From the NCBI RefSeq assembly GCF_000376385.1, contig NZ_AQWN01000001.1, forward strand, positions 166,762 to 230,761: 64,000 nucleotides of DNA, read 5' to 3'. Source of the DNA: Desulfurispora thermophila DSM 16022 (GTDB taxonomy: Bacteria; Bacillota; Desulfotomaculia; Desulfotomaculales; Desulfurisporaceae). Numbering within the stretch: position 1 is the first letter of the stretch; each line of letters opens with the position of its first letter. A program made the position numbers and the translations under genes. Positions 1-64,000 of the stretch are shown here, piece by piece. A model generated the notes under the pieces. The model did not search any database. It had not been told where the DNA came from and was given only the letters and a program-made list of their open reading frames with translations.

Positions 1-1
1 G

Positions 2-811
2 ACAGACCTCGACCTGCCTACGGTGGGTGAAGCGGAGCATGTGGACTGGCTTTACTGGGTGGGATGTGCCGGTGCCTTTGACCTGCGCAGCCAGAAAGTG
101 GCGAGAGCAGTGGTGCAGGTGCTGCAGGCCGCGGGCCTGAAGGTGGCCATCCTGGGGGCCGAGGAAAAATGCTGTGGAGACAGCATCCGTCGCCTGGGCA
201 ATGAGTACCTGTACCAGTCTCTGGCGCAGGAAAACATCGAAGTGCTGCAGGGGTACGGAGTGAAGAATATTGTTACCCATTGCCCGCATTGTTTAAACAC
301 GTTGAAAAACGAATATCCGCAACTGGGCGGCGATTTTCATGTGCTGCACCATACCCAGCTTATCGCCGCGCTGATTGAGGAAGGAAGGCTCAGGTTCAGA
401 CCTGAATCAACGCCGGTGCGGCTGGCTTATCATGATTCCTGCTACTTGGGCCGCTATAATGGGGAATTCGCCGCGCCCCGCCGGGTGCTGGAGCAGATTC
501 CGGGCCTGGAGTTGTTGGAAGCCGGGCGTAATAAGGCGTTCAGCTTCTGCTGCGGTGCCGGGGGCGGGCGCATGTGGCTGGAGGAGCGGCAGGGAGAGCG
601 GATTAATCAAATGCGTACCGGCCAGCTTCTGGAAACCAACCCGGATGTGCTGGGAGTGAACTGCCCGTTCTGTTTGACCATGCTGGAAGACGGTTTGAAG
701 ATGCGCGAGATTGAACACATTGCAGTGCTGGATGTAGCCGAACTGGTGGCCAGGGCTATAGATATACCTGTCGCCCGGCCGGAGGAAGAGGATGAGGAGA
801 TTGTGGCCTGA
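2..811 (+). CDS. HdrD/GlpC-type (Fe-S)-binding reductase, C-terminal part (5' end outside window)
   Basis: The reading frame is open from base 2, upstream of the first possible GTG at 23, so this is the C-terminal part of a longer gene. It holds two cysteine-rich CCG domains of the heterodisulfide reductase D / glycolate oxidase iron-sulfur subunit type. The first has VGCAGAF, EKCCGDS and THCPHC; the second has HDSCYLGR, FCCGAGGG and NCPFC. In this family the CCG domains bind an unusual Fe-S cluster and act as an electron-transfer module, often beside electron-transfer flavoproteins or lactate/glycolate dehydrogenases. The acidic tail (EEEDEE) and the stop are followed by a clear terminator. 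Which partner it serves cannot be told because the upstream genes are missing. Confidence 0.85.
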   Translation, partial: TDLDLPTVGEAEHVDWLYWVGCAGAFDLRSQKVARAVVQVLQAAGLKVAILGAEEKCCGDSIRRLGNEYLYQSLAQENIEVLQGYGVKNIVTHCPHCLNTLKNEYPQLGGDFHVLHHTQLIAALIEEGRLRFRPESTPVRLAYHDSCYLGRYNGEFAAPRRVLEQIPGLELLEAGRNKAFSFCCGAGGGRMWLEERQGERINQMRTGQLLETNPDVLGVNCPFCLTMLEDGLKMREIEHIAVLDVAELVARAIDIPVARPEEEDEEIVA

Positions 812-831
812 AAAATGTTGTGCAGGTGTTT

Positions 832-857
832 GCCGGGAGGTTGTCCCGGCTTTTTTT
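832..857 (+). terminator. Rho-independent terminator after the Fe-S protein
   Basis: A 7-bp stem (gccggga / tcccggc) with a 5-base loop is followed by seven T. It lies just past the stop of the Fe-S protein and touches the 3' end of the convergent HNH gene. Confidence 0.85.
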
Positions 858-1887
858 ATGATAGTTGTTGCTGGCAGGCCTGATAATATTTGCGCAGCAG
901 TCCTTCCTGTACCACCTGCTTTAAACGCGCCGCTTGCTGGTCGTTGTGCGTCAAATTTTCCAGGGCCAGGAGAAGGCGGCGGTTGCGTTTTTCCAGCCGG
1001 GCGACCTCTATTTCTACAGGCATTTCACCGCGGGAAGAGTGGCAACCCTTGTGAGCCAGGACCATATTCCAGATTTCTTCCGTACAGAGGTACCTCCAGG
1101 GCAGGACGTGGGCCAGGCCGGGTTTTTCCTCAACTGTCTGGCCGCAGAAGAAACAACTGCGGGACGGGTTTTCCAGTTCCAGGTAGCGCAGCAGGTGTTT
1201 GCCGGCATTTTCCGGTTCAGCACCCTGGTAGCTCAGGACGGTTTTGCGCAGCAGACGGGGGGCCAGGTTGTACTTTTCCAGAATGGCCGCCCAGCGCCAG
1301 TGACAGGCGGCCAGACAGACATTCATATTTTCCTGCAGGGCCAGCAAATTGAGCAGGGGCATGTTGATCACTTCTTCCTGCTCGGGTAGGGTGTAAAAAA
1401 TTGGTGCCAGTTGTGGCGCGATGTGGTTTTGTAAAAAACGACACACTTCGTCCTGGCATTTCAGGTAAAGGGCCAGGAATTTTTCCTGCAGTCCGGCCTG
1501 GTGGTACATGGCTGGCGCGTGGCCGCTTTGCTGGTAGCGCTTGGCCAGTTGTTCGATGGTCTGGATGATGCTGCGCAGCGGGGCGGTGGGGCTGCCCTGC
1601 CGCAAATTGAAAAATACGGTTGAATTCCAATAATACTTGATCACATTTTGGGCCAGGGAGGTAATGGGGATTGCTATATCGCTGCGGCCGGGTATGCCGG
1701 CGGTACGTCCTGCCTGTTCCAGAATGGCCAGCATCCACACCGGCGTGATGGTGCTGTTGGCAGGGCAGCTGTTTAACTGGGCCAGCCACATGTCAATGAA
1801 TTCCCTTTTGTACTGTTGCTGGGAAGTGGACTTTTTGATTATTTCCAGCCACTTGCTGAAGAAATCCTGTTTGGCCACCATGGGCAT
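856..1887 (-). CDS. HNH endonuclease-like protein
   Basis: This protein of 343 residues has a C-terminal HNH/zinc-finger-like motif at about 243-285: CFFC, then AHVLPWRYL, then IWNMVLAHKGCHSSRG. This follows the family pattern of a CxxC pair, a (D/A)H...PW metal-binding turn, an N/W-rich segment and a final Cys-containing (N/H)SS loop. The N-terminal 240 residues are helical and not recognised. The start is ATG at 1887 behind ggaggt. The gene stands alone, convergent to the Fe-S protein and divergent from the FtsH-like gene. HNH proteins of this type occur in restriction, mobile-element and house-keeping settings; nothing next to it (methylase, transposase) decides between these, so a nuclease activity is inferred only from the motif. 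Confidence 0.65.
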   Translation of the reverse strand: MPMVAKQDFFSKWLEIIKKSTSQQQYKREFIDMWLAQLNSCPANSTITPVWMLAILEQAGRTAGIPGRSDIAIPITSLAQNVIKYYWNSTVFFNLRQGSPTAPLRSIIQTIEQLAKRYQQSGHAPAMYHQAGLQEKFLALYLKCQDEVCRFLQNHIAPQLAPIFYTLPEQEEVINMPLLNLLALQENMNVCLAACHWRWAAILEKYNLAPRLLRKTVLSYQGAEPENAGKHLLRYLELENPSRSCFFCGQTVEEKPGLAHVLPWRYLCTEEIWNMVLAHKGCHSSRGEMPVEIEVARLEKRNRRLLLALENLTHNDQQAARLKQVVQEGLLRKYYQACQQQLS

Positions 1888-1991
1888 GACTAACCTCCCG
1901 GCGCAAATTGTCTATTGGCGAAATATTCTTGCTTGTTAGTAACTAGTTCTTGCCCTGTAGCAATTTTCCTGCAGTAAACTGCCTGCCGGTG

Positions 1992-2018
1992 TGCTATAAT
2001 ATTGGCCTGAAGGCCAAG
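1992..2018 (+). promoter_or_regulatory. Extended -10 promoter with overlapping palindrome
   Basis: TGcTATAAT (1992-2000) matches an extended -10 box; no good -35 is seen. Directly after it, at the expected transcription start, lies the perfect palindrome TTGGCC-tgaa-GGCCAA (about 2003-2018), which could be an operator or a 5' hairpin. It precedes the FtsH-like gene. Confidence 0.5.
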
Positions 2019-2044
2019 CTGTCCGATTGGGAAGGGGTGTAAAG

Positions 2045-3523
2045 ATGTTGAGCAGAGAAGTCGGGCTGGGGTTGGGAACGGCGCTGCTGGTTTTCCTGGC
2101 TCTCAGCGGGGTGGACCTGGCCCCTCTCCTGTTCCTGGCTGCTTTAAGCGGCGGCCTTTATTATATTGTGCGCAGCCGCGGGCCGCTTTTGAAAAATATG
2201 GATATTGCTCCGGCGGCGGCCAAGCAGAAGATCACCTTTGCCGATATTGGTGGCCAGGCGGCAGCTATTCGTGAGCTGAAGGAAGCGCTGGACTTTATCA
2301 AAGAATATAACCGGGTGAGAGACCTGGGGATCCGTCCTTTGAAGGGGATTTTGTTCACCGGACCGCCGGGTACGGGCAAGACCATGCTGGCCCGGGCTGC
2401 TGCCGCATATATCGATTCGGTTTTTCTGGCCGCCAGCGGTTCCGAGTTTGTGGAGATGTACGCCGGGGTGGGGGCGCAACGTGTGCGCAAGCTGTTCGCC
2501 GGGGCCAGAGAGATGGCCCGGAGGGCGGGCAAACAGTATGCCCTGATTTTCCTGGACGAAATTGAAATTCTGGGTGGCCGGAGAGGTCAGACAACCAGTC
2601 ATTTGGAATATGACCAGACGCTCAACCAGCTGCTGGTGGAAATGGATGGTATCAAAGCCGCCGACAAAGTGCGGGTGCTGGTGGTGGGAGCTACCAACCG
2701 GGTGGATATGCTGGACCCGGCGCTTTTGCGCCCGGGCCGCTTTGACCGGCAGGTGCGGGTGGAGTTGCCCGACCGGCAGGGGCGGTTGGAAATATTACGC
2801 CTGCACACCCGCAACAAACCGCTGGCCGGTGATGTGAACCTGGAGCAAATTGCCCGCGAGACCTTTGGTTTCAGCGGGGCCCACCTGGAGAGCCTGGCCA
2901 ATGAAGCGGCCATACTGGCCATGCGCGAGGGAGTGGCGCAAATTCACCACCGTCACTTCCATGAGGCGGTGGACAAGGTGATGCTGGGCGAGGTGCTGGA
3001 CAGGCGTCCTTCCCGGCAGGAAATGTACAGGGTGGCGGTGCACGAGGCCGGGCACGCGCTGGTCAGCGAGCTTTGCCAGCCCGGTTCGGTGTCTTCCCTC
3101 ACCATCACGCCGCGGGGAATGGCTCTGGGTTACATGCGCCAGGCTCCGCGTGATGACACTTACCTGTATACCAGAGAGTATATGGAGAACCAGATCGCCG
3201 TTATGCTGGGCGGGTTGATCGCCGAGGAAGTGCTGCTGGGCAGTCGCAGCACCGGCGCGGGCAATGACCTCAAGCAGGCTACAGCTTTGGCCAGGCAGAT
3301 TATCCAGTCCGGCATGTCTGAGCTGGGCGTGGTGGAAGTGGAGTCATTACCGGTGGAAATTTTGCATAACGCTCTGAGCAATATCTTGAACCGGCAGGAG
3401 CAAAGGTTACGTTCGCTAATTGACCAGTATGCCGGTGTGGTGCAGTCAGTTGCCGCCATTTTAGTGGAACAGGAGAGAATAAGTGGTGACTGCCTGCGGC
3501 GCATATTGCAACAGGCGGCTTGA
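2045..3523 (+). CDS. FtsH-like AAA+ zinc metalloprotease (short form)
   Basis: This is a membrane-anchored ATP-dependent protease. Two hydrophobic segments lie within residues 5-42. An AAA+ domain follows, with Walker A GPPGTGKT at about 106-113, Walker B LIFLDE at about 167-172, and the second-region-of-homology pattern GATNRVDMLDPALLRPGRFD. The M41 peptidase domain has HEAGH (about 333-337) and a downstream GAGNDLKQ that supplies the third zinc ligand. At 492 residues it is about 100 shorter than canonical FtsH and lacks the periplasmic/extracytoplasmic loop between two well separated membrane helices. ATG 2045 was preferred over an in-frame TTG at 2027 because gaagggg sits at a usable distance. 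It is probably a paralog of house-keeping FtsH; substrates are unknown. Confidence 0.85.
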   Translation: MLSREVGLGLGTALLVFLALSGVDLAPLLFLAALSGGLYYIVRSRGPLLKNMDIAPAAAKQKITFADIGGQAAAIRELKEALDFIKEYNRVRDLGIRPLKGILFTGPPGTGKTMLARAAAAYIDSVFLAASGSEFVEMYAGVGAQRVRKLFAGAREMARRAGKQYALIFLDEIEILGGRRGQTTSHLEYDQTLNQLLVEMDGIKAADKVRVLVVGATNRVDMLDPALLRPGRFDRQVRVELPDRQGRLEILRLHTRNKPLAGDVNLEQIARETFGFSGAHLESLANEAAILAMREGVAQIHHRHFHEAVDKVMLGEVLDRRPSRQEMYRVAVHEAGHALVSELCQPGSVSSLTITPRGMALGYMRQAPRDDTYLYTREYMENQIAVMLGGLIAEEVLLGSRSTGAGNDLKQATALARQIIQSGMSELGVVEVESLPVEILHNALSNILNRQEQRLRSLIDQYAGVVQSVAAILVEQERISGDCLRRILQQAA

Positions 3524-3555
3524 CATTTGAGCTTTGGTGTGTTTTAGTATAGTGG

Positions 3556-3590
3556 ACAGGCTATGGCCTGTTTTCTTTTTATTTTTATTT
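3556..3590 (+). terminator. Terminator after the FtsH-like gene
   Basis: A 6-bp stem acaggc/gcctgt with loop tatg is followed by a long T-rich run. Confidence 0.7.
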
Positions 3591-3656
3591 TCGGCAGGTA
3601 TTTATTGGTGAAAAGGCGAAATAATTGTAATAACACCGGCCGGAGGTGAGAGCCTT

Positions 3657-4175
3657 TTGCGGGAGGAATTGCTGGCCGAACTGCAGAGCATTCAGGATGC
3701 CATGTGCCGGCTTTCTTTAACGTTGGCTGTGGCCGAGTCTTGTACCGGCGGCCTGCTGGCCGGGCTGATCACCTCACTATCCGGCAGTTCGCAGTACTTC
3801 CGGGGCGGTGTGGTGGCCTATCACAACCAGGTGAAGGCGGATTTGCTGGGCGTGCCGGAACAGGACATAGTGAGCTATGGTGCCGTCAGTCCCCAGGTCG
3901 CTGTGGCCATGGCCGGTGGTGTGCAAAAGCGCCTGGCAGCGACGGTGGGCATCGGCATTACCGGTATTGCCGGGCCGGGCGGGGGCAGCCGGGAAAAGCC
4001 CGTGGGTACAGTGTATATCGCGCTTAAAACGACTCAGGATACGCTTTGTCGCCTCTATAACTTCTCCGGCGACCGGGAGCAGGTGCGCCACCAGGCGGTG
4101 GCGGCTGCGCTGGATATGCTAAAGGCTTACCTGACGGAAAAAGGGCTGCTTTCTGCCGCGCCAGCGCCGGTTTAG
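3657..4175 (+). CDS. pncC: CinA C-terminal domain / nicotinamide-nucleotide amidohydrolase
   Basis: This protein of 172 residues corresponds to the stand-alone C-terminal domain of CinA. The family deamidates nicotinamide mononucleotide to nicotinate mononucleotide in pyridine nucleotide salvage. Diagnostic motifs are AVAESCTGGLLAGLI (about 24-38), the SGSSQYFRGGVVAYHN stretch and GIAGPGGG. The N-terminal MoaB-like half of full-length CinA is absent. The start is TTG at 3657, nine bases after ggaggtg. In many Firmicutes cinA directly precedes recA; here a repeat element and a DEAD-box helicase gene lie between them. Confidence 0.88.
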   Translation: MREELLAELQSIQDAMCRLSLTLAVAESCTGGLLAGLITSLSGSSQYFRGGVVAYHNQVKADLLGVPEQDIVSYGAVSPQVAVAMAGGVQKRLAATVGIGITGIAGPGGGSREKPVGTVYIALKTTQDTLCRLYNFSGDREQVRHQAVAAALDMLKAYLTEKGLLSAAPAPV

Positions 4176-4198
4176 CTGGTGCGCCAATCCTGAGTGCG
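4175..4198 (+). repeat. Solo end of the interspersed inverted-repeat element
   Basis: The sequence gctggtgcgccaatcctgag repeats, with few changes, the left end of the full element that begins 45 bases further on (gctggtgtgccaattctgag). It overlaps the last base of the pncC stop codon. It looks like a partial copy or a tandem duplication of the left terminus. Confidence 0.6.
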
Positions 4199-4219
4199 GT
4201 AGACGGGCACGCCGTCAAA

Positions 4220-4428
4220 GCTGGTGTGCCAATTCTGAGCGAGCCCGTCTGGAGTACCGGCTGCAGCACCCGGCGAGGGCGCGGTAGCGGGCCGGGAGGC
4301 GCGGACAGGACGTCCGCGCCAGCCCCTGTTGAGACAGGATGTCGAATCAGGGGCGGCCCGACCCGCCCGCGACGAGCCGCCGGTGCTGCCCGGTACGGAA
4401 TTCGGGCGAGCGAAGGATGCACACCAGC
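4220..4428 (+). repeat. Interspersed inverted-repeat element, copy 1 (MITE-like or structured RNA)
   Basis: This element of 209 bp recurs at 18791-19004 and, inverted, at 39364-39577. Its termini are a perfect 10-bp inverted repeat (gctggtgtgc / gcacaccagc). Inside are a further inverted pair (gtaccgg / ccggtac with gcccg / cgggc), a strong hairpin ggcgcggac-aggac-gtccgcgcc, and a smaller one around gacaggatgtc. No coding frame is conserved. It lies in the gap between pncC and the helicase. The copies share long identical blocks, pointing to recent spread. It could be a non-autonomous transposable element or a repeated structured RNA; no target-site duplication is evident. Confidence 0.75.
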
Positions 4429-4494
4429 GATGGCTCCGCCAATATCATTTATTAAAGTGGTACTTACTTAGGAATTACAGAAAGGAATGGATTG

Positions 4495-6075
4495 ATGACC
4501 GCAGTTAAAGATACAGTGCAATTTGGAGAGTTGACCGTCAGCCGCCGGGTGGGACAGGCACTGGCCGCCATGGGGTTTGAAGAGCCCACACCCATACAGA
4601 CACAGGCCATTCCCTGGATTATGCAGGGCAGGGATATCATCGGCCAGGCTCAGACCGGAACGGGTAAGACGGCCGCTTTTGGCATCCCCATTGTGGAAAA
4701 GGTGGACCCGCGGCGGGGTGTGCAGGCCCTGGTGGTTACGCCCACCCGGGAACTGGCCATCCAGGTGGCCGAGGAGATCTCCCGCCTGGGCAAGTTTCGC
4801 CGCATTCGTACCCTGCCCATTTATGGTGGGCAATCCATTGACCGGCAGATCCGCGCCTTACGCCAGGGAGTGAATGTGGTCATTGGTACGCCCGGGCGCC
4901 TGCTGGATCACATCAGTCGCCAGACGCTGCGCCTGGACGGGGTCAAAATAGTCGTGCTGGACGAAGCCGACGAGATGCTGGATATGGGCTTCATAGAGGA
5001 TGTGGAAGCCATTTTGCAAAAGACACCCCCGGACAGGCAGACGCTGCTTTTTTCGGCCACCATGCCCGGAGAAGTGATGCAACTGGCCCGCCGTTACCTG
5101 CGCGAGCCCGAGTTCGTCACCGTCAGCCGGGAAAACATCACCGTACCGCAAATAGACCAGATATATTATGAAACCAGGGAAAACCTCAAACTGGAAGCCC
5201 TGTGCCGCATTCTGGACAGCCAGCCCATCAGCCGGGCGATTATCTTCTGCCGCACCAAGCGGGGGGTGGACGAACTGGTGGCCAGCCTGGTTGCCCGGGC
5301 CTACCAGGTGGCCGGGCTGCACGGTGATATGAGCCAGCACCAGCGCAATCATGTCATGCGCCAGTTCAAGACCGGGCAAGTGGAGTTGCTGGTGGCTACC
5401 GACGTGGCGGCCAGGGGGCTGGACATAGAGAATGTCAGCCATGTCATTAACTATGACCTGCCCCAGGATGTGGAATTTTACGTGCACCGCATCGGGCGTA
5501 CCGGCCGGGCCGGGCGGGAAGGTGTGGCCATCACGCTGGTTTCCCCCCGTGATTACCGCCAGTTGCGTCTGATTGAAAAAATAGCTCGCACCAGAATTCG
5601 CCGGGAGAAACTGCCCGATCTGGCCGACATCAGCGAAAGGCAAAAAGAAGGCATCCAGGAGAAGTTGCGCCACTTGATTGGAGAAGGTAAGCTGGCCTAT
5701 TACCGGGCCATTGTCGACCCGCTGCTGGACGAATACGATCCGGTGGATGTGGCGGCGGCGGCCTTGAAAATGGGGTTGGGTCCGGAGGAAGAAGATGCGG
5801 TCTCCCATGATTTCGGCAATACGGGAGCCAAGCCTGGTATGGTGCGTCTGTTTATGACTGTGGGCCGCCGGGACGGTTTAAGGCCGCCGGAACTGGTGAA
5901 GATACTGACGGACGAGACCGGCATTCCGGCTAATTTGATTGGCGATATAGACATTTACGAGAAGTTTACCTTTGTGGAAGTGGATCAGGAGTGGGCTAAC
6001 TGTGTGCTGACATACATGGACAAGCAAAACGTCAAGGGCAGGCGGATCAGTGTGGAACCGGCCAGAGGTAGATAA
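4495..6075 (+). CDS. DEAD-box ATP-dependent RNA helicase with DbpA-type RNA-binding domain
   Basis: This is an RNA helicase of 526 residues of the CshA/DeaD/DbpA group. The motifs are in order: GFEEPTPIQTQAIP (Q motif), AQTGTGKT, PTRELAIQ, TPGRLLDH, VLDEADEML, LFSATMP, IFCRTKRGVDEL, ATDVAARGLDI and HRIGRTGRAGR. The last 75 residues (GMVRLFMTVGRRDGL onwards) match the DbpA RNA-binding domain, which targets such helicases to structured RNA, often rRNA. ATG 4495 was chosen over the overlapping TTG 4492 because aaagga is 8 bases upstream. Its likely job is ribosome assembly or mRNA turnover. recA follows after 27 bp, so the two are probably cotranscribed. Confidence 0.93.
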   Translation: MTAVKDTVQFGELTVSRRVGQALAAMGFEEPTPIQTQAIPWIMQGRDIIGQAQTGTGKTAAFGIPIVEKVDPRRGVQALVVTPTRELAIQVAEEISRLGKFRRIRTLPIYGGQSIDRQIRALRQGVNVVIGTPGRLLDHISRQTLRLDGVKIVVLDEADEMLDMGFIEDVEAILQKTPPDRQTLLFSATMPGEVMQLARRYLREPEFVTVSRENITVPQIDQIYYETRENLKLEALCRILDSQPISRAIIFCRTKRGVDELVASLVARAYQVAGLHGDMSQHQRNHVMRQFKTGQVELLVATDVAARGLDIENVSHVINYDLPQDVEFYVHRIGRTGRAGREGVAITLVSPRDYRQLRLIEKIARTRIRREKLPDLADISERQKEGIQEKLRHLIGEGKLAYYRAIVDPLLDEYDPVDVAAAALKMGLGPEEEDAVSHDFGNTGAKPGMVRLFMTVGRRDGLRPPELVKILTDETGIPANLIGDIDIYEKFTFVEVDQEWANCVLTYMDKQNVKGRRISVEPARGR

Positions 6076-6102
6076 ATAGTTCGCAAGACGGAGGGCGGGA
6101 AG

Positions 6103-7137
6103 ATGTCTTCGGAAAAATTAAAAGTGCTGGAGGCAACTCTGCAGAACATTGAGCGGGCCCATGGCAAAGGGGCGATCATGCGTCTGGGAGACACCACCAG
6201 ACTGAATGTGGAGGCCATTCCCACCGGGGCGCTGTCTCTGGATATCGCCCTGGGGATTGGTGGCCTGCCCTGCGGGAGGGTGGTGGAAATATTTGGCCCG
6301 GAGTCTTCCGGTAAGACCACCGTGGCCCTGCATGTGATTGCGGAAGCGCAGAAAAGGGGAGGGCTGGCGGCCTTTATAGACGCTGAGCATGCCCTGGATC
6401 CCTCTTACGCCCGCCAGATCGGCGTAGACATTGAGAGTCTTTATGTTTCCCAGCCCGAATCGGGCGAACAGGCGCTGGACATCTGCGAGCACCTGGTGCG
6501 CAGCGGGGCCATTGATGTGGTGGTGGTGGATTCGGTGGCGGCGCTGATACCCAGGATGGAACTGGAAGGTGAGATTGGCGACGCTCATATGGGCCTGCAG
6601 GCGCGCATGATGTCCCAGGCTATGCGCCGCCTGACCCATATTACCAGCCGTTCGCGTACGGTGGTTATTTTCATCAACCAGTTGAGAGAGAAACTGGGCG
6701 TTAACTATGGCAATGCTGAAACCACCCCCGGCGGGCGGGCCCTCAAGTTTTACGCCTCGGTGCGCCTGGATGTACGCAAGGTCGACTCCATCAAGCAGGG
6801 ATCCGATATTGTGGGTAACCGCACCAGGGTGAAAGTGGTGAAGAATAAAGTGGCACCGCCTTTCAAACAGGCGGAATTCGACATTATGTACGGTACGGGG
6901 ATATCCCGGGAAGGCAATATCCTGGACATGGCGGTGGATCTGGGTATTGCCAGCAAGAGCGGGGCCTGGTATTCCTATAAAGGAGACCGGCTGGGGCAGG
7001 GCCGGGAAAACGCCAAGGAGTTTTTGCGCGAACACCCCGCTGTGCTGCAGGAGCTGGAGCAACTGGTGCGGGAAAAAGTGCTGGCCAATCCCGCTCTAAT
7101 CAGCGCACCGGATCCGGGCGGCATTTTACCGGAATGA
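6103..7137 (+). CDS. recA: Recombinase A
   Basis: RecA binds ssDNA, drives homologous strand exchange and stimulates LexA self-cleavage. The protein of 344 residues has normal length, with Walker A GPESSGKT at about 65-72, the conserved [18 protein letters not shown] (Walker B), the L1/L2 loop regions ([39 protein letters not shown]) and a basic C-terminal domain. The start ATG follows ggagggcgggaag. No SOS box (CGAACATATGTTCG type) is visible in the 27 bases separating it from the helicase gene, so any LexA control would have to act further upstream. Confidence 0.97.
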
Positions 7138-7155
7138 ATGGTTGTTTGAATAATA

Positions 7156-7195
7156 AGCCGGGTCTAATGCATATTATGACGGACCCGGCTTTTTG
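7156..7195 (+). terminator. Terminator after recA
   Basis: A 9-bp stem agccgggtc/gacccggct separated by a 17-base loop is followed by five T. Confidence 0.88.
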
Positions 7196-7241
7196 TTTGG
7201 CGGCAGAGTAGTTCATTGTTACTACGGACAAATGCTGGCGC

Positions 7242-7270
7242 TTGACAGGGTGGGTAAAAGTATGTACAAT
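7242..7270 (+). promoter_or_regulatory. Sigma-A promoter upstream of the rny leader
   Basis: TTGACA (7242-7247) and TACAAT (7265-7270) are separated by exactly 17 bases. The expected start of transcription is near 7277. Confidence 0.88.
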
Positions 7271-7276
7271 ACAATT

Positions 7277-7507
7277 TGGGAGAAAATAGAATTGAGCGCT
7301 ACTTTACGCTGCTAAAGCGGGTTATTATATATACGCTAAACTGCATATATTCATTCCCGCGTGAAAGCCCCGTTCTTTTATCAGTACGGAGGTGGGGCTA
7401 GTCTTGCTTGCTGGAGATGGCTTTTCTCCCGCGTGCTTATTAACAGGACAAGTGGGCAAAGTAGTGCCGATTCCTTTTTCTGCCGAGAAATACCTCGGTA
7501 TTTTTTT
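7277..7507 (+). ncRNA. Structured leader or small RNA upstream of rny
   Basis: This interval runs from a consensus promoter to an intrinsic terminator (ccgag-aaatac-ctcgg plus seven T, 7483-7507). The first nine transcribed bases, gggagaaaa (7278-7286), are perfectly complementary to ttttctccc (7422-7430). This closes a multi-branch structure with hairpins gcggg(7317)...cccgc(7360), reinforced by atatat pairs, and agcccc(7366)...ggggct(7399). The 9-mer tcccgcgtg occurs twice (7355 and 7427). The RNase Y start lies 46 bases after the terminator, so the RNA is either an attenuator/riboswitch-type leader of rny or an independent small RNA. It matches no riboswitch consensus I can recall. Confidence 0.55.
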
Positions 7508-7552
7508 ATGACTTTTAAATCTTAAATATTTCCCAGGAGGTGAAAAAACAAC

Positions 7553-9094
7553 TTGCCGTCACTTTACACGATACTGCTTGCGCTGGTAGCGGCGGCAGTG
7601 GCTTTTGCCGCTGGCTACTTTGTACGTAAATCCCTGGCGGAAGCCAAAATTGCTTCGGCGGAGGAACAGGCCCGCAAGATTGTGGACGAAGCCAACAAAG
7701 TGGCTGAGGCCAGGAAGCGGGAAATCGTTCTGGAAGCCAAAGAGGAAATTATAAAATTTCGCAACGAGGTAGAGAGGGAAAACAAGGAACGGCGGGCCGA
7801 ACTGCAGCGTTTGGAACGCCGTCTGGTGCAAAAGGAAGAGACCCTGGATCGCAAGACCGAGGCGATCGAGAAAAAGGAAGAAAGTCTGAACCGCAAGGAA
7901 AACGAGATTGAGAAAATCAAAAATGAACTGAGTGAAGTGTACAAACAGCAGCTCAGTGAACTGGAGCGCATTTCCGGGCTCACCAGCGAGCAGGCCAGGC
8001 AGATCTTGCTGGCCGATGTGGAAAAAGAAATCCAGCATGAGGCAGCCAAACTGATTAAAGAGGTGGAGGATAAAGCGCGGGAAGAGGCCGACCGGCGGGC
8101 GCGGGAGATTGTCTCGCTGGCCATCCAGCGCTGTGCGGCCGACCATGTGGCGGAAACCACCGTGGCCGTAATCCCGCTGCCCAGCGATGAGATGAAGGGC
8201 CGGATCATCGGCCGGGAGGGCCGCAACATCCGGGCCTTTGAGACGTTGACCGGTATCGACCTGATCATTGACGATACACCGGAGGCGGTAATCCTGTCCG
8301 GCTTTGATCCCATTCGCCGGGAAGTGGCCAGGATTGCCCTGGAAAAGCTCATTGTGGACGGACGCATCCACCCGGCGCGCATTGAGGAAATGGTGGAAAA
8401 GGCCACCCGGGAGGTGGAAGTGCAAATCCGGGAAGCCGGCGAGCAGGCCCTGTTTGAAACCGGTTTGCACGGTCTGCACCCCGAGCTGGTTACGCTGCTG
8501 GGCCGGCTGAAATTCCGCACCAGCTACGGGCAGAACGTTTTGAAGCACTCTATCGAGGTGGCGCACCTGGCGGCCTTGATGGCCGCCGAACTGGGGGCCG
8601 ACGTGCAACTGGCCAAGCGGGCCGGTCTGCTGCACGACATCGGCAAGGCTGTGGACCACGAAGTGGAAGGGCCACACGTGGCCATCGGTGTGGAACTGGC
8701 CAAGAAATACAGGGAAAACAGCGAAATTCTCCACGCCATTGCGGCGCACCACGGTGATGAGGAGCCCAAAACCGTGGTGGCCGTGTTGGTGCAGGCGGCG
8801 GATGCTATTTCTGCCGCTCGCCCGGGCGCCAGACGGGAGACACTGGAGAATTATATTAAACGCCTGCAAAAATTGGAGGAAATTGCCGGATCTTTCGATG
8901 GGGTGGAAAAATGCTACGCCATACAGGCCGGCCGGGAGATCCGCATCATGGTCAAGCCGGACCGGGTGGACGACCTGGGGGCTGTCCGTCTGGTGCGGGA
9001 AATAGCCAAGAAAATTGAAAGCGAACTGGACTACCCGGGACAGATTAAAGTGACCATTATTCGCGAAACCAGAGTGGTGGATTACGCCAGGTAG
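7553..9094 (+). CDS. rny: Ribonuclease Y
   Basis: RNase Y is a membrane-bound endoribonuclease that starts mRNA decay in Firmicutes. The 513 residues show one N-terminal membrane helix (about 4-24), a long charged coiled coil (about 30-200), a KH domain ([24 protein letters not shown] begins it) and an HD domain with [12 protein letters not shown] near residue 360 and [10 protein letters not shown] after it. The start is TTG behind aggaggtgaaaa. The gene is preceded by a structured leader and followed by ymdB after one hypothetical gene, the usual Firmicute neighbourhood. Confidence 0.95.
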
Positions 9095-9106
9095 TGTCTT
9101 TAAGGG

Positions 9107-9131
9107 GCGGCCTTGTACAAGGCCGCTTTTC
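9107..9131 (+). terminator. Terminator after rny
   Basis: The 20-base palindrome gcggccttgtacaaggccgc is followed by four T. Confidence 0.8.
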
Positions 9132-9240
9132 ATTGGGATAAGTTTCTTGTGCTTTACGGTATGCGGCAAGGCAGGAATAATGGACTGCAGGCCGAAGAAT
9201 AAAAGGTGGAGGCGAATCAGAAAGGGGGCAGGGCAGATAA

Positions 9241-9774
9241 ATGAGTGGCAGCAAAGAGAGAAAAAGTATGTTGGATCAGGAAAATGCGGCTGATGGCGTG
9301 GGGCTTTTGATTTCCATTCTGGTTCGCTATCCAGAGGTGGCGACGATAAATTATGATGCCGGCAACCAGGTGCTCAAGTTCAATTTTATTTTTCGTCATT
9401 CCCTGCCCGGTGAAGTGCGGGAGGGTTTTCAAAAGATACTTCTGGAGAGCATTGCTGTGTTTCACAGCCTGGAGGGATATGAGCCGCTGGTCAGCTACCT
9501 GGATTACAATGAAGGCGAGGGGCTGGCCATGCTGGAGGTGCACCGCGATGTGCAGACATTGCGGCGGGAAGAAATAGCCCTGATTGTGGAACTGGTACGG
9601 GAAAATCTGGCCGAATATCTGGTGCTGGATGGAGAAGCGCATCTCTTCGAAGAGGATCTTTTAATTCAGGAAGAGATCATTGATTACTTGCTGGACAACA
9701 TGCGGGGTGGTCGAGCGCAGCGCGCGCTTTTTGCTTTCCGGGAAGAAGGCCGGGTGCTGGTTTTCAATAAATAG
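9241..9774 (+). CDS. Conserved-looking hypothetical protein between rny and ymdB
   Basis: This acidic cytosolic protein of 177 residues has no signal peptide, membrane helix or motif that I recognise. It reads as an alpha/beta protein with a long acidic helix near 115-150 (EEDLLIQEEIIDYLLDNMRGG). ATG 9241 lies after a G-rich stretch; the internal ATG at 9328 or so is less likely. The coding character is good and ymdB begins 18 bases after its stop, so they probably form an operon. A role in RNA or nucleotide metabolism is suggested only by position. Confidence 0.75.
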   Translation: MSGSKERKSMLDQENAADGVGLLISILVRYPEVATINYDAGNQVLKFNFIFRHSLPGEVREGFQKILLESIAVFHSLEGYEPLVSYLDYNEGEGLAMLEVHRDVQTLRREEIALIVELVRENLAEYLVLDGEAHLFEEDLLIQEEIIDYLLDNMRGGRAQRALFAFREEGRVLVFNK

Positions 9775-9792
9775 TAGGAGGCGGCGGGAGTT

Positions 9793-10572
9793 TTGCGCAT
9801 ATTGATGGTGGGCGATGTGGTGGGCCGGCCGGGCCGCAAGGCGATCAAAGAGAATGTGCCCGACCTGGTGCGCAGTCATTATATAGACCTGACCGTGGTA
9901 AACGGGGAGAACGCGGCCGGCGGAAAGGGGATCACCCGTGAAATAGCCCGGGAGATCCTGGCGGCGGGCGCGGATATCATTACCATGGGTAATCATGTCT
10001 GGCAGCAGAAAGAAGTTTTCACACTGCTGACCAGGGAGGAGCGCATTGTGCGCCCGGCCAATTATCCGCCCGGAGTGCCGGGAACCGGCTTGCATGTGCT
10101 AAAAGCCCGCAATGGGGTGCCGGTGGCGGTTCTGAATTTAGCCGGCCGGGTTTTTATGGACGCGTTGGACTGTCCTTTTCGTAAGGCAGACGAGCTGCTG
10201 GCTACGCTGGCACCGGAGATTAAGGTGATTCTGCTGGACTTTCACGCCGAGGCTTCTTCGGAAAAAATGGCTATGGGCTGGTATCTGGATGGCCGGGTCA
10301 GTGCGGTTTGCGGTACCCATACCCATGTCCAGACCGCCGATGAGCGCATATTGCCGGGCGGTACGGCGTATATCACCGATGTGGGGATGACCGGGCCTGT
10401 GCACTCAATTATCGGTGTAGAAAAAGAGGCTGTGCTGGAAAAGTTTCTGACCGGCCTGCCCCGGCGCTTTGAGGTGGCGACAGGTCCCTATCAGCTCAAT
10501 GCGGTAATTTTGGATATAGACGAGAATACCGGTCGAGCCCGCTCCATCCAGCGGGTGCAGAACTTTGAGTAA
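9793..10572 (+). CDS. ymdB: YmdB-type metallophosphoesterase (TIGR00282)
   Basis: This protein of 259 residues belongs to the calcineurin-like phosphodiesterases that hydrolyse cyclic nucleotides and affect sporulation and biofilm regulation in Bacillus. Metal-binding motifs are GDVVGRPGR at the N terminus, VVNGENAAGGKGIT, TMGNHVWQQKE, DFHAEASSEK and GTHTHVQTADE. The start is TTG 9793 after aggaggcggcgggag. Linkage to rny and spoVS is conserved in Firmicutes. Confidence 0.92.
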   Translation: MRILMVGDVVGRPGRKAIKENVPDLVRSHYIDLTVVNGENAAGGKGITREIAREILAAGADIITMGNHVWQQKEVFTLLTREERIVRPANYPPGVPGTGLHVLKARNGVPVAVLNLAGRVFMDALDCPFRKADELLATLAPEIKVILLDFHAEASSEKMAMGWYLDGRVSAVCGTHTHVQTADERILPGGTAYITDVGMTGPVHSIIGVEKEAVLEKFLTGLPRRFEVATGPYQLNAVILDIDENTGRARSIQRVQNFE

Positions 10573-10596
10573 TGGAAATTTATTTCATAAAAAATA

Positions 10597-10625
10597 ACAG
10601 GAATTTTTAAAATCTTAGCGAATAT
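10597..10625 (+). promoter_or_regulatory. Sigma-H-type promoter of spoVS
   Basis: ACAGGAATT (10597-10605), 11 bases and AGCGAATAT (10617-10625) match the sigma-H consensus RNAGGAWWW-N11/12-RNNGAATWW at every defined position. spoVS is a known sigma-H gene in Bacillus subtilis, which supports the assignment. Confidence 0.8.
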
Positions 10626-10689
10626 AAATGAAAATACAATAACGATCCAGGCTGTCCATGTCTTTACCAGTAGAAGGAGGTCTTCGATG

Positions 10690-10950
10690 ATGGAGGTATT
10701 AAAAGTTTCAGCAAAGTCCAATCCAAATTCCGTAGCAGGAGCCCTGGCCGGTGTGCTGAGAGAGAGGGGTTGTGCAGAAATCCAGGCCATCGGCGCCGGG
10801 GCACTAAACCAGGCAGTAAAAGCGGTAGCGATTGCCAGAGGGTTTGTAGCGCCCAGCGGAGTTGACCTGATTTGTATTCCTGCGTTTACCGATATCATTA
10901 TTGATGGGGAAGAGAGAACGGCCATAAAGCTGATTGTAGAGCCGCGCTGA
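10690..10950 (+). CDS. spoVS: Stage V sporulation protein S
   Basis: SpoVS is a small nucleic-acid-binding (Alba-like) protein needed for normal spore coat assembly and septation control. The 86 residues match the family over the whole length: MEVLKVSAKSNPN, VAGALAGVLRERG, AIGAGALNQAVKA, FTDIIIDGEERTAI. Of the two adjacent ATG codons the second (10690) gives the family start and is 9 bases from aggagg. It is driven by the sigma-H promoter upstream. Confidence 0.96.
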   Translation: MEVLKVSAKSNPNSVAGALAGVLRERGCAEIQAIGAGALNQAVKAVAIARGFVAPSGVDLICIPAFTDIIIDGEERTAIKLIVEPR

Positions 10951-10990
10951 AGGCGATGTGATATTCTGGGGAAATATTGCAGGTCTTGGG

Positions 10991-11028
10991 GCCCGCCTGT
11001 TCAGACAACTGAATGAGCGGGCTTTTTT
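10991..11028 (+). terminator. Terminator after spoVS
   Basis: A long stem (gcccgc + gttcag / ctgaat + gcgggc) with loop acaa is followed by six T. Confidence 0.88.
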
Positions 11029-11057
11029 CAGCTGGATATTCAGAGAGAGGTTGAAAA

Positions 11058-12041
11058 ATGCGTACGGAAATATCAGAAAGAGTTCGCCAACTGCACAACC
11101 GGGCGCTGATCATTGACAGCCACTGCGACACACTGACGGCTATGCCGGTGCAGCATCGTCGCCTGGGTGAGGAAAGCCGGCAGGGGCATGTGGATTTGCC
11201 GCGCCTGAAGGCGGCCAATGTCAAAATCCAATATTTTGCCGCATTTGTTGAGCCGCAATATTACGCCCGCCCGCTACTGCGGCTGCTGGAAATAATAGAT
11301 CTTTTCCAGCATGAAGTACAGGACAATGCAGGCTCCCTTTGGCCAGTATACGGCCGGGAGGATCTGGAACGGGTGCTGGCGGGAAGCGCAGTGGGCGCAC
11401 TCTTGACCGTGGAGGGGGGCGAATGTCTGGAGGGTAGCCTGGCCGTATTGCGCCAGCTCTACCGCCTGGGCGTGCGCAGCATCACTCTGACCTGGAACCA
11501 TCGCAACCAGCTGGCTGATGGCGTGTCCGAAGCACGTACCGGCGGCGGCTTGTCACATTTTGGCGTGCAGGTGGTGCGCGAAATGAACCGGCTGGGTATG
11601 CTGGTGGACCTGGCGCACATTTCGGAAGCGGGTTTCTGGCAGGCTCTGCAGGAATCCAGCCAACCCGTGCTGGTTTCCCATGCCAACAGCCGGGCCATCT
11701 GCGACCACCCGCGCAATTTGAGCGATGCCCAGATCAGGGCCTTGGCGGCGGCGGGCGGAGTAATCGGTCTGTGCTTCTATCCGCCCTTTGTGCACGGTGA
11801 GCGGCCGGATCTGGACAAATTGCTGGACCACGCCGTGCACATTGCCTCTATAGCCGGAGTAGACTGCTTGGGAATAGGATCGGACTTTGACGGCATTAAA
11901 ACCGTGTTGCCCGGTTTGGAGGATGTGGCCTGCCTGCCTGTTCTGACGGAAGGTTTGCTGGAACGTGGCTTTAGTGAAAGTGAAGTGGAGAAAATATTGG
12001 GTTTGAACCACCTGCGCCTGTTGCGGCAGGTGCTTCAATAA
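11058..12041 (+). CDS. Membrane dipeptidase family protein (peptidase M19)
   Basis: These zinc dipeptidases of the renal-dipeptidase family split dipeptides, including those with a D-residue at the C-terminal position. The 327 residues show LIIDSHCDTL with the HxD metal pair at about residue 20, LTVEGGE, LTWNHRNQLADG, VDLAHISEAGFW, SHANSRAICDHPRNLSD and GIGSDFDG. There is no signal peptide, so it is cytosolic in this organism. ATG 11058 follows agagaggttgaaaa. It has its own terminator, so it is likely monocistronic. Confidence 0.93.
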   Translation: MRTEISERVRQLHNRALIIDSHCDTLTAMPVQHRRLGEESRQGHVDLPRLKAANVKIQYFAAFVEPQYYARPLLRLLEIIDLFQHEVQDNAGSLWPVYGREDLERVLAGSAVGALLTVEGGECLEGSLAVLRQLYRLGVRSITLTWNHRNQLADGVSEARTGGGLSHFGVQVVREMNRLGMLVDLAHISEAGFWQALQESSQPVLVSHANSRAICDHPRNLSDAQIRALAAAGGVIGLCFYPPFVHGERPDLDKLLDHAVHIASIAGVDCLGIGSDFDGIKTVLPGLEDVACLPVLTEGLLERGFSESEVEKILGLNHLRLLRQVLQ

Positions 12042-12048
12042 GGTAAAA

Positions 12049-12076
12049 AGCCCCGGCGGGTAAAGCCGGGGCTTTG
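12049..12076 (+). terminator. Terminator after the M19 dipeptidase
   Basis: The stem agccccggc/gccggggct is followed by ttg and, after four A, a T run; the weak T tract makes it a moderate terminator. Confidence 0.65.
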
Positions 12077-12250
12077 AAAATTTTTCATTATACTTCATAT
12101 TTCGGCTAGAGGGGCACGGAGATCCGCGCGGCTGCGGGTAGCGATCTCGTGGTGGGATTTCAGGCGGTATTGCTTTGACTTGCGACCAGGTCGCTTTAAT
12201 TTTGCCGCGTGCTCCAACCTGGCAGGCAACAAGCATCCCTCCCTGTGAGC

Positions 12251-12457
12251 TCAAGAATTATTTACTTTGCTGACGTGGAAATGGTTGTAATCCATTCGCA
12301 GCTGGTGTTTGCTGCGGCACACCGGGCAGGTGCAACTCTCTCCATCCCGGAAGCGCAGCTCACCAATATGTTGCCCACAGCATTTGATTTCCATACTGAT
12401 GATGCGATTGCCCTCTGCAAAATTAAAGCGGTAATCCTGGTCTGGTTTTAAGTTCAA
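12251..12457 (-). CDS. Small zinc-ribbon-like protein
   Basis: This protein of 68 residues has a CC...CPVC arrangement (IKCCGQHIGEL, then ESCTCPVCRSKHQL) that suggests a single zinc site. TTG 12457 is chosen because the strong site aaaggagg lies 9 bases upstream; the GTG at 12466 touches that site and is too close. A sigma-A-like promoter is present (12501-12529). Function unknown. Confidence 0.62.
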   Translation of the reverse strand: MNLKPDQDYRFNFAEGNRIISMEIKCCGQHIGELRFRDGESCTCPVCRSKHQLRMDYNHFHVSKVNNS

Positions 12458-12500
12458 GGCAGGCACCCTCCTTTTAAGAAGTCCGCATGGCTTATCTTAC

Positions 12501-12529
12501 ATTATATACCCGCTGCCCAAAATTCTAAA
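12501..12529 (-). promoter_or_regulatory. Sigma-A-like promoter of the small zinc-ribbon gene
   Basis: On the minus strand TTTAGA (12529-12524) and TATAAT (12506-12501) are 17 bases apart. Confidence 0.6.
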
Positions 12530-12648
12530 GCACCGGCGGAAAATTTTTACCTGGAGCAAAGGGGGCTTTGGTCGTTTTACCGGATTTTCCAGCCCTGATT
12601 GGTGTATAATTAGATTCAGAAAAAAACGAAAGGGGGCTGGAAAAAACT

Positions 12649-13383
12649 TTGCTGCGCAGAAAGCCCAAAAGACGGCCCAAAAAACAACTGGCGCGGGAAG
12701 CGGTTTTTACCGGACCGCTCAAACTGGATCCCTTTCAGGAACAGGCCATTGAGGCGCTGCTGGCCGGGCGCAGTGTGCTGGTAGCTGCTCCGACTGGTAC
12801 GGGCAAGACCTTAATTGCGGAAAAATTGCTGGAAAAGGTGATAGCCGGGGGCAAGGGGGCAGTATATACATCGCCCATTAAGGCTCTGTCCAACCAGAAG
12901 TATCGTGATTTTACCGCTTTGTTCGGTGAAGAGCGGGTGGGGCTGATTACGGGCGATGTTTCTATAAACGAGCAGGGGCTTCTCCTGGTGATGACAACAG
13001 AAATCTTTCGCAATTGGTGTTTCGCCAACCCTTACATGCTGGACAATTTCACGCACGTAATCTTTGATGAAATACATTATCTGGACGATGTGGAAAGAGG
13101 AACGGCCTGGGAGGAGAGCATTATTTTTGCTCCCGCCCACATAAAAATACTGGGCCTTTCGGCCACGGTGCCCAATGTTGACGAAATTGCCGCCTGGATT
13201 TCCCAGGTGAGGAACGAGCCGGTGGTGGTGATTGAGGAGCGGCGGCGGGCCGTACCTCTGAAGTTACACTGGATCACGCCGGAAGCCGATGTCTTAAAAG
13301 AGCGGGAGGCCAGAGAATATATAGAGAGGCATCTGGAATTGCGCCGCAACCGCTTCTGGGTAGAAGAAGACGTTTTTGCCTGA
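12649..13383 (+). pseudogene. Ski2-like DEAD/DEAH-box helicase, N-terminal half (interrupted)
   Basis: This is the first RecA-like domain of a superfamily 2 helicase: AAPTGTGKTLIAEKLL (motif I), SPIKALSNQKY (Ia), VIFDEIHYL (DEIH, motif II) and LGLSATVPN (motif III). After FWVEEDVFA the frame meets TGA at 13381 and TAG at 13399, yet the same frame then continues as a complete second helicase domain (next entry). The stops fall in the linker between the two RecA domains. Either the gene is decayed, or it is split into two proteins that reassemble. Base composition and codon use are otherwise intact in both halves. The start is TTG behind agggggctgg. Confidence 0.75.
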
Positions 13384-13413
13384 GTTCGTGTGCATATTTA
13401 GAATAACGAAGGG

Positions 13414-14982
13414 TTGATGGTGACTATGGCCAATTTGGGCGCTAATCCCAGCTGTGTGGAAGTGGTACAGGCAATAGAAGATCACTTGCCCGCCCTGTAT
13501 TTCACTTTTGGGCGGGCCAAAACCGAGCTACTGGCGGAAGAACTGGGCCGGGAATGGGATTTTTTAACGCCGGCGGAAAAACGCCGCGTTAATGAGATCG
13601 TAAGTGGAGCCGAAGAAAAAAACCCTGGCTTGTTCGGCCCGCGGCGGGCCAATCTGCGCCTTTTGCTGCAGCAGGGTATTGCTTATCACCACGCCGGTCT
13701 GGCTCCCGCTCTGAAGGACCTGGTGGAAAGGCTGTATGAGCAACGGTTGATCTATGTGTTGTTCTGCACGGAGACCTTTGCTGTGGGGGTGAACTTCCCG
13801 GCCGCCAGCACGGTTTTCGATACCTGCCGCAAGTGGGACGGGCGAGAATTCCGTCCGTTGTTGAACCGGGAGTTTTTCCAGATGGCCGGCCGGGCCGGGC
13901 GGCGGGGTTACGACGCGGTGGGTCGCGTATATATCCGTATGGATCAAAAGTACATCGAACAGACCGGTTTTTACTCGGAGAAGCAGGTGGAACCGGTGCG
14001 CGGCCGCCTGATGATTTCCCCCAACACTGTGCTCAGCCTGATTTACTGGAAGACCGATGAGGAGATCAACCGCTACCTGGAGCAAAACCTTTCCAATTAC
14101 CAGAAAAGGCGGGAGGAAAGGCAGCTGCGTCAGGAACTGACGGTGGTTGAGCAGAAGCTGGCAGGACTTAGCCATCATTTTTGTCAGGAAATATACACAC
14201 CAGCTTGCCAGTTGCTGCGACTGAAGTTAAAGAAAGAACTGCAGAGCCTCAGCCGCAGTCGCAAGCGGCGCCGGCCGGGTAGTAAAGAGCGGCGGGAAGA
14301 GATTCGCCATATCCTGAAGGCCAAACAAAAAGACTGCAATTATCGCCTGTGTGTGGAGGCCAGCCAGCAACAGGCAGTGCTGCAGGATAAGCGTTCGCGG
14401 CTCAGCAAGAGGCTCAAGGCCCTGGAGCGGCATGCCCGGGATTATGAGATTGAGTTCAACCGGGTCTGGGACCTGCTGGAGGTGCTGGACTATGTTGATG
14501 GCCGGCAACTCCTGCCCCGCGGTCTTTTTGCCCTGCACTTGCACGTGCAGGAAATCCTGGTTACCGAACTGGTCTTTAACGGTCTGATCCGGGATCAGGA
14601 GCCGGCTTTTGTGGCCGCAGTTTTGGCCGGAGTGGACTACATTCCCGGTCGCGATGAGTCCACCGCTCCCTGCGAATTTGATTTGAGCCCGGTGGCGGCT
14701 CTCTGCGATGAACTGCGCGAGATGGGCGTGCCCGAGCATTTCCGTATTTGGTCACCTCTGCCGGCGGCCCTGGCGGCAGCCTGGTGTAAAGGGGCCAGCT
14801 TTGAAAACCTGCTGGCTGTGACCAGCCTGCAGGAGGGCGATGTTTTCTCATTGTTGCGCCGGACCATTGATTTGCTGCGGCAGATTGAAAGGGCCGCCGG
14901 GCAGGACGTGGTGCTGCGCCGGCAGATGGAGGCCATTCGCCGTGCCCTGGACCGGGATGAAGTGGCTGTGCTGGGAATTTAA
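13414..14982 (+). pseudogene. Ski2-like helicase, C-terminal half (same frame, after two stops)
   Basis: This is the second RecA-like domain and C-terminal region of the helicase begun at 12649. Visible motifs are LPALYFTFGRAKTELL (motif IV area), GIAYHHAGLAP, FCTETFAVGVNFPA (V) and QMAGRAGRRGYDAVGRVY (VI), followed by a helical, coiled-coil-like region and a C-terminal domain resembling DSHCT. ATG 13414 has gaaggg close before it and could allow separate translation; a second ATG lies at 13426. The Q-motif and ATPase half are missing here, so alone it cannot be an active helicase. Its end overlaps the convergent carbonic-anhydrase-like gene by four bases. Confidence 0.72.
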
Positions 14983-15530
14983 AACTCCGGGTAGTCCTTT
15001 AGTCCCAGGCAAAACATGGCCCGCTGGTAATAACGCAGGGCCATTTGCTGAAAAAAGAATTGTTCTTCTGCGGACAGGGCGCGGACTACTTTGGCCGGGG
15101 AGCCCATGGCCATGTGGCCGGCCGGCACTTCTTTGCCCGGTGGCAAGACACTGCCGGCGGCCAGCACGGCTCCCCGGCCCACCACTGCACCATTGAGCAC
15201 AACGGCGCCCATGCCAATCAGGGCCAGGTCGTGAATAGTACAGCCGTGCAGTATGGCACCGTGCCCCACGGATACCTTTTCCCCAATCACCAGCGGGAAC
15301 CCGGGGTCTTCATGCAGCGTGCAGTTGTCTTGAATATTGGTCTTGCTGCCAATGGTGATGGTGTCCACATCAGCGCGCACCACTGAATTGTACCAGATAC
15401 TGACGCCCTGGCCCACGATCACCCGGCCAATGACGCGAGCGCCGGCGGCAATATACACGGGCGGTTCGACTTGGGGGTAATAACCGTCGAATGCGTACAG
15501 GTTGGCCGAAAAGTCTGACTGGCTCATCAT
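14979..15530 (-). CDS. Gamma-carbonic anhydrase family protein
   Basis: This left-handed beta-helix (hexapeptide repeat) protein of 183 residues contains the zinc histidines of the gamma-carbonic-anhydrase family: one in LHEDPG and two in VGHGAILHGC. NSVVRADVDTITIGSKTNIQDN precedes them. Family members hydrate CO2 or serve as acyl-CoA-binding homologs (PaaY/CaiE type), and the sequence alone does not separate these. Two adjacent ATG codons (15530 and 15527) are possible. It is divergent from the S-layer-homology gene. Confidence 0.88.
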   Translation of the reverse strand: MMSQSDFSANLYAFDGYYPQVEPPVYIAAGARVIGRVIVGQGVSIWYNSVVRADVDTITIGSKTNIQDNCTLHEDPGFPLVIGEKVSVGHGAILHGCTIHDLALIGMGAVVLNGAVVGRGAVLAAGSVLPPGKEVPAGHMAMGSPAKVVRALSAEEQFFFQQMALRYYQRAMFCLGLKDYPEF

Positions 15531-15577
15531 ATTCCCTACTTTCCTGGACTTTTAGAAAAATTAAACCATAATTCTGG

Positions 15578-15612
15578 CAAAAAAAACACCCCTTTGTTTT
15601 ATCAGGGGGCGG
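15578..15612 (-). terminator. Possible minus-strand hairpin terminator upstream of the carbonic-anhydrase gene
   Basis: On the minus strand a cccc/gggg stem of about 5 bp with a 12-base loop is followed by tgtttttttt. It precedes the gene rather than following one, so it could be an attenuator or simply block antisense reading. Confidence 0.35.
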
Positions 15613-15670
15613 GGGATTAGGAGAGGCATGTATGTGAATGGGGTGATGGCAGGTATGTCTAGTTAATATA

Positions 15671-15690
15671 TGTGATAGATATCACTATCA
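15671..15690. promoter_or_regulatory. CRP/FNR-type operator candidate
   Basis: TGTGAtagataTCACt matches the CRP/FNR-family half sites TGTGA-N6-TCACA at nine of ten positions, and a second perfect inverted repeat gtgatag-atatca-ctatcac overlaps it. It lies between the divergent carbonic-anhydrase-like and S-layer-homology genes. Confidence 0.5.
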
Positions 15691-16084
15691 CTACATAAAG
15701 AGTATCAAACTCTTGTAAGAATAGCAATACGAATTATTTCTGTTCTACGTGCACAGTGGGCTGGGGATATTGATGTGGGTAAAATATCTTGCGATAACAA
15801 CACATATCGTCAATTTACAGGTGAATAGCATTATTCTTTTCAGGCACGTTACATTGGGCAGGGAAGTTGGAGAGGTTGTTGGCATAAATTACAAGATTAA
15901 ATCAAAGAACGTATATGGAACCCCCGTAGTTGTCAATCCGTCTTATTAACAAAATAGACATGCAATAACTGCCTTTCTATAACTTTGCTGCACGTTTTAG
16001 AATAACGGTTACTGGAGCTTTGGGGATTTACCGTGGTCGTTGCGCTGGGCAAGGTTACAACAATACCAAAAGGGTGGGATTGCT

Positions 16085-16780
16085 TTGCGGTTGACATTGT
16101 TATTGACGGTTGTTTTGTTGACCGTATTCATGTCCGTCCACGTTATCGCCGGCAATGCCGCTGCTGGACCGGTCCCTGTTGCTGTGAACGCTGTTGATGA
16201 GGTTCCTTGTTTCAGTGATATAAGCGGTCACTGGGCGGAGGATTATATTTGTCAGGCGGCAGCAAAAGGTTATTTAAAAGGGTATGGCAACGGTACGTTC
16301 CGTCCCTCCCGGTCGCTGACAAGGGCTCAGTTTGCCGCTATCATGGTGCGTTTGTGGCGACTGGACCAGGATACGTCGCAACAGGAAATAGAGGCGGAGG
16401 CTGTGAACAAATATTTTAATGATGTGTCGCCCACTGACTGGTATGCTCGCGACGTGATGCTGGCCACCAAGGCGGGGATATTTCAAGGGGACAGCTACGG
16501 TTTTCGACCCAATGATCCCATATTGCGCGAAGAAGTAGCCATTTGCCTGGCCCGGGCCTTACAAAAAAAAGCCGGGTTTATGCTGGTGGGAATGGCGGCG
16601 GCAACCGTACCGGTGGATCTGGAACTGGTCAGCCCGGGAGCCCGGCCGTATGTGCTGAAAGTGTGGGAATTGGGATTGATGCAGGGCAATGAAAAGGGTG
16701 AGTTCGGCCCGGCGCGTAAACTCACCCGGGCTGAAATGGCTGTGCTGATTAGCAGGATAGAAAGGCTGTTCAGTCAATAA
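16085..16780 (+). CDS. Exported S-layer-homology (SLH) domain protein
   Basis: This secreted protein of about 231 residues has an N-terminal signal sequence (hydrophobic LRLTLLLTVVLLTVFMSV, then AGNAAA). Three SLH modules follow: FSDISGHWAEDYICQAAAKGYLKGYGNGTFRPS, FNDVSPTDWYARDVMLATKAGIFQGDSY and a weaker third ending LTRAEMAVLISRIERL. SLH modules anchor proteins to pyruvylated wall polymers. TTG 16085 follows agggtggga; an upstream TTG at 16040 would add 15 residues but has no good ribosome binding site. The protein consists of SLH modules only, with no catalytic domain. Confidence 0.85.
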   Translation: MRLTLLLTVVLLTVFMSVHVIAGNAAAGPVPVAVNAVDEVPCFSDISGHWAEDYICQAAAKGYLKGYGNGTFRPSRSLTRAQFAAIMVRLWRLDQDTSQQEIEAEAVNKYFNDVSPTDWYARDVMLATKAGIFQGDSYGFRPNDPILREEVAICLARALQKKAGFMLVGMAAATVPVDLELVSPGARPYVLKVWELGLMQGNEKGEFGPARKLTRAEMAVLISRIERLFSQ

Positions 16781-16806
16781 TGGGCTAGATTGACTGCGTG
16801 CCAGAA

Positions 16807-16838
16807 AACCTCTCCCGGAGATGGGGGAGGTTTTTATT
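16807..16838 (+). terminator. Terminator after the SLH gene
   Basis: The stem aacctctccc/gggggaggtt is followed by tttattt. Confidence 0.85.
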
Positions 16839-17045
16839 TGTATTGGCACTGTGACTTGTTGGTGGGACAGTTGGGGTAAAGTAAATTTTTATAAAATTTA
16901 TAAAATTATTGATTTTTTAAAAATATGACTGTATATTTATCACAAAATTACTAAATTGTTTGTATAATTCTCCTTCTATTTTTTAGATATTTTTAGATAT
17001 AAATTTCTGAATAATTAAAATTTTATCATAGAGAGGGAGGTGTAT

Positions 17046-17069
17046 ATGGAGGTATACATTGAGCCGTAA
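17046..17069 (+). CDS. Possible 7-codon leader peptide
   Basis: ATG 17046 begins MEVYIEP and stops at TAA, with the strong site gggaggtg 5-6 bases upstream. It sits in the AT-rich leader of the SCP2 lipoprotein gene. It may be a translated leader, or just a chance ATG after a purine-rich stretch. Confidence 0.3.
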   Translation: MEVYIEP

Positions 17070-17116
17070 TTTAATCTAATTATTCTACTAACTTATTGAG
17101 GGAGGTCGGTTTACAC

Positions 17117-17827
17117 GTGAAGAAAAAAACTTGGCTGCTGGCATTGGTGGTTTGTTTGGCCCTGGCCGTCGCTCTAACAGGCTGTGGTAACAAACAGGCC
17201 GGTGAGCAGAAGAGCACAGCCTCAACTGAACAGGCAACCGGACAAAGTACGGGCCAACCGGCGGAAAATGCGTCCCAGCAACCGTCCACACAGAGCACTG
17301 CACCGGCACAGGAACAAAACGCCGGCCAGCCTGCTACTCAGCAGCAAGCCGCTCAGCCGGCTGAGCAGGGGGCTACCGGTAAGACCGCCGGTAACAACCA
17401 GCCCGCTGCTTCTACAACCAAGCCGCAAAGTAGCCAGCCCGCGGCCAAGCCGGCCAAACCGGCCCAGCAACCCGCGGCAAAGCCAGCAGCACAAAAGACA
17501 CCTTTTGAAGATTATCTTTACAGCATGCCGGTTCGTTTCCTGCCCGACGTGGCCAAGGGTGTTACTGCAGTATATCAGTTCAACCTTACTGATGGTAGCA
17601 AGGGCAAGTACTATGCCATCATTAAAGACGGCAAATGCACCGTGGGCAAGGGGGATGCTCCCGCCACCCCCACACTGGTGATCAACACTGGAGAGCAACT
17701 CTGGCTGGACATGGCTACGGGCAAAGTGAATGGCACGCTAGCTTACTTGAAAAAGCAGTTCACCATTCAGGGCAGCACAGATGACCTGCAGGAAATGAAA
17801 AAATATTTTAAACCCTATGGTGGCTAA
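17117..17827 (+). CDS. Lipoprotein with low-complexity linker and SCP2-like domain
   Basis: This exported lipoprotein of 236 residues has a signal peptide KKKTWLLALVVCLALAVALTGC with lipobox LTGC, a linker of about 110 residues very rich in Ala, Gln, Pro and Thr, and a C-terminal domain of about 105 residues starting TPFEDYLYSMPVRF. That domain resembles sterol carrier protein 2 folds (FNLTDGSKGKYYAIIKDGKC, then TLVINTGEQLWLDMATGKVNG). SCP2 domains bind lipids or acyl chains; an extracytoplasmic one is unusual. GTG 17117 was chosen because ggaggtc lies upstream. The next gene ends with a homologous domain, so the two probably work together. Confidence 0.78.
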   Translation: MKKKTWLLALVVCLALAVALTGCGNKQAGEQKSTASTEQATGQSTGQPAENASQQPSTQSTAPAQEQNAGQPATQQQAAQPAEQGATGKTAGNNQPAASTTKPQSSQPAAKPAKPAQQPAAKPAAQKTPFEDYLYSMPVRFLPDVAKGVTAVYQFNLTDGSKGKYYAIIKDGKCTVGKGDAPATPTLVINTGEQLWLDMATGKVNGTLAYLKKQFTIQGSTDDLQEMKKYFKPYGG

Positions 17828-17915
17828 AAACGTGGATTAGTTAATTTGTATTATTGTGTTTATCTTGTGCTTATGGTGAAAAACCGCCAAATGGAAAAAC
17901 AGGAGGTTGGATATT

Positions 17916-18752
17916 TTGAGCAGAAAGTTATTATTGGTGGCTGTTGCTCTGGTTGTCTTGACGTTGTTGGCCGGTGCGGCCATTGCTGCGCCAGCAGACC
18001 AGAAAAGCCCCGTGGTCAAGTTTGCCGGACAGGAAATGAAGTTTGATGTGCCACCCGTGATTGAAAACGGCCGCACGCTGGTACCGCTGCGGGCCATTTT
18101 TGAAGCCCTGGGGGCAAAGGTGGAATGGGAGGAAGCTACCCAGACCGTTACGGCTACTAAAGACGATATTAAGATTATGCTGACCATTGGTAGCAATAAA
18201 GCCAATAAGAACGGTCAGGAGGTTTTACTGGACGTGCCGGCCAAAAAGGTGAACAACCGCACTCTGGTGCCGCTGCGTTTTGTCAGCGAAGCTCTGGGGG
18301 CAAAAGTGGGTTGGGACGCGGCTACCTTTACTGTGAGCATTGAACCGCCTGCGGTTGCCACCCAACCGGCCACTCCTCCTCAACAACCCGCCACTCCGGC
18401 GGCAGGGGACAAACCGGTTGCCCAGACCCCCTTTGAGGAATATTTGAACACTCTGCCCTATAATGCCGAAGTGATCAAGAACGTGGATTCCAAGGCCCAG
18501 TTTATACTCAATGGCGATCAGGGTGGTAAATACGTTGTGCACATTAACAAGGGCAAGATCACCTGGATCCGGGGCGAGAGCAAAGATGTTGCCGCGACTA
18601 TAATCACTACTGCCCAGATCTGGTTGGACGCCGCGGCGCGGAAGATAGATCCCACCTCGGCGATTATGGAAGGTAAAATAGTGATCACCCCTGAAGATGC
18701 TCTGGGTACTTTTGCCGGCCTTGCCGATGCTTTTATCGCGCCCCGGAAGTAA
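17916..18752 (+). CDS. Secreted copper-amine-oxidase-N-like / SCP2-like protein
   Basis: This protein of 278 residues has a signal peptide (SRKLLLVAVALVVLTLLAGAAIAA), two stalk repeats of the copper amine oxidase N-terminal type (GRTLVPLRAIFEALGAKVEW and NRTLVPLRFVSEALGAKVGW), a Pro/Ala-rich linker, and a C-terminal SCP2-like domain (TPFEEYLNTLPYNAE, GGKYVVHINKGKITW, ATIITTAQIWLDAAARKID). The stalk modules are common in wall-associated proteins of Clostridia and carry no oxidase activity. TTG 17916 is 9 bases after aggagg. It shares its last domain with the preceding lipoprotein, so tandem duplication is likely. Confidence 0.8.
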   Translation: MSRKLLLVAVALVVLTLLAGAAIAAPADQKSPVVKFAGQEMKFDVPPVIENGRTLVPLRAIFEALGAKVEWEEATQTVTATKDDIKIMLTIGSNKANKNGQEVLLDVPAKKVNNRTLVPLRFVSEALGAKVGWDAATFTVSIEPPAVATQPATPPQQPATPAAGDKPVAQTPFEEYLNTLPYNAEVIKNVDSKAQFILNGDQGGKYVVHINKGKITWIRGESKDVAATIITTAQIWLDAAARKIDPTSAIMEGKIVITPEDALGTFAGLADAFIAPRK

Positions 18753-18790
18753 TTTTGAGCATACCTGGTAATTATTGCTACAGCGTAAAC

Positions 18791-19004
18791 TTGCGGCTGT
18801 GCCTTTCCTGAGCGAGCCCGTCTGGAGTACCGGTTGCAGCACCCGGCGAGGGCGCGGTAGCGGGGCGGGAGGCGCGGACAGGATGTCCGCGCCAGCCCTA
18901 GCTTTCGACAGGATGTTGAATCAGGGGCGACCCGGCCCGCCCGCGATCGAGCCGCTGGTGCTGCCAGGTACGAAATTCGGGCGAGCGAAGGATGCACACC
19001 CGCA
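18791..19004 (+). repeat. Interspersed inverted-repeat element, copy 2
   Basis: This second full copy (214 bp) has the same orientation as copy 1. Termini are ttgcggctgtgc and gcacacccgcaa (12 bp, one mismatch). The core blocks are shared: gagcccgtctggagtaccgg, the ggcgcggac/gtccgcgcc hairpin (here with one changed base, gatgtccgcgcc) and gacaggatgttgaatcaggg. It follows the stop of the SCP2 gene by about 40 bases. Confidence 0.75.
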
Positions 19005-19040
19005 ATTATAAAGTTAAAAATAAGCTGTAGTATTATCTAT

Positions 19041-19080
19041 GCCAGCCGGAAAATCAGGTTATTTTTTGGCTGGCTTTTTT
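19041..19080. terminator. Terminator downstream of repeat copy 2
   Basis: gccagcc/ggctggc with a 20-base loop is followed by six T on the plus strand. It ends the SCP2 transcript; the convergent sfsA may use the same stem. Confidence 0.75.
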
Positions 19081-19091
19081 CTCTATGACTG

Positions 19092-19790
19092 CTAGAGCAA
19101 AACGGGGATCTCATGCTCCAGAGTAACTGCTTCCCGGGTTACCCGGCAGCGGTAGGCCAGCACTTTTACACCACTTGCTGCGGCTTGTTGTAATGCTTTG
19201 GCAAAGGCCGAATCCTGCCGGTGGTTGGGGGAGAAGCAGCTGGCGTCTTCCCGCTGGGCCACAAAGATGATAGCTCCCTGCAGCCCTTTCCGGCGGGCGG
19301 TTGCCAGTTCCACCAGGTGCCTTGTTCCTCTTGGTGTTGGGGCATCGGGGAAAAGAGCCACTCCCTTATCCACCAGTGTTACCGATTTCACTTCCAGCAA
19401 GCACTCGCCCGGCGGACCGCTCAAATGAAAGTCGAAGCGGCTGTGGCCCCAGGAAAATTCGGCTTGTACCCTGGGGTAGGGGGAAAAGGCCGGCAATGCT
19501 TCTGCCATCAGTGCCCGGCCCACCAGCCGGTTGGGTAGGGTGGCGTCCACTGATACCAGGATACCCTCATGTTCCACCAGCAGCAGGCGGTAGGTGGTTT
19601 TATGGCCCTCTCCCGGGTGGCGGCTTACCCAGATCCGGCGACCGCCTACCAGCAGCTCCGCCATGCGCCCGGAGCTAGGCACATGGGCCAGTTCGTGGTT
19701 CTCACTTATCATTATCTCTGCTACAAAACGGTTCAAACGGCGAACCAAGGTGGCTTCTATCAGCTGTGGCATTTGTATGTGGTACAGCAT
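19092..19790 (-). CDS. sfsA: SfsA family protein (sugar fermentation stimulation protein)
   Basis: This protein of about 232 residues has the SfsA landmarks FVAEI, AHVPSSGRMAELL, FSWGHSRFDFHL, LLEVKSVTLVDKGVALFPDAPTPRGTRHL and a C-terminal YRCRVT. The family is described as DNA-binding or nuclease-like (EVKS resembles PD-(D/E)XK nucleases); its exact role is unsettled. ATG 19790 gives family length and has ggagag 10 bases upstream; a further ATG at 19772 is possible. Its promoter overlaps that of tRNA-Leu face to face. Confidence 0.92.
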   Translation of the reverse strand: MLYHIQMPQLIEATLVRRLNRFVAEIMISENHELAHVPSSGRMAELLVGGRRIWVSRHPGEGHKTTYRLLLVEHEGILVSVDATLPNRLVGRALMAEALPAFSPYPRVQAEFSWGHSRFDFHLSGPPGECLLEVKSVTLVDKGVALFPDAPTPRGTRHLVELATARRKGLQGAIIFVAQREDASCFSPNHRQDSAFAKALQQAAASGVKVLAYRCRVTREAVTLEHEIPVLL

Positions 19791-19830
19791 GTAGGATGTA
19801 CTCTCCATCTCATTTGGAACAAATATTTGC

Positions 19831-19860
19831 TTGCAATATGAAAGTACGGTGTAATATAAT
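19831..19860 (+). promoter_or_regulatory. Promoter of tRNA-Leu
   Basis: TTGCAA (19831-19836) and TATAAT (19855-19860) are 18 bases apart; tRNA-Leu starts 47 bases later. Confidence 0.72.
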
Positions 19861-19884
19861 ACTATATGCTTGCATCTTTTGCAA
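19856..19884 (-). promoter_or_regulatory. Promoter of sfsA, overlapping the tRNA-Leu promoter
   Basis: On the minus strand TTGCAA (19884-19879), 17 bases and TATTAT (19861-19856). Its -10 shares five bases with the -10 of the opposing tRNA promoter. Confidence 0.6.
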
Positions 19885-19906
19885 AGCAAATGTCTCGATT
19901 TTTCGG

Positions 19907-19991
19907 GCGGGCGTGGCGGAATGGCAGACGCGCTGGACTTAGGATCCAGTGGGGCACACCCGTGTGGGTTCAAATCCCACCGCCCGCACCA
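19907..19991 (+). tRNA. tRNA-Leu (anticodon UAG)
   Basis: Acceptor gcgggcg/cgcccgc, long variable arm typical of class II tRNA, anticodon loop cttagga (TAG), T-loop gttcaaatc, and an encoded CCA end. Confidence 0.96.
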
Positions 19992-20002
19992 GATAGGTTG
20001 AT

Positions 20003-20032
20003 AGGCCAGGGCTAATCTGCCCTGGCCTTTTA
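20003..20032. terminator. Terminator after tRNA-Leu
   Basis: The 10-bp stem aggccagggc/gccctggcct with loop taatct is followed by tttta. It overlaps the 3' end of the convergent hypothetical gene. Confidence 0.8.
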
Positions 20033-20359
20033 GATTTCCTTCAGGACCGTATCAGTAAATTTCAGTTCCTCCAACGCTGCTTCCGCTTCTGTTTCACTTA
20101 AGTGGTCACCCAGGATTTCCCGGGCGGTCAGGTAAACTGTGGTCAAATGGGGAAACTTTTCCGGGTTTTTGATGAAAACGTAGTAATGAGCAGCTTCGTC
20201 CAGCACAAAGACGGGCTGCTCGTTTATTTTCACCACCAGGCCGTTTTTGCCCGGGGCCAGGTATTTGAACACCCGGTGCAGGTCGCCGTAATTAAGGCAG
20301 GGCTTTTTATTGAAACTGTTCAAATCAGATACTTGCAAAGCGGGGTACTTTTTAGCCAT
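20030..20359 (-). CDS. Hypothetical protein
   Basis: A protein of 109 residues, soluble, with no motif that I recognise. Its middle (GKNGLVVKINEQPVFVLDEAAHYYVFIK) looks like a small beta-rich domain and the C terminus is an acidic helix (SETEAEAALEEL). ATG 20359 is preferred over GTG 20368, which lies within the site gagaggtg. It sits between tRNA-Leu and the molybdopterin oxidoreductase. Confidence 0.7.
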   Translation of the reverse strand: MAKKYPALQVSDLNSFNKKPCLNYGDLHRVFKYLAPGKNGLVVKINEQPVFVLDEAAHYYVFIKNPEKFPHLTTVYLTAREILGDHLSETEAEAALEELKFTDTVLKEI

Positions 20360-20436
20360 TGTGGTCACCTCTCGCTGGAACTGAATTATTTAGCTGCTGT
20401 TGCAAGAGCGGCAGGAATTAAGTTAACTCACCAATG

Positions 20437-22449
20437 TTAACTCGACGGCTTGATTACCTGGCAGCGACAGTCGTAGTGCGGAGTACCCAGCCCCATGTCC
20501 GGAATGCGGGCGCAGGTAAGGGCGTTTACACATCCGCCGGGACTGTGCCAGTTGCCCGAGTGCATGAAGACCGTATCGGGGCGCACTTTTTCCGTCAGGC
20601 AGGCCGTAGCGTTAATCTTTCCCCGCGGTGAGGTCACCAGGACAGTATCACCCTGGGCAATGCCGCGCTCAGCGGCCGCCTGCGGGTGGATAAACAGACC
20701 GGGCGGTTTTTCCGGCGGGTTGTCTTCGCTGTCCAGGTTGTAAAACTGGGAGTGCAGAAAATCCCGGTGGTGGGGAGTGATAAAATGCAGCGGATAGAAA
20801 CGCGCCAGGTCGGGCTGTCGCTCTATGCTTTCCGCCGCGGGCTCGAAAACAGGTAAAGGGTTAACCCCGTCCCGGACCGCAGCCTCGCTGTAAAACTCAA
20901 ACTTGCCGCTGGGTGTGGCGAACCGCCCGTCCGCCCAGGGTACGTCTTCCGCCAGAGGGTGGCGCAGCGGGCCGGCGGCCAGACTGTCCAGGGTAAAGCC
21001 GTGCTTTTGGGCCGGCTCCAGCAATGTTTCCAGCCATTGCCTGGCCGTGCGCCGGGGGAAGTTATCCAGTTGCATTTGGGCAGCGAGTTCGCTGAAAATC
21101 AACCAGTCCGGTTTGCACTTACCCAGCGGCGCGACGGCCAGCCGGGCGTAGTTCAGATAGGGGTTCCAGGAGCAGCAAAAAAGATCCTCCTCTTCCAGGA
21201 AAGTGGTGCAGGGCAGCACATAGTGGGCCAGGCGGGCCGTGTCGGTGAGGAAAAAGTCGTTCACCACCAGTAATTCCAGTTCGGCAAAAGCTTTTTGCGC
21301 CAGCGCCGTGTCCGGCAGCTGGGTGAGCGGGTTGGAGCGGGTAACAAAGGCCGCTTTGATTGGCGGGTTTGAAGCCTCCAGTATGGCCTGGGCCAGCACG
21401 GGCCAGGGCAGAAAGCGGATGCTGGCCGGTGCTTCCGGACAGGTGATATCGGCAAAAAAGTTTTTCCAGTACTGGTTGGCATAATTCACCCCGCCTCCCG
21501 GCCGGCCAATCTGGCCGGTGAGGGCGGCCAGGGCGTCAATGGCCCGGATGGTCTGTCCCCCGTTGGCATACCGCTGCAGACCGTAACCCAACAAAATGGC
21601 TGCTGGCTTTTGGCCGGCGTACAGGAGGGCCAGATGGCGAATTTCTGCTTCGGTTAGACCGCATAGCCGGGCTGTGTGGTGAGGCGTGAACTGAGCGACC
21701 AGTTCCCGGTAGGCGCTGAAACCGTGAGTGTACCGGTCGATAAAATGCTGGTCGTGCAGATTTTCCTGCAGAATGATGTGGGCCAGCCCCAGCGCCAGCG
21801 CGCCATCCGTACCCGGCCGGGGAGCAACATGGATGTCGCCGCTCCGGTAGCTGGCGGTTTGGATGGGATTTACATGCACAACGCGGGCGCCCCGCTCCCG
21901 GGCTTGCTTTAAGTACGGCAGGAGATGAATGTGGGTGCTGGCCGGGTCCCGGCCCCAGAGAACTATGGTCCGGGAGTTTAATATGTCATGCCAGGCGTGG
22001 GCCTTTAAAGCGCCGAAGTCGTAAAGCTGGGCCTGGTAACCGCTGCCCCAGCACAGGCTGCCCTGGGGCATACTGCAGCCGCCCAGCAGGCGGAAAAAGC
22101 GCATTTCCAGCTTGTGCAACAGGCCCTCGGAGCCGCCGCCGGCGTGGTACAAAATGCTTTGCGGGCCGTAACGGGCCAGTATTTCTTGCAGCCTGTTGCT
22201 GATCTCCCGGTAGGCCTGTGGCCAGTCGATGGTCTGCCAGTCGTCCGGTGTGCGTTTCAGGGGGCTGAGCAGGCGCTGTTTGCTGTACAGGCGGGTCAGA
22301 TGCTTCCGGGCTTTGCCGCAGACCAGTCCGCGGGTCAGGGGGTGGTCCGGGTCGCCCTTGATATCAACTACCCGGCCGTTTTCCACTGTAGCCAGCAAAC
22401 CGCAGTGGGCGAAACAGTCCAGCGGGCAGCATGTTTTCACATCCGGCAT
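20437..22449 (-). CDS. Molybdopterin oxidoreductase (DMSO reductase superfamily)
   Basis: This single-chain molybdenum or tungsten bis-MGD enzyme has 670 residues. The N-terminal [4Fe-4S] motif CPLDCFAHC...GLVCGKA at about 8-45 is followed by the molybdopterin domains (WGRDPASTHIHLLPYLKQARERGARVVHVNP, PGTDGALALGLAHIILQ, GRPGGGVNYANQ) and the C-terminal MGD-binding domain (FIHPQAAAERGIAQGDTVLVTSPRG). No signal peptide or twin-arginine motif is visible, so it is cytoplasmic. No neighbouring Fe-S or membrane subunit is present, unlike formate or polysulfide reductases. The substrate cannot be predicted. The start follows gaggtgag. Confidence 0.9.
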   Translation of the reverse strand: MPDVKTCCPLDCFAHCGLLATVENGRVVDIKGDPDHPLTRGLVCGKARKHLTRLYSKQRLLSPLKRTPDDWQTIDWPQAYREISNRLQEILARYGPQSILYHAGGGSEGLLHKLEMRFFRLLGGCSMPQGSLCWGSGYQAQLYDFGALKAHAWHDILNSRTIVLWGRDPASTHIHLLPYLKQARERGARVVHVNPIQTASYRSGDIHVAPRPGTDGALALGLAHIILQENLHDQHFIDRYTHGFSAYRELVAQFTPHHTARLCGLTEAEIRHLALLYAGQKPAAILLGYGLQRYANGGQTIRAIDALAALTGQIGRPGGGVNYANQYWKNFFADITCPEAPASIRFLPWPVLAQAILEASNPPIKAAFVTRSNPLTQLPDTALAQKAFAELELLVVNDFFLTDTARLAHYVLPCTTFLEEEDLFCCSWNPYLNYARLAVAPLGKCKPDWLIFSELAAQMQLDNFPRRTARQWLETLLEPAQKHGFTLDSLAAGPLRHPLAEDVPWADGRFATPSGKFEFYSEAAVRDGVNPLPVFEPAAESIERQPDLARFYPLHFITPHHRDFLHSQFYNLDSEDNPPEKPPGLFIHPQAAAERGIAQGDTVLVTSPRGKINATACLTEKVRPDTVFMHSGNWHSPGGCVNALTCARIPDMGLGTPHYDCRCQVIKPSS

Positions 22450-22559
22450 GTTCTCACCTCATTTGTTTAACATATATCATAGCAGAATTTGCCGCACCTG
22501 GACAGGGGAGGGCCGGATTTGTCTTTTCTGTCACGTCGGAGCGGGAGCAGGTCATGATA

Positions 22560-22600
22560 CAAAAAAACAGCGAGGATGCTTTAAACAGCATCCTCGCTGC
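22560..22600 (-). terminator. Terminator of the tRNA operon
   Basis: On the minus strand a 12-13 bp perfect stem (agcgaggatgct/agcatcctcgct) is followed by gttttttt, directly after tRNA-Lys. Confidence 0.92.
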
Positions 22601-22676
22601 TGGTGAGCCATGGTGGACTCGAACCACCGACACCCTGATTAAAAGTCAGGTGCTCTACCGACTGAGCTAATGGCCC
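22601..22676 (-). tRNA. tRNA-Lys (anticodon UUU)
   Basis: Acceptor gggccat/atggctc with encoded CCA, D-loop agctcagtcggtagagc, anticodon loop cttttaa and T-arm ggtggttcgagtccacc. Confidence 0.97.
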
Positions 22677-22683
22677 GCAAGTA

Positions 22684-22758
22684 TGGCTGGGGCGGCTGGA
22701 TTCGAACCAACGCATGGCGGGTCCAAAGCCCGCTGCCTTACCGCTTGGCTACGCCCCA
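22684..22758 (-). tRNA. tRNA-Gln (anticodon UUG)
   Basis: Acceptor tggggcg/cgcccca with encoded CCA, anticodon loop ctttgga, T-loop gttcgaatc. Confidence 0.96.
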
Positions 22759-22762
22759 GTGT

Positions 22763-22840
22763 TGGGGTGGGTGATGGGACTTGAACCCACGACCCCCAGA
22801 GCCACAATCTGGTACTCTAACCACCTGAGCTACACCCACC
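22763..22840 (-). tRNA. tRNA-His (anticodon GUG)
   Basis: Acceptor gtgggtg/cacccac with an encoded extra 5' G opposite C73, encoded CCA, anticodon loop ttgtggc. Confidence 0.96.
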
Positions 22841-22882
22841 ATGTGCTGCAGGCTGTTTCCTCCTCGCCTGTCAGCAAAGACA

Positions 22883-22911
22883 ATTCTAGCACCGGAAAAT
22901 ATAAAAGTCAA
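22883..22911 (-). promoter_or_regulatory. Promoter of the tRNA His-Gln-Lys operon
   Basis: On the minus strand TTGACT (22911-22906), 17 bases and TAGAAT (22888-22883); the start would lie about 35 bases before tRNA-His. Confidence 0.85.
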
Positions 22912-22940
22912 GGGGTAATTGCGGATATTTTATATGAAAG

Positions 22941-24386
22941 CTATTCCTCAAAAGGTAATCCCAGCTTGATGCACATTTCTGCCCGCCCCAGCTGGCGGCC
23001 CAGGTACAGGGCGTGGTTGATGTCGGAGACCGCGCCGTCCCGGTAGAGCATGTGCTGCAGCTTTTCCGCCTGGCGTGCCCGGTATTCCTGCAGCATGACG
23101 CTGCCGTGCCAGTGTTGCAGAACAATTTCCTCGCCGTCAACCGTGATGCGAAATTCGCCGTTGGGGTCCAGGTTGACGGCAAAACCTTTGCTGCCGGCGA
23201 TGCGCCTGGCCCGGTCGTATTCATTCAAATCTATGCTGATGGAGTGGCTGAAGACCGTGATGGCACCACCGGGCATACCTACAGCCTGGCTGACATAGTC
23301 GCGTATGCCCAGCAGGCCGTAGAAATTTTCCGGCCAGCCGTCCAGCGCGTTGTGGGTGCGGAAAACCGCCGTCAGGGTCAGCTTTTCATCGTAGTAGCGA
23401 AAATAAACCGATACCAGGCAGGGGTGCCCGCCCGCCGTGGCCAGGTCGCGGGCCGAGTCCCACAGGGCGATGTAGCAATGGCGGTCCTGCGGATCACGGC
23501 GTAGCCGCTCAATACACTTCTCCAGTCCGTCCAGGCCGAAGTAGCCGCGCAGGCGGTGGCCGTATGTGTAGCTGGTGTCATCGCCCGGCGGGTCGGCCTG
23601 TAGCAGTTCCCGTTGATAGGCCAGGAACTTCTCCAGGGAAAAACCATGCCGGGCAAGCAAAGCGGCGTCTTCCACGGCCGGATTTTCCACCACCACTTTC
23701 ACATTTTGCAGTTCCTGGCGCTGTCCCTTGCGCAATTGAACCGGATGGCCGAAGCGCACCAGGCGGAAGATGAGCTCCTGCCAGGCCGGCAGCATGCTGG
23801 GTGCTACGATGGTGTGCTGGCGCGGGTTGGAAGGGTAATAGCCCACCTGCACTTCAGGCAGGGGTACACGCACCCGGTCGGCTTCTGTGACAGCGGGCCT
23901 GCAGTCCGAAGCAGGCAGGGAAGCAAAAAAGGATTTTAATTTTTGCAGTGATTCCGGTGTGAGCAGGTCTCCGGCGCAGGTGATGCGCGGCGGCCTGGCA
24001 AAATGCTCCGGTGTAAGGCTGTTGTCCAGTACCCGGTTGGTACCGATGATGCGCTTTAAGTCCACGCCCAGGTGCCGGTAATCCTCCAGGCCGCGCTGGA
24101 AGAAGTTTACCAGTTCCTGCTGGGAGCCAGAACGGTCCCGGCCGCAGATCAACAGATAGGAGAGCTGCGGGTTGTAAAGCAGGTTGCGCAGCAGGTGTTT
24201 GAGTCCGTTTCCGTACAAGTTTCCCACCACAGCCACCGGTGATGTGGCGGGGCTTAAGTCGATGCCCGCTTCCTGCATTTTTTTTAGAACAAAATTTTGC
24301 TGGGACCAGAGGGTAACCACGGCCACATAACCCCGCGGGTTGATGATAGTTAACTTGTCAGCAAAATAAAGCGGTATAAACTGCAT
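22941..24386 (-). CDS. Thymidylate synthase-like protein with N-terminal MtrA-like domain
   Basis: About 481 residues. Residues 35-150 (SPVAVVGNLYGNGLKHLLRN, YLLICGRDRSGSQQELVNFF) resemble the corrinoid-binding methyltransferase MtrA-like family. The middle third is a thymidylate synthase fold with YGHRLRGYFGLDGLEKCI, the probable catalytic Cys in GHPCLVSVYF and an RTHNALDGWPENFYG segment aligning with the RSxD...N substrate-binding region. The C terminus (HWHGSVMLQEY, HALYLGRQLGRAEMCIKLGLPFE) fits DUF4346. The usual Asp of RSxD is Asn here. It probably methylates dUMP or a related nucleotide, perhaps with an unusual C1 donor. ATG 24386 (or 24392) follows gggtgat; a frame extending to 24458 has no good start. 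The gene is convergent with no other gene. Confidence 0.72.
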   Translation of the reverse strand: MQFIPLYFADKLTIINPRGYVAVVTLWSQQNFVLKKMQEAGIDLSPATSPVAVVGNLYGNGLKHLLRNLLYNPQLSYLLICGRDRSGSQQELVNFFQRGLEDYRHLGVDLKRIIGTNRVLDNSLTPEHFARPPRITCAGDLLTPESLQKLKSFFASLPASDCRPAVTEADRVRVPLPEVQVGYYPSNPRQHTIVAPSMLPAWQELIFRLVRFGHPVQLRKGQRQELQNVKVVVENPAVEDAALLARHGFSLEKFLAYQRELLQADPPGDDTSYTYGHRLRGYFGLDGLEKCIERLRRDPQDRHCYIALWDSARDLATAGGHPCLVSVYFRYYDEKLTLTAVFRTHNALDGWPENFYGLLGIRDYVSQAVGMPGGAITVFSHSISIDLNEYDRARRIAGSKGFAVNLDPNGEFRITVDGEEIVLQHWHGSVMLQEYRARQAEKLQHMLYRDGAVSDINHALYLGRQLGRAEMCIKLGLPFEE

Positions 24387-24622
24387 GGGCATCACCCGGC
24401 AAATTTTTGTGCATGACTGTGCTGCCGCTCCGATTATTGCACCAGATAAGTATAGCATACCACAAGCAAAATGCGGAACAGGCAGGTGGTTTTATTAAAA
24501 GAATTTACAAGGCATTTTGCAGCGGCAGATGGTTTATACTTTGCTTACCGGCAAAAAAGTTTGCTTACCGGACAGGCCATGCTCATAAAATATACCAGGG
24601 CGGGGCAAAGGAGTGAGCGCCA

Positions 24623-25504
24623 TTGGCACCGGCTGTTTCCATAGGCGTGAAGAAGTACAGCGATGTGTTGAAAAAAGACCTGCTGGGCAGCTGCCAGTAT
24701 TTGCAGAACAGAGGATTGCACGTGGAGCTGAGTGAGAGCACGGCGGGTAAACTGACTTTTTTTTCACTGCGCTTGAAACACGGTGCCCGGTTGGAGCAAC
24801 TCAAGAGCTTTTTGGCCGATCTGCTGGCCGAAACCATCATGCAACACTGGGAATATCTGCTGCTCAGTGATATCATCCGCGAACAGTTCTATTATTTTAC
24901 CGCGGAAGAGAAACAGGTCATTTTGCGTCAGGCTCTGCAATATATCAACCATGGGCAGGGTGAAAGCGAGGGCTACAGGCTGTACCGGTTGCGACGTAAA
25001 GAGTTGATTCTAAGCCGGCTGCAAGAGTACTTACAGAGCAACGATGACCTGGTTCTGGACGGTTTTATCCGCTTCCGGTTGAAAGAGTATGTTAGCGAAT
25101 TGAAAGAGGCGGCCGACAAAGCGGTGGACGATTTTTTGCTGGAAAAGGAGTACAACGAATTTGTCCAGCTATTACGCTATTTTGTGGAAATGCAGGAGCC
25201 GCGGGTGAGCCTGGTGCATGTGTTGATCATGCCCAATGGGGCGTTTAAACTTTATGACCGTCACTACCGGAACATAAACAGCGAATTTCTGGAAGGGTTG
25301 ATGGTGGAACTGACCAGCAGCGAAATCAGTTACGAAGACCTGCTGATCAGCGCCCTGGTCTCGCTGGCGCCGGAACAGATTGTTTTTCATACCGGCCGCC
25401 GCGAGGTACCGTCCTACCTGCTGGAGACCATGAAGAGCGTTTTCTGGCAAAGAGTGGGGCAGTGTACGGGGTGTCAGTTTTGCACCCCGCCGGAGAAAGA
25501 ATAA
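24623..25504 (+). CDS. ytxC: Putative sporulation protein YtxC
   Basis: The 293 residues fit the YtxC-like family of spore formers: a mixed alpha/beta N terminus, a central helical region (REQFYYFTAEEKQVILRQALQYI, RLQEYLQSNDDLVLDGFIRFRLKEYVSELKEAADKAVDDFLLEKEYNEFVQLLRYFV) and a Cys-bearing tail (CTGCQFC). The name rests on expression in sporulation; the biochemical role is unknown. The start is TTG 24623 behind aaaggag. Upstream of thrS in the order ytxC-DUF445-thrS. Confidence 0.82.
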   Translation: MAPAVSIGVKKYSDVLKKDLLGSCQYLQNRGLHVELSESTAGKLTFFSLRLKHGARLEQLKSFLADLLAETIMQHWEYLLLSDIIREQFYYFTAEEKQVILRQALQYINHGQGESEGYRLYRLRRKELILSRLQEYLQSNDDLVLDGFIRFRLKEYVSELKEAADKAVDDFLLEKEYNEFVQLLRYFVEMQEPRVSLVHVLIMPNGAFKLYDRHYRNINSEFLEGLMVELTSSEISYEDLLISALVSLAPEQIVFHTGRREVPSYLLETMKSVFWQRVGQCTGCQFCTPPEKE

Positions 25505-25512
25505 AGTTTGAC

Positions 25513-25541
25513 AAAGCACGGGCCCGTGCTTTATTTTTTTG
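25513..25541 (+). terminator. Terminator after ytxC
   Basis: The perfect palindrome aaagcacgggcccgtgcttt is followed by atttttttt. Confidence 0.9.
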
Positions 25542-25582
25542 TAGAAAGCAGTTGCAATATGTATGCTGGGAAGGTGGAATAA

Positions 25583-26188
25583 TTGTCTATCTGGCAAATG
25601 ATTTTAATCCCGCTGATCAGTGCTCTGATTGGCTGGTTGACAAACCTGATTGCCGTAATTTTATTATTTCGCCCTTACCGTCCGGTTGTCCTGCCCGGGT
25701 ACACATTGCAGGGGCTGATTCCCCGCCGGCATGCCGAACTGGCGCGCAGCGTGGGCCAGGTGGTGGAGCAGGAGCTGCTTTCGGCTCAGGATGTTTTTTC
25801 GCTCTTGACCAACCCGGACTTTGTGGGGGAGATTAGCACGGCGCTGGCTCAAGCCATCCGGCAGCGGGTACTGGAAAAGTTGCCCCCCTTCATTCCGCTG
25901 TCCATAAAAAACATTATTTCCGATGTGCTCAGCGAGCAGGCCCAGAAGGAACTGCCTTTGCTCCTGGGCCAGATTGGCGACCAGATCCGTCAACAAACGC
26001 TGGCCAATTTTCAGGTCAGCCGTCTGGTGGAGGAAAAAATTCTGGCTTTTCCCCTGGAGCGCCTGGAAAAACTGATTGTCAGTGTGGCCGGACGGGAACT
26101 GCGGCACATTGAAATCCTGGGCGGTGTGCTGGGCTTTATCATTGGTCTGGTGCAACTGGTCATTATTAACTGGACAAGCTGGTTTTGA
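25583..26188 (+). CDS. DUF445 family membrane protein
   Basis: This protein of 201 residues has membrane segments at both ends (IWQMILIPLISALIGWLTNLIAVILLF and GVLGFIIGLVQLVIINW). The DUF445 core between them contains PRRHAELARSVGQVVEQELLS. Members of this family (YheB/YtlP-like) have no firm function. The start is TTG 25583 after aaggtggaataa. The stop comes 20 bases before the thrS promoter. Confidence 0.85.
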   Translation: MSIWQMILIPLISALIGWLTNLIAVILLFRPYRPVVLPGYTLQGLIPRRHAELARSVGQVVEQELLSAQDVFSLLTNPDFVGEISTALAQAIRQRVLEKLPPFIPLSIKNIISDVLSEQAQKELPLLLGQIGDQIRQQTLANFQVSRLVEEKILAFPLERLEKLIVSVAGRELRHIEILGGVLGFIIGLVQLVIINWTSWF

Positions 26189-26208
26189 CATCCTCCCCGG
26201 GTCTGCGC

Positions 26209-26237
26209 TTGACAGGTGCCCGCAACTTACATATAAT
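26209..26237 (+). promoter_or_regulatory. Sigma-A promoter of thrS
   Basis: TTGACA (26209-26214), 17 bases, TATAAT (26232-26237): full consensus. Confidence 0.9.
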
Positions 26238-26242
26238 ACAGC

Positions 26243-26583
26243 CAGAAATGAAGCATCATCAAGGGCGATGAAGGGGACAAGTAGAAGCGGGCAGGCGCCG
26301 TGCAGAGAGAAGGTGTCATAAGGCTGCAAGCACCTTCCGGAGCTCCGCTGTCCAAACCACCCCCGAGCCGCGGCCGGAAAGCTGCCCCCAGAGGCGGTGT
26401 GTATGGCCTGCCGGTGCCCCCGTTAACGGGCCGCCAAGTGAAACCGTATGCCGGAACAGCGTTTGGGACCGGTGGGTTATGGCTTGCTGCCACTGCCGTA
26501 ACCGTGTGCTGGTATCCGGCCATGGTTTAATAAGGGTGGAACCGCGGGAAAAAGCCCGTCCCTTGTCAGGGGCGGGTTTTTAT
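26243..26583 (+). promoter_or_regulatory. T-box leader, threonine type
   Basis: This tRNA-sensing leader controls thrS. The T-box antiterminator core aagggtggaaccgcgg is at 26532-26547 and the terminator gcccgtccc...ggggcggg plus T run ends near 26583. In stem I the likely specifier is ACC (Thr) in gctgtccaaACCaccc, placed at the same distance before cgag as TTC in the two other T-boxes of this window. Uncharged tRNA-Thr should favour antitermination. Confidence 0.9.
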
Positions 26584-26606
26584 AATTTACGAGGAGTGTG
26601 TGGAAC

Positions 26607-28517
26607 ATGGTCAATGTAACTCTGAAAGACGGCTCGGTAAGGCAGTACCCGGCCGGTACTAGCCTGGCCGCAGTGGCCAAGGATATCAGCCCCCGCCTGG
26701 GCAAAGAAGCTCTGGTGGCGGCGGTGGACGGCCGGCTGGTGGACCTGAGCCACCCTCTGGAGCAGGATTGCCAGGTGGAGTTTTACACCTTTGACAGCGA
26801 GCCCGGCCGTCAGGCCTTCCGGCACAGCAGCGCCCACGTGCTGGCCCAGGCGGTCACCCGGCTCTTCCCCGGCGTCAAGCTGGCCATCGGCCCGGCCATC
26901 CAGGACGGTTTTTATTACGATTTTGATGTGCCCAAACCCTTTACGCCAGAACAGCTGGCCAGGATCGAGGCCGAGATGCAGGCCATTGTCAAAGAGGATC
27001 TGCCCATTACCCGCTTTGAGCTGTCCCGCCAGGAGGCGCTGCAGCGTTTTGCCCGGGCGGGCGAGGATTATAAAGTGGAATTAATCAACGACCTGCCCGA
27101 GGACAGTGTAATTTCCTGCTACCAGCAGGGTGAGTTTGTCGACCTGTGCGCCGGCCCGCACGTGCCTTCCACCGGTTACCTGAAGGCGCTCAAGTTGACC
27201 AGTCTGGCCGGAGCTTACTGGCGGGGCAATGAGAAAAACAAGATGTTGCAGCGCATTTATGGGACCTCCTTTCCCAAGAAGAGCCAGCTGGAGGAGCACC
27301 TCTTCCGCATCGAGGAGGCCAAAAGGCGCGACCACCGCAAACTGGGGGCGGAACTGGATCTGTTCAGCATCCAGGAGGAAGGGCCGGGCTTTCCCTTTTT
27401 TCACCCCAAGGGCATGGTCATCCGCAACGAACTGGAGAACTTCTGGCGGCAGGAGCACCGCAAAGCGGGTTACCAGGAAATTCGCACGCCCATAATATTA
27501 AACCGCGCCCTGTGGGAGCGCTCCGGGCACTGGGACCACTACCGCGAGAATATGTATTTTACCAAAATTGACGAGCTGGACTATGCCGTCAAGCCCATGA
27601 ACTGCCCGGGTGGCATCCTGGTCTACAAGAGCAAGCTACACAGTTACCGCGACCTGCCCATCCGGTTGGGCGAGCTGGGTCTGGTGCACCGCCATGAACT
27701 GAGCGGGGTGCTGCATGGCCTGATGCGCGTGCGCTGCTTTACCCAGGACGACGCCCATATCTTCATGCTGCCCGAACAAATTCAGCAGGAGATTAAAGGC
27801 GTTATTGACCTGATTGACAGGTTCTACAGCGTTTTCGGCTTCAAATACCAGGTGGAACTATCCACCAAACCGGAGAAAGCCATGGGTTCGGACGAAATCT
27901 GGGAAGTGGCCACCAGCGCCCTGGAAAACGCCCTGCGGGACAAAAATATGCCCTACAAAGTCAATCCGGGTGACGGTGCTTTTTACGGACCCAAAATTGA
28001 CTTTCATCTGGAAGACTGTCTGGGTCGCACCTGGCAGTGCGGCACCATTCAGCTGGACTTTTTGATGCCCGAGAAATTTGATCTCACCTACGTGGGCGAA
28101 GACGGTCAAAAACACCGCCCGGTGATGATCCACCGCGTGATCTTCGGCAGCATTGAGCGCTTTATTGGCATTCTGATCGAGCATTTCGCCGGCGCCTTCC
28201 CGGCCTGGCTGGCTCCGGTGCAGGCGCGGGTGCTGCCCATTACCGACCGGCACCTGGACTATGCCCGGCAGGTGACCGAAACCCTGGTCAGTGCCGGTAT
28301 CCGGGCGGAGCTGGACGAGCGCAATGAAAAGGTGAACTACAAGATTCGCGAGGCCCAGAGCCAGAAGGTCCCCTACATGCTGGTAGTGGGCGACAGGGAA
28401 GCTCAGGAAGGCACGGTGGCTGTGCGGCACCGCAGTGCCGGTGACCAGGGAGCCATGCCCCTGAACCAGTTCCTGGCTCTGCTGCAGGAGGAGATTGCCA
28501 GCAAACAAATTAAATAA
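26607..28517 (+). CDS. thrS: Threonine-tRNA ligase
   Basis: The 636-residue class II synthetase has the TGS domain at the N terminus (VNVTLKDGSVRQYPAGTSL), the editing domain (HSSAHVLAQAV, and DLCAGPHVPSTG with its zinc/editing residues), the catalytic core (MNCPGGILVYKS, RHELSGVLHGLMRVRCFTQDDAHIF, HRVIFGSIERFIGILIEH) and the anticodon-binding domain. ATG 26607 gives the family start and is 10 bases after gaggag; the GTG at 26598 is too close. Regulated by the T-box upstream. Confidence 0.97.
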   Translation: MVNVTLKDGSVRQYPAGTSLAAVAKDISPRLGKEALVAAVDGRLVDLSHPLEQDCQVEFYTFDSEPGRQAFRHSSAHVLAQAVTRLFPGVKLAIGPAIQDGFYYDFDVPKPFTPEQLARIEAEMQAIVKEDLPITRFELSRQEALQRFARAGEDYKVELINDLPEDSVISCYQQGEFVDLCAGPHVPSTGYLKALKLTSLAGAYWRGNEKNKMLQRIYGTSFPKKSQLEEHLFRIEEAKRRDHRKLGAELDLFSIQEEGPGFPFFHPKGMVIRNELENFWRQEHRKAGYQEIRTPIILNRALWERSGHWDHYRENMYFTKIDELDYAVKPMNCPGGILVYKSKLHSYRDLPIRLGELGLVHRHELSGVLHGLMRVRCFTQDDAHIFMLPEQIQQEIKGVIDLIDRFYSVFGFKYQVELSTKPEKAMGSDEIWEVATSALENALRDKNMPYKVNPGDGAFYGPKIDFHLEDCLGRTWQCGTIQLDFLMPEKFDLTYVGEDGQKHRPVMIHRVIFGSIERFIGILIEHFAGAFPAWLAPVQARVLPITDRHLDYARQVTETLVSAGIRAELDERNEKVNYKIREAQSQKVPYMLVVGDREAQEGTVAVRHRSAGDQGAMPLNQFLALLQEEIASKQIK

Positions 28518-28538
28518 AGCAAGGCGGGTGCGTATGCC

Positions 28539-29597
28539 ATGCTGGAACAAATATTGCGCACGGCGCTGGCCCGGCGGGCGTCCGACATCCACCTCACCGT
28601 GGACAGCCCGCCGGTGCTGCGCCTGCACGGTCAGCTGGTGCGCCTGGAGCAGGACGGGCGGGACCTCACCCTTACTCCGGCCGTGCTGGAGGACATGCTG
28701 CAGCAGCTTCTGACGCCGGCCCAGCTGGAGCAGTTCCGGGAGCGGGGTGACCTGGACCTGGCCTACAGCCTGCCCGACGGCGCCCGTTTCAGGGTGAATG
28801 TCTACCGGCAAAAGGGTTACCCGGCCGTGGCCCTGCGGGTGATCAATACGTCCATCCCTTCCTTTCATGATCTGGGGCTGCCCGAAGTGATTGCCCGCCT
28901 GGCCCGCCTGCCCCGCGGACTGGTGCTGGTGACCGGGCCCACGGGCAGCGGTAAATCCACCACGCTAGCCGCCATGGTGGATCTGATTAACCGCGAGCAG
29001 GCGGTGCACATCCTAACGCTGGAAGACCCCATTGAATATGTGCACCGTCACAAGAAGGCCGTGGTGAACCAGCGGGAGATCGGCCATGACAGCCTCTCCT
29101 TCGCCGCCGCCCTGCGGGCGGCCATGCGGGAGGACCCGGACGTAATTCTGGTAGGTGAGATGCGCGATCCGGAAACCATTGCCGTGGCCCTCACGGCGGC
29201 CGAAACCGGTCACCTGGTGCTGGCCACTCTGCACACCTCCAGCGCCGCCCAGACCGTGGACCGGATCATCGACGTCTTTCCCCCCTACCAGCAGCAGCAA
29301 ATCCGGGTGCAGCTGGCCAACTCCCTGCAGGGTGTGGTCTCTCAACAGCTCATACCTCGCGCCGACCGGCAGGGCCGGGTGCTGGCGCTGGAGATCATGG
29401 TGGTGACGCCGGCCATTCGCAACCTGATTCGCGAGGGCAAGACTTACCAGATCATCAGCCAGCTGCAAACCGGTGGCAAGTTTGGTATGCAGACCATGGA
29501 CGCACATTTGCGCCATCTGTACCAGCAAAGGTTGATAGGCCGGGAGGAAGTGCTCGGCCGGGCCCAGGATCCGGAAAGCCTGGCCAAAATGCTTTAG
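28539..29597 (+). CDS. pilT: PilT-type twitching motility ATPase
   Basis: This retraction ATPase of type IV pili has 352 residues. It has the N-terminal PAS-like domain ([18 protein letters not shown]), Walker [10 protein letters not shown] at about 134-142, the Asp box and Walker B ([17 protein letters not shown]) and the PilT signature ([26 protein letters not shown]). A basal ATPase PilB and other pil genes are not in the window, so it may serve a pilus system encoded elsewhere. The gene starts 22 bases after thrS. Confidence 0.93.
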
Positions 29598-29613
29598 AAG
29601 AGAGGGATTACTT

Positions 29614-30063
29614 TTGCGGGCAGTGGTACAGCGGGTGAGCCGCGGTAGTGTGACAGTGGACGGTAAAACAGTAGGTGAGATCAACCGGGGTGTGGTGGTA
29701 CTGCTGGGCGTGGGCCAGGACGACGAACCGTCCGACGCCGAATACCTGGCCCGTAAAGTAGCCGGGCTGCGCATTTTTGAAGACGAGCAGGGCAAAATGA
29801 ACCTGGCGCTGACCGATGTGGGCGGGCAGGCCCTGGTGGTCTCCCAGTTCACACTGTACGGTGATTGCCGGCGGGGCAACCGGCCCAGCTTTTCCACCGC
29901 GGCACCGGCCGAAAAGGGGCGGCAGCTCTACCTCTATTTTGTGGAAAAACTCAAAGAGGCGGGTATTCCCGTGCAGACCGGTATCTTTCAGGCATACATG
30001 CAGGTGGAGATTATCAACGATGGACCGGTAACCCTGCTTTTGGACAGTGCAAAGAATTTCTAG
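29614..30063 (+). CDS. dtd: D-aminoacyl-tRNA deacylase
   Basis: Dtd removes D-amino acids and glycine mischarged on tRNA. The 149 residues contain the family motifs [32 protein letters not shown] and the C-terminal [11 protein letters not shown]. The start is TTG 29614 behind agagggat. It follows pilT by 16 bases. Confidence 0.95.
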
Positions 30064-30094
30064 CGGGCGAGGTAAAAATATTCCGCCCTGCTTA

Positions 30095-30123
30095 TTGACA
30101 CCATTACTGCTAAATGCTATACT
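30095..30123 (+). promoter_or_regulatory. Sigma-A promoter of the infC operon
   Basis: TTGACA (30095-30100), 17 bases, TATACT (30118-30123). Confidence 0.88.
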
Positions 30124-30129
30124 TACCTA

Positions 30130-30283
30130 GTAATTGTAAATAATTGTTCGTGACCAAGAAGAAGCCATCCGCTTCTCACCTGGCAACGCTGCGGGCTGTT
30201 CGCCGGGTTCCGTCAAGAGCCTGAGCAGGGCTATTTAGTGTTGTTGTGCCAGCGGGTGGATTGCGCCCGCTTTTGTTATTTTT
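30130..30283 (+). promoter_or_regulatory. L20-type autoregulatory leader of infC-rpmI-rplT
   Basis: The transcribed leader of about 150 nt is structured and ends in an intrinsic terminator (agcgggt...gcccgct plus T-rich tail, 30251-30283) just before the infC ribosome binding site. In Firmicutes ribosomal protein L20 binds such leaders and promotes termination. The segment gaagaagccatccgcttctc (about 30158-30177) forms a conserved-looking hairpin. Confidence 0.78.
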
Positions 30284-30298
30284 AAGGAGGTTGATAAT

Positions 30299-30823
30299 AT
30301 TTCCAAGGACTTCCGTATTAACGAAGAAATCCGGGTCCGGGAAGTGCGTGTGGTGGACAGCGATGGCAACCAGCTGGGCATCATGCCTACGCGGGAAGCG
30401 CTCAGACTGGCGGAAGAAAGGCAGCTGGACCTGGTTGAGATAGCGCCGCAGGCCAGACCGCCTGTGTGCAAACTGATGGATTTTGGTAAGTACAAGTACG
30501 AGCAGAACAAGCGGGAAAAAGAAGCCAAGAAAAAGCAGAAGGTCATTAATATTAAAGAGATAAAACTGCGTCCCAATATTGAAGACCACGACTTTCAGAT
30601 TAAAGCCAAAAATGCCGCCCGCTTTTTAAAAGATGGCGACAAGGTAAAAGCTACTATTATGTTCCGCGGCCGGGAAATTGTCCATACCCAGTTGGGCATG
30701 CAGCTTTTGCAACGTCTGGCCGAGGAACTGAAGGATCTCTGCAATGTGGAAAGACAACCCAAGTTGGAAGGCAAAAATATGATCATGATTTTGTCCCCCA
30801 AAGCCGATCTCAAACAGGAATAA
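30299..30823 (+). CDS. infC: Translation initiation factor IF-3
   Basis: IF-3 binds the 30S subunit and checks start codons. The family N terminus (SKDFRINEEIRVREVRVVDSDGNQLGIM) is reached only if translation begins at ATT 30299, eight bases after aaggagg. An AUU start is the classic autoregulatory start of infC. The protein is about 174 residues, with the N-domain, the lysine-rich linker (KREKEAKKKQKVINIKEIKLRP) and the C-domain. rpmI follows after 16 bases. Confidence 0.95.
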   Translation: MSKDFRINEEIRVREVRVVDSDGNQLGIMPTREALRLAEERQLDLVEIAPQARPPVCKLMDFGKYKYEQNKREKEAKKKQKVINIKEIKLRPNIEDHDFQIKAKNAARFLKDGDKVKATIMFRGREIVHTQLGMQLLQRLAEELKDLCNVERQPKLEGKNMIMILSPKADLKQE

Positions 30824-30839
30824 GGAGAGGATCTGAGTC

Positions 30840-31037
30840 ATGCCCAAAATCAAAACACATCGCGGTGCAGCCAAAAGGTTTAAAAAGACGGCCAGCGGCA
30901 AGTTCAAGCGCAACCACGCTTTTCACAGCCATATTCTGGGCAAAAAGACGGCCAAGCGCAAACGCAACCTGCGCAAGTCCACTGTGGTACACGAGGCCGA
31001 CGCCGCCAGACTGCGCACCCTTCTGCCTTACCTTTAA
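30840..31037 (+). CDS. rpmI: Ribosomal protein bL35
   Basis: The 65-residue basic protein has the L35 hallmark [23 protein letters not shown]-type N terminus and [21 protein letters not shown]-type C terminus. The start follows aaggagaggatctgagtc. Second gene of the infC operon. Confidence 0.97.
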
Positions 31038-31073
31038 TACATTTTAATTTGCGATACAAAAGGAGGAATATTT

Positions 31074-31430
31074 ATGCCACGTGCCAAAAGCAGTGTGGTT
31101 TCCCGTCATAGACACAAAAAGATTCTCAAGCTGGCCCGGGGCTACCGGGGATCCAAGAGCAAGCTGTACCGGGTGGCCAAGCAGCAGGTGATGAAATCCC
31201 TGGCCTACGCTTACCGGGACCGGCGTAACAGAAAACGTGATTTTCGCAGACTGTGGATTGCCCGCATCAATGCTGCCGCCCGCATGAACGGGATCAATTA
31301 CAGCCAGTTGATGAACGGCTTAAAGCGGGCCGGGGTGAAGATCAACCGTAAGATGCTTTCCGATATCGCGGTAAACGATGCCCGCGCTTTCAGCCAGCTG
31401 GTGGAAGTTGCCAAGTCCAAACTGGGTTAG
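31074..31430 (+). CDS. rplT: Ribosomal protein bL20
   Basis: This 118-residue L20 has [40 protein letters not shown] and [16 protein letters not shown]. It is a 50S assembly protein and the repressor of its own operon through the leader. The start follows aaaggaggaatattt. Confidence 0.97.
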
Positions 31431-31438
31431 AACGCAAA

Positions 31439-31478
31439 CAAAAAGCATGGCCTTTTTTGTCGGGCCCTGCTTTTTTGT
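31439..31478 (+). terminator. Terminator of the infC operon
   Basis: An imperfect stem aaagcatggcc/gggccctgctttt with a T-rich loop, followed by a T run. Confidence 0.75.
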
Positions 31479-31535
31479 TCTGGCCGGAAAGTAGATATGC
31501 CATGCCCGGAGCAAAGTAATCAGGGGGGTGGGCGG

Positions 31536-32363
31536 ATGCACATGATTACCAGTCCCCAGAACCAGCTGGTAAAATATTTAAACCGTCTGAAGGAAAAGAG
31601 ACACCGCAGCCAGGAGCAGAAGTTCCTCGCTGAGGGTACGCGCTTTGTAGAGGAGGCCCTGGCCGTGCCGGGGTTGGTGGAGATGCTGGTCTATTCCCCG
31701 GAGCTGCTGCCCGCCGGGCGCAGTGAACCTCTGCTGGAGCTGGCCCGTCAGGCGGGGGTGTCCATTACGGCAGTCTCTGCCCGTGTTTTCCGGGTGCTGG
31801 CCGATACCCAGACGCCTCAGGGCGTGCTGGCCGTGGTGAAAATGCCCGTGTTAAAGCTGGACGATCTGGCTTTGCTGCTGGGTCTGGCCAGTCAGCGCGG
31901 CAACCCGCTCCTGGTGGTGGTGGACGGAGTTCAGGACCCGGGTAATCTGGGTACCATTGTGCGCAGTGCGGCAGCCTTTGGCGCCAGCGGCCTGGTTTTG
32001 TGCCGCGGCACGGTGGACCTGTTCAACCCCAAGGTGCTGCGGGCGACCATGGGCGCGGTCTTTAAGCTGCCCGTCTGGCAGGATGTGGATATAAACACGC
32101 TGGGCCATCTGCTGCAGCAAATGGGACTGGAGATTTTGCTGAGCAGCCCGCAGGGGGACGTTTCTCTGACTGCTGCCGGTTTAACCGGGCGGGTGGCTCT
32201 GGTCATCGGCAGTGAGGCGCGCGGCGTATCCAATCAGTGGCGGCAGTTCACCCGGCGCGCTTTCCGCATTCCCATGCAGGAAGATGTGGAATCGCTTAAC
32301 GCCGGGATAGCCGCGGCGGTGATCCTTTACGAGGCCTACCGGCAGCGCACCTGTCGACCCTAA
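31536..32363 (+). CDS. TrmH/SpoU family RNA 2'-O-ribose methyltransferase
   Basis: The 275-residue SPOUT enzyme has an N-terminal substrate-binding domain (SPQNQLVKYLNRLKEKRHRSQEQKFLAEGTRFVEEAL) and the knotted catalytic domain with motif 1 DPGNLGTIVRSAAAFG, motif 2 VIGSEARGVS and motif 3 IPMQEDVESLNAGIAAAVILYE. It probably methylates 23S rRNA or tRNA at a 2'-OH; the target cannot be told. ATG 31536 is 6 bases after gggggg; an upstream ATG at 31497 lacks a ribosome binding site. Confidence 0.92.
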   Translation: MHMITSPQNQLVKYLNRLKEKRHRSQEQKFLAEGTRFVEEALAVPGLVEMLVYSPELLPAGRSEPLLELARQAGVSITAVSARVFRVLADTQTPQGVLAVVKMPVLKLDDLALLLGLASQRGNPLLVVVDGVQDPGNLGTIVRSAAAFGASGLVLCRGTVDLFNPKVLRATMGAVFKLPVWQDVDINTLGHLLQQMGLEILLSSPQGDVSLTAAGLTGRVALVIGSEARGVSNQWRQFTRRAFRIPMQEDVESLNAGIAAAVILYEAYRQRTCRP

Positions 32364-32383
32364 ACATTTTTGCCTGTCCTTGC

Positions 32384-32413
32384 TTGTTTTGGCCTTCCGG
32401 GCTATGATATAAT
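32384..32413 (+). promoter_or_regulatory. Promoter upstream of pheST
   Basis: TTGTTT (32384-32389), 18 bases, TATAAT (32408-32413). The -10 is perfect, the -35 partial. Confidence 0.6.
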
Positions 32414-32445
32414 CAAACTCGAAAGGTGCCTGAAAACTGGAAGGG

Positions 32446-32481
32446 TTGTGGTTAAATGCTCTTAACCGCAGAGTTTTTTTG
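32446..32481 (+). terminator. Hairpin with T run between the pheS promoter and its T-box
   Basis: gtggttaa/ttaaccgc (8 bp, one G-U) is followed by agag and seven T. It lies downstream of the promoter at 32384 but before stem I of the T-box, so it may end the upstream transcript or act as an extra attenuator. Confidence 0.5.
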
Positions 32482-32554
32482 GCGACTGTTCGAGACTACC
32501 GGATCCATCACTGCCTATATTATCTACCGCAGGTTGTGCCTGCACTAATGACAT

Positions 32555-32846
32555 AAGGTGAGCGGTGATGAAGGGGAGTAGTAGCCTGCAGTCAGGCGCC
32601 CTTCCAGGGAGAGAAAACCGTGGACTGGAAGTTTTCTCAAGGAGCGCGGCGGGTGAATTCACCCCGGAGCTGCAGCTGAACGTGGGCGGGGTTTAGCCCA
32701 TCAGTAGGTGGTGCCGGTGTTTCCGCCGTTACCGGAAAGGGGGGTGCATTTAGGCTACCCTCGCAGAGCTGGTCTGACCCTGAGTGGTCAAACAAGCAGG
32801 GTGGTACCGCGGCATACAGCCGTCCCTACGGGGGCGGTTTTTTTAT
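32555..32846 (+). promoter_or_regulatory. T-box leader, phenylalanine type
   Basis: The stem I region holds the GA motif agtagta near 32577 and the specifier TTC (Phe) in gtgaaTTCacccc near 32655. The antiterminator core cagggtggtaccgcgg is at 32797-32812 and the terminator ccgtccc/gggggcgg plus seven T ends near 32846. It controls pheS and pheT in response to uncharged tRNA-Phe. Confidence 0.92.
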
Positions 32847-32937
32847 GTGGGCGAGCGGAGTTAAAGCGCCTTTGCTATTTGCTCATTGCTAATGGATATT
32901 TCGCTGTAATACTAATAAAAAGAGGGGGCATCAAGAT

Positions 32938-33960
32938 TTGCTGGACAAACTGCAAGAAATGCAATCGCGCGCCATTGCCGAACTGCAGTCTGTAAAAAAT
33001 CTAGAAGAACTGGAAGCGCTGCGCATTCGCTACCTGGGTAAAAAAGGCGAGCTGACAGCCATTCTGCGGGGTATGGGCAGCCTGAGCCCGGAACAGCGGC
33101 CGCTGGTAGGCCAGATGGCCAACCGGGTGCGGGAGGAACTGGAGGATAAGCTGGCTGTCCAATCCCGGCTGCTCAAAAAGCAGGAGCAGGAGCAAAGGCT
33201 GGTGCAGGAGAAGATCGACGTCACCCTGCCCGGCACCGCCTTGCCCAGCGGCCGCCTGCACCCGCTTTCTCAGGTTACCAGACAGATTGAAGATATTTTC
33301 CTGGGATTGGGCTTTGCCATCGCGGAAGGCCCCGAGGTGGAGCTGGACTATTACAATTTCGAAGCGCTCAACCTGCCCAAGGACCACCCGGCCAGGGATA
33401 TGCAGGACACCTTCTTTTTCGGCCCGGAAGTGCTTTTGCGCACCCACACTTCGCCGGTGCAGGTGCGGACCATGGAGAGCATGGCTCCCCGGCTACCTGT
33501 GAAAATCATCGCCCCGGGCAAGGTGTACCGGCGGGATGACGACGCCACCCACTCACCCATGTTCCACCAGGTGGAGGGGCTGCTGGTGGATACCCGCGTC
33601 ACCTTTGCTGAACTGCGCGGTGTGTTGCAGGTTTTTGCCGAGGAAATGTTCGGGCCGCATACCAAAACCCGTTTTCGGCCCAGCTTTTTCCCCTTTACCG
33701 AGCCCAGCGCGGAAGTGGATATTTCCTGCGTGATGTGCGGAGGTAGCGGTTGCCGCGTCTGCTCGCACACCGGCTGGCTGGAAATCCTGGGCTGCGGCAT
33801 GGTGCATCCCCGGGTGCTGGAGATGTCGGGATACGATGCGGCAAAGGTGACCGGTTTCGCCTTTGGTATGGGCGTGGAGCGCATTGCCATGCTCAAGTAC
33901 GGCATTGACGACCTGCGTCTGCTCTTTGAAAATGACCTGCGCTTTTTACGACAGTTTTAG
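32938..33960 (+). CDS. pheS: Phenylalanine-tRNA ligase alpha subunit
   Basis: The 340 residues comprise an N-terminal coiled coil and a class II catalytic core: [49 protein letters not shown] and [22 protein letters not shown]. It pairs with PheT as an alpha2-beta2 enzyme. The start is TTG 32938 after gagggggcatcaagat. The T-box is 92 bases upstream. Confidence 0.97.
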
Positions 33961-33998
33961 TGAATTAACAATTGGGAAATAAGTCAAAAGGAGTTGTG

Positions 33999-36422
33999 GT
34001 GACCTTGCTGGTTTCATATAAATGGCTGCAGGAGTATGTGGAGATTTTGGCCACGCCGGAAGAGCTGGCCGACAGGTTGACCGCCGTGGGGCTGGCTGTG
34101 GAGACCCTGCACCGGCCGGGGCGGGAAATCAAAAACGTTTACACGGGCGAAATATTGAAAATTGACCCTCATCCCAATGCGGACAAGCTGGTGGTGTGTC
34201 AGGTGAGCACCGGCGGCGAGGAAGTGCGCCAGATTGTCACCGGGGCCACCAATGTGCGGGAAGGCCACATTGTACCGGTGGCTGTGGAAGGGGCCCGGTT
34301 GGCCGGCGGTCTGGTGATTAAAAAGGCCAAGCTGCGCGGTGTGGAATCGCGGGGCATGCTCTGCTCCGGCCAGGAACTGGGTCTGGACAGTGCACTCCTG
34401 CCACCCGAACAGGCGCGCGGCATTATGATTTTGCCGCCCGACACACCGCTGGGCCTGGATATCTGCTCAGTACTGGGCCTGGATGACACCATACTGGAGC
34501 TGGAGCTTACTCCTAACCGGGGCGATTGTTTGTCCATGCTGGGCGTGGCCAGGGAAGTGGCGGCTATATACGGCCGGGAAGTGAAGTGGCCGCCCATGTC
34601 GCCCCAGGCCCTGCCGGAGGAAATTGCCGGTCAGGTACAGGTGGAGATCCGCGATCCCGATCTGTGCCGGCGCTATGTAGCCAAGCTGATCCATAATGTG
34701 CAGATTGGCCCTTCGCCCCTCTGGATGGTCAAACGCCTGATGGCGGCGGGTATCCGCTCCATCAACAACATTGTGGACATCACCAACTATGTTATGCTGG
34801 AGATGGGCCAGCCCCTGCATGCCTTTGACTACCGGACCATCAAGGACGGCCGGATCATAGTGCGGCGGGCGGCTCCGGGCGAGCAAATCGTCACCCTGGA
34901 CGGAGTAACCCGCAGCCTGCACCAGGAAATGCTGGTGATTGCCGATCCGGCCGGTCCGGTGGGTATTGCCGGGGTCATGGGCGGCGAGGCCACCGAGGTG
35001 ACTGCTGCCACCACCAGCATTTTGCTGGAGTCGGCTTATTTCGATCCGGTGAGCATCCGCCGCACGGCCAAAGCTCTCAACCTGCGCTCTCAGGCTTCAC
35101 ACCGCTTTGAACGGGGTGTGGACATTACCGGTTGCTTGAGGGCGGCCGAGCGGGCGGCCTACCTGATGCAGCAACTGGCCGGTGGCCAGGTGGTGGCGGG
35201 TGAGGTGGATGCCTATCCCCGCCCGTACGCAGCGCGCACCATTGTACTACGCCCGGAGCGTGTGGAATACATCCTGGGCGCTGCCGTTCCCCAGGATAAA
35301 ATTGTTTCCATCCTGCGCGGCCTGCAGTTCAATGTGCAGAAGGAAGAGGAAAAACTGCTGGTCACTGTACCCGGCCACCGGCCCGATATCAGCCTGGAGG
35401 AGGACCTGGTGGAGGAAGTGGCCCGCCTGTACGGCTACAACAGTTTCCCCGCGGTGCTGCCGGCCGGCAGTGCGGCTCGTGGACGCCGTACCCCGGCCCA
35501 GCAGCTGGCCTGGCAGGTGCGCGACATTATGTGCGGGCTGGGGCTGAGCGAAGTGGTCACATACAGCTTTATTTCCCCCCGCCACGCCGATCTGTTGCTC
35601 TTGCCGGAAGACAGTCCTCTGCGCCGGATGCTGGCCCTGCAGAATCCCTTGAGCGAGGAACAATCGGTCATGCGCACCAGCATGTTGCCCGGCCTGCTGG
35701 AAGTGCTGGGGCGCAATATGAGCCGGCGGGTAAACGATGCGGCCATTTTTGAACTGGGCAAGGTCTTTTATCCCGGTGCAGATGCGCTGCCCGAGGAGAA
35801 ATATGTTCTGGCGGCATTGCTCACCGGTTATGCGCCCGGGAGTTGGAACAGCCCGGCCCGTCCTGTAGACTTTTACTATCTGAAGGGGATTTTGAGCGTT
35901 TTACTGGAAAAATTGCACGTGGGTCCTGTGGAATACCAGCCCGGCGGGCCGTCTTACTATCATCCCGGTCGTACGGCCACTCTGTTCTGTGCCGGCCGGC
36001 AGCTGGGCGTGCTGGGCGAACTGCATCCCACCGTGCTGGAAAACTACGAACTGTCCCAGCGCGTGGTCGCGCTGGAAGTGGACTGGGCGGAGCTCCTTGC
36101 TGCCGCGGCAGAGCGAGTAGCTTACCGGCCGCTGCCCCGTTTCCCCGGTCTGGAACGTGACCTGGCCGTGGTGGTAGAGCAGAGCGTTCCGGCGGCGGCC
36201 GTGCAGCGGGAAATTATCGCTGCCGGCGGCAAATTGCTGGAAGAGGTGCGCCTGTTCGACGTCTACCAGGGCGAGCAGGTGCCGGCCGGTCACCGCAGCC
36301 TGGCTTTTGCGCTCACCTTCCGGGCCCCCGACCGCACACTGAGCGATGAGGATGTGGCCAAACCGCTGGCCGAGATCACCCGCGCTCTGGCCGACAAGTT
36401 TGCTGCTGCGTTGCGCAGTTAA
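33999..36422 (+). CDS. pheT: Phenylalanine-tRNA ligase beta subunit
   Basis: The 807-residue subunit has an N-terminal EMAP-like tRNA-binding domain (DPHPNADKLVVCQV), the B3/B4 editing domain (LTPNRGDCLSMLGVAREVAAI), the B5 domain (GHRPDISLEEDLVEEVARLYGYN) and a C-terminal FDX-ACB anticodon-binding domain (RFPGLERDLAVVVEQSV, SLAFALTFRAPDRTLSDEDV). GTG 33999 is 6 bases after aaaggag and gives the family N terminus (LLVSYKWLQEYV); the frame is open further upstream. It follows pheS by 38 bases. Confidence 0.96.
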   Translation: MTLLVSYKWLQEYVEILATPEELADRLTAVGLAVETLHRPGREIKNVYTGEILKIDPHPNADKLVVCQVSTGGEEVRQIVTGATNVREGHIVPVAVEGARLAGGLVIKKAKLRGVESRGMLCSGQELGLDSALLPPEQARGIMILPPDTPLGLDICSVLGLDDTILELELTPNRGDCLSMLGVAREVAAIYGREVKWPPMSPQALPEEIAGQVQVEIRDPDLCRRYVAKLIHNVQIGPSPLWMVKRLMAAGIRSINNIVDITNYVMLEMGQPLHAFDYRTIKDGRIIVRRAAPGEQIVTLDGVTRSLHQEMLVIADPAGPVGIAGVMGGEATEVTAATTSILLESAYFDPVSIRRTAKALNLRSQASHRFERGVDITGCLRAAERAAYLMQQLAGGQVVAGEVDAYPRPYAARTIVLRPERVEYILGAAVPQDKIVSILRGLQFNVQKEEEKLLVTVPGHRPDISLEEDLVEEVARLYGYNSFPAVLPAGSAARGRRTPAQQLAWQVRDIMCGLGLSEVVTYSFISPRHADLLLLPEDSPLRRMLALQNPLSEEQSVMRTSMLPGLLEVLGRNMSRRVNDAAIFELGKVFYPGADALPEEKYVLAALLTGYAPGSWNSPARPVDFYYLKGILSVLLEKLHVGPVEYQPGGPSYYHPGRTATLFCAGRQLGVLGELHPTVLENYELSQRVVALEVDWAELLAAAAERVAYRPLPRFPGLERDLAVVVEQSVPAAAVQREIIAAGGKLLEEVRLFDVYQGEQVPAGHRSLAFALTFRAPDRTLSDEDVAKPLAEITRALADKFAAALRS

Positions 36423-36512
36423 GGGAAATATTTTCTGTTTCGGCCCTGCACAGGCAGGAAAATCTGCCTTTTTTGGCGAAAGGAAGCATTATTACGGGCA
36501 GGAGGTACTGCT

Positions 36513-36773
36513 ATGTCGGGGCCGGTTCATGTGGTTGATGTGGAAATATATGGTGACAGATATAGCTTGAAAGGGACGGAGCCGCCCGAGTATCTGGAAA
36601 TGCTGGCTGCCATGGTCAGTGAAAAGATGAAGGAAGTGGCGCTGCGCAACAACCGGTTGAACTTAAAGCAAATTGCCGTACTGGCCGCCCTGCATCTGGC
36701 CGATGAGCTGGTCAAGCTGAAACGGGAGCACCGCGAACTGCTCTCATTGCTGGACGAAACGGAAAAACGGTAA
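36513..36773 (+). CDS. zapA: Cell division protein ZapA
   Basis: This small FtsZ-bundling protein of 86 residues has an N-terminal beta hairpin (HVVDVEIYGDRYSLKGTEPPEYLEMLAAMV) and a long C-terminal helix (LNLKQIAVLAALHLADELVKLKREHRELLSLLDETEKR). The start is ATG 36513 with ggaggt upstream. Position after pheT is common in Firmicutes. Confidence 0.9.
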   Translation: MSGPVHVVDVEIYGDRYSLKGTEPPEYLEMLAAMVSEKMKEVALRNNRLNLKQIAVLAALHLADELVKLKREHRELLSLLDETEKR

Positions 36774-36808
36774 GCTCTCTTTCTTTACCTGGAAAGAGAG
36801 CTTTTTCT
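36773..36808 (+). terminator. Terminator after zapA
   Basis: The stem agctctctttc/gaaagagagct with an 8-base loop is followed by five T. Confidence 0.88.
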
Positions 36809-36862
36809 TGTGAGGTTTCGGCCGGCCGGGGAAAGAATAAGAGTAAAAAGAGGTTTTGCACC

Positions 36863-38596
36863 GTGTATAATTTTGAGATCGCTCTGGCTTTGGAGGAACT
36901 GGCCGATTTGCTGGAATTCCAGGGGGAAGATTTTTTTAAAATCCGCGCCTACCGCCAGGCGGCCCGCACGCTGGCCAGACACCCCGTGCCTGTGGTGGAG
37001 GTGTACCGGCAAAAAAAACTGGCCGGCCTGCCCGGGGTGGGTAAAAACATTGCCGCCAAAGTGAGTGAGCTGATAGAAAAGGGTTACATGAACAAGCTGG
37101 AGGAACTGCGCCGCCAGGTTCCGCCCGGCGTGCGGGAGATGATGGCCCTGCCCGGAGTGGGCCCGAAAAGAGCCCGCCTGTTTTACGACCACCTGGGCGT
37201 GCAGACCCTGGACGATCTGTACCGGGCAGCGCAGGAAAAAAAGCTGCGCCGCCTGCCGGGCATCGGGTCCAAGACCGAGTTTGCCATCCGCCAGCATATA
37301 GAACGTCTGAAAGAGACACCTTCCATCCACCTGCTGAATCTGGCCCGTTTGCTGGCCCGGGAGATGATTGCATATTTGGGTGAGTTGCCCGGCGTGCAAC
37401 GAGTGGAAATTACCGGTGGCACCCGCCGCTGGGAGGAAACGGTGAGCGATCTGGATCTGCTGGTGCAGACCACAGACTGGGAGACGTTGGCCGAAGCTCT
37501 ACGCTCCCATCCCCGGGTGGTGGAGATACTGGAGAAGGACGAGAACCGCCTGCAGGTGCAGACGTTGTGGGGTCTGCCTCTGGAGGTGCTGCGAGCGGCG
37601 GAGGACAACTTCTGGCCGCTATTAGTGTACAGCACGGGGAACAAGGCCCACCTGCAAAAATTGCAGGATTTCTTCGCCCGCCGGGGCTGGCACCTTTGTG
37701 AGGAGGGGGTAAAACCGCTGGCGGGTGTCGCTGCTGAAGCTATTGCACCGCTGCCGCAGTGGCAGGACGAGGAGCAGGTCTACCGGGAGCTGGGGCTCCA
37801 GTACATCGTTCCCGAACTGCGCCAGGGGGGCGAAGAACTGGTCCTGGCGGCCGCCGGGGTACTGCCGCGCCTGATTGAGACCGGTGATATAAAAGGCGAC
37901 CTGCATGTGCACAGTGATTGGAGCGATGGCGGGGCGAGCATTGAGCAGCTGGCTGAAAGAGCGCGGCAAAAAGGATATGAGTACCTGGCCATTACCGACC
38001 ATTCCCAGTCGTTGAAAGTGGCCCGCGGTCTTTCCATAGAGCAACTACAGGAACAATACCGGCAGATTGACCGGCTCAATGCGGGTTTTAGCGATTTTAC
38101 CCTGCTCAAGGGCATGGAAGTGGATATAAAAATGGCCGGTGAGCTGGACTATCCGGATGAAATATTAGAGCAGGCCGATGTGGTGGTGGCCTCGGTGCAC
38201 AGCGGTTTCCAGCAGGAGATGCCGGCCATGACCCGGCGGATTATGCAGGCCATAGAAAACCCGCATGTGGACATCATTGGTCACCTCACCGGGCGCATGC
38301 TGGGCCAGCGCCCCGGCTATCAGCTGGATGTGGAAAAAGTGCTGGAGCTGGCCGGGAAATGTGGTAAAATACTGGAAATAAATTCTTCTCCCGAGCGGCT
38401 GGATCTGTCTCCTCCCCACGTGCGCCGGGCGCTGGAGCATGGAGCAAAGATTGCTGTGAACACCGACGCGCACGACTTGCAGCGGCTGGAGGAAATAGAG
38501 TATGGTGTGGCGGTGGCCCGCAGAGCAGGGTTGACCAGGGAGCAGGTGGTAAATACACTGCCGCTGGCCGACCTGCGCCACATCCTGCGCCGCTAG
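36863..38596 (+). CDS. polX: DNA polymerase/3'-5' exonuclease PolX
   Basis: This repair polymerase of 577 residues has N-terminal helix-hairpin-helix units (LAGLPGVGKNIAAKVSELI, MALPGVGPKRARL, RLPGIGSKTEFAI), the polX palm (EITGGTRRWEETVSDLDLLVQT with metal-binding aspartates) and a C-terminal PHP exonuclease domain beginning DLHVHSDWSDGGASIEQL at about 348. Its role is gap filling in base excision repair. The start is GTG 36863 after agaggttttgcacc. Next door is mpg, a base excision glycosylase. Confidence 0.95.
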   Translation: MYNFEIALALEELADLLEFQGEDFFKIRAYRQAARTLARHPVPVVEVYRQKKLAGLPGVGKNIAAKVSELIEKGYMNKLEELRRQVPPGVREMMALPGVGPKRARLFYDHLGVQTLDDLYRAAQEKKLRRLPGIGSKTEFAIRQHIERLKETPSIHLLNLARLLAREMIAYLGELPGVQRVEITGGTRRWEETVSDLDLLVQTTDWETLAEALRSHPRVVEILEKDENRLQVQTLWGLPLEVLRAAEDNFWPLLVYSTGNKAHLQKLQDFFARRGWHLCEEGVKPLAGVAAEAIAPLPQWQDEEQVYRELGLQYIVPELRQGGEELVLAAAGVLPRLIETGDIKGDLHVHSDWSDGGASIEQLAERARQKGYEYLAITDHSQSLKVARGLSIEQLQEQYRQIDRLNAGFSDFTLLKGMEVDIKMAGELDYPDEILEQADVVVASVHSGFQQEMPAMTRRIMQAIENPHVDIIGHLTGRMLGQRPGYQLDVEKVLELAGKCGKILEINSSPERLDLSPPHVRRALEHGAKIAVNTDAHDLQRLEEIEYGVAVARRAGLTREQVVNTLPLADLRHILRR

Positions 38597-38619
38597 TTTG
38601 ACTCTGCGGCGTAGCTTTA

Positions 38620-38643
38620 GCGGGCGAGCGCCAAGCACACCCG
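38620..38643 (+). repeat. Solo right end of the interspersed element
   Basis: gcgggcgagcgccaagcacacccg resembles the right terminus of the full copies (gggcgagcgaaggatgcacacccgc). No matching left end is found nearby. Confidence 0.5.
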
Positions 38644-38702
38644 TTGTAGGATTAATCTGCCGTTGCGGGTACAAGATGATAGCAGGGATGTTGGTATGAC
38701 TT

Positions 38703-39329
38703 ATGATTGAACCAAAAATGCTTGAGCGGGAGCAGTTGTTGCCGCCCGGAGAGTGGGAGATATTGCCCCGTGAGTTTTACTCCCGCGATACGGTGCTGGT
38801 GGCCCGGGAACTGCTGGGCCAGGTTCTGGTGCACCATTCGCCCCGGGGTCCGGCGGGGGGCATTATAGTGGAAACCGAGGCTTACCTGCAGGGCGATCCG
38901 GCCTGCCACGCCAGCCGGGGGATGACACCGCGCAACCGGGTGATGTTTGGCCCGGCCGGTCACGCTTACATATACTTTATATATGGCATGCACTATTGCT
39001 TCAACATTGTCACCGCTGCCGAAGGGGTGGGCGAGGCGGTGCTCATCCGGGCCCTGGAGCCCCTTTTCGGTATTGAGCTGATGCAGGAGCGGCGCAGTCG
39101 CAGCGACCTGCGCCAGCTCTGCCGCGGCCCGGCCTGTCTGGTGCAGGCGCTGGGCCTGGACAGAAGCCTGAACGGTGTACCGGTTTATGAGCCTCCGCTG
39201 CTGGTTTACCGGGGGCGCCGGATGGCCGAGGGGGATATTGTGGTTACTACCCGCATAGGCATCAAAGAGGGGGCGGACCTGCCCCTGCGCTTTTACCTGC
39301 GGGGCAACAGGTATGTATCGCGCCCGTAG
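38703..39329 (+). CDS. mpg: 3-methyladenine DNA glycosylase (AAG/MPG family)
   Basis: This 208-residue glycosylase excises alkylated and deaminated purines. Motifs are [15 protein letters not shown], the catalytic Glu in [49 protein letters not shown] and the [14 protein letters not shown] segment. ATG 38703 lacks a strong ribosome binding site; an ATG five codons on is an alternative. Downstream of polX, so both fit base excision repair. Confidence 0.93.
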
Positions 39330-39363
39330 TTTAATGCAAAAGCGTAATTCTTAAAATTGGCCA

Positions 39364-39577
39364 TTGCGGTTGTGTATTCTTCGCTCGCCCGAATTTCGTA
39401 CCGGGCAGCACCGGCGGCTCGGTCGCGGGCGGGCCGGGCCGCCCCTGATTCGACATCCTGTCGAAAGCTAGGGCTGGCGCGGACGTCCTGTCCGCGCCTC
39501 CCGGCCCGCTGCCGCGCCCTCGCCGGGTGCTGCAACCGGTACTCCAGACGGGCTTGCTCAGGAGAAACACACCCGCA
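39364..39577 (-). repeat. Interspersed inverted-repeat element, copy 3 (inverted)
   Basis: This third full copy lies on the minus strand relative to copies 1 and 2. Termini on the plus strand are ttgcggttgtgt and acacacccgca (one mismatch). The core hairpins (ggcgcggac/gtccgcgcc, gacatcctgtcg) are intact. It is about 95% similar by eye to copy 2 in the core. It ends 46 bases before the NIF3-like start, so it supplies most of that gene's 5' region. Confidence 0.75.
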
Positions 39578-39622
39578 GGTCTGTGTTATTGTACTGGCAA
39601 AAACCGAAAGGAGCGACGATTG

Positions 39623-40576
39623 ATGAAAATAAGAGAAATCTACGAACTGGCGGTAAAGAAGGGCATGGAGCAGGACCCGCGCGGCCTGGCCGCCGTGCAG
39701 AAGGTGCTGGAAAAATCCCGCAAGCGTTTTGAAGAAGCCAAAGAAGAGGAAAAGCGCGAGTTTGATCAGGACAGCCTGTTCAATCCCTATGCCGATACGC
39801 GCCTCCTGGTGGGCGATCCGGAGCGGGAAGTGCGGCGGGTGCTGGCCGGCATAGATATGGAAGTGGGCGAGGTGCTGCTGGCCGACCGCTTGGGCGAAAA
39901 GGGCCAGCCCATTGACCTGATCATCGCCCACCACCCGGAAGGCAAGGCCATGGCCGCCCTGCACGAAGTGATGCACCTGCAGGAGGACGTGCTGGCCAAA
40001 TTCGGCGTACCCATCAACGTGGCCCAGGGTATCCTGAGCTCGCGCATCAATGAAGTGCGGCGCAATATGATGCCCTTCAACCACAACCGGGCGGTGGACG
40101 CGGCGCGCCTGCTGGGGCTGTCCATGATGTGCATTCACACTCCGGCCGATAACCATGTGCACACTTTTGTGCAGAACCTGATGGATGAAAAACAGCCCGA
40201 AACGCTGGGCGATGTGCTCAAACTGCTCAAAAGCATTCCCGAATACGAACAGGCTGTACAGTACAATGCCGGGCCCACCATCATTGTGGGTAGCAAAGAG
40301 CGGCGGGCCGGCAAGATCATGGTGGACATGACCGGCGGTACCAGCGGTTCCGAGGATGCCTACAGCAAGCTGGCGGTGGCCGGTGTGGGCACATTGATTG
40401 TCATGCACATGGGAGAAAAGCACCGCAAGGAGGCCGAGAAGAACCACATCAATGTGATCATTGCCGGGCACATGGCTTCCGATTCCCTGGGCTTGAATCT
40501 AATTCTAGATGAACTGGCCGCTGCAGGCATCGAGATCATTCCCTGCGCCGGTCTGTTGCGGGTGCGGAGAAATTAG
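39623..40576 (+). CDS. NIF3 family (NGG1-interacting factor 3-like) protein
   Basis: The 317 residues include the NIF3-type metal-binding sites: LIIAHHPEG with a His pair, later HTPADNHVH, and the C-terminal GHMASDSLGLNLILDEL. Family members are hexameric, bind metal and have been proposed as GTP cyclohydrolase-like or metal-chaperone proteins; none of this is settled. ATG 39623 is preceded by aaaggag; the frame stays open back into repeat copy 3, but that extension is not coding. Confidence 0.85.
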   Translation: MKIREIYELAVKKGMEQDPRGLAAVQKVLEKSRKRFEEAKEEEKREFDQDSLFNPYADTRLLVGDPEREVRRVLAGIDMEVGEVLLADRLGEKGQPIDLIIAHHPEGKAMAALHEVMHLQEDVLAKFGVPINVAQGILSSRINEVRRNMMPFNHNRAVDAARLLGLSMMCIHTPADNHVHTFVQNLMDEKQPETLGDVLKLLKSIPEYEQAVQYNAGPTIIVGSKERRAGKIMVDMTGGTSGSEDAYSKLAVAGVGTLIVMHMGEKHRKEAEKNHINVIIAGHMASDSLGLNLILDELAAAGIEIIPCAGLLRVRRN

Positions 40577-40667
40577 GTCCGGTTTGGCTTAAGCGGCGCT
40601 CCCGGTGTATGGTGGGCAAGAAGAGCGAAAAAACAGGATGACAAGGTGTTTGCGTGGAGGGGTGGCA

Positions 40668-43361
40668 GTGCAGGAAGCGTTGGACAGGGGAATGACAGAT
40701 TATCCAGGGGGAACGTCGCCAGCATCTCCGGCGAAACCAAAACGCATGGAACTGCTGGCACCGGCCGGGGACTGGACGGCGCTGGTGGCGGCCGTGGCCA
40801 ACGGTGCCGATGCGGTGTATCTGGGGGGCAAGAGCTTCAGCGCCCGGGCCCAGGCGGCCAATTTCGAGCGGCAGGAGCTGGCCCGGGCGGTGGAGTACGC
40901 CCACCTGCGCGGGGTGAAAATCTATGTTACAGTCAATACCCTGTTGGCCGACGCTGAAATGTCCGAGGCACTGGACTTTCTGGCCTACCTGCAGCAGGTG
41001 GGAGCCGATGCGGTGATTGTCCAGGATCTGGGGCTGATCCGTATGGCGCGGCGTTTTCTGCCCGAGCTGCCCCTGCACGCCAGCACCCAGATGACGGTAC
41101 ACAACGCGCCGGCGGCCCGGCATCTGGCCGGGTTGGGCATCAAGCGGGTGGTGTTGGCCCGCGAGCTATCGCTGGGGGAGATTGGTCAGATTAAAGAGCA
41201 GGCCGGTGTGGAGGTGGAGGTTTTCGGGCACGGTGCCCTGTGCATTTGCTACTCCGGCCAGTGCCTGCTTTCCAGTATGATCGGTGGGCGCAGCGGCAAC
41301 CGGGGCCGTTGCGCTCAGCCCTGCCGCCTGGCCTACAGCCTGGTGGATGCAAAGGGCCGGCTCCTGGTGGATGAAAAGCAACACGGGCGCTACCTGCTCA
41401 GTCCGCGTGATCTGAACACTGCCGCTCTTTTGCCCCGGCTGCTGGCGGCCGGGGTGGATGCGCTCAAGATTGAGGGGCGGATGAAGCGCCCCGAGTATGT
41501 GGCTACAGTGGTGCGGGTGTACAGGCAGCTGCTGGACATGGTCGCAGAAAACCGGGACTACCATGTACCCGAACACCTAAACCGCGAATTGGCCCAGATT
41601 TTTAACCGGGATTTCACGGCCGGTTATTTACTGGGCCAGGCGGGTTATGAATTGATGAGCTACAAACGGCCCAACAACCGGGGTGTGCGCCTGGGCCGGG
41701 TGAAGAGCTACCGGGCGGAGCGCCGGCTGGTGGAGATCCAGTTGGAAGACGAGTTGCAAGTGGGAGACGGTTTGGAAATCTGGGTGAGCGATGGCGGGCG
41801 GGCCGGTTTTGAAGTGACCGAAATCTGGTCGGGCCGGCAGCGCCTGGAGCGGGCAGCAGTCGGGCAAAGCGTGCTTGTGCCGCTGCCGCCCGGTAAATAC
41901 CGGGTGCGACCGGGCGACCGGGTCTTCAAAACCCACGCCGCCGCGCTGGTGGCCAGGGCACAGGTATCCTACGCCCGGCCGGAAGATGTGCGGCGCCTGC
42001 CCCTGCACTTGCAGGTGCGGGGCGGACCGGGTAAGCCGCTGCAGGTGACCGCGGTGGCTCTGGCCGCCCATTTGCCGGACGGGCGGGTGCAGGCAACGGG
42101 CGCTACATCTTCACCGGGCCAGGCGGCAGAGAAAAATCCTTTGGATGAAGAGGTGCTGCGCCGCTACCTGGGAAGGCTGGGCGGTACGGTCTTCTATCTG
42201 GCAAGTCTGCAGGCGCAGCTGGCGGGCGAGGTTTTTTACCCCGTTTCCCAGCTCAATGAGCTGCGCCGCCAACTGGTGGAGGACTTAAAACAACAGATGT
42301 TGCACATAGCCCGTCCGGCAGCCCCGCTTACCGCGGCGGAACTGGCACAGCGCCGAGCTGAATTGTACCGGTTGCCCGCCATGAAAACAGTGGAGGGTGA
42401 CCTGCACATGGGGAGCAAGAACGATGGGCGGGATGTACCATCAGTGCAGGAAAACCGCGCTGTTCCATGGCTTACGGTTATTGCCGGCACTCTGGATGCT
42501 GCTATAACAGCGGTGCAGCAGGGGGCCGATGTTGTCTACTGGGGGGCGGATAATTTTCACCGCCTGAGCGGGCGGGAACTGCTGGCGCAGGCCGCTGAAC
42601 TGGGGCGGGTTTGTGCTGCTGCCGGAGCGCGCTGGTACTACAGCACACCCCGCATAATGCCGGAAGCGGAACTGGAGCGGCAGTGGGAGCTATTGGAGAA
42701 GCTGCTGAATCTATCCCGGCCGCCGCACGGTGTGCTGGTGGGCAACCTGGGCCTGTGGCACATGCTGCGCGACTATCACCCCCAACTGACCGTGGTTGTG
42801 GACTGGCCGCTCAATGTCTTCAACCGGGTAACCCGGCAGTATTTTATTGAGCAGGGAGCCGTGCGGGTAACCCTTTCCCCCGAGCTCAGCCTTTCCCAGT
42901 TGCAACAACTGTTGCCGGAAGGGTACTGTGAAGTGCTGGTGCACGGGGCGCAGGAACTGCTGGTCAGCCGGCACTGCTTGCCGGGCAGTTTGCTGGGCGG
43001 CCGCAGCGGGCAGCAGGCCTGCCGGGGTGTTTGCCGGCCGGGACAGTATTACCTGCGGGATAGGATGGGTGCGGTTTTTCCTCTGGAAACCGACCGGCAG
43101 TGTCACATGCACATTTTTAATTCGCGCCACCTTTGCTTGTTGGAAGATATCCCAGCCCTGGTCCGGGCGGGGGTATACGCTTTACGCATTGAGGCCCGCC
43201 GGGAGGGGACCGGTTTTGTTACGGCCGCTGTGCGAGCTTACCGCCGGATACTGGCGGCCCGGTCCCATGAGGTGCCCGAACTGGCCGGGGAGCTCAAGCA
43301 GCAACTGGCGGCTTTCAGCCCGCAGGGTTTTACCAAGGGGCACCTCTATCGCGGGGTGTGA
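40668..43361 (+). CDS. U32 family peptidase / RlhA-like protein with duplicated domain
   Basis: About 897 residues. The first U32 domain (MELLAPAGDWTALVAAVANGADAVYLGG, FGHGALCICYSGQCLLSSMIGGRSGNRGRCAQPCRLAY, LKIEGRMKRPEYVATVVRVYR) is followed by a DUF3656-like collagenase-associated region and by a second, more divergent U32-like domain from about residue 600 (WLTVIAGTLDAAITAVQQGADVVYWGADNF, VHGAQELLVSRHCLPGSLLGGRSGQQACRGVC). In Escherichia coli the related RlhA hydroxylates 23S rRNA cytidine. GTG 40668 follows ggaggggtggca. Confidence 0.85.
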   Translation: MQEALDRGMTDYPGGTSPASPAKPKRMELLAPAGDWTALVAAVANGADAVYLGGKSFSARAQAANFERQELARAVEYAHLRGVKIYVTVNTLLADAEMSEALDFLAYLQQVGADAVIVQDLGLIRMARRFLPELPLHASTQMTVHNAPAARHLAGLGIKRVVLARELSLGEIGQIKEQAGVEVEVFGHGALCICYSGQCLLSSMIGGRSGNRGRCAQPCRLAYSLVDAKGRLLVDEKQHGRYLLSPRDLNTAALLPRLLAAGVDALKIEGRMKRPEYVATVVRVYRQLLDMVAENRDYHVPEHLNRELAQIFNRDFTAGYLLGQAGYELMSYKRPNNRGVRLGRVKSYRAERRLVEIQLEDELQVGDGLEIWVSDGGRAGFEVTEIWSGRQRLERAAVGQSVLVPLPPGKYRVRPGDRVFKTHAAALVARAQVSYARPEDVRRLPLHLQVRGGPGKPLQVTAVALAAHLPDGRVQATGATSSPGQAAEKNPLDEEVLRRYLGRLGGTVFYLASLQAQLAGEVFYPVSQLNELRRQLVEDLKQQMLHIARPAAPLTAAELAQRRAELYRLPAMKTVEGDLHMGSKNDGRDVPSVQENRAVPWLTVIAGTLDAAITAVQQGADVVYWGADNFHRLSGRELLAQAAELGRVCAAAGARWYYSTPRIMPEAELERQWELLEKLLNLSRPPHGVLVGNLGLWHMLRDYHPQLTVVVDWPLNVFNRVTRQYFIEQGAVRVTLSPELSLSQLQQLLPEGYCEVLVHGAQELLVSRHCLPGSLLGGRSGQQACRGVCRPGQYYLRDRMGAVFPLETDRQCHMHIFNSRHLCLLEDIPALVRAGVYALRIEARREGTGFVTAAVRAYRRILAARSHEVPELAGELKQQLAAFSPQGFTKGHLYRGV

Positions 43362-43386
43362 ATTTAACATCACTAATGTAAGTTTA

Positions 43387-43412
43387 GCGGGTGTGCTTTT
43401 CCTGAGCGAACC
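43387..43412 (+). repeat. Solo left end of the interspersed element
   Basis: gcgggtgtgcttttcctgagcg matches the left terminus of the full copies (gcggctgtgcctttcctgagcg in copy 2) and then diverges. It lies between the U32 gene and mutS2. Confidence 0.6.
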
Positions 43413-43442
43413 GCGTTATTAAATAACTGCTGGGAGTATAGC

Positions 43443-45794
43443 ATGGACGAAAAAACATACAAGAGGCTGGAATTTGACCGGGTGCGCCAGCAGCTGGCCC
43501 GTCATGCCGCGTCGCCCCTGGGGGCGGAACTGGCGCTGGCGGCCAGTCCGTTGGCCGACCGGCAGGAAATAGAACACTTACAGCAGGAGACCAGTCAGGC
43601 GGCTGAGTTGTTGCGCCGCGAGCCAGCCGCCGATCTGGGGGGCTGGTTGGACGTGCGCCAGCAGGTGCAGCAGGCCGGGCAGGGCCTGGAACTGGAACCT
43701 CTGGATCTGTACGCTGTGGGGCAGACCCTGGCTGCAGCGCGGCGGGCCAAAAAGTTTCTCAGCGAACGCGAACAGCAATACCCTCTCCTGGGACTGTTGG
43801 CCCGGCAACTCAACTACCACAACGAGGTGGAAAACGCCATCTTAAAGTCCATCCTGCCGGGAGGAGAGATCGCCGACCAGGCCAGCAGCCAGCTGGCGGC
43901 CATTCGCCGCAACATTCTGGGCGCTCAGGTGAGGATAAAAAACCGTCTGGAGGAAATGATCCGCTCGCCCCAGATGCAAAAGTATTTGCAGGATCCCATT
44001 GTTACCATGCGGGAAGGGCGCTATGTGATCCCGGTCAAGGTGGAGTACCGGACCCAGGTGCCCGGTCTGGTGCACGATCAATCGGCCAGCGGAGCGACGC
44101 TCTTTATTGAGCCCATGGCTGTGGTGGAAGCCAATAACGAGTTGCGGGCCCTGCTGGCGGCCGAAAAGCAGGAAATTGCCCGCATCATCCGGGAGTTATC
44201 CCGGGCTGTGGGGCTGCAGGCCGGTCTGATCAGCGATACACTGCGGGCTCTGGCCCGCCTGGATTATGCTCTGGCCCGGGCCCGCTACAGCCAGGCCCTG
44301 GACGGTTGCGCGCCGGAAATATGTGATGGCCACGTATTGGACTTGAAAAGTGCCCGGCATCCCCTGCTGACAGGCGAAGTGGTGCCGGTTTCCCTGCATC
44401 TGGGCCTTGACTTCGACACGCTGGTGATCACCGGTTCCAACACCGGGGGGAAAACTGTAGCTTTAAAGACCACAGGGTTGTGTGTACTGATGGCCCTCTC
44501 CGGGCTGCACATACCGGCCGCGCCGGGCAGCCGGGTGGGCCTTTTCCGGCGGGTCTTCGCCGACATAGGCGACGAGCAGAGCATTGAGCAGTCGCTCAGC
44601 ACTTTTTCTTCCCACATGACCAACATTGTGGGCATCCTGCGACAGGCCGGGCCGGGTAGCCTGGTGCTGCTGGACGAACTGGGTTCGGGCACCGACCCCA
44701 CGGAAGGCGCCGCCCTGGCCCGGGCCATCCTGGAGGAGCTACACGCGGCCGGGGCCAGAACCGTGGCCACCACCCACTACAGTGAGCTCAAGGACTACGC
44801 CTACAGTACGCCGCGGGTGGAAAACGCCAGCGTGGAGTTCGACGTGGAAACGCTGCGCCCCACCTACCGGCTGCTGATTGGCCGCCCCGGGCGCAGCAAT
44901 GCTTTTGAGATTGCCCGCCGGCTGGGATTGGCTCCGGCTATCGTGGAAAGGGCAAGAGGGCTGCTCAGCCGGGAACAGCGGGCGGCGGCCGATTTAATGC
45001 AGGAACTGGAAAAAGCCCGCCAGACGGCCGAAGCCGACCGGCAGGCAGCGGCGGTAGCCAGGCGGCAGGCGGAGGAGCTGCAGGAAAAGGTGCAGCACCT
45101 GGAGCAGGAACTGCGTGAGAAAAAGCAGGAGATGTTGCAAAAAGCGGCCGAAGAGGCCCGCCTGCTGGTGAAAAACGCCCGCCAGCAGGCTGAGGAGATT
45201 ATTCGCGAGCTCCGGGAAAAAGCGGCCAGCGCAGAAGCCCGGCAGCGTGAGCAGGCCATTGCGGCGGCCCGTCAGGAACTGCAGGAGATGCAGGGCAAGA
45301 TTTACAAGCGGCTGGCCCGCCGGGAACCACCGCCCGGCCCACCCCTGGCCGGTGTGCAGCCGGGACAGGAGGTTTTCATTCCCCGCTTTGGTCAGTCCGG
45401 GCTGGTACTGGCGGTGGACGGTCAGCAGGCTCAGGTGCAGGTGGGAGTAATCAAGGTCAATGTTTCGCTGGCCGAGCTGCGGGCCGCCCAGCCGGCGCGC
45501 TCCGAGCGGCGGGTGCAGCTGGGGGGCATGCTGGCGGGCAAAACCAAACACATTGAGACCCGGCTGGATTTGCGCGGCATGACGGCCGACGAGGCGCTGC
45601 CCGAAGTGGACAAATATCTGGACGACGCCTTTTTGGCCGGCTTAAAACAGGTGCAGCTGGTGCACGGCAAGGGCACCGGTGCGCTGCGGGCGGCGGTGCA
45701 GCAGCACCTGAAAAAGCACCCGCGGGTGAAGTCCTTCCGCCTGGGCGAACAGGGGGAAGGCGGCCTGGGTGTGACCGTGGTGGAACTGAACTGA
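43443..45794 (+). CDS. mutS2: Endonuclease MutS2
   Basis: The 783 residues have an N-terminal MutS-like core, Walker A GSNTGGKT at about 331-338, the DELGSGTDPTEGAALA ABC-type signature and Walker B, a long coiled coil (about 510-640) and the C-terminal Smr nuclease domain (LDLRGMTADEALPEVDKYLDDAFL, QLVHGKGTGALRAAVQQHL). In Firmicutes MutS2 splits collided ribosomes and suppresses homologous recombination. The start is ATG 43443 after ctgggagtatagc. Confidence 0.95.
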   Translation: MDEKTYKRLEFDRVRQQLARHAASPLGAELALAASPLADRQEIEHLQQETSQAAELLRREPAADLGGWLDVRQQVQQAGQGLELEPLDLYAVGQTLAAARRAKKFLSEREQQYPLLGLLARQLNYHNEVENAILKSILPGGEIADQASSQLAAIRRNILGAQVRIKNRLEEMIRSPQMQKYLQDPIVTMREGRYVIPVKVEYRTQVPGLVHDQSASGATLFIEPMAVVEANNELRALLAAEKQEIARIIRELSRAVGLQAGLISDTLRALARLDYALARARYSQALDGCAPEICDGHVLDLKSARHPLLTGEVVPVSLHLGLDFDTLVITGSNTGGKTVALKTTGLCVLMALSGLHIPAAPGSRVGLFRRVFADIGDEQSIEQSLSTFSSHMTNIVGILRQAGPGSLVLLDELGSGTDPTEGAALARAILEELHAAGARTVATTHYSELKDYAYSTPRVENASVEFDVETLRPTYRLLIGRPGRSNAFEIARRLGLAPAIVERARGLLSREQRAAADLMQELEKARQTAEADRQAAAVARRQAEELQEKVQHLEQELREKKQEMLQKAAEEARLLVKNARQQAEEIIRELREKAASAEARQREQAIAAARQELQEMQGKIYKRLARREPPPGPPLAGVQPGQEVFIPRFGQSGLVLAVDGQQAQVQVGVIKVNVSLAELRAAQPARSERRVQLGGMLAGKTKHIETRLDLRGMTADEALPEVDKYLDDAFLAGLKQVQLVHGKGTGALRAAVQQHLKKHPRVKSFRLGEQGEGGLGVTVVELN

Positions 45795-45850
45795 CGGGAT
45801 GGATGTGTTACATCCGCAAGGGGTATAGTTGCTGAGCGGTGTTTAATCGC

Positions 45851-46189
45851 TCAGACCGTCTGGCCAATGTGCTGAAAAAAAGTTACCAGTTGTTCCCCTT
45901 TATCGGCCAGGAATGCTGCCAGCTGCTCCTGGTTCATGCTCCTGACCAGGTCGGGGTTTTGCCTGTCGGCCAGGCCGAACATGACCCGCTTGATACGGCC
46001 CATTTCGGTAGCTATGGTGAGCACGACTTCCTGCTGGTCCTGCCAGGCGGTGCGGAATTCCAGCTCATCGAATTCCTCCAGTTGCTCTGGCAGGTAGGTG
46101 GCAACAAGATCAAGGTTGGCCAGCACAGTTCCATCCTGTGCTTTCACCAGGTTAATCGGGCGGTCTAAAAATGGCTTGAAGCGTTGCAA
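45851..46189 (-). CDS. Hypothetical protein
   Basis: This 112-residue soluble protein begins QRFKPFLDRPINLVKAQDGTVLANLDLVATYLPEQLEEFDE and ends in helices. No known motif; there is no signal or membrane segment. The start is TTG 46189 with aaggagga at good distance. Convergent with mutS2, and a small hairpin (ctgagcg/cgctcag) lies between their ends at 45832-45854. Confidence 0.7.
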   Translation of the reverse strand: MQRFKPFLDRPINLVKAQDGTVLANLDLVATYLPEQLEEFDELEFRTAWQDQQEVVLTIATEMGRIKRVMFGLADRQNPDLVRSMNQEQLAAFLADKGEQLVTFFQHIGQTV

Positions 46190-46319
46190 GTTAACTCCTC
46201 CTTAAATAATGCTTTGTGTTAAATGATACAGCTGGCTTCAGGCGGTTGCAAAGGGATCTTTTCTTGTCAGTTATTAAAAAAAGAAAAGAATCTTTCCGGA
46301 AAAAAGATGATTGATACTC

Positions 46320-46348
46320 TTGACAGCGGTTTACTCCAATGTTATCAT
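46320..46348 (+). promoter_or_regulatory. Sigma-A promoter of the aroF T-box transcript
   Basis: TTGACA (46320-46325), 17 bases, TATCAT (46343-46348). Confidence 0.85.
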
Positions 46349-46364
46349 TCAGTAAATAAAAGCA

Positions 46365-46684
46365 ATAGCGCTAACGACTATGACGGAGGAAAGTAAGCCT
46401 GCCCCAGCCTTCCAGGGAGAAGGGGTCGTGGACTGGGAGCCCCTTTAAGGTATGACATGCTGAAGTTCCCTCCCGAGTTGCCGGGCTGAACGCGCGGAGT
46501 AGCCGGAAGGCTTCTCCGGTGTCAGTAGGTGCGGCCGGAAACTTCCACCGTTAAAAGGAAGGGGGTATCGGAGAGGCACTCTCCCGTACTCTGCCGTGAC
46601 AAGCGGGCCTGTTGGTGGCCAATGTGGGTGGTACCGCGGAAAGCAAAGCTTTTCGTCCCATGGGGATGAAAAGCTTTTTATTTT
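46365..46684 (+). promoter_or_regulatory. T-box leader (phenylalanine-type specifier) upstream of aroF
   Basis: Stem I holds ggaggaaagtaagcc and the probable specifier TTC in gctgaagTTCcctcccgag; the antiterminator core gtgggtggtaccgcgg is at 46624-46639 and the terminator aaagcttttcgtccc...gggatgaaaagcttttt ends near 46684. It senses uncharged tRNA, most likely tRNA-Phe. Confidence 0.85.
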
Positions 46685-46865
46685 ACCGCCGGACTGTTGG
46701 CTCTATTCCACCAGGTGCGGCTGGCAGGGTGGGTGAGGTTGGGTTTCTTCCGTACTCTGTAAACGAGCGGGCTGGAATGTGTCCAGCCAAGAAGGGTGGT
46801 ACCGCGGGGTGCTCTGCCAACATCCCGTCCCTTATAGCATTAAGGGGCGGGGTGTTTTTTGTTTT
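46685..46865 (+). promoter_or_regulatory. Second T-box antiterminator/terminator module, without stem I
   Basis: A second T-box core aagggtggtaccgcgg (46792-46807) and terminator acatcccgtccc...ggggcggggtgtttttt (about 46820-46863) follow the first. The stretch tccgtactctgtaaacgagcgggc resembles cccgtactctgccgtgacaagcgggc of the first module, showing duplication of the 3' half. Only about 105 bases separate terminator 1 from core 2, too few for a full stem I. Confidence 0.72.
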
Positions 46866-46966
46866 TCAGTCACATATGGGAGGCGGTTGGAGAATTGAAG
46901 CTCGGGAAGGTTCAGCCTCCCACCGAAAAATAGCAAAATTAGTCTAAAAGGAAGGGGTTGCGGGTG

Positions 46967-47812
46967 ATGAAAAATGCTGTGCAAGCAATTATGCCGGAAA
47001 AACTTTTCAGCCGGGAAAGAGTGGCGGAAGGCACTCTGGTCAGGGCCGGTGGTGTAACTATTGGCGGTAGGGAAATAGTGGTGATGGCCGGACCATGCGC
47101 GGTGGAGGACCGGGAGCAATTGCTGGGAGCAGCGCAGGCAGTGAAAAATGCCGGGGCGGCCGTGCTGCGGGGCGGTGCCTTCAAGCCCCGCACTTCCCCC
47201 TACAGCTTTCAGGGGCTAGGGGAAGAAGGTTTGAAAATGCTGGCCGAGGTGCGTGATATAACCGGTTTGCCGGTGATCACCGAAGTGATGGATCCTCGCC
47301 AGGTTGTGCTGGTGGCGGATTATGCCGATATTTTGCAAATTGGTACGCGCAACATGCAGAACTACACACTGTTACGCGAGGTGGCCGGTGCCGGCAAGCC
47401 TGTATTGCTGAAAAGAGGACAGTCGGCGACCATAGAGGAATGGCTGCTGGCAGCCGAGTACATTCTGGCGGCCGGTAACAGTCAGGTAATCCTTTGCGAG
47501 AGGGGGATCAGGGGTTTTGACCCCATCCTGCGCAACACGCTGGATCTGGCTTCGGTGGCCGTTGTGAAACAAATGACCCACTTGCCGGTAATAGTTGATC
47601 CCAGCCACGCCGTGGGCAAATGGCATTATGTGCCGGCTATGGCCCGGGCGGCCGTGGCGGCCGGAGCGGACGGGTTGCTGATTGAAGTGCACCCCTGCCC
47701 GGAAAGGGCGCTCTGTGACGGTCAGCAATCCCTGACCCCGGAACATTTTGCACTGCTCATGGGGCAGTTGCAGCATGTGGCCAGGGCGGTGGGGAGAACA
47801 TTGTCTTTATAA
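46967..47812 (+). CDS. aroF: 3-deoxy-7-phosphoheptulonate (DAHP) synthase, AroAII/KDPS-like short form
   Basis: This enzyme condenses phosphoenolpyruvate and erythrose 4-phosphate as the first step to aromatic amino acids. The 281 residues match the catalytic barrel: [118 protein letters not shown]. It lacks the N-terminal ferredoxin-like regulatory domain found in many Firmicute and Thermotoga homologs, so control may rest on the T-box leader. ATG 46967 is 9 bases after ggaagggg. Confidence 0.93.
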
Positions 47813-47881
47813 AATTGCCTTGCCAGGTCTGGAAAACTGTTATAAAATTTTCTTGCTATTCTGCAAAAAAATAAAGGGGGG

Positions 47882-48721
47882 ATGGGCTTTTTGAAGACTG
47901 TGCTGGGGCTGGTAATTTCGGCCCGCCGCCTGGGCAACAGTGAGCTGCTGGTAAAAGAGATCATGGACAGTGTACCGGAACCCTGTAGCAGACAATTAAT
48001 TCGCTTGACAGAGCTGAAGATCGAGCCCTGCCAGGCCTGCTACCGCTGTCTGCAGCCGGGCAGCAGTTGCAAAATAAACGATGACTTTAATTTTTTGATC
48101 AGTAAAATTATGGAATGCGATGCCCTGGTGATTGGTCTGCCGGTGTATTTTCTGGGACCGCACGCCAGTTATAAAATGCTGGCCGACCGCCTTCTGGGGG
48201 CGGGGCATTATGCGGAGCATACGCGGGGCAAGCCCTGTGTGTTGGTTATACCTTACGGCATGCCTGGCTGGGAGGGGTATGCCCGGGTAGCGGCTGTGAC
48301 ACTGCCGGGCCTCCTGCAGATGCGGGTGGTGGATATCTGGCAGGTACACGCTGCGCTGCCGGGTGAGGCTTTGCTAATGCCGGAAAACCAGGCCAGGGCG
48401 CGCTCCCTGGGCAGTAAATTGTTCAGCGGGCAGCTATACAGTCCTGCGCGGTGGGAATGTCCGCGCTGCGGGGGCGACCTTTTCCGGTTGCTGGAAGGGG
48501 GCGGAATTCAATGCCCGGCCTGTGGTGCGCAGGGCACCTGGCAAACTGATGGAGAGGTGGGTTTTGCCAGCGAAGGGTACTATCGTTTCAGCCGGGAGCA
48601 AATGGAGGAACACTTTGGCAGCTGGTTGGTGGAGATGAAAGACAAATTTCGCCGGGAAAAAGAGCGGCTGAAGCGTGTGCAGGAGGCATATCGTGATCAA
48701 AACTGGTGGGTCGGACGGTAA
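47882..48721 (+). CDS. Iron-sulfur flavoprotein (NADPH-dependent FMN reductase family) with C-terminal zinc ribbon
   Basis: The 279 residues start with a flavodoxin-like fold (LGLVISARRLGNSELLVKEI). The compact cysteine motif in CQACYRCLQPGSSC (C-x2-C-x2-C-x6-C) resembles the [4Fe-4S] site of iron-sulfur flavoproteins. VIGLPVYFLGPHASYKMLADRLLG follows. A second CPRCGGDL...CPACGAQG pair near 195-218 forms a zinc ribbon. It is probably an FMN electron carrier or reductase with unknown partner. The start is ATG 47882 behind aaagggggg. Confidence 0.82.
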   Translation: MGFLKTVLGLVISARRLGNSELLVKEIMDSVPEPCSRQLIRLTELKIEPCQACYRCLQPGSSCKINDDFNFLISKIMECDALVIGLPVYFLGPHASYKMLADRLLGAGHYAEHTRGKPCVLVIPYGMPGWEGYARVAAVTLPGLLQMRVVDIWQVHAALPGEALLMPENQARARSLGSKLFSGQLYSPARWECPRCGGDLFRLLEGGGIQCPACGAQGTWQTDGEVGFASEGYYRFSREQMEEHFGSWLVEMKDKFRREKERLKRVQEAYRDQNWWVGR

Positions 48722-48730
48722 TCTTAAAAA

Positions 48731-48778
48731 GACAGGGGGCCCCTCCGCACGGGCGGGAGGTGGCCCCTGTTATTTTTA
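48731..48778 (+). terminator. Terminator after the iron-sulfur flavoprotein gene
   Basis: acagggggcc...ggtggcccctgt with an inner cctccgc...gcgggagg stem, then tatttttag. Confidence 0.82.
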
Positions 48779-48810
48779 GAAAACCGGCTGCTTGAAATTT
48801 TTGGGCGTGT

Positions 48811-48984
48811 CTACATTACTTTGAATGTAACAATGAAAATAACCAGCAACACAATACCCAAACCCAGGGAATAAGAGATCAGCTTTTTCTCTATGGGGAG
48901 AAGATCAAACCACTCCTCTTCCTCGGGCAGGGTCTGGGCGGCCAGGTTGACCTGGTCGTTTTGCCGATATTTAATTTCCGCCAT
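48811..48984 (-). CDS. Small single-pass membrane protein downstream of the YeiH-like exporter
   Basis: This 57-residue protein has a soluble acidic part (QTLPEEEEWFDLLPIEKKL) and one C-terminal membrane helix (LGLGIVLLVIFIVTFKVM). ATG 48984 lies nine bases after the strong site aaaggagg and only 15 bases after the stop of the exporter gene. Tight spacing and the site make it a real gene and a likely accessory subunit. No homolog that I recognise. Confidence 0.78.
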   Translation of the reverse strand: MAEIKYRQNDQVNLAAQTLPEEEEWFDLLPIEKKLISYSLGLGIVLLVIFIVTFKVM

Positions 48985-48999
48985 ATAGTCAGACCTCCT

Positions 49000-50478
49000 T
49001 TAACCGCTGATGACGGGCGGGGTAATACCGTGGTAGAAGAGCCAGGAAATAAACAGGCCCACCCAGAGGATAAATCCGAACAGGCAGACGGCGTACACGC
49101 CCACAATGCGTCCCATGCCCTCTTGCCACAGCTTGCGCACATTGGTGACCAGGCCGATGGAGAAGAAGCACAGGGCAAAGAACAAAGTGCGCAGAGCGTT
49201 GGCGTGGTTGGAGCCTTCCGTGGCCGCCTTGACAATACTCTTGTCATTGAGGCCCATGAGCAGCAGGATAAGGAAGGTGAGGGTGAAGCCGATGACAAAT
49301 TTGGGGAAGCGGTGCCAGATTTCCGCTGAGGAAACCTTGCTATCCAGCTGCCCGCCGGTACCATTTTTACCAATTTTGTACATAGACCAGATTATGGCCA
49401 GGATAAATGCCCACAGGCCAATAAAGATGTCAATGAACATCTTGGTGGTGGTGGTGGCCATCAAAATCCATCCTTCCTGCCACTTTACACCCATTGCTTT
49501 CAAGGCCTTGGCCAGGATCAACGATTCGGTGACCGTGCCGCTGGCAATGGCCCCGCCGTCACTTTTCACCGCCAGGCCCATCCAGGCCCCGGCCACCATG
49601 GGATCGTGATAGAGGAAAGCGGCGGCTACGAAGGGCAGAAACAGGAGCTCAACGGCCACAAAAACAATGATTACCGCGGCCAGGATGACCGGGATGACCG
49701 GGCGGGAGCGGATGGCCGCGCCGGTGGCGATGGCGGCCGAGACACCGCAGATGGAGATGCCCGAGGCCAGGGGTGCGGCCCACTCGGGAGTGAACTTGAA
49801 GAAGCGGCGGGCCACAAAGTATACCACCGGCCAGTAGATCAGGTAGGCTTCCACCACTGCACACAGGCCCCGCACAATTACGGTGGTGGCCAGGCCAAGA
49901 GCGGAGACCGTCTTGATACCGATGGCAGCGCCCAGGATAACAATACCGGTTTTGATAAACCATTCCGGTTTGGCTGCTTCTTCCAGGAATTTGGCAAAGC
50001 CAGTGAAGAAGTTACCGATAATAAGGCCCACAATCATGGCGAAAACAAAGCCCATCTCGCCCAGCCCCAGCGACCAGCCGATCTTGAACTTGGCCAGTTT
50101 GTCCGGCGTGGCGGAAATGTAGGCGTTTTCCCCAATAATTATGCAAATAAAAGTTATCCAGTAAATAATAGTAAAACCGGCGATGAAGCGACCGGGACGG
50201 GCGCCCATGAAGTAAGCGCCAATGGTGGTCAGCACCAGCATGAACAAATAGGTCAATAAAGCCGAAACAGGTCCGCTGATGTGGTAATTTTTTGAAATGG
50301 GAGCGATGGCTTTGCTCAGATCCACCCAGGTGCCCACTTTGCTTACCCAGCCCAGCGGCTCCACGCCATAGATGGGTCCCAGACCCAGAGCAAAAATAAA
50401 CAGACCCAGCCAAACCGCCCACCAGTCTTCATCCTTCAGAACTGGCTTGGGCACATAAGACACACCGTGCTCGGACAA
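49000..50478 (-). CDS. YeiH-family putative sulfate exporter (UPF0324, extended)
   Basis: This polytopic membrane protein of 492 residues has about 12 hydrophobic segments. The family core includes GIVILGAAIGIKTVSALGLAT, ASGISICGVSAAIATGAAI and a C-terminal LFFALCFFSIGLVTNVRKLWQEG. It is about 140 residues longer than typical YeiH, with an extra N-terminal domain (SKVGTWVDLSKAIAPISKNYH...). Members are annotated as putative sulfate exporters from indirect evidence. TTG 50478 follows aaaggaggaaaaaca. It forms an operon with the 57-residue protein. Confidence 0.8.
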   Translation of the reverse strand: MSEHGVSYVPKPVLKDEDWWAVWLGLFIFALGLGPIYGVEPLGWVSKVGTWVDLSKAIAPISKNYHISGPVSALLTYLFMLVLTTIGAYFMGARPGRFIAGFTIIYWITFICIIIGENAYISATPDKLAKFKIGWSLGLGEMGFVFAMIVGLIIGNFFTGFAKFLEEAAKPEWFIKTGIVILGAAIGIKTVSALGLATTVIVRGLCAVVEAYLIYWPVVYFVARRFFKFTPEWAAPLASGISICGVSAAIATGAAIRSRPVIPVILAAVIIVFVAVELLFLPFVAAAFLYHDPMVAGAWMGLAVKSDGGAIASGTVTESLILAKALKAMGVKWQEGWILMATTTTKMFIDIFIGLWAFILAIIWSMYKIGKNGTGGQLDSKVSSAEIWHRFPKFVIGFTLTFLILLLMGLNDKSIVKAATEGSNHANALRTLFFALCFFSIGLVTNVRKLWQEGMGRIVGVYAVCLFGFILWVGLFISWLFYHGITPPVISG

Positions 50479-51029
50479 TGTTTTTCCTCCTTTCGATTGA
50501 TAGTGCTTAAGCGGGTGGAATTTTCTCGCTCCTTCTCTGCTGCATGGACCACCTCCGGCAGTTTTTTTAACGGCTTCCGGCATTGGCCGGGGCCGCAAGT
50601 GGCTTTGCGGAAATGGTAACGACCAGCCATTAAGAAAAATATGTCTTTATAAATGGATTTATGATTGGATTGATGCTGGACTGGATTGCTATTCCCCGGG
50701 GGGTGCGGCCTGTTGTAAACAATGGACCGATGATCTGGTGAGTCAAAAAATGAAGGACAATATCGGGTGTAGTAGATGTTTTTTTGTCGTGCAGCTGACT
50801 ACTGTTACCTTTATATTACATGCATACGAATGAATAATCAACAAAATAAATTACAGAATTCAAACTATTAAAATTATTATGCAGGGCATAAACTCTATTG
50901 GGCAGGGATTTCAGCAAAATACGTCGAAAACTATTTTATTATGTCATAATAATTACCGGGGAGGGAAAGCGGCGGGGCAGGTGTTGCCGGGCCGGGCGGG
51001 CAATGCCTGGTTGCCGACTGACGACAGTC
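50479..51029. other. Intergenic region between the exporter and acyl-CoA synthetase genes
   Basis: About 550 bases; the half from 50640 on is AT-rich. A minus-strand promoter-like pair TTGATT-17-TAATAT sits at 50841-50813, which would give the exporter a 5' leader of roughly 330 nt. No other gene or clear RNA structure is visible. Confidence 0.4.
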
Positions 51030-52556
51030 ATGTTAGTAGGAGATTTATTGACCAGAGCGGCGGATAACTTTCCGCAGCGTACAGCAATTATTTTTCAAGA
51101 GCAGGAAATAAACTACCGGCAGTATGCCGGCCGGGTGGGGCTGCTGGCCGGTGGGCTGAAGGGCCTGGGCATTAAGCCCGGTGACTTTGTGGTTTTTCTT
51201 TTGCCCAACCACATGGAGTTCAACATTGCCTATTTTGCCGTGGTTACCTGTGGAGCCGTTGTGGTGCCGGTAAACCCGCTTTTCAAGGGTCCCGAGTTGA
51301 GGCATATTCTTAGTGATTGTCAGGCCCGGGCGGTGTTCACAGTACCTCCCTTTATTCCACTATTAAAAGACCTGCAGGTCGAACTACCCCACTTAAAACA
51401 CATTATCGCCCTGGGGCTGACCGGGCCCGTGCCGGATGTGGTGGACTACCGGGCATTGATGGCCGGGCCGCTGGATTTAAGCAGACCGCCGGTGGGCGAG
51501 CAGGACGTGGCCGCCCTATTATACACTTCGGGTACCACAGGCACGCCCAAGGGGGCCATGCTCACCCATGACAACCTGACCTTTGATGCCCACGCGGTGA
51601 CTTCATTCATCGGTGTTGACCATACCGAGCGCTATATTGCCGTGCTGCCACTTTTTCACGCTTTCGCTGGGACGGTATGCATTCTGGCCACGGCCTGCAC
51701 CGGGGCCTCGGTGGTGATTATGGACAAATTTGACCCCCGGGCCACTGTGCGAGCCATCCGCCAGCATCAGGTGACCATTTTTCCGGCCGTGCCCACCATG
51801 TTTGCCGCCATGTTGGCGGCGGCGCGCGACCTGGAGGCGGCGGACTTCGCTTCTTTGAAGATGTTTGTTTCCGGCGGGGCGGCGCTGCCGCAGGAGCTTT
51901 ACCGCACACTGGAGGCCAAATTCGGCGTGGCTATCCTGGAAGGTAACGGCCCCACAGAGACCTCGCCCATTTCTTATGTCAACCCGTATCACGGTGTGCG
52001 CAAAATCGGTTCGGTGGGGCCGCCGCTGCCCGGTGTGGAAGTGATCATCGCCGATGAAAACGACCAGGAGTTGCCGCGCGGTCAGGTGGGTGAGATTCTG
52101 GTGCGCGGTCGCAATGTGATGAAGGGCTACCTGAACCAGCCCGAGGCCACGGCCCAGGTGCTGAGGGGCGGCTGGTTCCACACCGGTGACCTGGGTACCA
52201 TGGATGAAGACGGTTATGTCTATATTGTGGATCGCAAAAAAGACCTGATTCTGGTGGGCGGGTTCAATGTTTACCCGCGCGAAGTGGAAGAAGTGCTCTA
52301 CCGCCACCCGGCGGTGGCCGAGGCGGCGGTGATTGGCCTGCCTGACGAAATGCGCGGCGAAGTGCCGGTAGCTTTTGTGGTCTTAAAGCCCGGCCAGGAG
52401 GTAACGGCCCGCCAGATTATAAAATATTGTCAGGAGAACCTGGCTTCTTACAAGTGCCCCCGGCAGGTGGTCTTTAAAGAGGAATTGCCCAAAATGGCCA
52501 ACGGCAAGATCTTTAAGCGAGCCATCAAAGAGCAGGCGCTGGCCGAAAGGCAGTGA
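51030..52556 (+). CDS. Long-chain acyl-CoA synthetase (AMP-binding)
   Basis: The roughly 508-residue ANL enzyme has AALLYTSGTTGTPKGAMLTHDNL (ATP-binding P-loop), the EGNGPTETSP adenylate motif, GWFHTGDLGTMDEDGYVYIVDRKKDLI and the C-terminal lysine in PKMANGKIFKR. It activates fatty or other carboxylic acids to CoA esters. ATG 51030 fits the family start (LVGDLLTRAADNFPQ); it lacks a good ribosome binding site, and an in-frame TTG at 50898 is another option. Its end overlaps the convergent methyltransferase gene by about 32 bases. Confidence 0.9.
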   Translation: MLVGDLLTRAADNFPQRTAIIFQEQEINYRQYAGRVGLLAGGLKGLGIKPGDFVVFLLPNHMEFNIAYFAVVTCGAVVVPVNPLFKGPELRHILSDCQARAVFTVPPFIPLLKDLQVELPHLKHIIALGLTGPVPDVVDYRALMAGPLDLSRPPVGEQDVAALLYTSGTTGTPKGAMLTHDNLTFDAHAVTSFIGVDHTERYIAVLPLFHAFAGTVCILATACTGASVVIMDKFDPRATVRAIRQHQVTIFPAVPTMFAAMLAAARDLEAADFASLKMFVSGGAALPQELYRTLEAKFGVAILEGNGPTETSPISYVNPYHGVRKIGSVGPPLPGVEVIIADENDQELPRGQVGEILVRGRNVMKGYLNQPEATAQVLRGGWFHTGDLGTMDEDGYVYIVDRKKDLILVGGFNVYPREVEEVLYRHPAVAEAAVIGLPDEMRGEVPVAFVVLKPGQEVTARQIIKYCQENLASYKCPRQVVFKEELPKMANGKIFKRAIKEQALAERQ

Positions 52557-53127
52557 ACAGATAGGTTTCCGGGCCGTCGGCAATACTTACCCGCTCAAGG
52601 CCGGAGGCACGGGCCATTTCCTGCATGGCGGTCGCATCGGGCAGCATATCGTTGCCCACCACACCGCCCAGGCGGCGGTGAAAATCGTTCAGTTCCTCCC
52701 GCGGCGCCGGATGACAGATGGTCAGCCGCCCGCCTGTCACCAGCACGCGGGCCATTTCACCCATGGCCCGGGCCTGATGGGCGAAGTGGGGAAAGGCCGA
52801 GTTGCAAACCACTTCATCAAAGCTCTGGTCGGCAAAAGGCAGATTGTGCACGTCGGCCACCAATAGCAGCACCCCGCCGGGGTGCTTTTTTTGCGCTTCC
52901 TCAATCATGCGCGGGGCAAAGTCTATGGCCGTGACCTGGCCGGTGGGACCGGCAGCGGCCATCAGCCAGGGGATCAATATGCCCGTACCCGTGGCCACAT
53001 CCAGGATGCGGCTGCCGGGGGCAATGTTTAGACTTTGGATAATCTGCCAAAGCCGCTGCCGGGTTTGCTCTGTGGCAATGTTGTCCCAGATGGCGGCTTT
53101 TTCATTAAACCACTGCAGGTGTGACAC
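52525..53127 (-). CDS. Class I SAM-dependent methyltransferase at the end of an ABC-importer operon
   Basis: The 200 residues contain motif I ILDVATGTGILIPWLM, the acidic loop AIDFAPRMIEEAQKKHP, and DEVVCNSAFPHFAHQARAMGEMARVLVTGGRL (UbiE/MenG-like fold). GTG 53127 lies after aggaggag and overlaps the 3' end of the ABC ATPase gene by 23 bases, so translation is coupled. The substrate is unknown; the link to a metal or peptide importer suggests modification of a transported ligand or metallophore. Confidence 0.85.
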   Translation of the reverse strand: MSHLQWFNEKAAIWDNIATEQTRQRLWQIIQSLNIAPGSRILDVATGTGILIPWLMAAAGPTGQVTAIDFAPRMIEEAQKKHPGGVLLLVADVHNLPFADQSFDEVVCNSAFPHFAHQARAMGEMARVLVTGGRLTICHPAPREELNDFHRRLGGVVGNDMLPDATAMQEMARASGLERVSIADGPETYLFTAFRPAPAL

Positions 53128-53911
53128 AAAAATCTCCTCCTGATATTTTATTCTGCTGGTGGGCAACCGGCTTTGTGGCCAGTTGCAGCAGGCGGCGGGT
53201 AAATTCGTGGGTGGGGGCGGAGAGGATTTGCTGCGGGCTGCCTTCTTCCACAATCCGGCCCTCGTGCAGGATGAGCAGGCGGTCGGCGATGTAACTGGCG
53301 GCGGCCAGGTCGTGCATGGTCAGCAGTATCCCGCTGCCCCGCCCGGCCTGTTCCCGGAGCAGTTCCAGGATTTCCGCCCGGGTGGAAACGTCCAGCATAG
53401 AGGTGGGCTCGTCGGCCAAAAGCCAGGCCGGGCGGGTGATGATGGCCCGGGCCAGGGCCACCCGCTGGCACTGGCCGCCGGAAAGCTGGTGCGGGTAGCG
53501 GGACAGGTATTCCTCGGGCGGAGTGAGCCGCACGTTTTGCAGCGCCTGCCGCACCCGGGCAGTGCATTCCTGCCCCCGGATCCCCTGCAGTATCAGGGGT
53601 TCGGCCACACTTTTCTCCACCGTCAGGTGTGGGGAAAGGGCAGCCAGCGGATCCTGGAAAATGATCGACAGCGGACGGTGTCGTTTATCTCCCGGACCAG
53701 GTTTGACAGGGGTGCCCAGGTGGATTTCTCCCCGGTCGGCTTTTTCCAGTCCGGCTACGATGTGCAAGAGTGTGCTCTTACCGGCACCCGAAAGCCCGGC
53801 CAGAGCTACCACTTCACCGGCGGCCAGGCACAGGTTGACGCCCTGCAGTACAGGTTCCTTCTTTTTTCCACTGCCAAAACTTTTATACAGGTTGCGCACT
53901 TCTAAGAGCAC
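53105..53911 (-). CDS. Oligopeptide/nickel-type ABC transporter, ATP-binding subunit (DppF/OppF-like)
   Basis: The 268-residue ABC ATPase has Walker A GLSGAGKST, signature LSGGQCQRVALARAI and Walker B LLADEPTSMLDVSTRAEIL. It forms a heterodimer with the preceding ATPase; their reading frames overlap by 10 bases. GTG 53911 follows ggtgaggtg. Confidence 0.92.
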   Translation of the reverse strand: MLLEVRNLYKSFGSGKKKEPVLQGVNLCLAAGEVVALAGLSGAGKSTLLHIVAGLEKADRGEIHLGTPVKPGPGDKRHRPLSIIFQDPLAALSPHLTVEKSVAEPLILQGIRGQECTARVRQALQNVRLTPPEEYLSRYPHQLSGGQCQRVALARAIITRPAWLLADEPTSMLDVSTRAEILELLREQAGRGSGILLTMHDLAAASYIADRLLILHEGRIVEEGSPQQILSAPTHEFTRRLLQLATKPVAHQQNKISGGDFCVTPAVV

Positions 53912-54831
53912 GGGTAAAAACACCTCACCTGCCCGCCGGCCAGAGGCCGGAGGGGCGGATTTTCCCGCTGGCAGCGCTCTTGAGCGACCGGGCAACGGGG
54001 GGCAAAACTACAGGCGGCCGGTGGACCGTGCAGCACTGAAGCCTGACCCGGAATGCTGCGGCAGCACTGCTTCTGTCTGCTCAGGCGCGGCAGTGATGCC
54101 AGCAAACCGCGGGTGTAAGGGTGGCAGGCGATTGCTAATTTGCCGGCTGGTAAAAGTTCCACTATTTGCCCGGCGTACAGCACTGCTATGCTATCAGCCA
54201 GCCGTGCCGCCATTTCCAGGTCGTGGGTACACAGGAGCAGGCTGCTGCCCTGTTCTTCTTTGGTGCGGGCCAGCACTTGCTCTACCAGCCGCTGGCCCAG
54301 CACGTCCAGGGCGGAAGTGGGCTCATCCAGTATGACCAAACGGGGTTGGTGCAGCAGGGCCAGCACCAGAGATAAGCGCTGCTTTTGGCCGCCTGAGAGC
54401 TGATGGGGGTACTTGTCCCAGACCTGCGCCGGCAGATCCAGGGCGGTGGCTAGGTCAGCGGCTCGTTGCAGCAAGCGGGTGCGCTTCTCCGAAGGGCAGA
54501 GTTCCTCCAGCGCGGTGCGCAGCCGGCGGGTGGGGTGGAAGCACTGCATAGCCTCCTGGGGCAGCAGGCTGATCTGCCGGAAATACAGGGTCTGGCGCTG
54601 GGCTGCTGACAAGGCCAGCATGTTTTGCTGGTCAAAAAGCACCTGACCATCCACCACCCGCTGCCCGGGACGGGGATACCCCAGAGCGGCCCAGGCCAGG
54701 CTGGACTTGCCGCCTCCCGATTCGCCTACCACGGCCAGACACTGGCCTGGGGGAACTGCCAGGGAGAGGTTCCACAGAGGGTATTTTTTTCCATCAGCGG
54801 TTTGCAGAGTAAGGTCGGTGATTTTCAACAC
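53902..54831 (-). CDS. Oligopeptide/nickel-type ABC transporter, ATP-binding subunit (DppD/OppD-like)
   Basis: The 309 residues have Walker A GESGGGKSS, LSGGQKQRLSLVLALL, LVILDEPTSALDVLGQR and the C-terminal extension with CSFAPRCPVAQERC typical of the oppD/dppD group, which may bind an Fe-S cluster. The start is TTG at 54831. Fourth gene of the operon. Confidence 0.92.
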   Translation of the reverse strand: MLKITDLTLQTADGKKYPLWNLSLAVPPGQCLAVVGESGGGKSSLAWAALGYPRPGQRVVDGQVLFDQQNMLALSAAQRQTLYFRQISLLPQEAMQCFHPTRRLRTALEELCPSEKRTRLLQRAADLATALDLPAQVWDKYPHQLSGGQKQRLSLVLALLHQPRLVILDEPTSALDVLGQRLVEQVLARTKEEQGSSLLLCTHDLEMAARLADSIAVLYAGQIVELLPAGKLAIACHPYTRGLLASLPRLSRQKQCCRSIPGQASVLHGPPAACSFAPRCPVAQERCQRENPPLRPLAGGQVRCFYPCS

Positions 54832-54941
54832 CGGGCAGTATCACATCCTCCGCTTCCAGGTTCACTGTCTGTGATTTTTTGTCCTTTGTGCCGTCAAAAA
54901 AATATATCGCGGTGGCTTGCGCCGTGGGAGGTGTTATTGTT

Positions 54942-55787
54942 CTACTCCCTCTGGGGAGAAAACCTTCTTTCCAGGGCATAGCCGGTCAGGGTGAAGCCCA
55001 GCACGGCCAGGCTGACTAAAAGCGCGGCAGGCAAAAACCACCACTGCCAGGCCGGTGTCCACAGTATACCCGGGTAGTCCAGGGCGGAGCGGATGATCAC
55101 CCCCAGGCTCTTATGGGAAGGGTCGCCCAGACCTAAAAAACTCAGTCCGGCTTCGGCCGCGATGGCGTAACTGGCTGTGTTGACAGTTTTGGCTATCAGC
55201 AGGGGCAGCAGTTCGGCCAGCAGGTGGCGGCGCAGGATGTAGGGAAAACCGGCACCGCTCAAAGCGGCAAATTTGATGTATTCCCGCTGGCGCAGGGAAA
55301 GTACACAGGAGCGTACTGTGCGCGTGATGTCGGGCCAGGTTAGAAAGATCAAAACCAGGATCACATTAACCAGACGTGGTCTCAAAAAAACCGCCAACAA
55401 AATGATCAGCGGCAGGCGGGGGATGGTCATGAACACATCCACCAGGCGCATGATGATGATTCCCGGCCAGCCGGGGTAATAACCGGCCAGGCTGCCCAGC
55501 AGCAGACCCAGCAGGGTGCTGGCCAGGCCGGTGCTGAGGCCCACCAGCAAGGATGTGCGCAGGCCGAAGAGCAGCTGGCTGAGGACGTCCTGACCCAGGG
55601 CGTTGGTGCCCAACCAGTGGGGCGGGTTGGGTGGTGCCAGCACGGGACCGCTGGTGTTTTCCGGCGTAAAAGGGGCCAGCAGGGGGGCGGTCAAAGCTAG
55701 AAGTAGCAGCAGGACGCAGATGAGCAGACCGCCGGTGGCATAGCCGTCGCCCGTGAGCTGGCCTATTTCCCGGCGCAGGTTGTGCAT
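54942..55787 (-). CDS. ABC transporter permease (OppC/DppC-like)
   Basis: The 281 residues have about six membrane segments and the inner-membrane component EAA-like loop REYIKFAALSGAGFPYILRRHLL. NALGQDVLSQLLFGLRTSL near residue 62 is typical of the OppC N-terminal domain. Five bases separate it from the preceding permease gene. Confidence 0.93.
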   Translation of the reverse strand: MHNLRREIGQLTGDGYATGGLLICVLLLLLALTAPLLAPFTPENTSGPVLAPPNPPHWLGTNALGQDVLSQLLFGLRTSLLVGLSTGLASTLLGLLLGSLAGYYPGWPGIIIMRLVDVFMTIPRLPLIILLAVFLRPRLVNVILVLIFLTWPDITRTVRSCVLSLRQREYIKFAALSGAGFPYILRRHLLAELLPLLIAKTVNTASYAIAAEAGLSFLGLGDPSHKSLGVIIRSALDYPGILWTPAWQWWFLPAALLVSLAVLGFTLTGYALERRFSPQRE

Positions 55788-55791
55788 GCCT

Positions 55792-56769
55792 TTACACCTC
55801 CTTCACGCGCGGGTCCAGGCGCAGGTAGAGCAGGTCGGTGCACAGGTTGACCAGCAGCACCCAGATGGTGAAGATGAAAAAGACACCTTGCAACAGAGGG
55901 TAGTCGCAGGCCAGGACGGCCTCATATGTGAGGCGGCCCAGGCCGGGGTAGGCGAAGAGCACTTCCACCAGCATGGCACCGCCGATTAGCCGGGCCAGGC
56001 GCAGGCCGAAAAAAGTGACCACGGGCAAAAGGGCGGTGCGCAGCACATAATGGTAGCGGATACGTTTTTCACTCAGGCCCTTTAAGTAAGCCATGTGCAC
56101 AAAGGGCTGGTTTTTCACCATGGTCAGGCTGTTGCGCACCAGCAGATAGGCGCTGAAAAAGCCGGCACAGCTCAGGGATAGTACGGGCAGCAAAGCGTGG
56201 GCGGCAATGTCCAGCAGTTTATGCCCCGCGCTTGGCCCGGTAAAATTGCTGAAAGCACCGCTGATGGGCAGCCAGCCCAGTTTGACGCCGAAAATGATCA
56301 ACAGGAAGCTGCCTGTGATAAAGGGGGGCATGCTGTCCAGCAAAATGGCCGGTACAAGCAGGGCGGTTTCCCCGTTCCTATTCCCCAGGGCAAAGCTGGT
56401 GGCGGTCAAAATGGCCAGAGCAAAGGTGAGCAGCAGGGCGGAAAAGGTGATGAGCAGCGTCCAGGGCAGGGCGCGCGCCACCACCTGGCTCACCGGCGCC
56501 CGGTAGCTGATGGAAAAACCCAGGTCGACGTGACCGAGGGCGGTAAGATAGTTGACGAACTGCTCGGACAGCGGACGATCCAGTCCATAATAGCGCTGCA
56601 GGGCCAGGATGGTATCTTCATCCAGAGCCACAGCCAGATTACCGGTCGAACTGCTCATTTCCTGCAGAGGATCACCCGGCATGGCCCGGGGCAGAAAAAA
56701 ATTAATGGCCAGAGCGGCCACCAGTACCAGCAGGTAGGTGGCCGCCCGGCGGCGCAGGTAGGCGGACAT
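55792..56769 (-). CDS. ABC transporter permease (OppB/DppB-like)
   Basis: The 325 residues have an N-terminal helix (LRRRAATYLLVLVAALAINFFLPRAMPGDP), further helices and the EAA-like segment VHMAYLKGLSEKRIRYHYVLRTALLPVVTFFGL. The start is ATG 56769, four bases after the binding-protein stop. Confidence 0.93.
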   Translation of the reverse strand: MSAYLRRRAATYLLVLVAALAINFFLPRAMPGDPLQEMSSSTGNLAVALDEDTILALQRYYGLDRPLSEQFVNYLTALGHVDLGFSISYRAPVSQVVARALPWTLLITFSALLLTFALAILTATSFALGNRNGETALLVPAILLDSMPPFITGSFLLIIFGVKLGWLPISGAFSNFTGPSAGHKLLDIAAHALLPVLSLSCAGFFSAYLLVRNSLTMVKNQPFVHMAYLKGLSEKRIRYHYVLRTALLPVVTFFGLRLARLIGGAMLVEVLFAYPGLGRLTYEAVLACDYPLLQGVFFIFTIWVLLVNLCTDLLYLRLDPRVKEV

Positions 56770-56773
56770 TGAA

Positions 56774-58405
56774 TTATTTTCCTCCTACAAAGGCCAGTTT
56801 GTTATAAAGCATGGGGATGCCTATGCCGATACCCCCCTTGCAGGTGTAGAACCAGCCGTCAAAAACTTGCGGGTTGTACGCGAAGTACCACACCGGGTAG
56901 TAGAGGGGCAGACAGGGCAGCTCCTGGGCATACATTTTTTGCATCCGGGAAGCCAGGGCGCGGCGCTGGGTTTCATCGGGGGTAACCAGCAATTTTTGAG
57001 CTACCTGGAGGTAGGCCGGACTTTCCGGTGTGCCGGGTGTGCGGATACCGCCGCGGGCTACACCAAAGCCCATGATCATGGATGGGTCGCCGCCCAGGCC
57101 GCCGTGTCCGTTAACCGCCAGGTCGAACTGCTTACTCTTGACCAGGTTGTCAATGGCTTTGATATTGACCAGTTTGAGATCCAGGGCCAGCCCGGCCTCT
57201 TTGAGCATCAACTTGATATTTTCGGCCTCACGGCTGTATTGCTGGGGAGCCAGCAGGGTGAACTGCATTTTCTGTCCCTTTTTATCTTCGGCGATACCAT
57301 CATTGTCCCGGTCGGCAATGCCGGCTTGTTGCAGTAGCTCTTTGGCTTTGTTGATGTCATATGGGTACAGGTCGTAGTACTGCTGATCAAACCAGTCCGA
57401 TTCAGGCGGCAAAAATCCGGGGTTGCCCGGTTTGGCACCTTTCAGACCGCCGGGCACTGCTTTTTCGATTAATTCCTGGCGATTGATGGCAAAGGCGACG
57501 GCCTGTCGCACAGCGGGCTGGTTGAAGGGCTCCTTGTCCATATTGAACTGCAGTTTGAGTACCCAGAAAGCAGCACCGCTGAGCACTTTAAATCGTTTGT
57601 CCTGCTCAAACCTGGCCAGCAAGGAGGCGGGTATGTCGCCGGCATGGATATCGCCTTTTTCCAGTGCGGCCACTTTATCGCTGGCCGGGACGAAGAGCAG
57701 CTTTTTCACCCGCGGTTCGCCCAGGAAAAAGTCCTTATTGGCCGTGTATTCGTAGGTGCCCTGACTTTTGTCATAGGAGACCAGCCTGTAGGGCCCGCTG
57801 CCCACGCACAGTTCGGGTCGTGCTTCTTTACGCGGATCCTGGATGTTTTGCCAGACGTGTTGCGGTATGATGGGCACATTGCCCGCGATCTGCTGCATAA
57901 AAGGCACAAAGGGTTTCTTTAACTTGAATACCACTGTTTGCTCATCGGGGGCGCTGATATTGTCTATCATGTCAAATTTGGCCCACTCAAAGTTGTTTTT
58001 ACCCAGGTAGTCAAAGGTGAAAACCACATCCCGGGCGGTGAGGGACTGGCCGTCCTGCCATTTTATGCCGGGGCGCAGCTTGAACGTCCAGGTGAGCTGG
58101 TCCGGGCTGACCTGCCATTCCTGTGCCAGCCAGGGGATGACTTCTTTGTCGTTTTTCCAGAGCAGTGTGTCGTAAACAAAGCTCAGGTGCAGATAACCGG
58201 GGCCCCGGGGATAGAAGGTGAAGGGGGTGGGCAGGCCCCAGTCTTCCGCGGGCAGTTTGAGCTCGGCGATGGTTGTACCCTGGCTGCCGGAGGGGGCCGG
58301 GCCTCCGGTGCTGGTGGCAGAGCCGCTGCAGCCGCTGAGCAATAGCGCGAGCAGCAGAGTCAGGGCGGCCAGCAGGATGGATTGCCGGGTGGATGGTTTG
58401 GACAT
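56774..58405 (-). CDS. ABC transporter substrate-binding lipoprotein (SBP_bac_5)
   Basis: This family-5 binding protein of 543 residues has a lipoprotein signal (KPSTRQSILLAALTLLLALLLSGC) and the signature FKLRPGIKWQDGQSLTARDVVFTFDYL. AVRQAVAFAINRQELIEKAV follows in the second lobe. It delivers peptides, nickel/metallophore or similar ligands to the downstream permease. ATG 58405 is 10 bases after aaaggag. First gene of the six-gene operon. Confidence 0.92.
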   Translation of the reverse strand: MSKPSTRQSILLAALTLLLALLLSGCSGSATSTGGPAPSGSQGTTIAELKLPAEDWGLPTPFTFYPRGPGYLHLSFVYDTLLWKNDKEVIPWLAQEWQVSPDQLTWTFKLRPGIKWQDGQSLTARDVVFTFDYLGKNNFEWAKFDMIDNISAPDEQTVVFKLKKPFVPFMQQIAGNVPIIPQHVWQNIQDPRKEARPELCVGSGPYRLVSYDKSQGTYEYTANKDFFLGEPRVKKLLFVPASDKVAALEKGDIHAGDIPASLLARFEQDKRFKVLSGAAFWVLKLQFNMDKEPFNQPAVRQAVAFAINRQELIEKAVPGGLKGAKPGNPGFLPPESDWFDQQYYDLYPYDINKAKELLQQAGIADRDNDGIAEDKKGQKMQFTLLAPQQYSREAENIKLMLKEAGLALDLKLVNIKAIDNLVKSKQFDLAVNGHGGLGGDPSMIMGFGVARGGIRTPGTPESPAYLQVAQKLLVTPDETQRRALASRMQKMYAQELPCLPLYYPVWYFAYNPQVFDGWFYTCKGGIGIGIPMLYNKLAFVGGK

Positions 58406-58791
58406 GGGTTTTGGACTCCTTTCTTTGATCTTGCATATGGTTTCCCCCCGCCGCCTCTGGCCGGAGCGGCCGGGGGGTGCTGCCAAAAAATGAAAAAACC
58501 ACGCCTGTACTTTCAGCCCTGCTGCAGCAGAGCGGTAAGCACCTACGTGGTACTGATTAAGAAAATATGGCATTGACTGCAGAAAAGCAAAAGAGGCGGG
58601 TGGATGTTGGCAAAAGCTCTTGCTGCCCGGCTGGTGCTGGCAGCTTCGTGCCGCCGGTGTAGGGAATCTGCCTGTTTATAGCGGGCAGTTGGCCGGGTAA
58701 CAAGGTTCACTTTAAAAAACTTACTTCTTTAATTTCGATATGATTTTTAAAATTCCTTCTTTTGGGGTGCATTTTTACCATTGGCCATAAT
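58406..58791. other. Leader region upstream of the ABC operon
   Basis: About 390 bases without a gene. On the minus strand, before the binding-protein gene, a long hairpin closed by ccacg/cgtgg (58550-58499) is followed by six T, and then a gc-rich stem (cccccc/gggggg near 58446-58480) lies before the ribosome binding site. The rest is AT-rich and holds nothing I can name. Confidence 0.45.
58493..58550 (-). terminator. Attenuator-like hairpin in the ABC operon leader
   Basis: The minus-strand stem ccacg...cgtgg with an inner ctctgctgcagcaggg palindrome is followed by tttttt, about 90 bases upstream of the binding-protein start. Confidence 0.45.
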
Positions 58792-59994
58792 TTAGTTCGC
58801 AGCCCTGGCTGCCGCCTGTTTAATTGGGGCATGGGCTGGAATGTATAGCGCTACGGCGCAATTAACCATGGCGATGAGAGCGGCGACCAGAAATACATAC
58901 TGGAAACCGGCCGCTTCCCAGAGCAGGCCTCCCAGTACGGGCACCGACATGGAAACGGCATGATCCACGGAGACTCCCATGGCCAGTGTGGGTGTTAAAT
59001 CCTCCGGTTTCTGTAAAATCTTGTGCAGGTAAGTGGAGCGTGCCAGCAGACAGGCAAAGAGTAACTGGTCGGCGATAAAACAGGCGTAGATCACCTGCAG
59101 CGCCGTGCCGGCGGGAAAAATGAACCGGGCAAAGCCGTAGCTCAGGCAGATGACCACCAGCAGCACCGATTCCCAGAAAATGATTTTGCGCTCGCCCAGC
59201 CGGTCGATGGCGATGCCCAGGGCGTAGCGAAAAAAGATGCCCAGCACGGTGCCCACCAGACCAAGCACGGCAAAGGTGGCCGCTGGCTGGTGAAAAAGTT
59301 TGATCAGCACCCAGGGGCCGAAGGTGAGGAAAATCTGTTTGCGGGCGCCGAAGAGCACGCTGAGCAAATAGTAAAGCCGGTATTCCCGGCGGTAGACAAA
59401 GGCGCGGCGCGGTTTGGCCGGTCGCAGCGGGCGCATCAGCAAAAGACAAACTGCCGCGGCCAGCACTGCGCTGCCGGCCAGCAAAAAGGAGGCCTGGTAG
59501 GTCATTCCGGCGTATTTGAAACCCCACCAGATCAGCAGGTAGCCCAGCAGTGAGGCGGTCGTGTTGGCGCTGCCCAGCAGGCCCATGCGCTGGCCGGTCT
59601 GGCCCGGTTCAGCAAGGTTCATGCCGATGCTGTTGTACACGGCCATATAGAGGTGGGCGCCCACACTCCAGGTGAGCATCCAGAATACTGCTACTCCCAG
59701 CCCGGGTGCCCACAGGCCAAAGCCGAACAGGCTGGCGGCCAGGGCCAGCAGAGCTAGAAAAGCGATGCGCGTGTCGGGCAGGGCGATCAGCAGGCCGGAG
59801 ATAAAGACGGTTAAAAAGCCGGGCAATTCGCGGGGAAATTCCAGGGCGCCGCGCAATGCCTCGCCTATCTGATAGGTGTCTGATAGAAAGTTGTTAAAGA
59901 TAGGGTCGTACAGGCCGCCGTAAATACCCGTGCAGATACTGGCCAGCAATAGCAGGGTGAAGTCGCGCCGCACTGATTTTAGCTGATTGGTCAA
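58792..59994 (-). CDS. MFS transporter
   Basis: The 400-residue protein has about 12 membrane helices and a central cytoplasmic basic loop (MRPLRPAKPRRAFVYRREYR). GIAIDRLGERKIIFWES resembles the MFS A-like motif after helix 8. The substrate is unknown. TTG 59994 follows aaaggagcccc. Confidence 0.82.
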   Translation of the reverse strand: MTNQLKSVRRDFTLLLLASICTGIYGGLYDPIFNNFLSDTYQIGEALRGALEFPRELPGFLTVFISGLLIALPDTRIAFLALLALAASLFGFGLWAPGLGVAVFWMLTWSVGAHLYMAVYNSIGMNLAEPGQTGQRMGLLGSANTTASLLGYLLIWWGFKYAGMTYQASFLLAGSAVLAAAVCLLLMRPLRPAKPRRAFVYRREYRLYYLLSVLFGARKQIFLTFGPWVLIKLFHQPAATFAVLGLVGTVLGIFFRYALGIAIDRLGERKIIFWESVLLVVICLSYGFARFIFPAGTALQVIYACFIADQLLFACLLARSTYLHKILQKPEDLTPTLAMGVSVDHAVSMSVPVLGGLLWEAAGFQYVFLVAALIAMVNCAVALYIPAHAPIKQAAARAAN

Positions 59995-60056
59995 TGGAAA
60001 GGGGCTCCTTTCATAAAAAAACTGCCTAGGGGATTGGTTTTACGGGTCGCTGTGTT

Positions 60057-60689
60057 TCAGACAGGATTTTGAAGTATATTTCTTGTCTCTGCGGGCCAGA
60101 GCAGTTCCGGACGGGTACCTTCTGCTTCCCGTTGTCTTGAGTCTTCCCAGACCAGATCGTAAATCTGCCGGTTTTGGAGCAATTCCCGCCAGGCCGCGGC
60201 CGTGGTTTCAATAAATTGCCGCTCCAGGCGGCTGCGCATTACTATCAGCGGACAGCGATAAGGCAGGGACATGGTTTCATAAATGAGCAGAAGCTGTCCA
60301 TCGCGCAGCAGATGGGGAGCCAGCGGAAAAAAACGGCAGGCCAGCGGCCGCAGGGTGCGCGGGCAGGGCCGGGTGCACTTGACAAAGTGGACAGGTTCTT
60401 GCCAGCTGGCGGGAAAGTCATAGCGGCGCGGGTCGTGCATTTCCCAGTCCAGCCAGGGCTGGGGAAGGTGCAAAACAGCCTCTTCCCCGGGGAAAAGATA
60501 AATCCCCAGGCTGTTTGTTGCGTCGGGCTGGCAGCAAGCTTTGCCGCACAGCTGTCCGCAATCGCCGGCCAGGGGGGTGACATGGGCGGTGATTTGGTAT
60601 AGCCGTTCATAATCCGGTGTGTAACCGGGGGATGGTCGTTTGATCCTGACAGGGGGAATTGAGTTTGAGGAAAAGATATTGTCACACAT
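60057..60689 (-). CDS. Cysteine-rich YkgJ-like protein
   Basis: The 210-residue soluble protein has GDCGQLCGKACC (about 43-54) and KCTRPCPRTLRPLACRFFP (about 103-121), a cysteine pattern resembling the YkgJ/UPF0153 zinc- or iron-binding proteins. Function unknown. Confidence 0.68.
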   Translation of the reverse strand: MCDNIFSSNSIPPVRIKRPSPGYTPDYERLYQITAHVTPLAGDCGQLCGKACCQPDATNSLGIYLFPGEEAVLHLPQPWLDWEMHDPRRYDFPASWQEPVHFVKCTRPCPRTLRPLACRFFPLAPHLLRDGQLLLIYETMSLPYRCPLIVMRSRLERQFIETTAAAWRELLQNRQIYDLVWEDSRQREAEGTRPELLWPAETRNILQNPV

Positions 60690-60725
60690 GGGAAAATGCT
60701 TCTCTCTTCTTTTATTATTCCAGTA

Positions 60726-61463
60726 TTATTCCAGCGCTTGCAGCATGATTAACTCCTGGCGCACCTTTTCTTCGGTTTCCACCAGAAACTGGTCAATGTC
60801 GGGGGCCACGGCTTCGGCCGCCGCTTCAATTAAACGGGCTACTTTGGATATGTTTACCCTTATTTTATGCTTGTAATACATTTGAAAATCATACCTTTCG
60901 GCCAGGGACCGGGGGGTGGCCTGGCTGGTGTCAATATAATGGGCAAAGGCATGAATGCGTTTTAAAAAAGGCTCGGCCCCCAGGCCAAAAAAATCTCCGG
61001 CCTGCTGGCAGACCATCTGTACCACGGGCTCATCCCGGAAAGCCTTGAGCAGCAGCTGGCCGTATGGCTCCATTCGACTGATGCGCAGCTCAACGCCCAT
61101 TTCAATGATATTGTGCGACTTCCACCAGCCCATTTCGGGTGGGATGTTGCAAGCCTCAATGGTGGATGCCACAAAATCGCGACCTTTTTCAAAGCAATAA
61201 CCCCGTTCCTGGGGCGGGTTTTTTTCATCGCCGTAATAGTCCAGGCCAAAAGGTTCCACTCCGTGCGTGATCACGCCCCGGGCAAAGTCGGCCACCTGGC
61301 TGTGCCGCATGTGCTCCAGCAACTGCCGGCCGCAATAATGGGAAACCTCCCGTTTGATGCCGGCGCCGATGGCCATGTCCGGGAAGATGCTGCCCAGGAT
61401 TAAAGCCGTATTCAAGCGGCCCAGCACCTGCCGGGCGAAGTGGATATGGGTTTGTGGGAACAT
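60726..61463 (-). CDS. Zinc-dependent phospholipase C-like protein
   Basis: The 245 residues begin TMFPQTHIHFARQVL with an early His and LGSIFPDMAIG, as in the Zn_dep_PLPC family, and go on with the conserved histidines in SHYCGRQLLEHMRH, VITHGVEPFGLDYYG and FAHYIDTSQ. The family includes phospholipases and uncharacterised hydrolases; a hydrolase role is inferred. ATG 61463 is preceded by ggaggcgataacc; the frame runs on upstream for 130 codons but without coding character. Confidence 0.65.
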   Translation of the reverse strand: MFPQTHIHFARQVLGRLNTALILGSIFPDMAIGAGIKREVSHYCGRQLLEHMRHSQVADFARGVITHGVEPFGLDYYGDEKNPPQERGYCFEKGRDFVASTIEACNIPPEMGWWKSHNIIEMGVELRISRMEPYGQLLLKAFRDEPVVQMVCQQAGDFFGLGAEPFLKRIHAFAHYIDTSQATPRSLAERYDFQMYYKHKIRVNISKVARLIEAAAEAVAPDIDQFLVETEEKVRQELIMLQALE

Positions 61464-61558
61464 GGTTATCGCCTCCGGGCCGTTTGCTTGTCTATTCGAC
61501 GCGGGCCGGGCAGCTTCCTGCCGGAAATAATTATAGAACATAAATTCTAAAAAAACTA

Positions 61559-61587
61559 TTGACGCCAGGCATATAAGGGTATAGAAT
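61559..61587 (+). promoter_or_regulatory. Sigma-A promoter of the small membrane protein gene
   Basis: TTGACG (61559-61564), 17 bases, TAGAAT (61582-61587). Confidence 0.8.
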
Positions 61588-61644
61588 GAAACAAAAGTTT
61601 CCGGAATGTGTATTCTGTGAAGAAATGTTTGGGGGATGAGGGTA

Positions 61645-61902
61645 ATGTCAGCACTGGCTCCGGTAAAAGTGATTGAAGGGCAAAGCGCCTGCATTGGTCT
61701 GAATGTGTACAGCGGCGAGGTGGAGTTTATCTGGCCGCACCGCCGCCTGGTCGACAGAGTGCACCGGGGGGCTGCCGGCGCGTTGCGGGCGGTGGAAAAG
61801 GGTCTGACGAGCCACAGTGCACTGGAAAACCGCCTGGCGATGGGTCTTTGTGTGTTCACATTTATTTATATGCTGGCCCATGTCTTGATAGCCATCTGGT
61901 AG
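61645..61902 (+). CDS. Small membrane protein
   Basis: The 85 residues have a soluble N terminus (APVKVIEGQSACIGLNVYSGEVEFIWPH) and a C-terminal membrane helix (MGLCVFTFIYMLAHVLIAIW). ATG 61645 follows gggggatgagg; the ATG at 61636 overlaps that site. Not recognised. Confidence 0.7.
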   Translation: MSALAPVKVIEGQSACIGLNVYSGEVEFIWPHRRLVDRVHRGAAGALRAVEKGLTSHSALENRLAMGLCVFTFIYMLAHVLIAIW

Positions 61903-61975
61903 AATATGTTATAAATACTTTTGTTCCCTACCGGGCAAAATATTTACGTAAATTATGTTGCAGGAGGTGCTTTTT

Positions 61976-62416
61976 ATGGCCTTGATTCCCTACGAACCGT
62001 TTCGCCCTCTGGAAACCCTGCGCCGGGGAATGGATCGCTTCTGGCAGGATTTCCCCTTTGCTCCCTTTGGATTGGAGCGCGACTTCACCGGGCCGCGGGT
62101 GGATGTATATGAGACCGATCAGGAAGTGATTGCCTCCTGTGAGATTCCCGGTCTGGAGAAAAAAGAAGACGTGCACATCAACATTGACAATGGCGTGCTG
62201 ACCATCAGCGGCGTCATCCAGCGGGGTCAGGAAGTGCGCGAGGAGCAAATGCACCGCCGGGAACGTTTTGTGGGGCGTTTTCAACGCTCATTTACTCTGC
62301 CGGCACCCGTGGATGAGGAAAAAACCACGGCCAGTTACCGCAACGGTATTCTGGAAATTCGCATGCCCAAGGCCAAAGGGGCGGCGCGGCGCAGCATAGA
62401 TGTGCAGTTTCATTAG
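61976..62416 (+). CDS. hsp20: Small heat shock protein (Hsp20/alpha-crystallin)
   Basis: This 146-residue chaperone has the alpha-crystallin domain at about 38-135 (DFTGPRVDVYETDQEVIASCEIPGLEKKEDVHINIDNGVLTISG, RYRRERFVGRFQRSFTLP, ATYRNGILEIRMPK-like strands). ATG 61976 follows ggaggtgcttttt. No CIRCE inverted repeat is visible upstream, so HrcA control is not supported. Confidence 0.94.
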   Translation: MALIPYEPFRPLETLRRGMDRFWQDFPFAPFGLERDFTGPRVDVYETDQEVIASCEIPGLEKKEDVHINIDNGVLTISGVIQRGQEVREEQMHRRERFVGRFQRSFTLPAPVDEEKTTASYRNGILEIRMPKAKGAARRSIDVQFH

Positions 62417-62445
62417 TACCCTGTATGCTACAGCGATAAAAGATG

Positions 62446-62475
62446 AGTCAGGGAAACATCACCCCTGACTTTTTT
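62446..62475 (+). terminator. Terminator after hsp20
   Basis: agtcaggg/ccctgact with a 9-base loop is followed by five T. Confidence 0.88.
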
Positions 62476-62590
62476 ATTTTGTTTTGGAAATTTGGCAATA
62501 AAATTTCCCACCGCCAATTGTATAATGGCCTTAAAGAAAGAAATTTTTAACATCAAGACTTTATCTAGTAATAAATGTAATAGGAGGTGG

Positions 62591-64000
62591 ATGTTTATCT
62601 ACACGCAGGTACTGGACGATTTTGTGGCCGGGATTATACCGGCCATGGTGCAGCGCGGCTACCACAGCCGGCCGGCCAAAACAGCGGCCTGGGGTGAGGG
62701 ACATATTGACCAGCCCCTGCTGGTGCACATCCAGAATGGAGTGTTCGGATTGTTGCAGGTGCTGGCTCTCCTGGAAAAAGAGGGTATCCGGCTGGTGGAT
62801 GAAGCCGGCCTGCGCCGGGCCATAGCCATGTATGTGACGCACGACCTGCACAAGATGGCCGAATATGCTGTGCCGCAGGATGCCGGGCGCAGCCAGTTTG
62901 ACCAGGCGCTGGAGGATTACCAGGCCGAAATACAGGCCCTGGGCCTGGATAAGTTTGCCGACACGGTTCCGGCCATGCACAGGGCGGCCGCGGTGTCCCT
63001 GTGCAGCCCCAAAACCGGCGACCTGAGTGCCTGCCCGCCCGGCACGGCGCTGCTGGTGGATCTGGTGCACCTGGCAGATTGTATGGCTTCCATGACCCAC
63101 TGTCAGCAAACCTCAGTGCTGGCCAACCGCCTGCAAAAGCTTTTGCCGCCGGGACGGGCGCATCGCTATGCCTTTTATTATCACCGCCTGGATGACTTAA
63201 AAGGACTGTTTACCAACCTTCTGCATCGAGCCGTCAGCCAGGTGCTGGAGGAAAACTACGGTCTCTATCCCTTGCTGTATTTTGCCGACAGCACTCTTTA
63301 TCTGGGCCCGGTCGACCGGCAGCTGCCCGTCCGCGGTGCATTGCTGCCTTTGGTAGAGCAGGAAATATTTCATTTGCTGCTGCAACAACCGCCACCCGAT
63401 CTGAGTGAAGCCTTCGATACGCTGAACATCAAAGTGCAGAGCTATGCTTTTCTGTTTCTGGATGCTGCCGGTATCTCTACTTTGCTTCGCCAGTATGCGG
63501 CGAGCAATGCTCAGCCGGGATTCTGGCGCAAGACGCTGGAAAAGCATATTAAGGATTATCCAATATTGCAGGAACTGTCGCAGCAGATTAAAGGCGATGA
63601 CCTGTTGAAGAAGCTGTCGCAGGAGGAACTGCAGCGCCAGCTGGGTATGCCGCAGGGTTGGGATGAGGATATTACCCGCAACCAGGCTGTTTTCAGTACG
63701 GCCCGCTATCTGGCCGCGGCCAAACGACTCTGGGAACGCCTGCAGCCCGGCGCTGACGGCCTGGCCGAACTCACCCGCCTTTTAGGGTTGCCGGCGGGGG
63801 AACTGGAACTGGTGCGCCGCTGCATACCGGGCAAGTACAGCAAAGACAAAACCTATGACGACTGCATCGCTCTGGCCTGGCGCTGGCTGGCCGGTTTTTC
63901 TGCTGCGGGACGCTCGGGCTTCAGCATGCCGGTGGATATGCTTTTAAACCACCTGGAAAGAATCTTCCTGCCGGCCTGGCAAAGTATGCTTACAACACAG
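62591..64000 (+). CDS. csc3: Large HD-domain protein, Cas10d/Csc3-like (type I-D CRISPR), 3' end outside window
   Basis: Open from ATG 62591 (six bases after aggagg) through the last base, 470 codons with no stop. An HD nuclease-like region is suggested by LLVHIQNGVFGLL (about 49-61), AIAMYVTHDLHKMAEYA (about 83-99) and LVDLVHLADCMAS (about 156-170), an arrangement also seen in Cas10d. The rest is helical and unfamiliar. Cas10d is the large subunit of the type I-D effector; the csc2/csc1/cas genes would lie to the right. It has its own transcription start region (tataat at 62521) after the hsp20 terminator. The name is an inference from the pattern only. Confidence 0.5.
   Translation, partial: MFIYTQVLDDFVAGIIPAMVQRGYHSRPAKTAAWGEGHIDQPLLVHIQNGVFGLLQVLALLEKEGIRLVDEAGLRRAIAMYVTHDLHKMAEYAVPQDAGRSQFDQALEDYQAEIQALGLDKFADTVPAMHRAAAVSLCSPKTGDLSACPPGTALLVDLVHLADCMASMTHCQQTSVLANRLQKLLPPGRAHRYAFYYHRLDDLKGLFTNLLHRAVSQVLEENYGLYPLLYFADSTLYLGPVDRQLPVRGALLPLVEQEIFHLLLQQPPPDLSEAFDTLNIKVQSYAFLFLDAAGISTLLRQYAASNAQPGFWRKTLEKHIKDYPILQELSQQIKGDDLLKKLSQEELQRQLGMPQGWDEDITRNQAVFSTARYLAAAKRLWERLQPGADGLAELTRLLGLPAGELELVRRCIPGKYSKDKTYDDCIALAWRWLAGFSAAGRSGFSMPVDMLLNHLERIFLPAWQSMLTTQ

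What the first reader, a model, noticed from the sequence alone, without database searches (positions are those of the whole stretch)
4220..4428. Family of ~210 bp inverted-repeat elements with covarying ends
Three full copies (4220-4428, 18791-19004, 39364-39577 inverted) share long blocks. The terminal repeats differ between copies, yet both ends of one copy change together: gctggtgtgc/gcacaccagc in copy 1, ttgcggctgtgc/gcacacccgcaa in copy 2. That is compensatory change and means the pairing of the ends matters, either as a transposon terminus or as an RNA/DNA stem. The internal hairpin ggcgcggac/gtccgcgcc is nearly invariant. No transposase or coding frame is present.
Basis: partly seen in the sequence, partly recalled or inferred. 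Interest (0 to 1): 0.75.

Follow-up and report, generated by a model that had tools for sequence, protein, structure and literature searches.

The report
Mobile elements carrying twin CsrA-type hairpins
A short non-coding DNA element scattered over 40 times in this bacterial genome is a mobile relative of a known orphan RNA family (TwoAYGGAY) whose two hairpins look like landing sites for the gene regulator CsrA, and in related species it hops into gene terminators with the help of a known type of transposon.

Summary
In detail: three ~210-bp copies lie in the window and 43 matches (about 27 near full length) in the 2.82-Mb genome; arms covary. The core of each copy is two adjacent hairpins with loops CA(N)GGAYG, and copy 1 exceeds the Rfam threshold for TwoAYGGAY (RF01731), an orphan RNA predicted in 2015 to bind CsrA. 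Across the order the stems change but pair (21 of 23 test pairs with two-sided changes, 0/500 shuffles) while the two GGA loops are among the most conserved columns. New here: TwoAYGGAY is mobile. In relatives it is a ~258-265-bp element with ends CAGACTGTNGACAAA beside an intrinsic terminator hairpin that is directly duplicated whole on the other side. IS1182-family insertion sequences in sister species have the same ends and hairpin duplication, so these copies are IS1182-type MITEs. The window's copies have another outer frame (TACTACAGCGTAA) with unknown mobiliser. TwoAYGGAY-bearing genomes nearly always encode CsrA (49/51 versus 236/347 in the phylum; p=4e-6), and this genome has fliW-csrA. 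CsrA binding itself is inferred: no gene-orientation bias, an inconclusive wobble test, and a few csrA-lacking carriers count against it.

The parts
4220..4428 (+). Copy 1, inner 210-bp element (covarying ends gctggtgtgc/gcacaccagc), GGA strand = +
4295..4359 (+). Match to Rfam RF01731 TwoAYGGAY (51 bits, threshold 43; model positions 46-112)
4298..4320 (+). Copy 1 apical hairpin 1, ggcgcggACAGGACGTccgcgcc, GGA loop
4322..4354 (+). Copy 1 apical hairpin 2, gcccctg...gACAGGATGTc...caggggc, GGA loop
18776..19032 (+). Copy 2, complete 257-bp element with outer inverted repeats, flanked by TTAT on both sides (18772-18775, 19033-19036)
18791..19004 (+).
18776..18788 (+). Left outer inverted repeat TGCTACAGCGTAA (family consensus TACTACAGCGTAA)
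19020..19032 (+). Right outer inverted repeat ATAAGCTGTAGTA
18871..18893 (+). Copy 2 apical hairpin 1 (ACAGGATGT loop)
18895..18928 (+). Copy 2 apical hairpin 2 (ACAGGATGT loop)
19041..19080 (+). Terminator-like hairpin with T-run just downstream of copy 2 on the GGA strand
   Evidence: read directly
39364..39577 (-). Copy 3, inner 210-bp element, GGA strand = -; outer repeats decayed
39476..39498 (-). Copy 3 apical hairpin 1 (GGA loop on - strand)
39441..39474 (-). Copy 3 apical hairpin 2 (GGA loop on - strand)

Best explanation
These are non-autonomous mobile elements (MITE-like) whose payload is a TwoAYGGAY-type core: a long paired rod ending in two adjacent hairpins with CsrA-type GGA loops. 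SHOWN: dispersal in many copies; conserved, covarying structure with GGA loops kept; in relatives the element shares termini with IS1182-family insertion sequences and, like them, sits next to an intrinsic-terminator hairpin that is duplicated whole, so the terminator is rebuilt downstream. INFERRED: an IS1182-type transposase moves those copies by recognising the shared ends and cutting at the terminator hairpin. In the window's genome a different outer frame (TACTACAGCGTAA) carries the same core, mobiliser unknown. INFERRED: where the GGA strand is transcribed, often within a gene's 3' region ahead of its terminator, the RNA forms paired GGA hairpins that bind a CsrA dimer, acting as a built-in CsrA site or a dispersed CsrA sponge.
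For: RF01731 match above threshold, with full-length RF01731 matches elsewhere in this genome. RF01731 in 27/113 genomes of the order, up to at least 22 copies each, and 51/398 of the phylum. Covariation: 25 pairs in this genome and 21/23 pairs across 25 divergent elements, 0/500 shuffles. The most conserved columns include both GGA loops with their closing C and G; 21/25 and 25/27 folded copies show two GGA hairpin loops, none on the reverse strand. Mobility: G010 flank direct-repeat score 16.8 within copies versus 7.3 between copies; whole terminator hairpins duplicated at the ends of 264-266-bp copies. IS1182 elements of 1604-1607 bp in G080/G081 with the same ends, and in G080 the same hairpin duplications; IS1182 pieces in G000 with matching ends. 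Same ends and duplications in other families, G362 and G143. CsrA: own genome has csrA with fliW upstream; CsrA in 49/51 RF01731 carriers versus 236/347 others in the phylum, p=4e-6, and 22/27 versus 40/86 in the order, p=0.002. Published prediction that TwoAYGGAY binds CsrA: PMC4333381.
Against: No orientation preference relative to neighbouring genes, so the GGA strand is antisense to transcription in many copies. An anchored count of apical stems gives 12 G-U versus 13 A-C, no RNA-strand signal, with wobble pairs rare; structure-based counts lean to G-U only weakly. csrA was not found in G067 and G289, which carry several copies. The window's own copies show no target duplication (4-bp test p=0.2) and no transposase with their outer ends was found. 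No IS1182 with matching ends was found in G010 or G007 themselves. Covariation could come from palindrome repair by template switching.
Confidence: 0.6

Rival explanations
1. DNA-level parasite only: a MITE whose palindromes matter as DNA (cruciform or single-stranded hairpins used in transposition or replication); the GGA loops are part of a DNA recognition or loop geometry, and CsrA is irrelevant.
For: No gene-orientation bias; G-U and A-C mismatches equally rare in apical stems, 12 versus 13; both orientations used at terminators (L154); IS1182 relatives recognise DNA hairpins (PMC4923244).
Against: GGA loops with C-G closure kept in both hairpins across a phylum; carriers strongly enriched for csrA; the IS1182 elements themselves move without this core.
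Confidence: 0.27
2. Arms covary only because inverted repeats are kept alike by template-switch repair of quasi-palindromes, with no selection on pairing; the family is neutral debris.
For: Near absence of all mismatch types in stems; ends differ between genomes but match within a copy.
Against: Does not explain conserved unpaired GGA loops, nor internal mismatches kept at fixed places, nor the csrA association.
Confidence: 0.08
3. Independent small-RNA genes: each copy is a stand-alone CsrA-sponge sRNA (RsmY/CsrB-like) with its own promoter that was spread by transposition.
For: Multi-copy, structured, paired GGA hairpins as in CsrB/RsmY-type RNAs (PMC4333381); in relatives a terminator follows each copy.
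Against: No promoter within the rod-like element has been shown, and I did not test for one; the terminators belong to the target site, not to the element.
Confidence: 0.05

Closest known systems
TwoAYGGAY RNA (Rfam RF01731; Weinberg et al. 2010, PMC2864571)
   Same: Two adjacent hairpins with GGA loops; copy 1 passes the family threshold over the core; other copies in the genome match the full model.
   Different: Described as a candidate structured RNA, probably not cis-regulatory; I found no description of it as a mobile repeated element. The window type has longer, different outer arms that the model does not cover.
CsrB/CsrC/RsmX/Y/Z CsrA-sponge RNAs
   Same: Paired hairpins with GGA in the loop, the arrangement bound by CsrA dimers; Gardner and Eldai (PMC4333381) proposed this for TwoAYGGAY.
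   Different: Those are sRNA genes at fixed loci with many GGA sites; here there are two sites per copy, dozens of dispersed copies, and no shown promoter or CsrA binding.
IS1182 family (IS1272/TnSha1; PMC4923244, PMC5678879)
   Same: Relatives of the element share ends with IS1182 elements of sister species and target terminator hairpins.
   Different: IS1272 replaces or deletes part of the target palindrome and makes no target duplication; here the whole hairpin is directly duplicated. The TwoAYGGAY elements carry no transposase.
ERIC/REP/MITE-type intergenic palindromic repeats
   Same: Short, non-coding, palindromic, dispersed, mostly intergenic.
   Different: Carries a phylum-wide conserved RNA-family core with specific GGA loops, borne by at least two different outer frames.

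Membership tests
TwoAYGGAY RNA (RF01731) | Covariance-model score above the curated threshold | tested here: met
   Copy 1 51.0 bits versus 43; many other copies of this genome above threshold, three over the full model at 62-66 bits. Window copies 2 and 3 did not reach the threshold.
TwoAYGGAY RNA (RF01731) | Two adjacent hairpins with A(Y/N)GGAY-type loops | tested here: met
   25 of 27 copies fold with two GGA hairpin loops, 2 with one.
CsrA-binding RNA | GGA in hairpin loop, ACANGGANGU-like, in pairs | tested here: met
   Columns C-A-(N)-GGA-Y-G in both loops; consensus recalled from memory, pairing of sites from PMC4333381/PMC4383904.
CsrA-binding RNA | Host encodes CsrA | tested here: met
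   csrA next to fliW in this genome; 49/51 carriers in the phylum.
CsrA-binding RNA | Measured binding or regulation by CsrA | not testable with these tools
   Needs gel shift or CLIP.
CsrA-binding RNA | Selection on the RNA strand (G-U tolerated over A-C) | tested here: inconclusive
   12 versus 13 in anchored apical stems; 25:13 and 23:7 in structure-based counts.
IS1182-type MITE (relatives G010, G007, G059, G079) | Ends shared with an IS1182-family insertion sequence | tested here: met
   CAGACTGTNGACAAA-type ends of elements and of 1604-1607-bp IS1182 in G080/G081. The IS was in sister species, not in the same genome.
IS1182-type MITE (relatives G010, G007, G059, G079) | Same target and target duplication as the IS | tested here: met
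   Whole terminator hairpin duplicated for both. In G079 most copies have two different hairpins.
IS1182-type MITE (window copies) | IS1182 ends and hairpin duplication | tested here: not met
   Outer ends are TACTACAGCGTAA where present; no direct repeat signal.
MITE in general (window copies) | Terminal inverted repeats plus target-site duplication, no transposase | tested here: inconclusive
   Outer inverted repeats at 32 sites versus 3 for the control; TTAT/TTAT at copy 2, but p=0.2 over 7 elements.

The most novel reading that the evidence does not exclude
Transposons are spreading a CsrA-binding RNA module: by inserting at terminators and rebuilding them, they add twin CsrA sites to the 3' ends of many messages at little cost, giving a distributed CsrA sponge (or a CsrA regulon in 3' UTRs) that only pays in csrA-bearing hosts. 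This would be a mobile element that wires or buffers a global post-transcriptional regulator.
Probability: 0.33. Interest if true: 0.9.

Novelty: new variant of a known kind. Interest (0 to 1): 0.72.

Why it matters
An orphan RNA family known since 2010 turns out to be, at least in large part, a mobile repeat, which changes how its many genomic copies should be read. If the CsrA prediction holds, a transposon would be dispersing binding sites for a global regulator into the 3' ends of messages, outside Gammaproteobacteria where CsrA-sponge RNAs are known. It also documents IS1182-type insertion with direct duplication of a whole terminator, a target rule that spares the host gene.

Tried and rejected
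A genome contigs pattern scan gave two unnamed MAG contigs only; one of them (4782 bp) has the same length as G083:C167. IS1182-like transposases of G010 and G007 have different ends, so they are not the partners. An IS with TACTACAGCGTAA ends was not found in this genome. A 4-bp YTAR-like target duplication for the window's frame looked promising by eye but was not significant. A first impression of a strand-specific G-U excess did not survive an anchored count in the apical hairpins and is reported as inconclusive. Orientation bias toward sense insertion was tested and not found (gene calls there are simple ORF picks). Rhodo-rpoB and mir-185 Rfam matches are below threshold and on the other strand. 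No paper linking CsrA to MITEs was found in the held library.

Full report
WHAT IS THERE. The three copies read as described. In the genome (G000, 2.82 Mb, 19 contigs) copy 1 finds 43 matches, some 27 near full length at 84-94% identity. The copies fold into one long imperfect rod ending in two adjacent hairpins; copy 1 has z-scores of -10.6 on the GGA strand and -8.7 on the other. On 27 aligned copies (A1), a structure computed without G-U pairs has 98% of cells paired and 25 of 66 pairs with two-sided changes (shuffles 7.2 +- 1.5; slid partners 0-6). The covarying ends are therefore real and part of a covarying whole.

WHAT THE CORE IS. Rfam gives one above-threshold hit besides tRNAs: RF01731 TwoAYGGAY over 4295-4359 at 51.0 bits (threshold 43), model positions 46-112. 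Both hairpins carry the loop ACAGGAYGU. TwoAYGGAY was listed as a probable structured RNA of unknown role (PMC2864571) and later predicted to bind CsrA because both loops match the CsrA motif (PMC4333381). The genome also holds full-length RF01731 matches (C2:261351, C8:74902, C5:203477); these lie beside or inside arms of the 210-bp type.

RELATIVES. RF01731 occurs in 27 of 113 genomes of the order, often in many copies (scoring stopped at 22 per genome, so counts are lower bounds), and in 51 of 398 genomes drawn from the phylum. I read about 80 copies from the order and 40 from the rest of the phylum. Arms and stems differ almost entirely between genomes, yet pair. On 25 divergent elements (A2; 59% mean identity) 21 of 23 pairs show two-sided changes, 120 such cells against 28.8 +- 4.7 in shuffles. 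The most conserved columns include C-A-(N)-G-G-A-Y-G in both loops. Folding each copy gives two GGA hairpin loops in 21/25 (A2) and 25/27 (A1), and none on the reverse strand.

MOBILITY. In G010 the element is mostly 264-266 bp with ends CAGACTGTAGACAAA and TTTGTCGACACTCTG. Each such copy starts directly after a terminator-like hairpin, and the same hairpin follows its other end, often with a T-run. The flanks match each other as direct repeats (mean score 16.8 against 7.3 between different copies; n=21), with repeats of the full hairpin such as AAGCTGCCGCATTACGGCAG. The hairpins differ from copy to copy, so this is a target-site duplication covering the whole hairpin. G007, G059, G079, and from other families G362 and G143, show the same kind of ends, and some copies the same duplication. 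Searching with the IS1182 transposase of the own genome found 1604-1607-bp IS1182 elements in G080 and G081, which belong to the same genus as G010 and G079; their ends are CAGAGTGTCGACAAA/TTTGTCTTCAGTCTG and CAGACTGTCGACAAA/TTTGTCTACAGTCTG, and each complete G080 copy shown is flanked by a directly duplicated hairpin. I conclude that the TwoAYGGAY copies with these ends are IS1182-type MITEs. IS1182 relatives (IS1272, TnSha1) are known to target hairpins and terminators, but without target duplication (PMC4923244; PMC5678879).

THE WINDOW'S OWN TYPE. Its copies lack IS1182 ends and show no direct-repeat signal. Many carry another outer inverted repeat, TACTACAGCGTAA (32 sites against 3 for the reversed control). 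Copy 2 is complete from 18776 to 19032, flanked by TTAT on both sides, but over seven elements a 4-bp duplication is not significant (p=0.2). Short core-less forms of 61-109 bp exist. So the same core rides in at least two outer frames, and what moves the window's frame is unknown. This genome does hold IS1182 pieces with CAACCTGTAGACAAA/CAGAGTGTTGACAAA ends.

CSRA. The genome encodes a canonical CsrA with a FliW-like protein just upstream (FliW named from its sequence, not searched). In the order 22 of 27 carriers have csrA against 40 of 86 non-carriers (p=0.0017; within families p=0.037, with some family labels assigned by list order). In the phylum sample 49 of 51 carriers have csrA against 236 of 347 (p=4e-6; p=3e-5 without the own order). 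Exceptions with several copies are G067 and G289. This is an association; genome size, motility or shared descent could contribute.

AGAINST AN RNA ROLE. Neighbouring-gene orientation shows no bias: own copies ++8, --10, +-4, -+5; G010 ++8, --6, +-7, -+0 (simple ORF picks). In G010 none lies between divergent genes, as expected for terminator targeting. Anchored counts in apical stems give 12 G-U and 13 A-C in 114 distinct hairpins of 37 genomes, so no strand signal; structure-based counts lean to G-U (25:13 and 23:7) but not significantly by columns. The test is inconclusive, and a DNA-level role for the hairpins stays open.

VERDICT. The family is a mobile, non-autonomous element with a TwoAYGGAY core (well supported in relatives; by homology and dispersal for the window copies). 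CsrA binding is the likeliest function of the core, supported by loop conservation and csrA association, but not shown.

Noticed in passing
G079: L121 (left flank) and L124 (right flank): The terminator hairpin left of one element equals the one right of another, as expected from recombination between copies or from a misassembly at the repeats; most G079 copies have different hairpins on the two sides.
   Followed up: partly
G000 C8:74771-75174 (L243/L259): A 404-bp composite: a canonical TwoAYGGAY copy nested inside the outer arms of the window-type element, which itself keeps TACTACAGCGTAA ends.
   Followed up: partly
L139, L143, L147, L158 (G010): Internal-deletion derivatives that keep IS1182-type ends and hairpin flanks but lack the GGA core; each deletion differs, suggesting loss after insertion.
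   Followed up: no
L023 and L011 downstream flanks (G000): A smaller palindrome like GGGCGAGCGnnGTGCATGCTCGCCC, related to the right end of the element, occurs beside copies.
   Followed up: no
window 4174-4220: Just upstream of copy 1 lies a partial duplicate of its left end (gctggtgcgccaatcctgag).
   Followed up: no
L298 (G129:C5:10427-10886): An element near a contig end flanked by an 80-bp direct repeat; a tandem duplication or a circular-contig overlap.
   Followed up: no
G000 C3:1-834 and C6:1-834 (L159, L168): Two contigs start inside the same IS1182 transposase gene and share the hairpin after its end, so the assembly breaks at this insertion sequence.
   Followed up: partly
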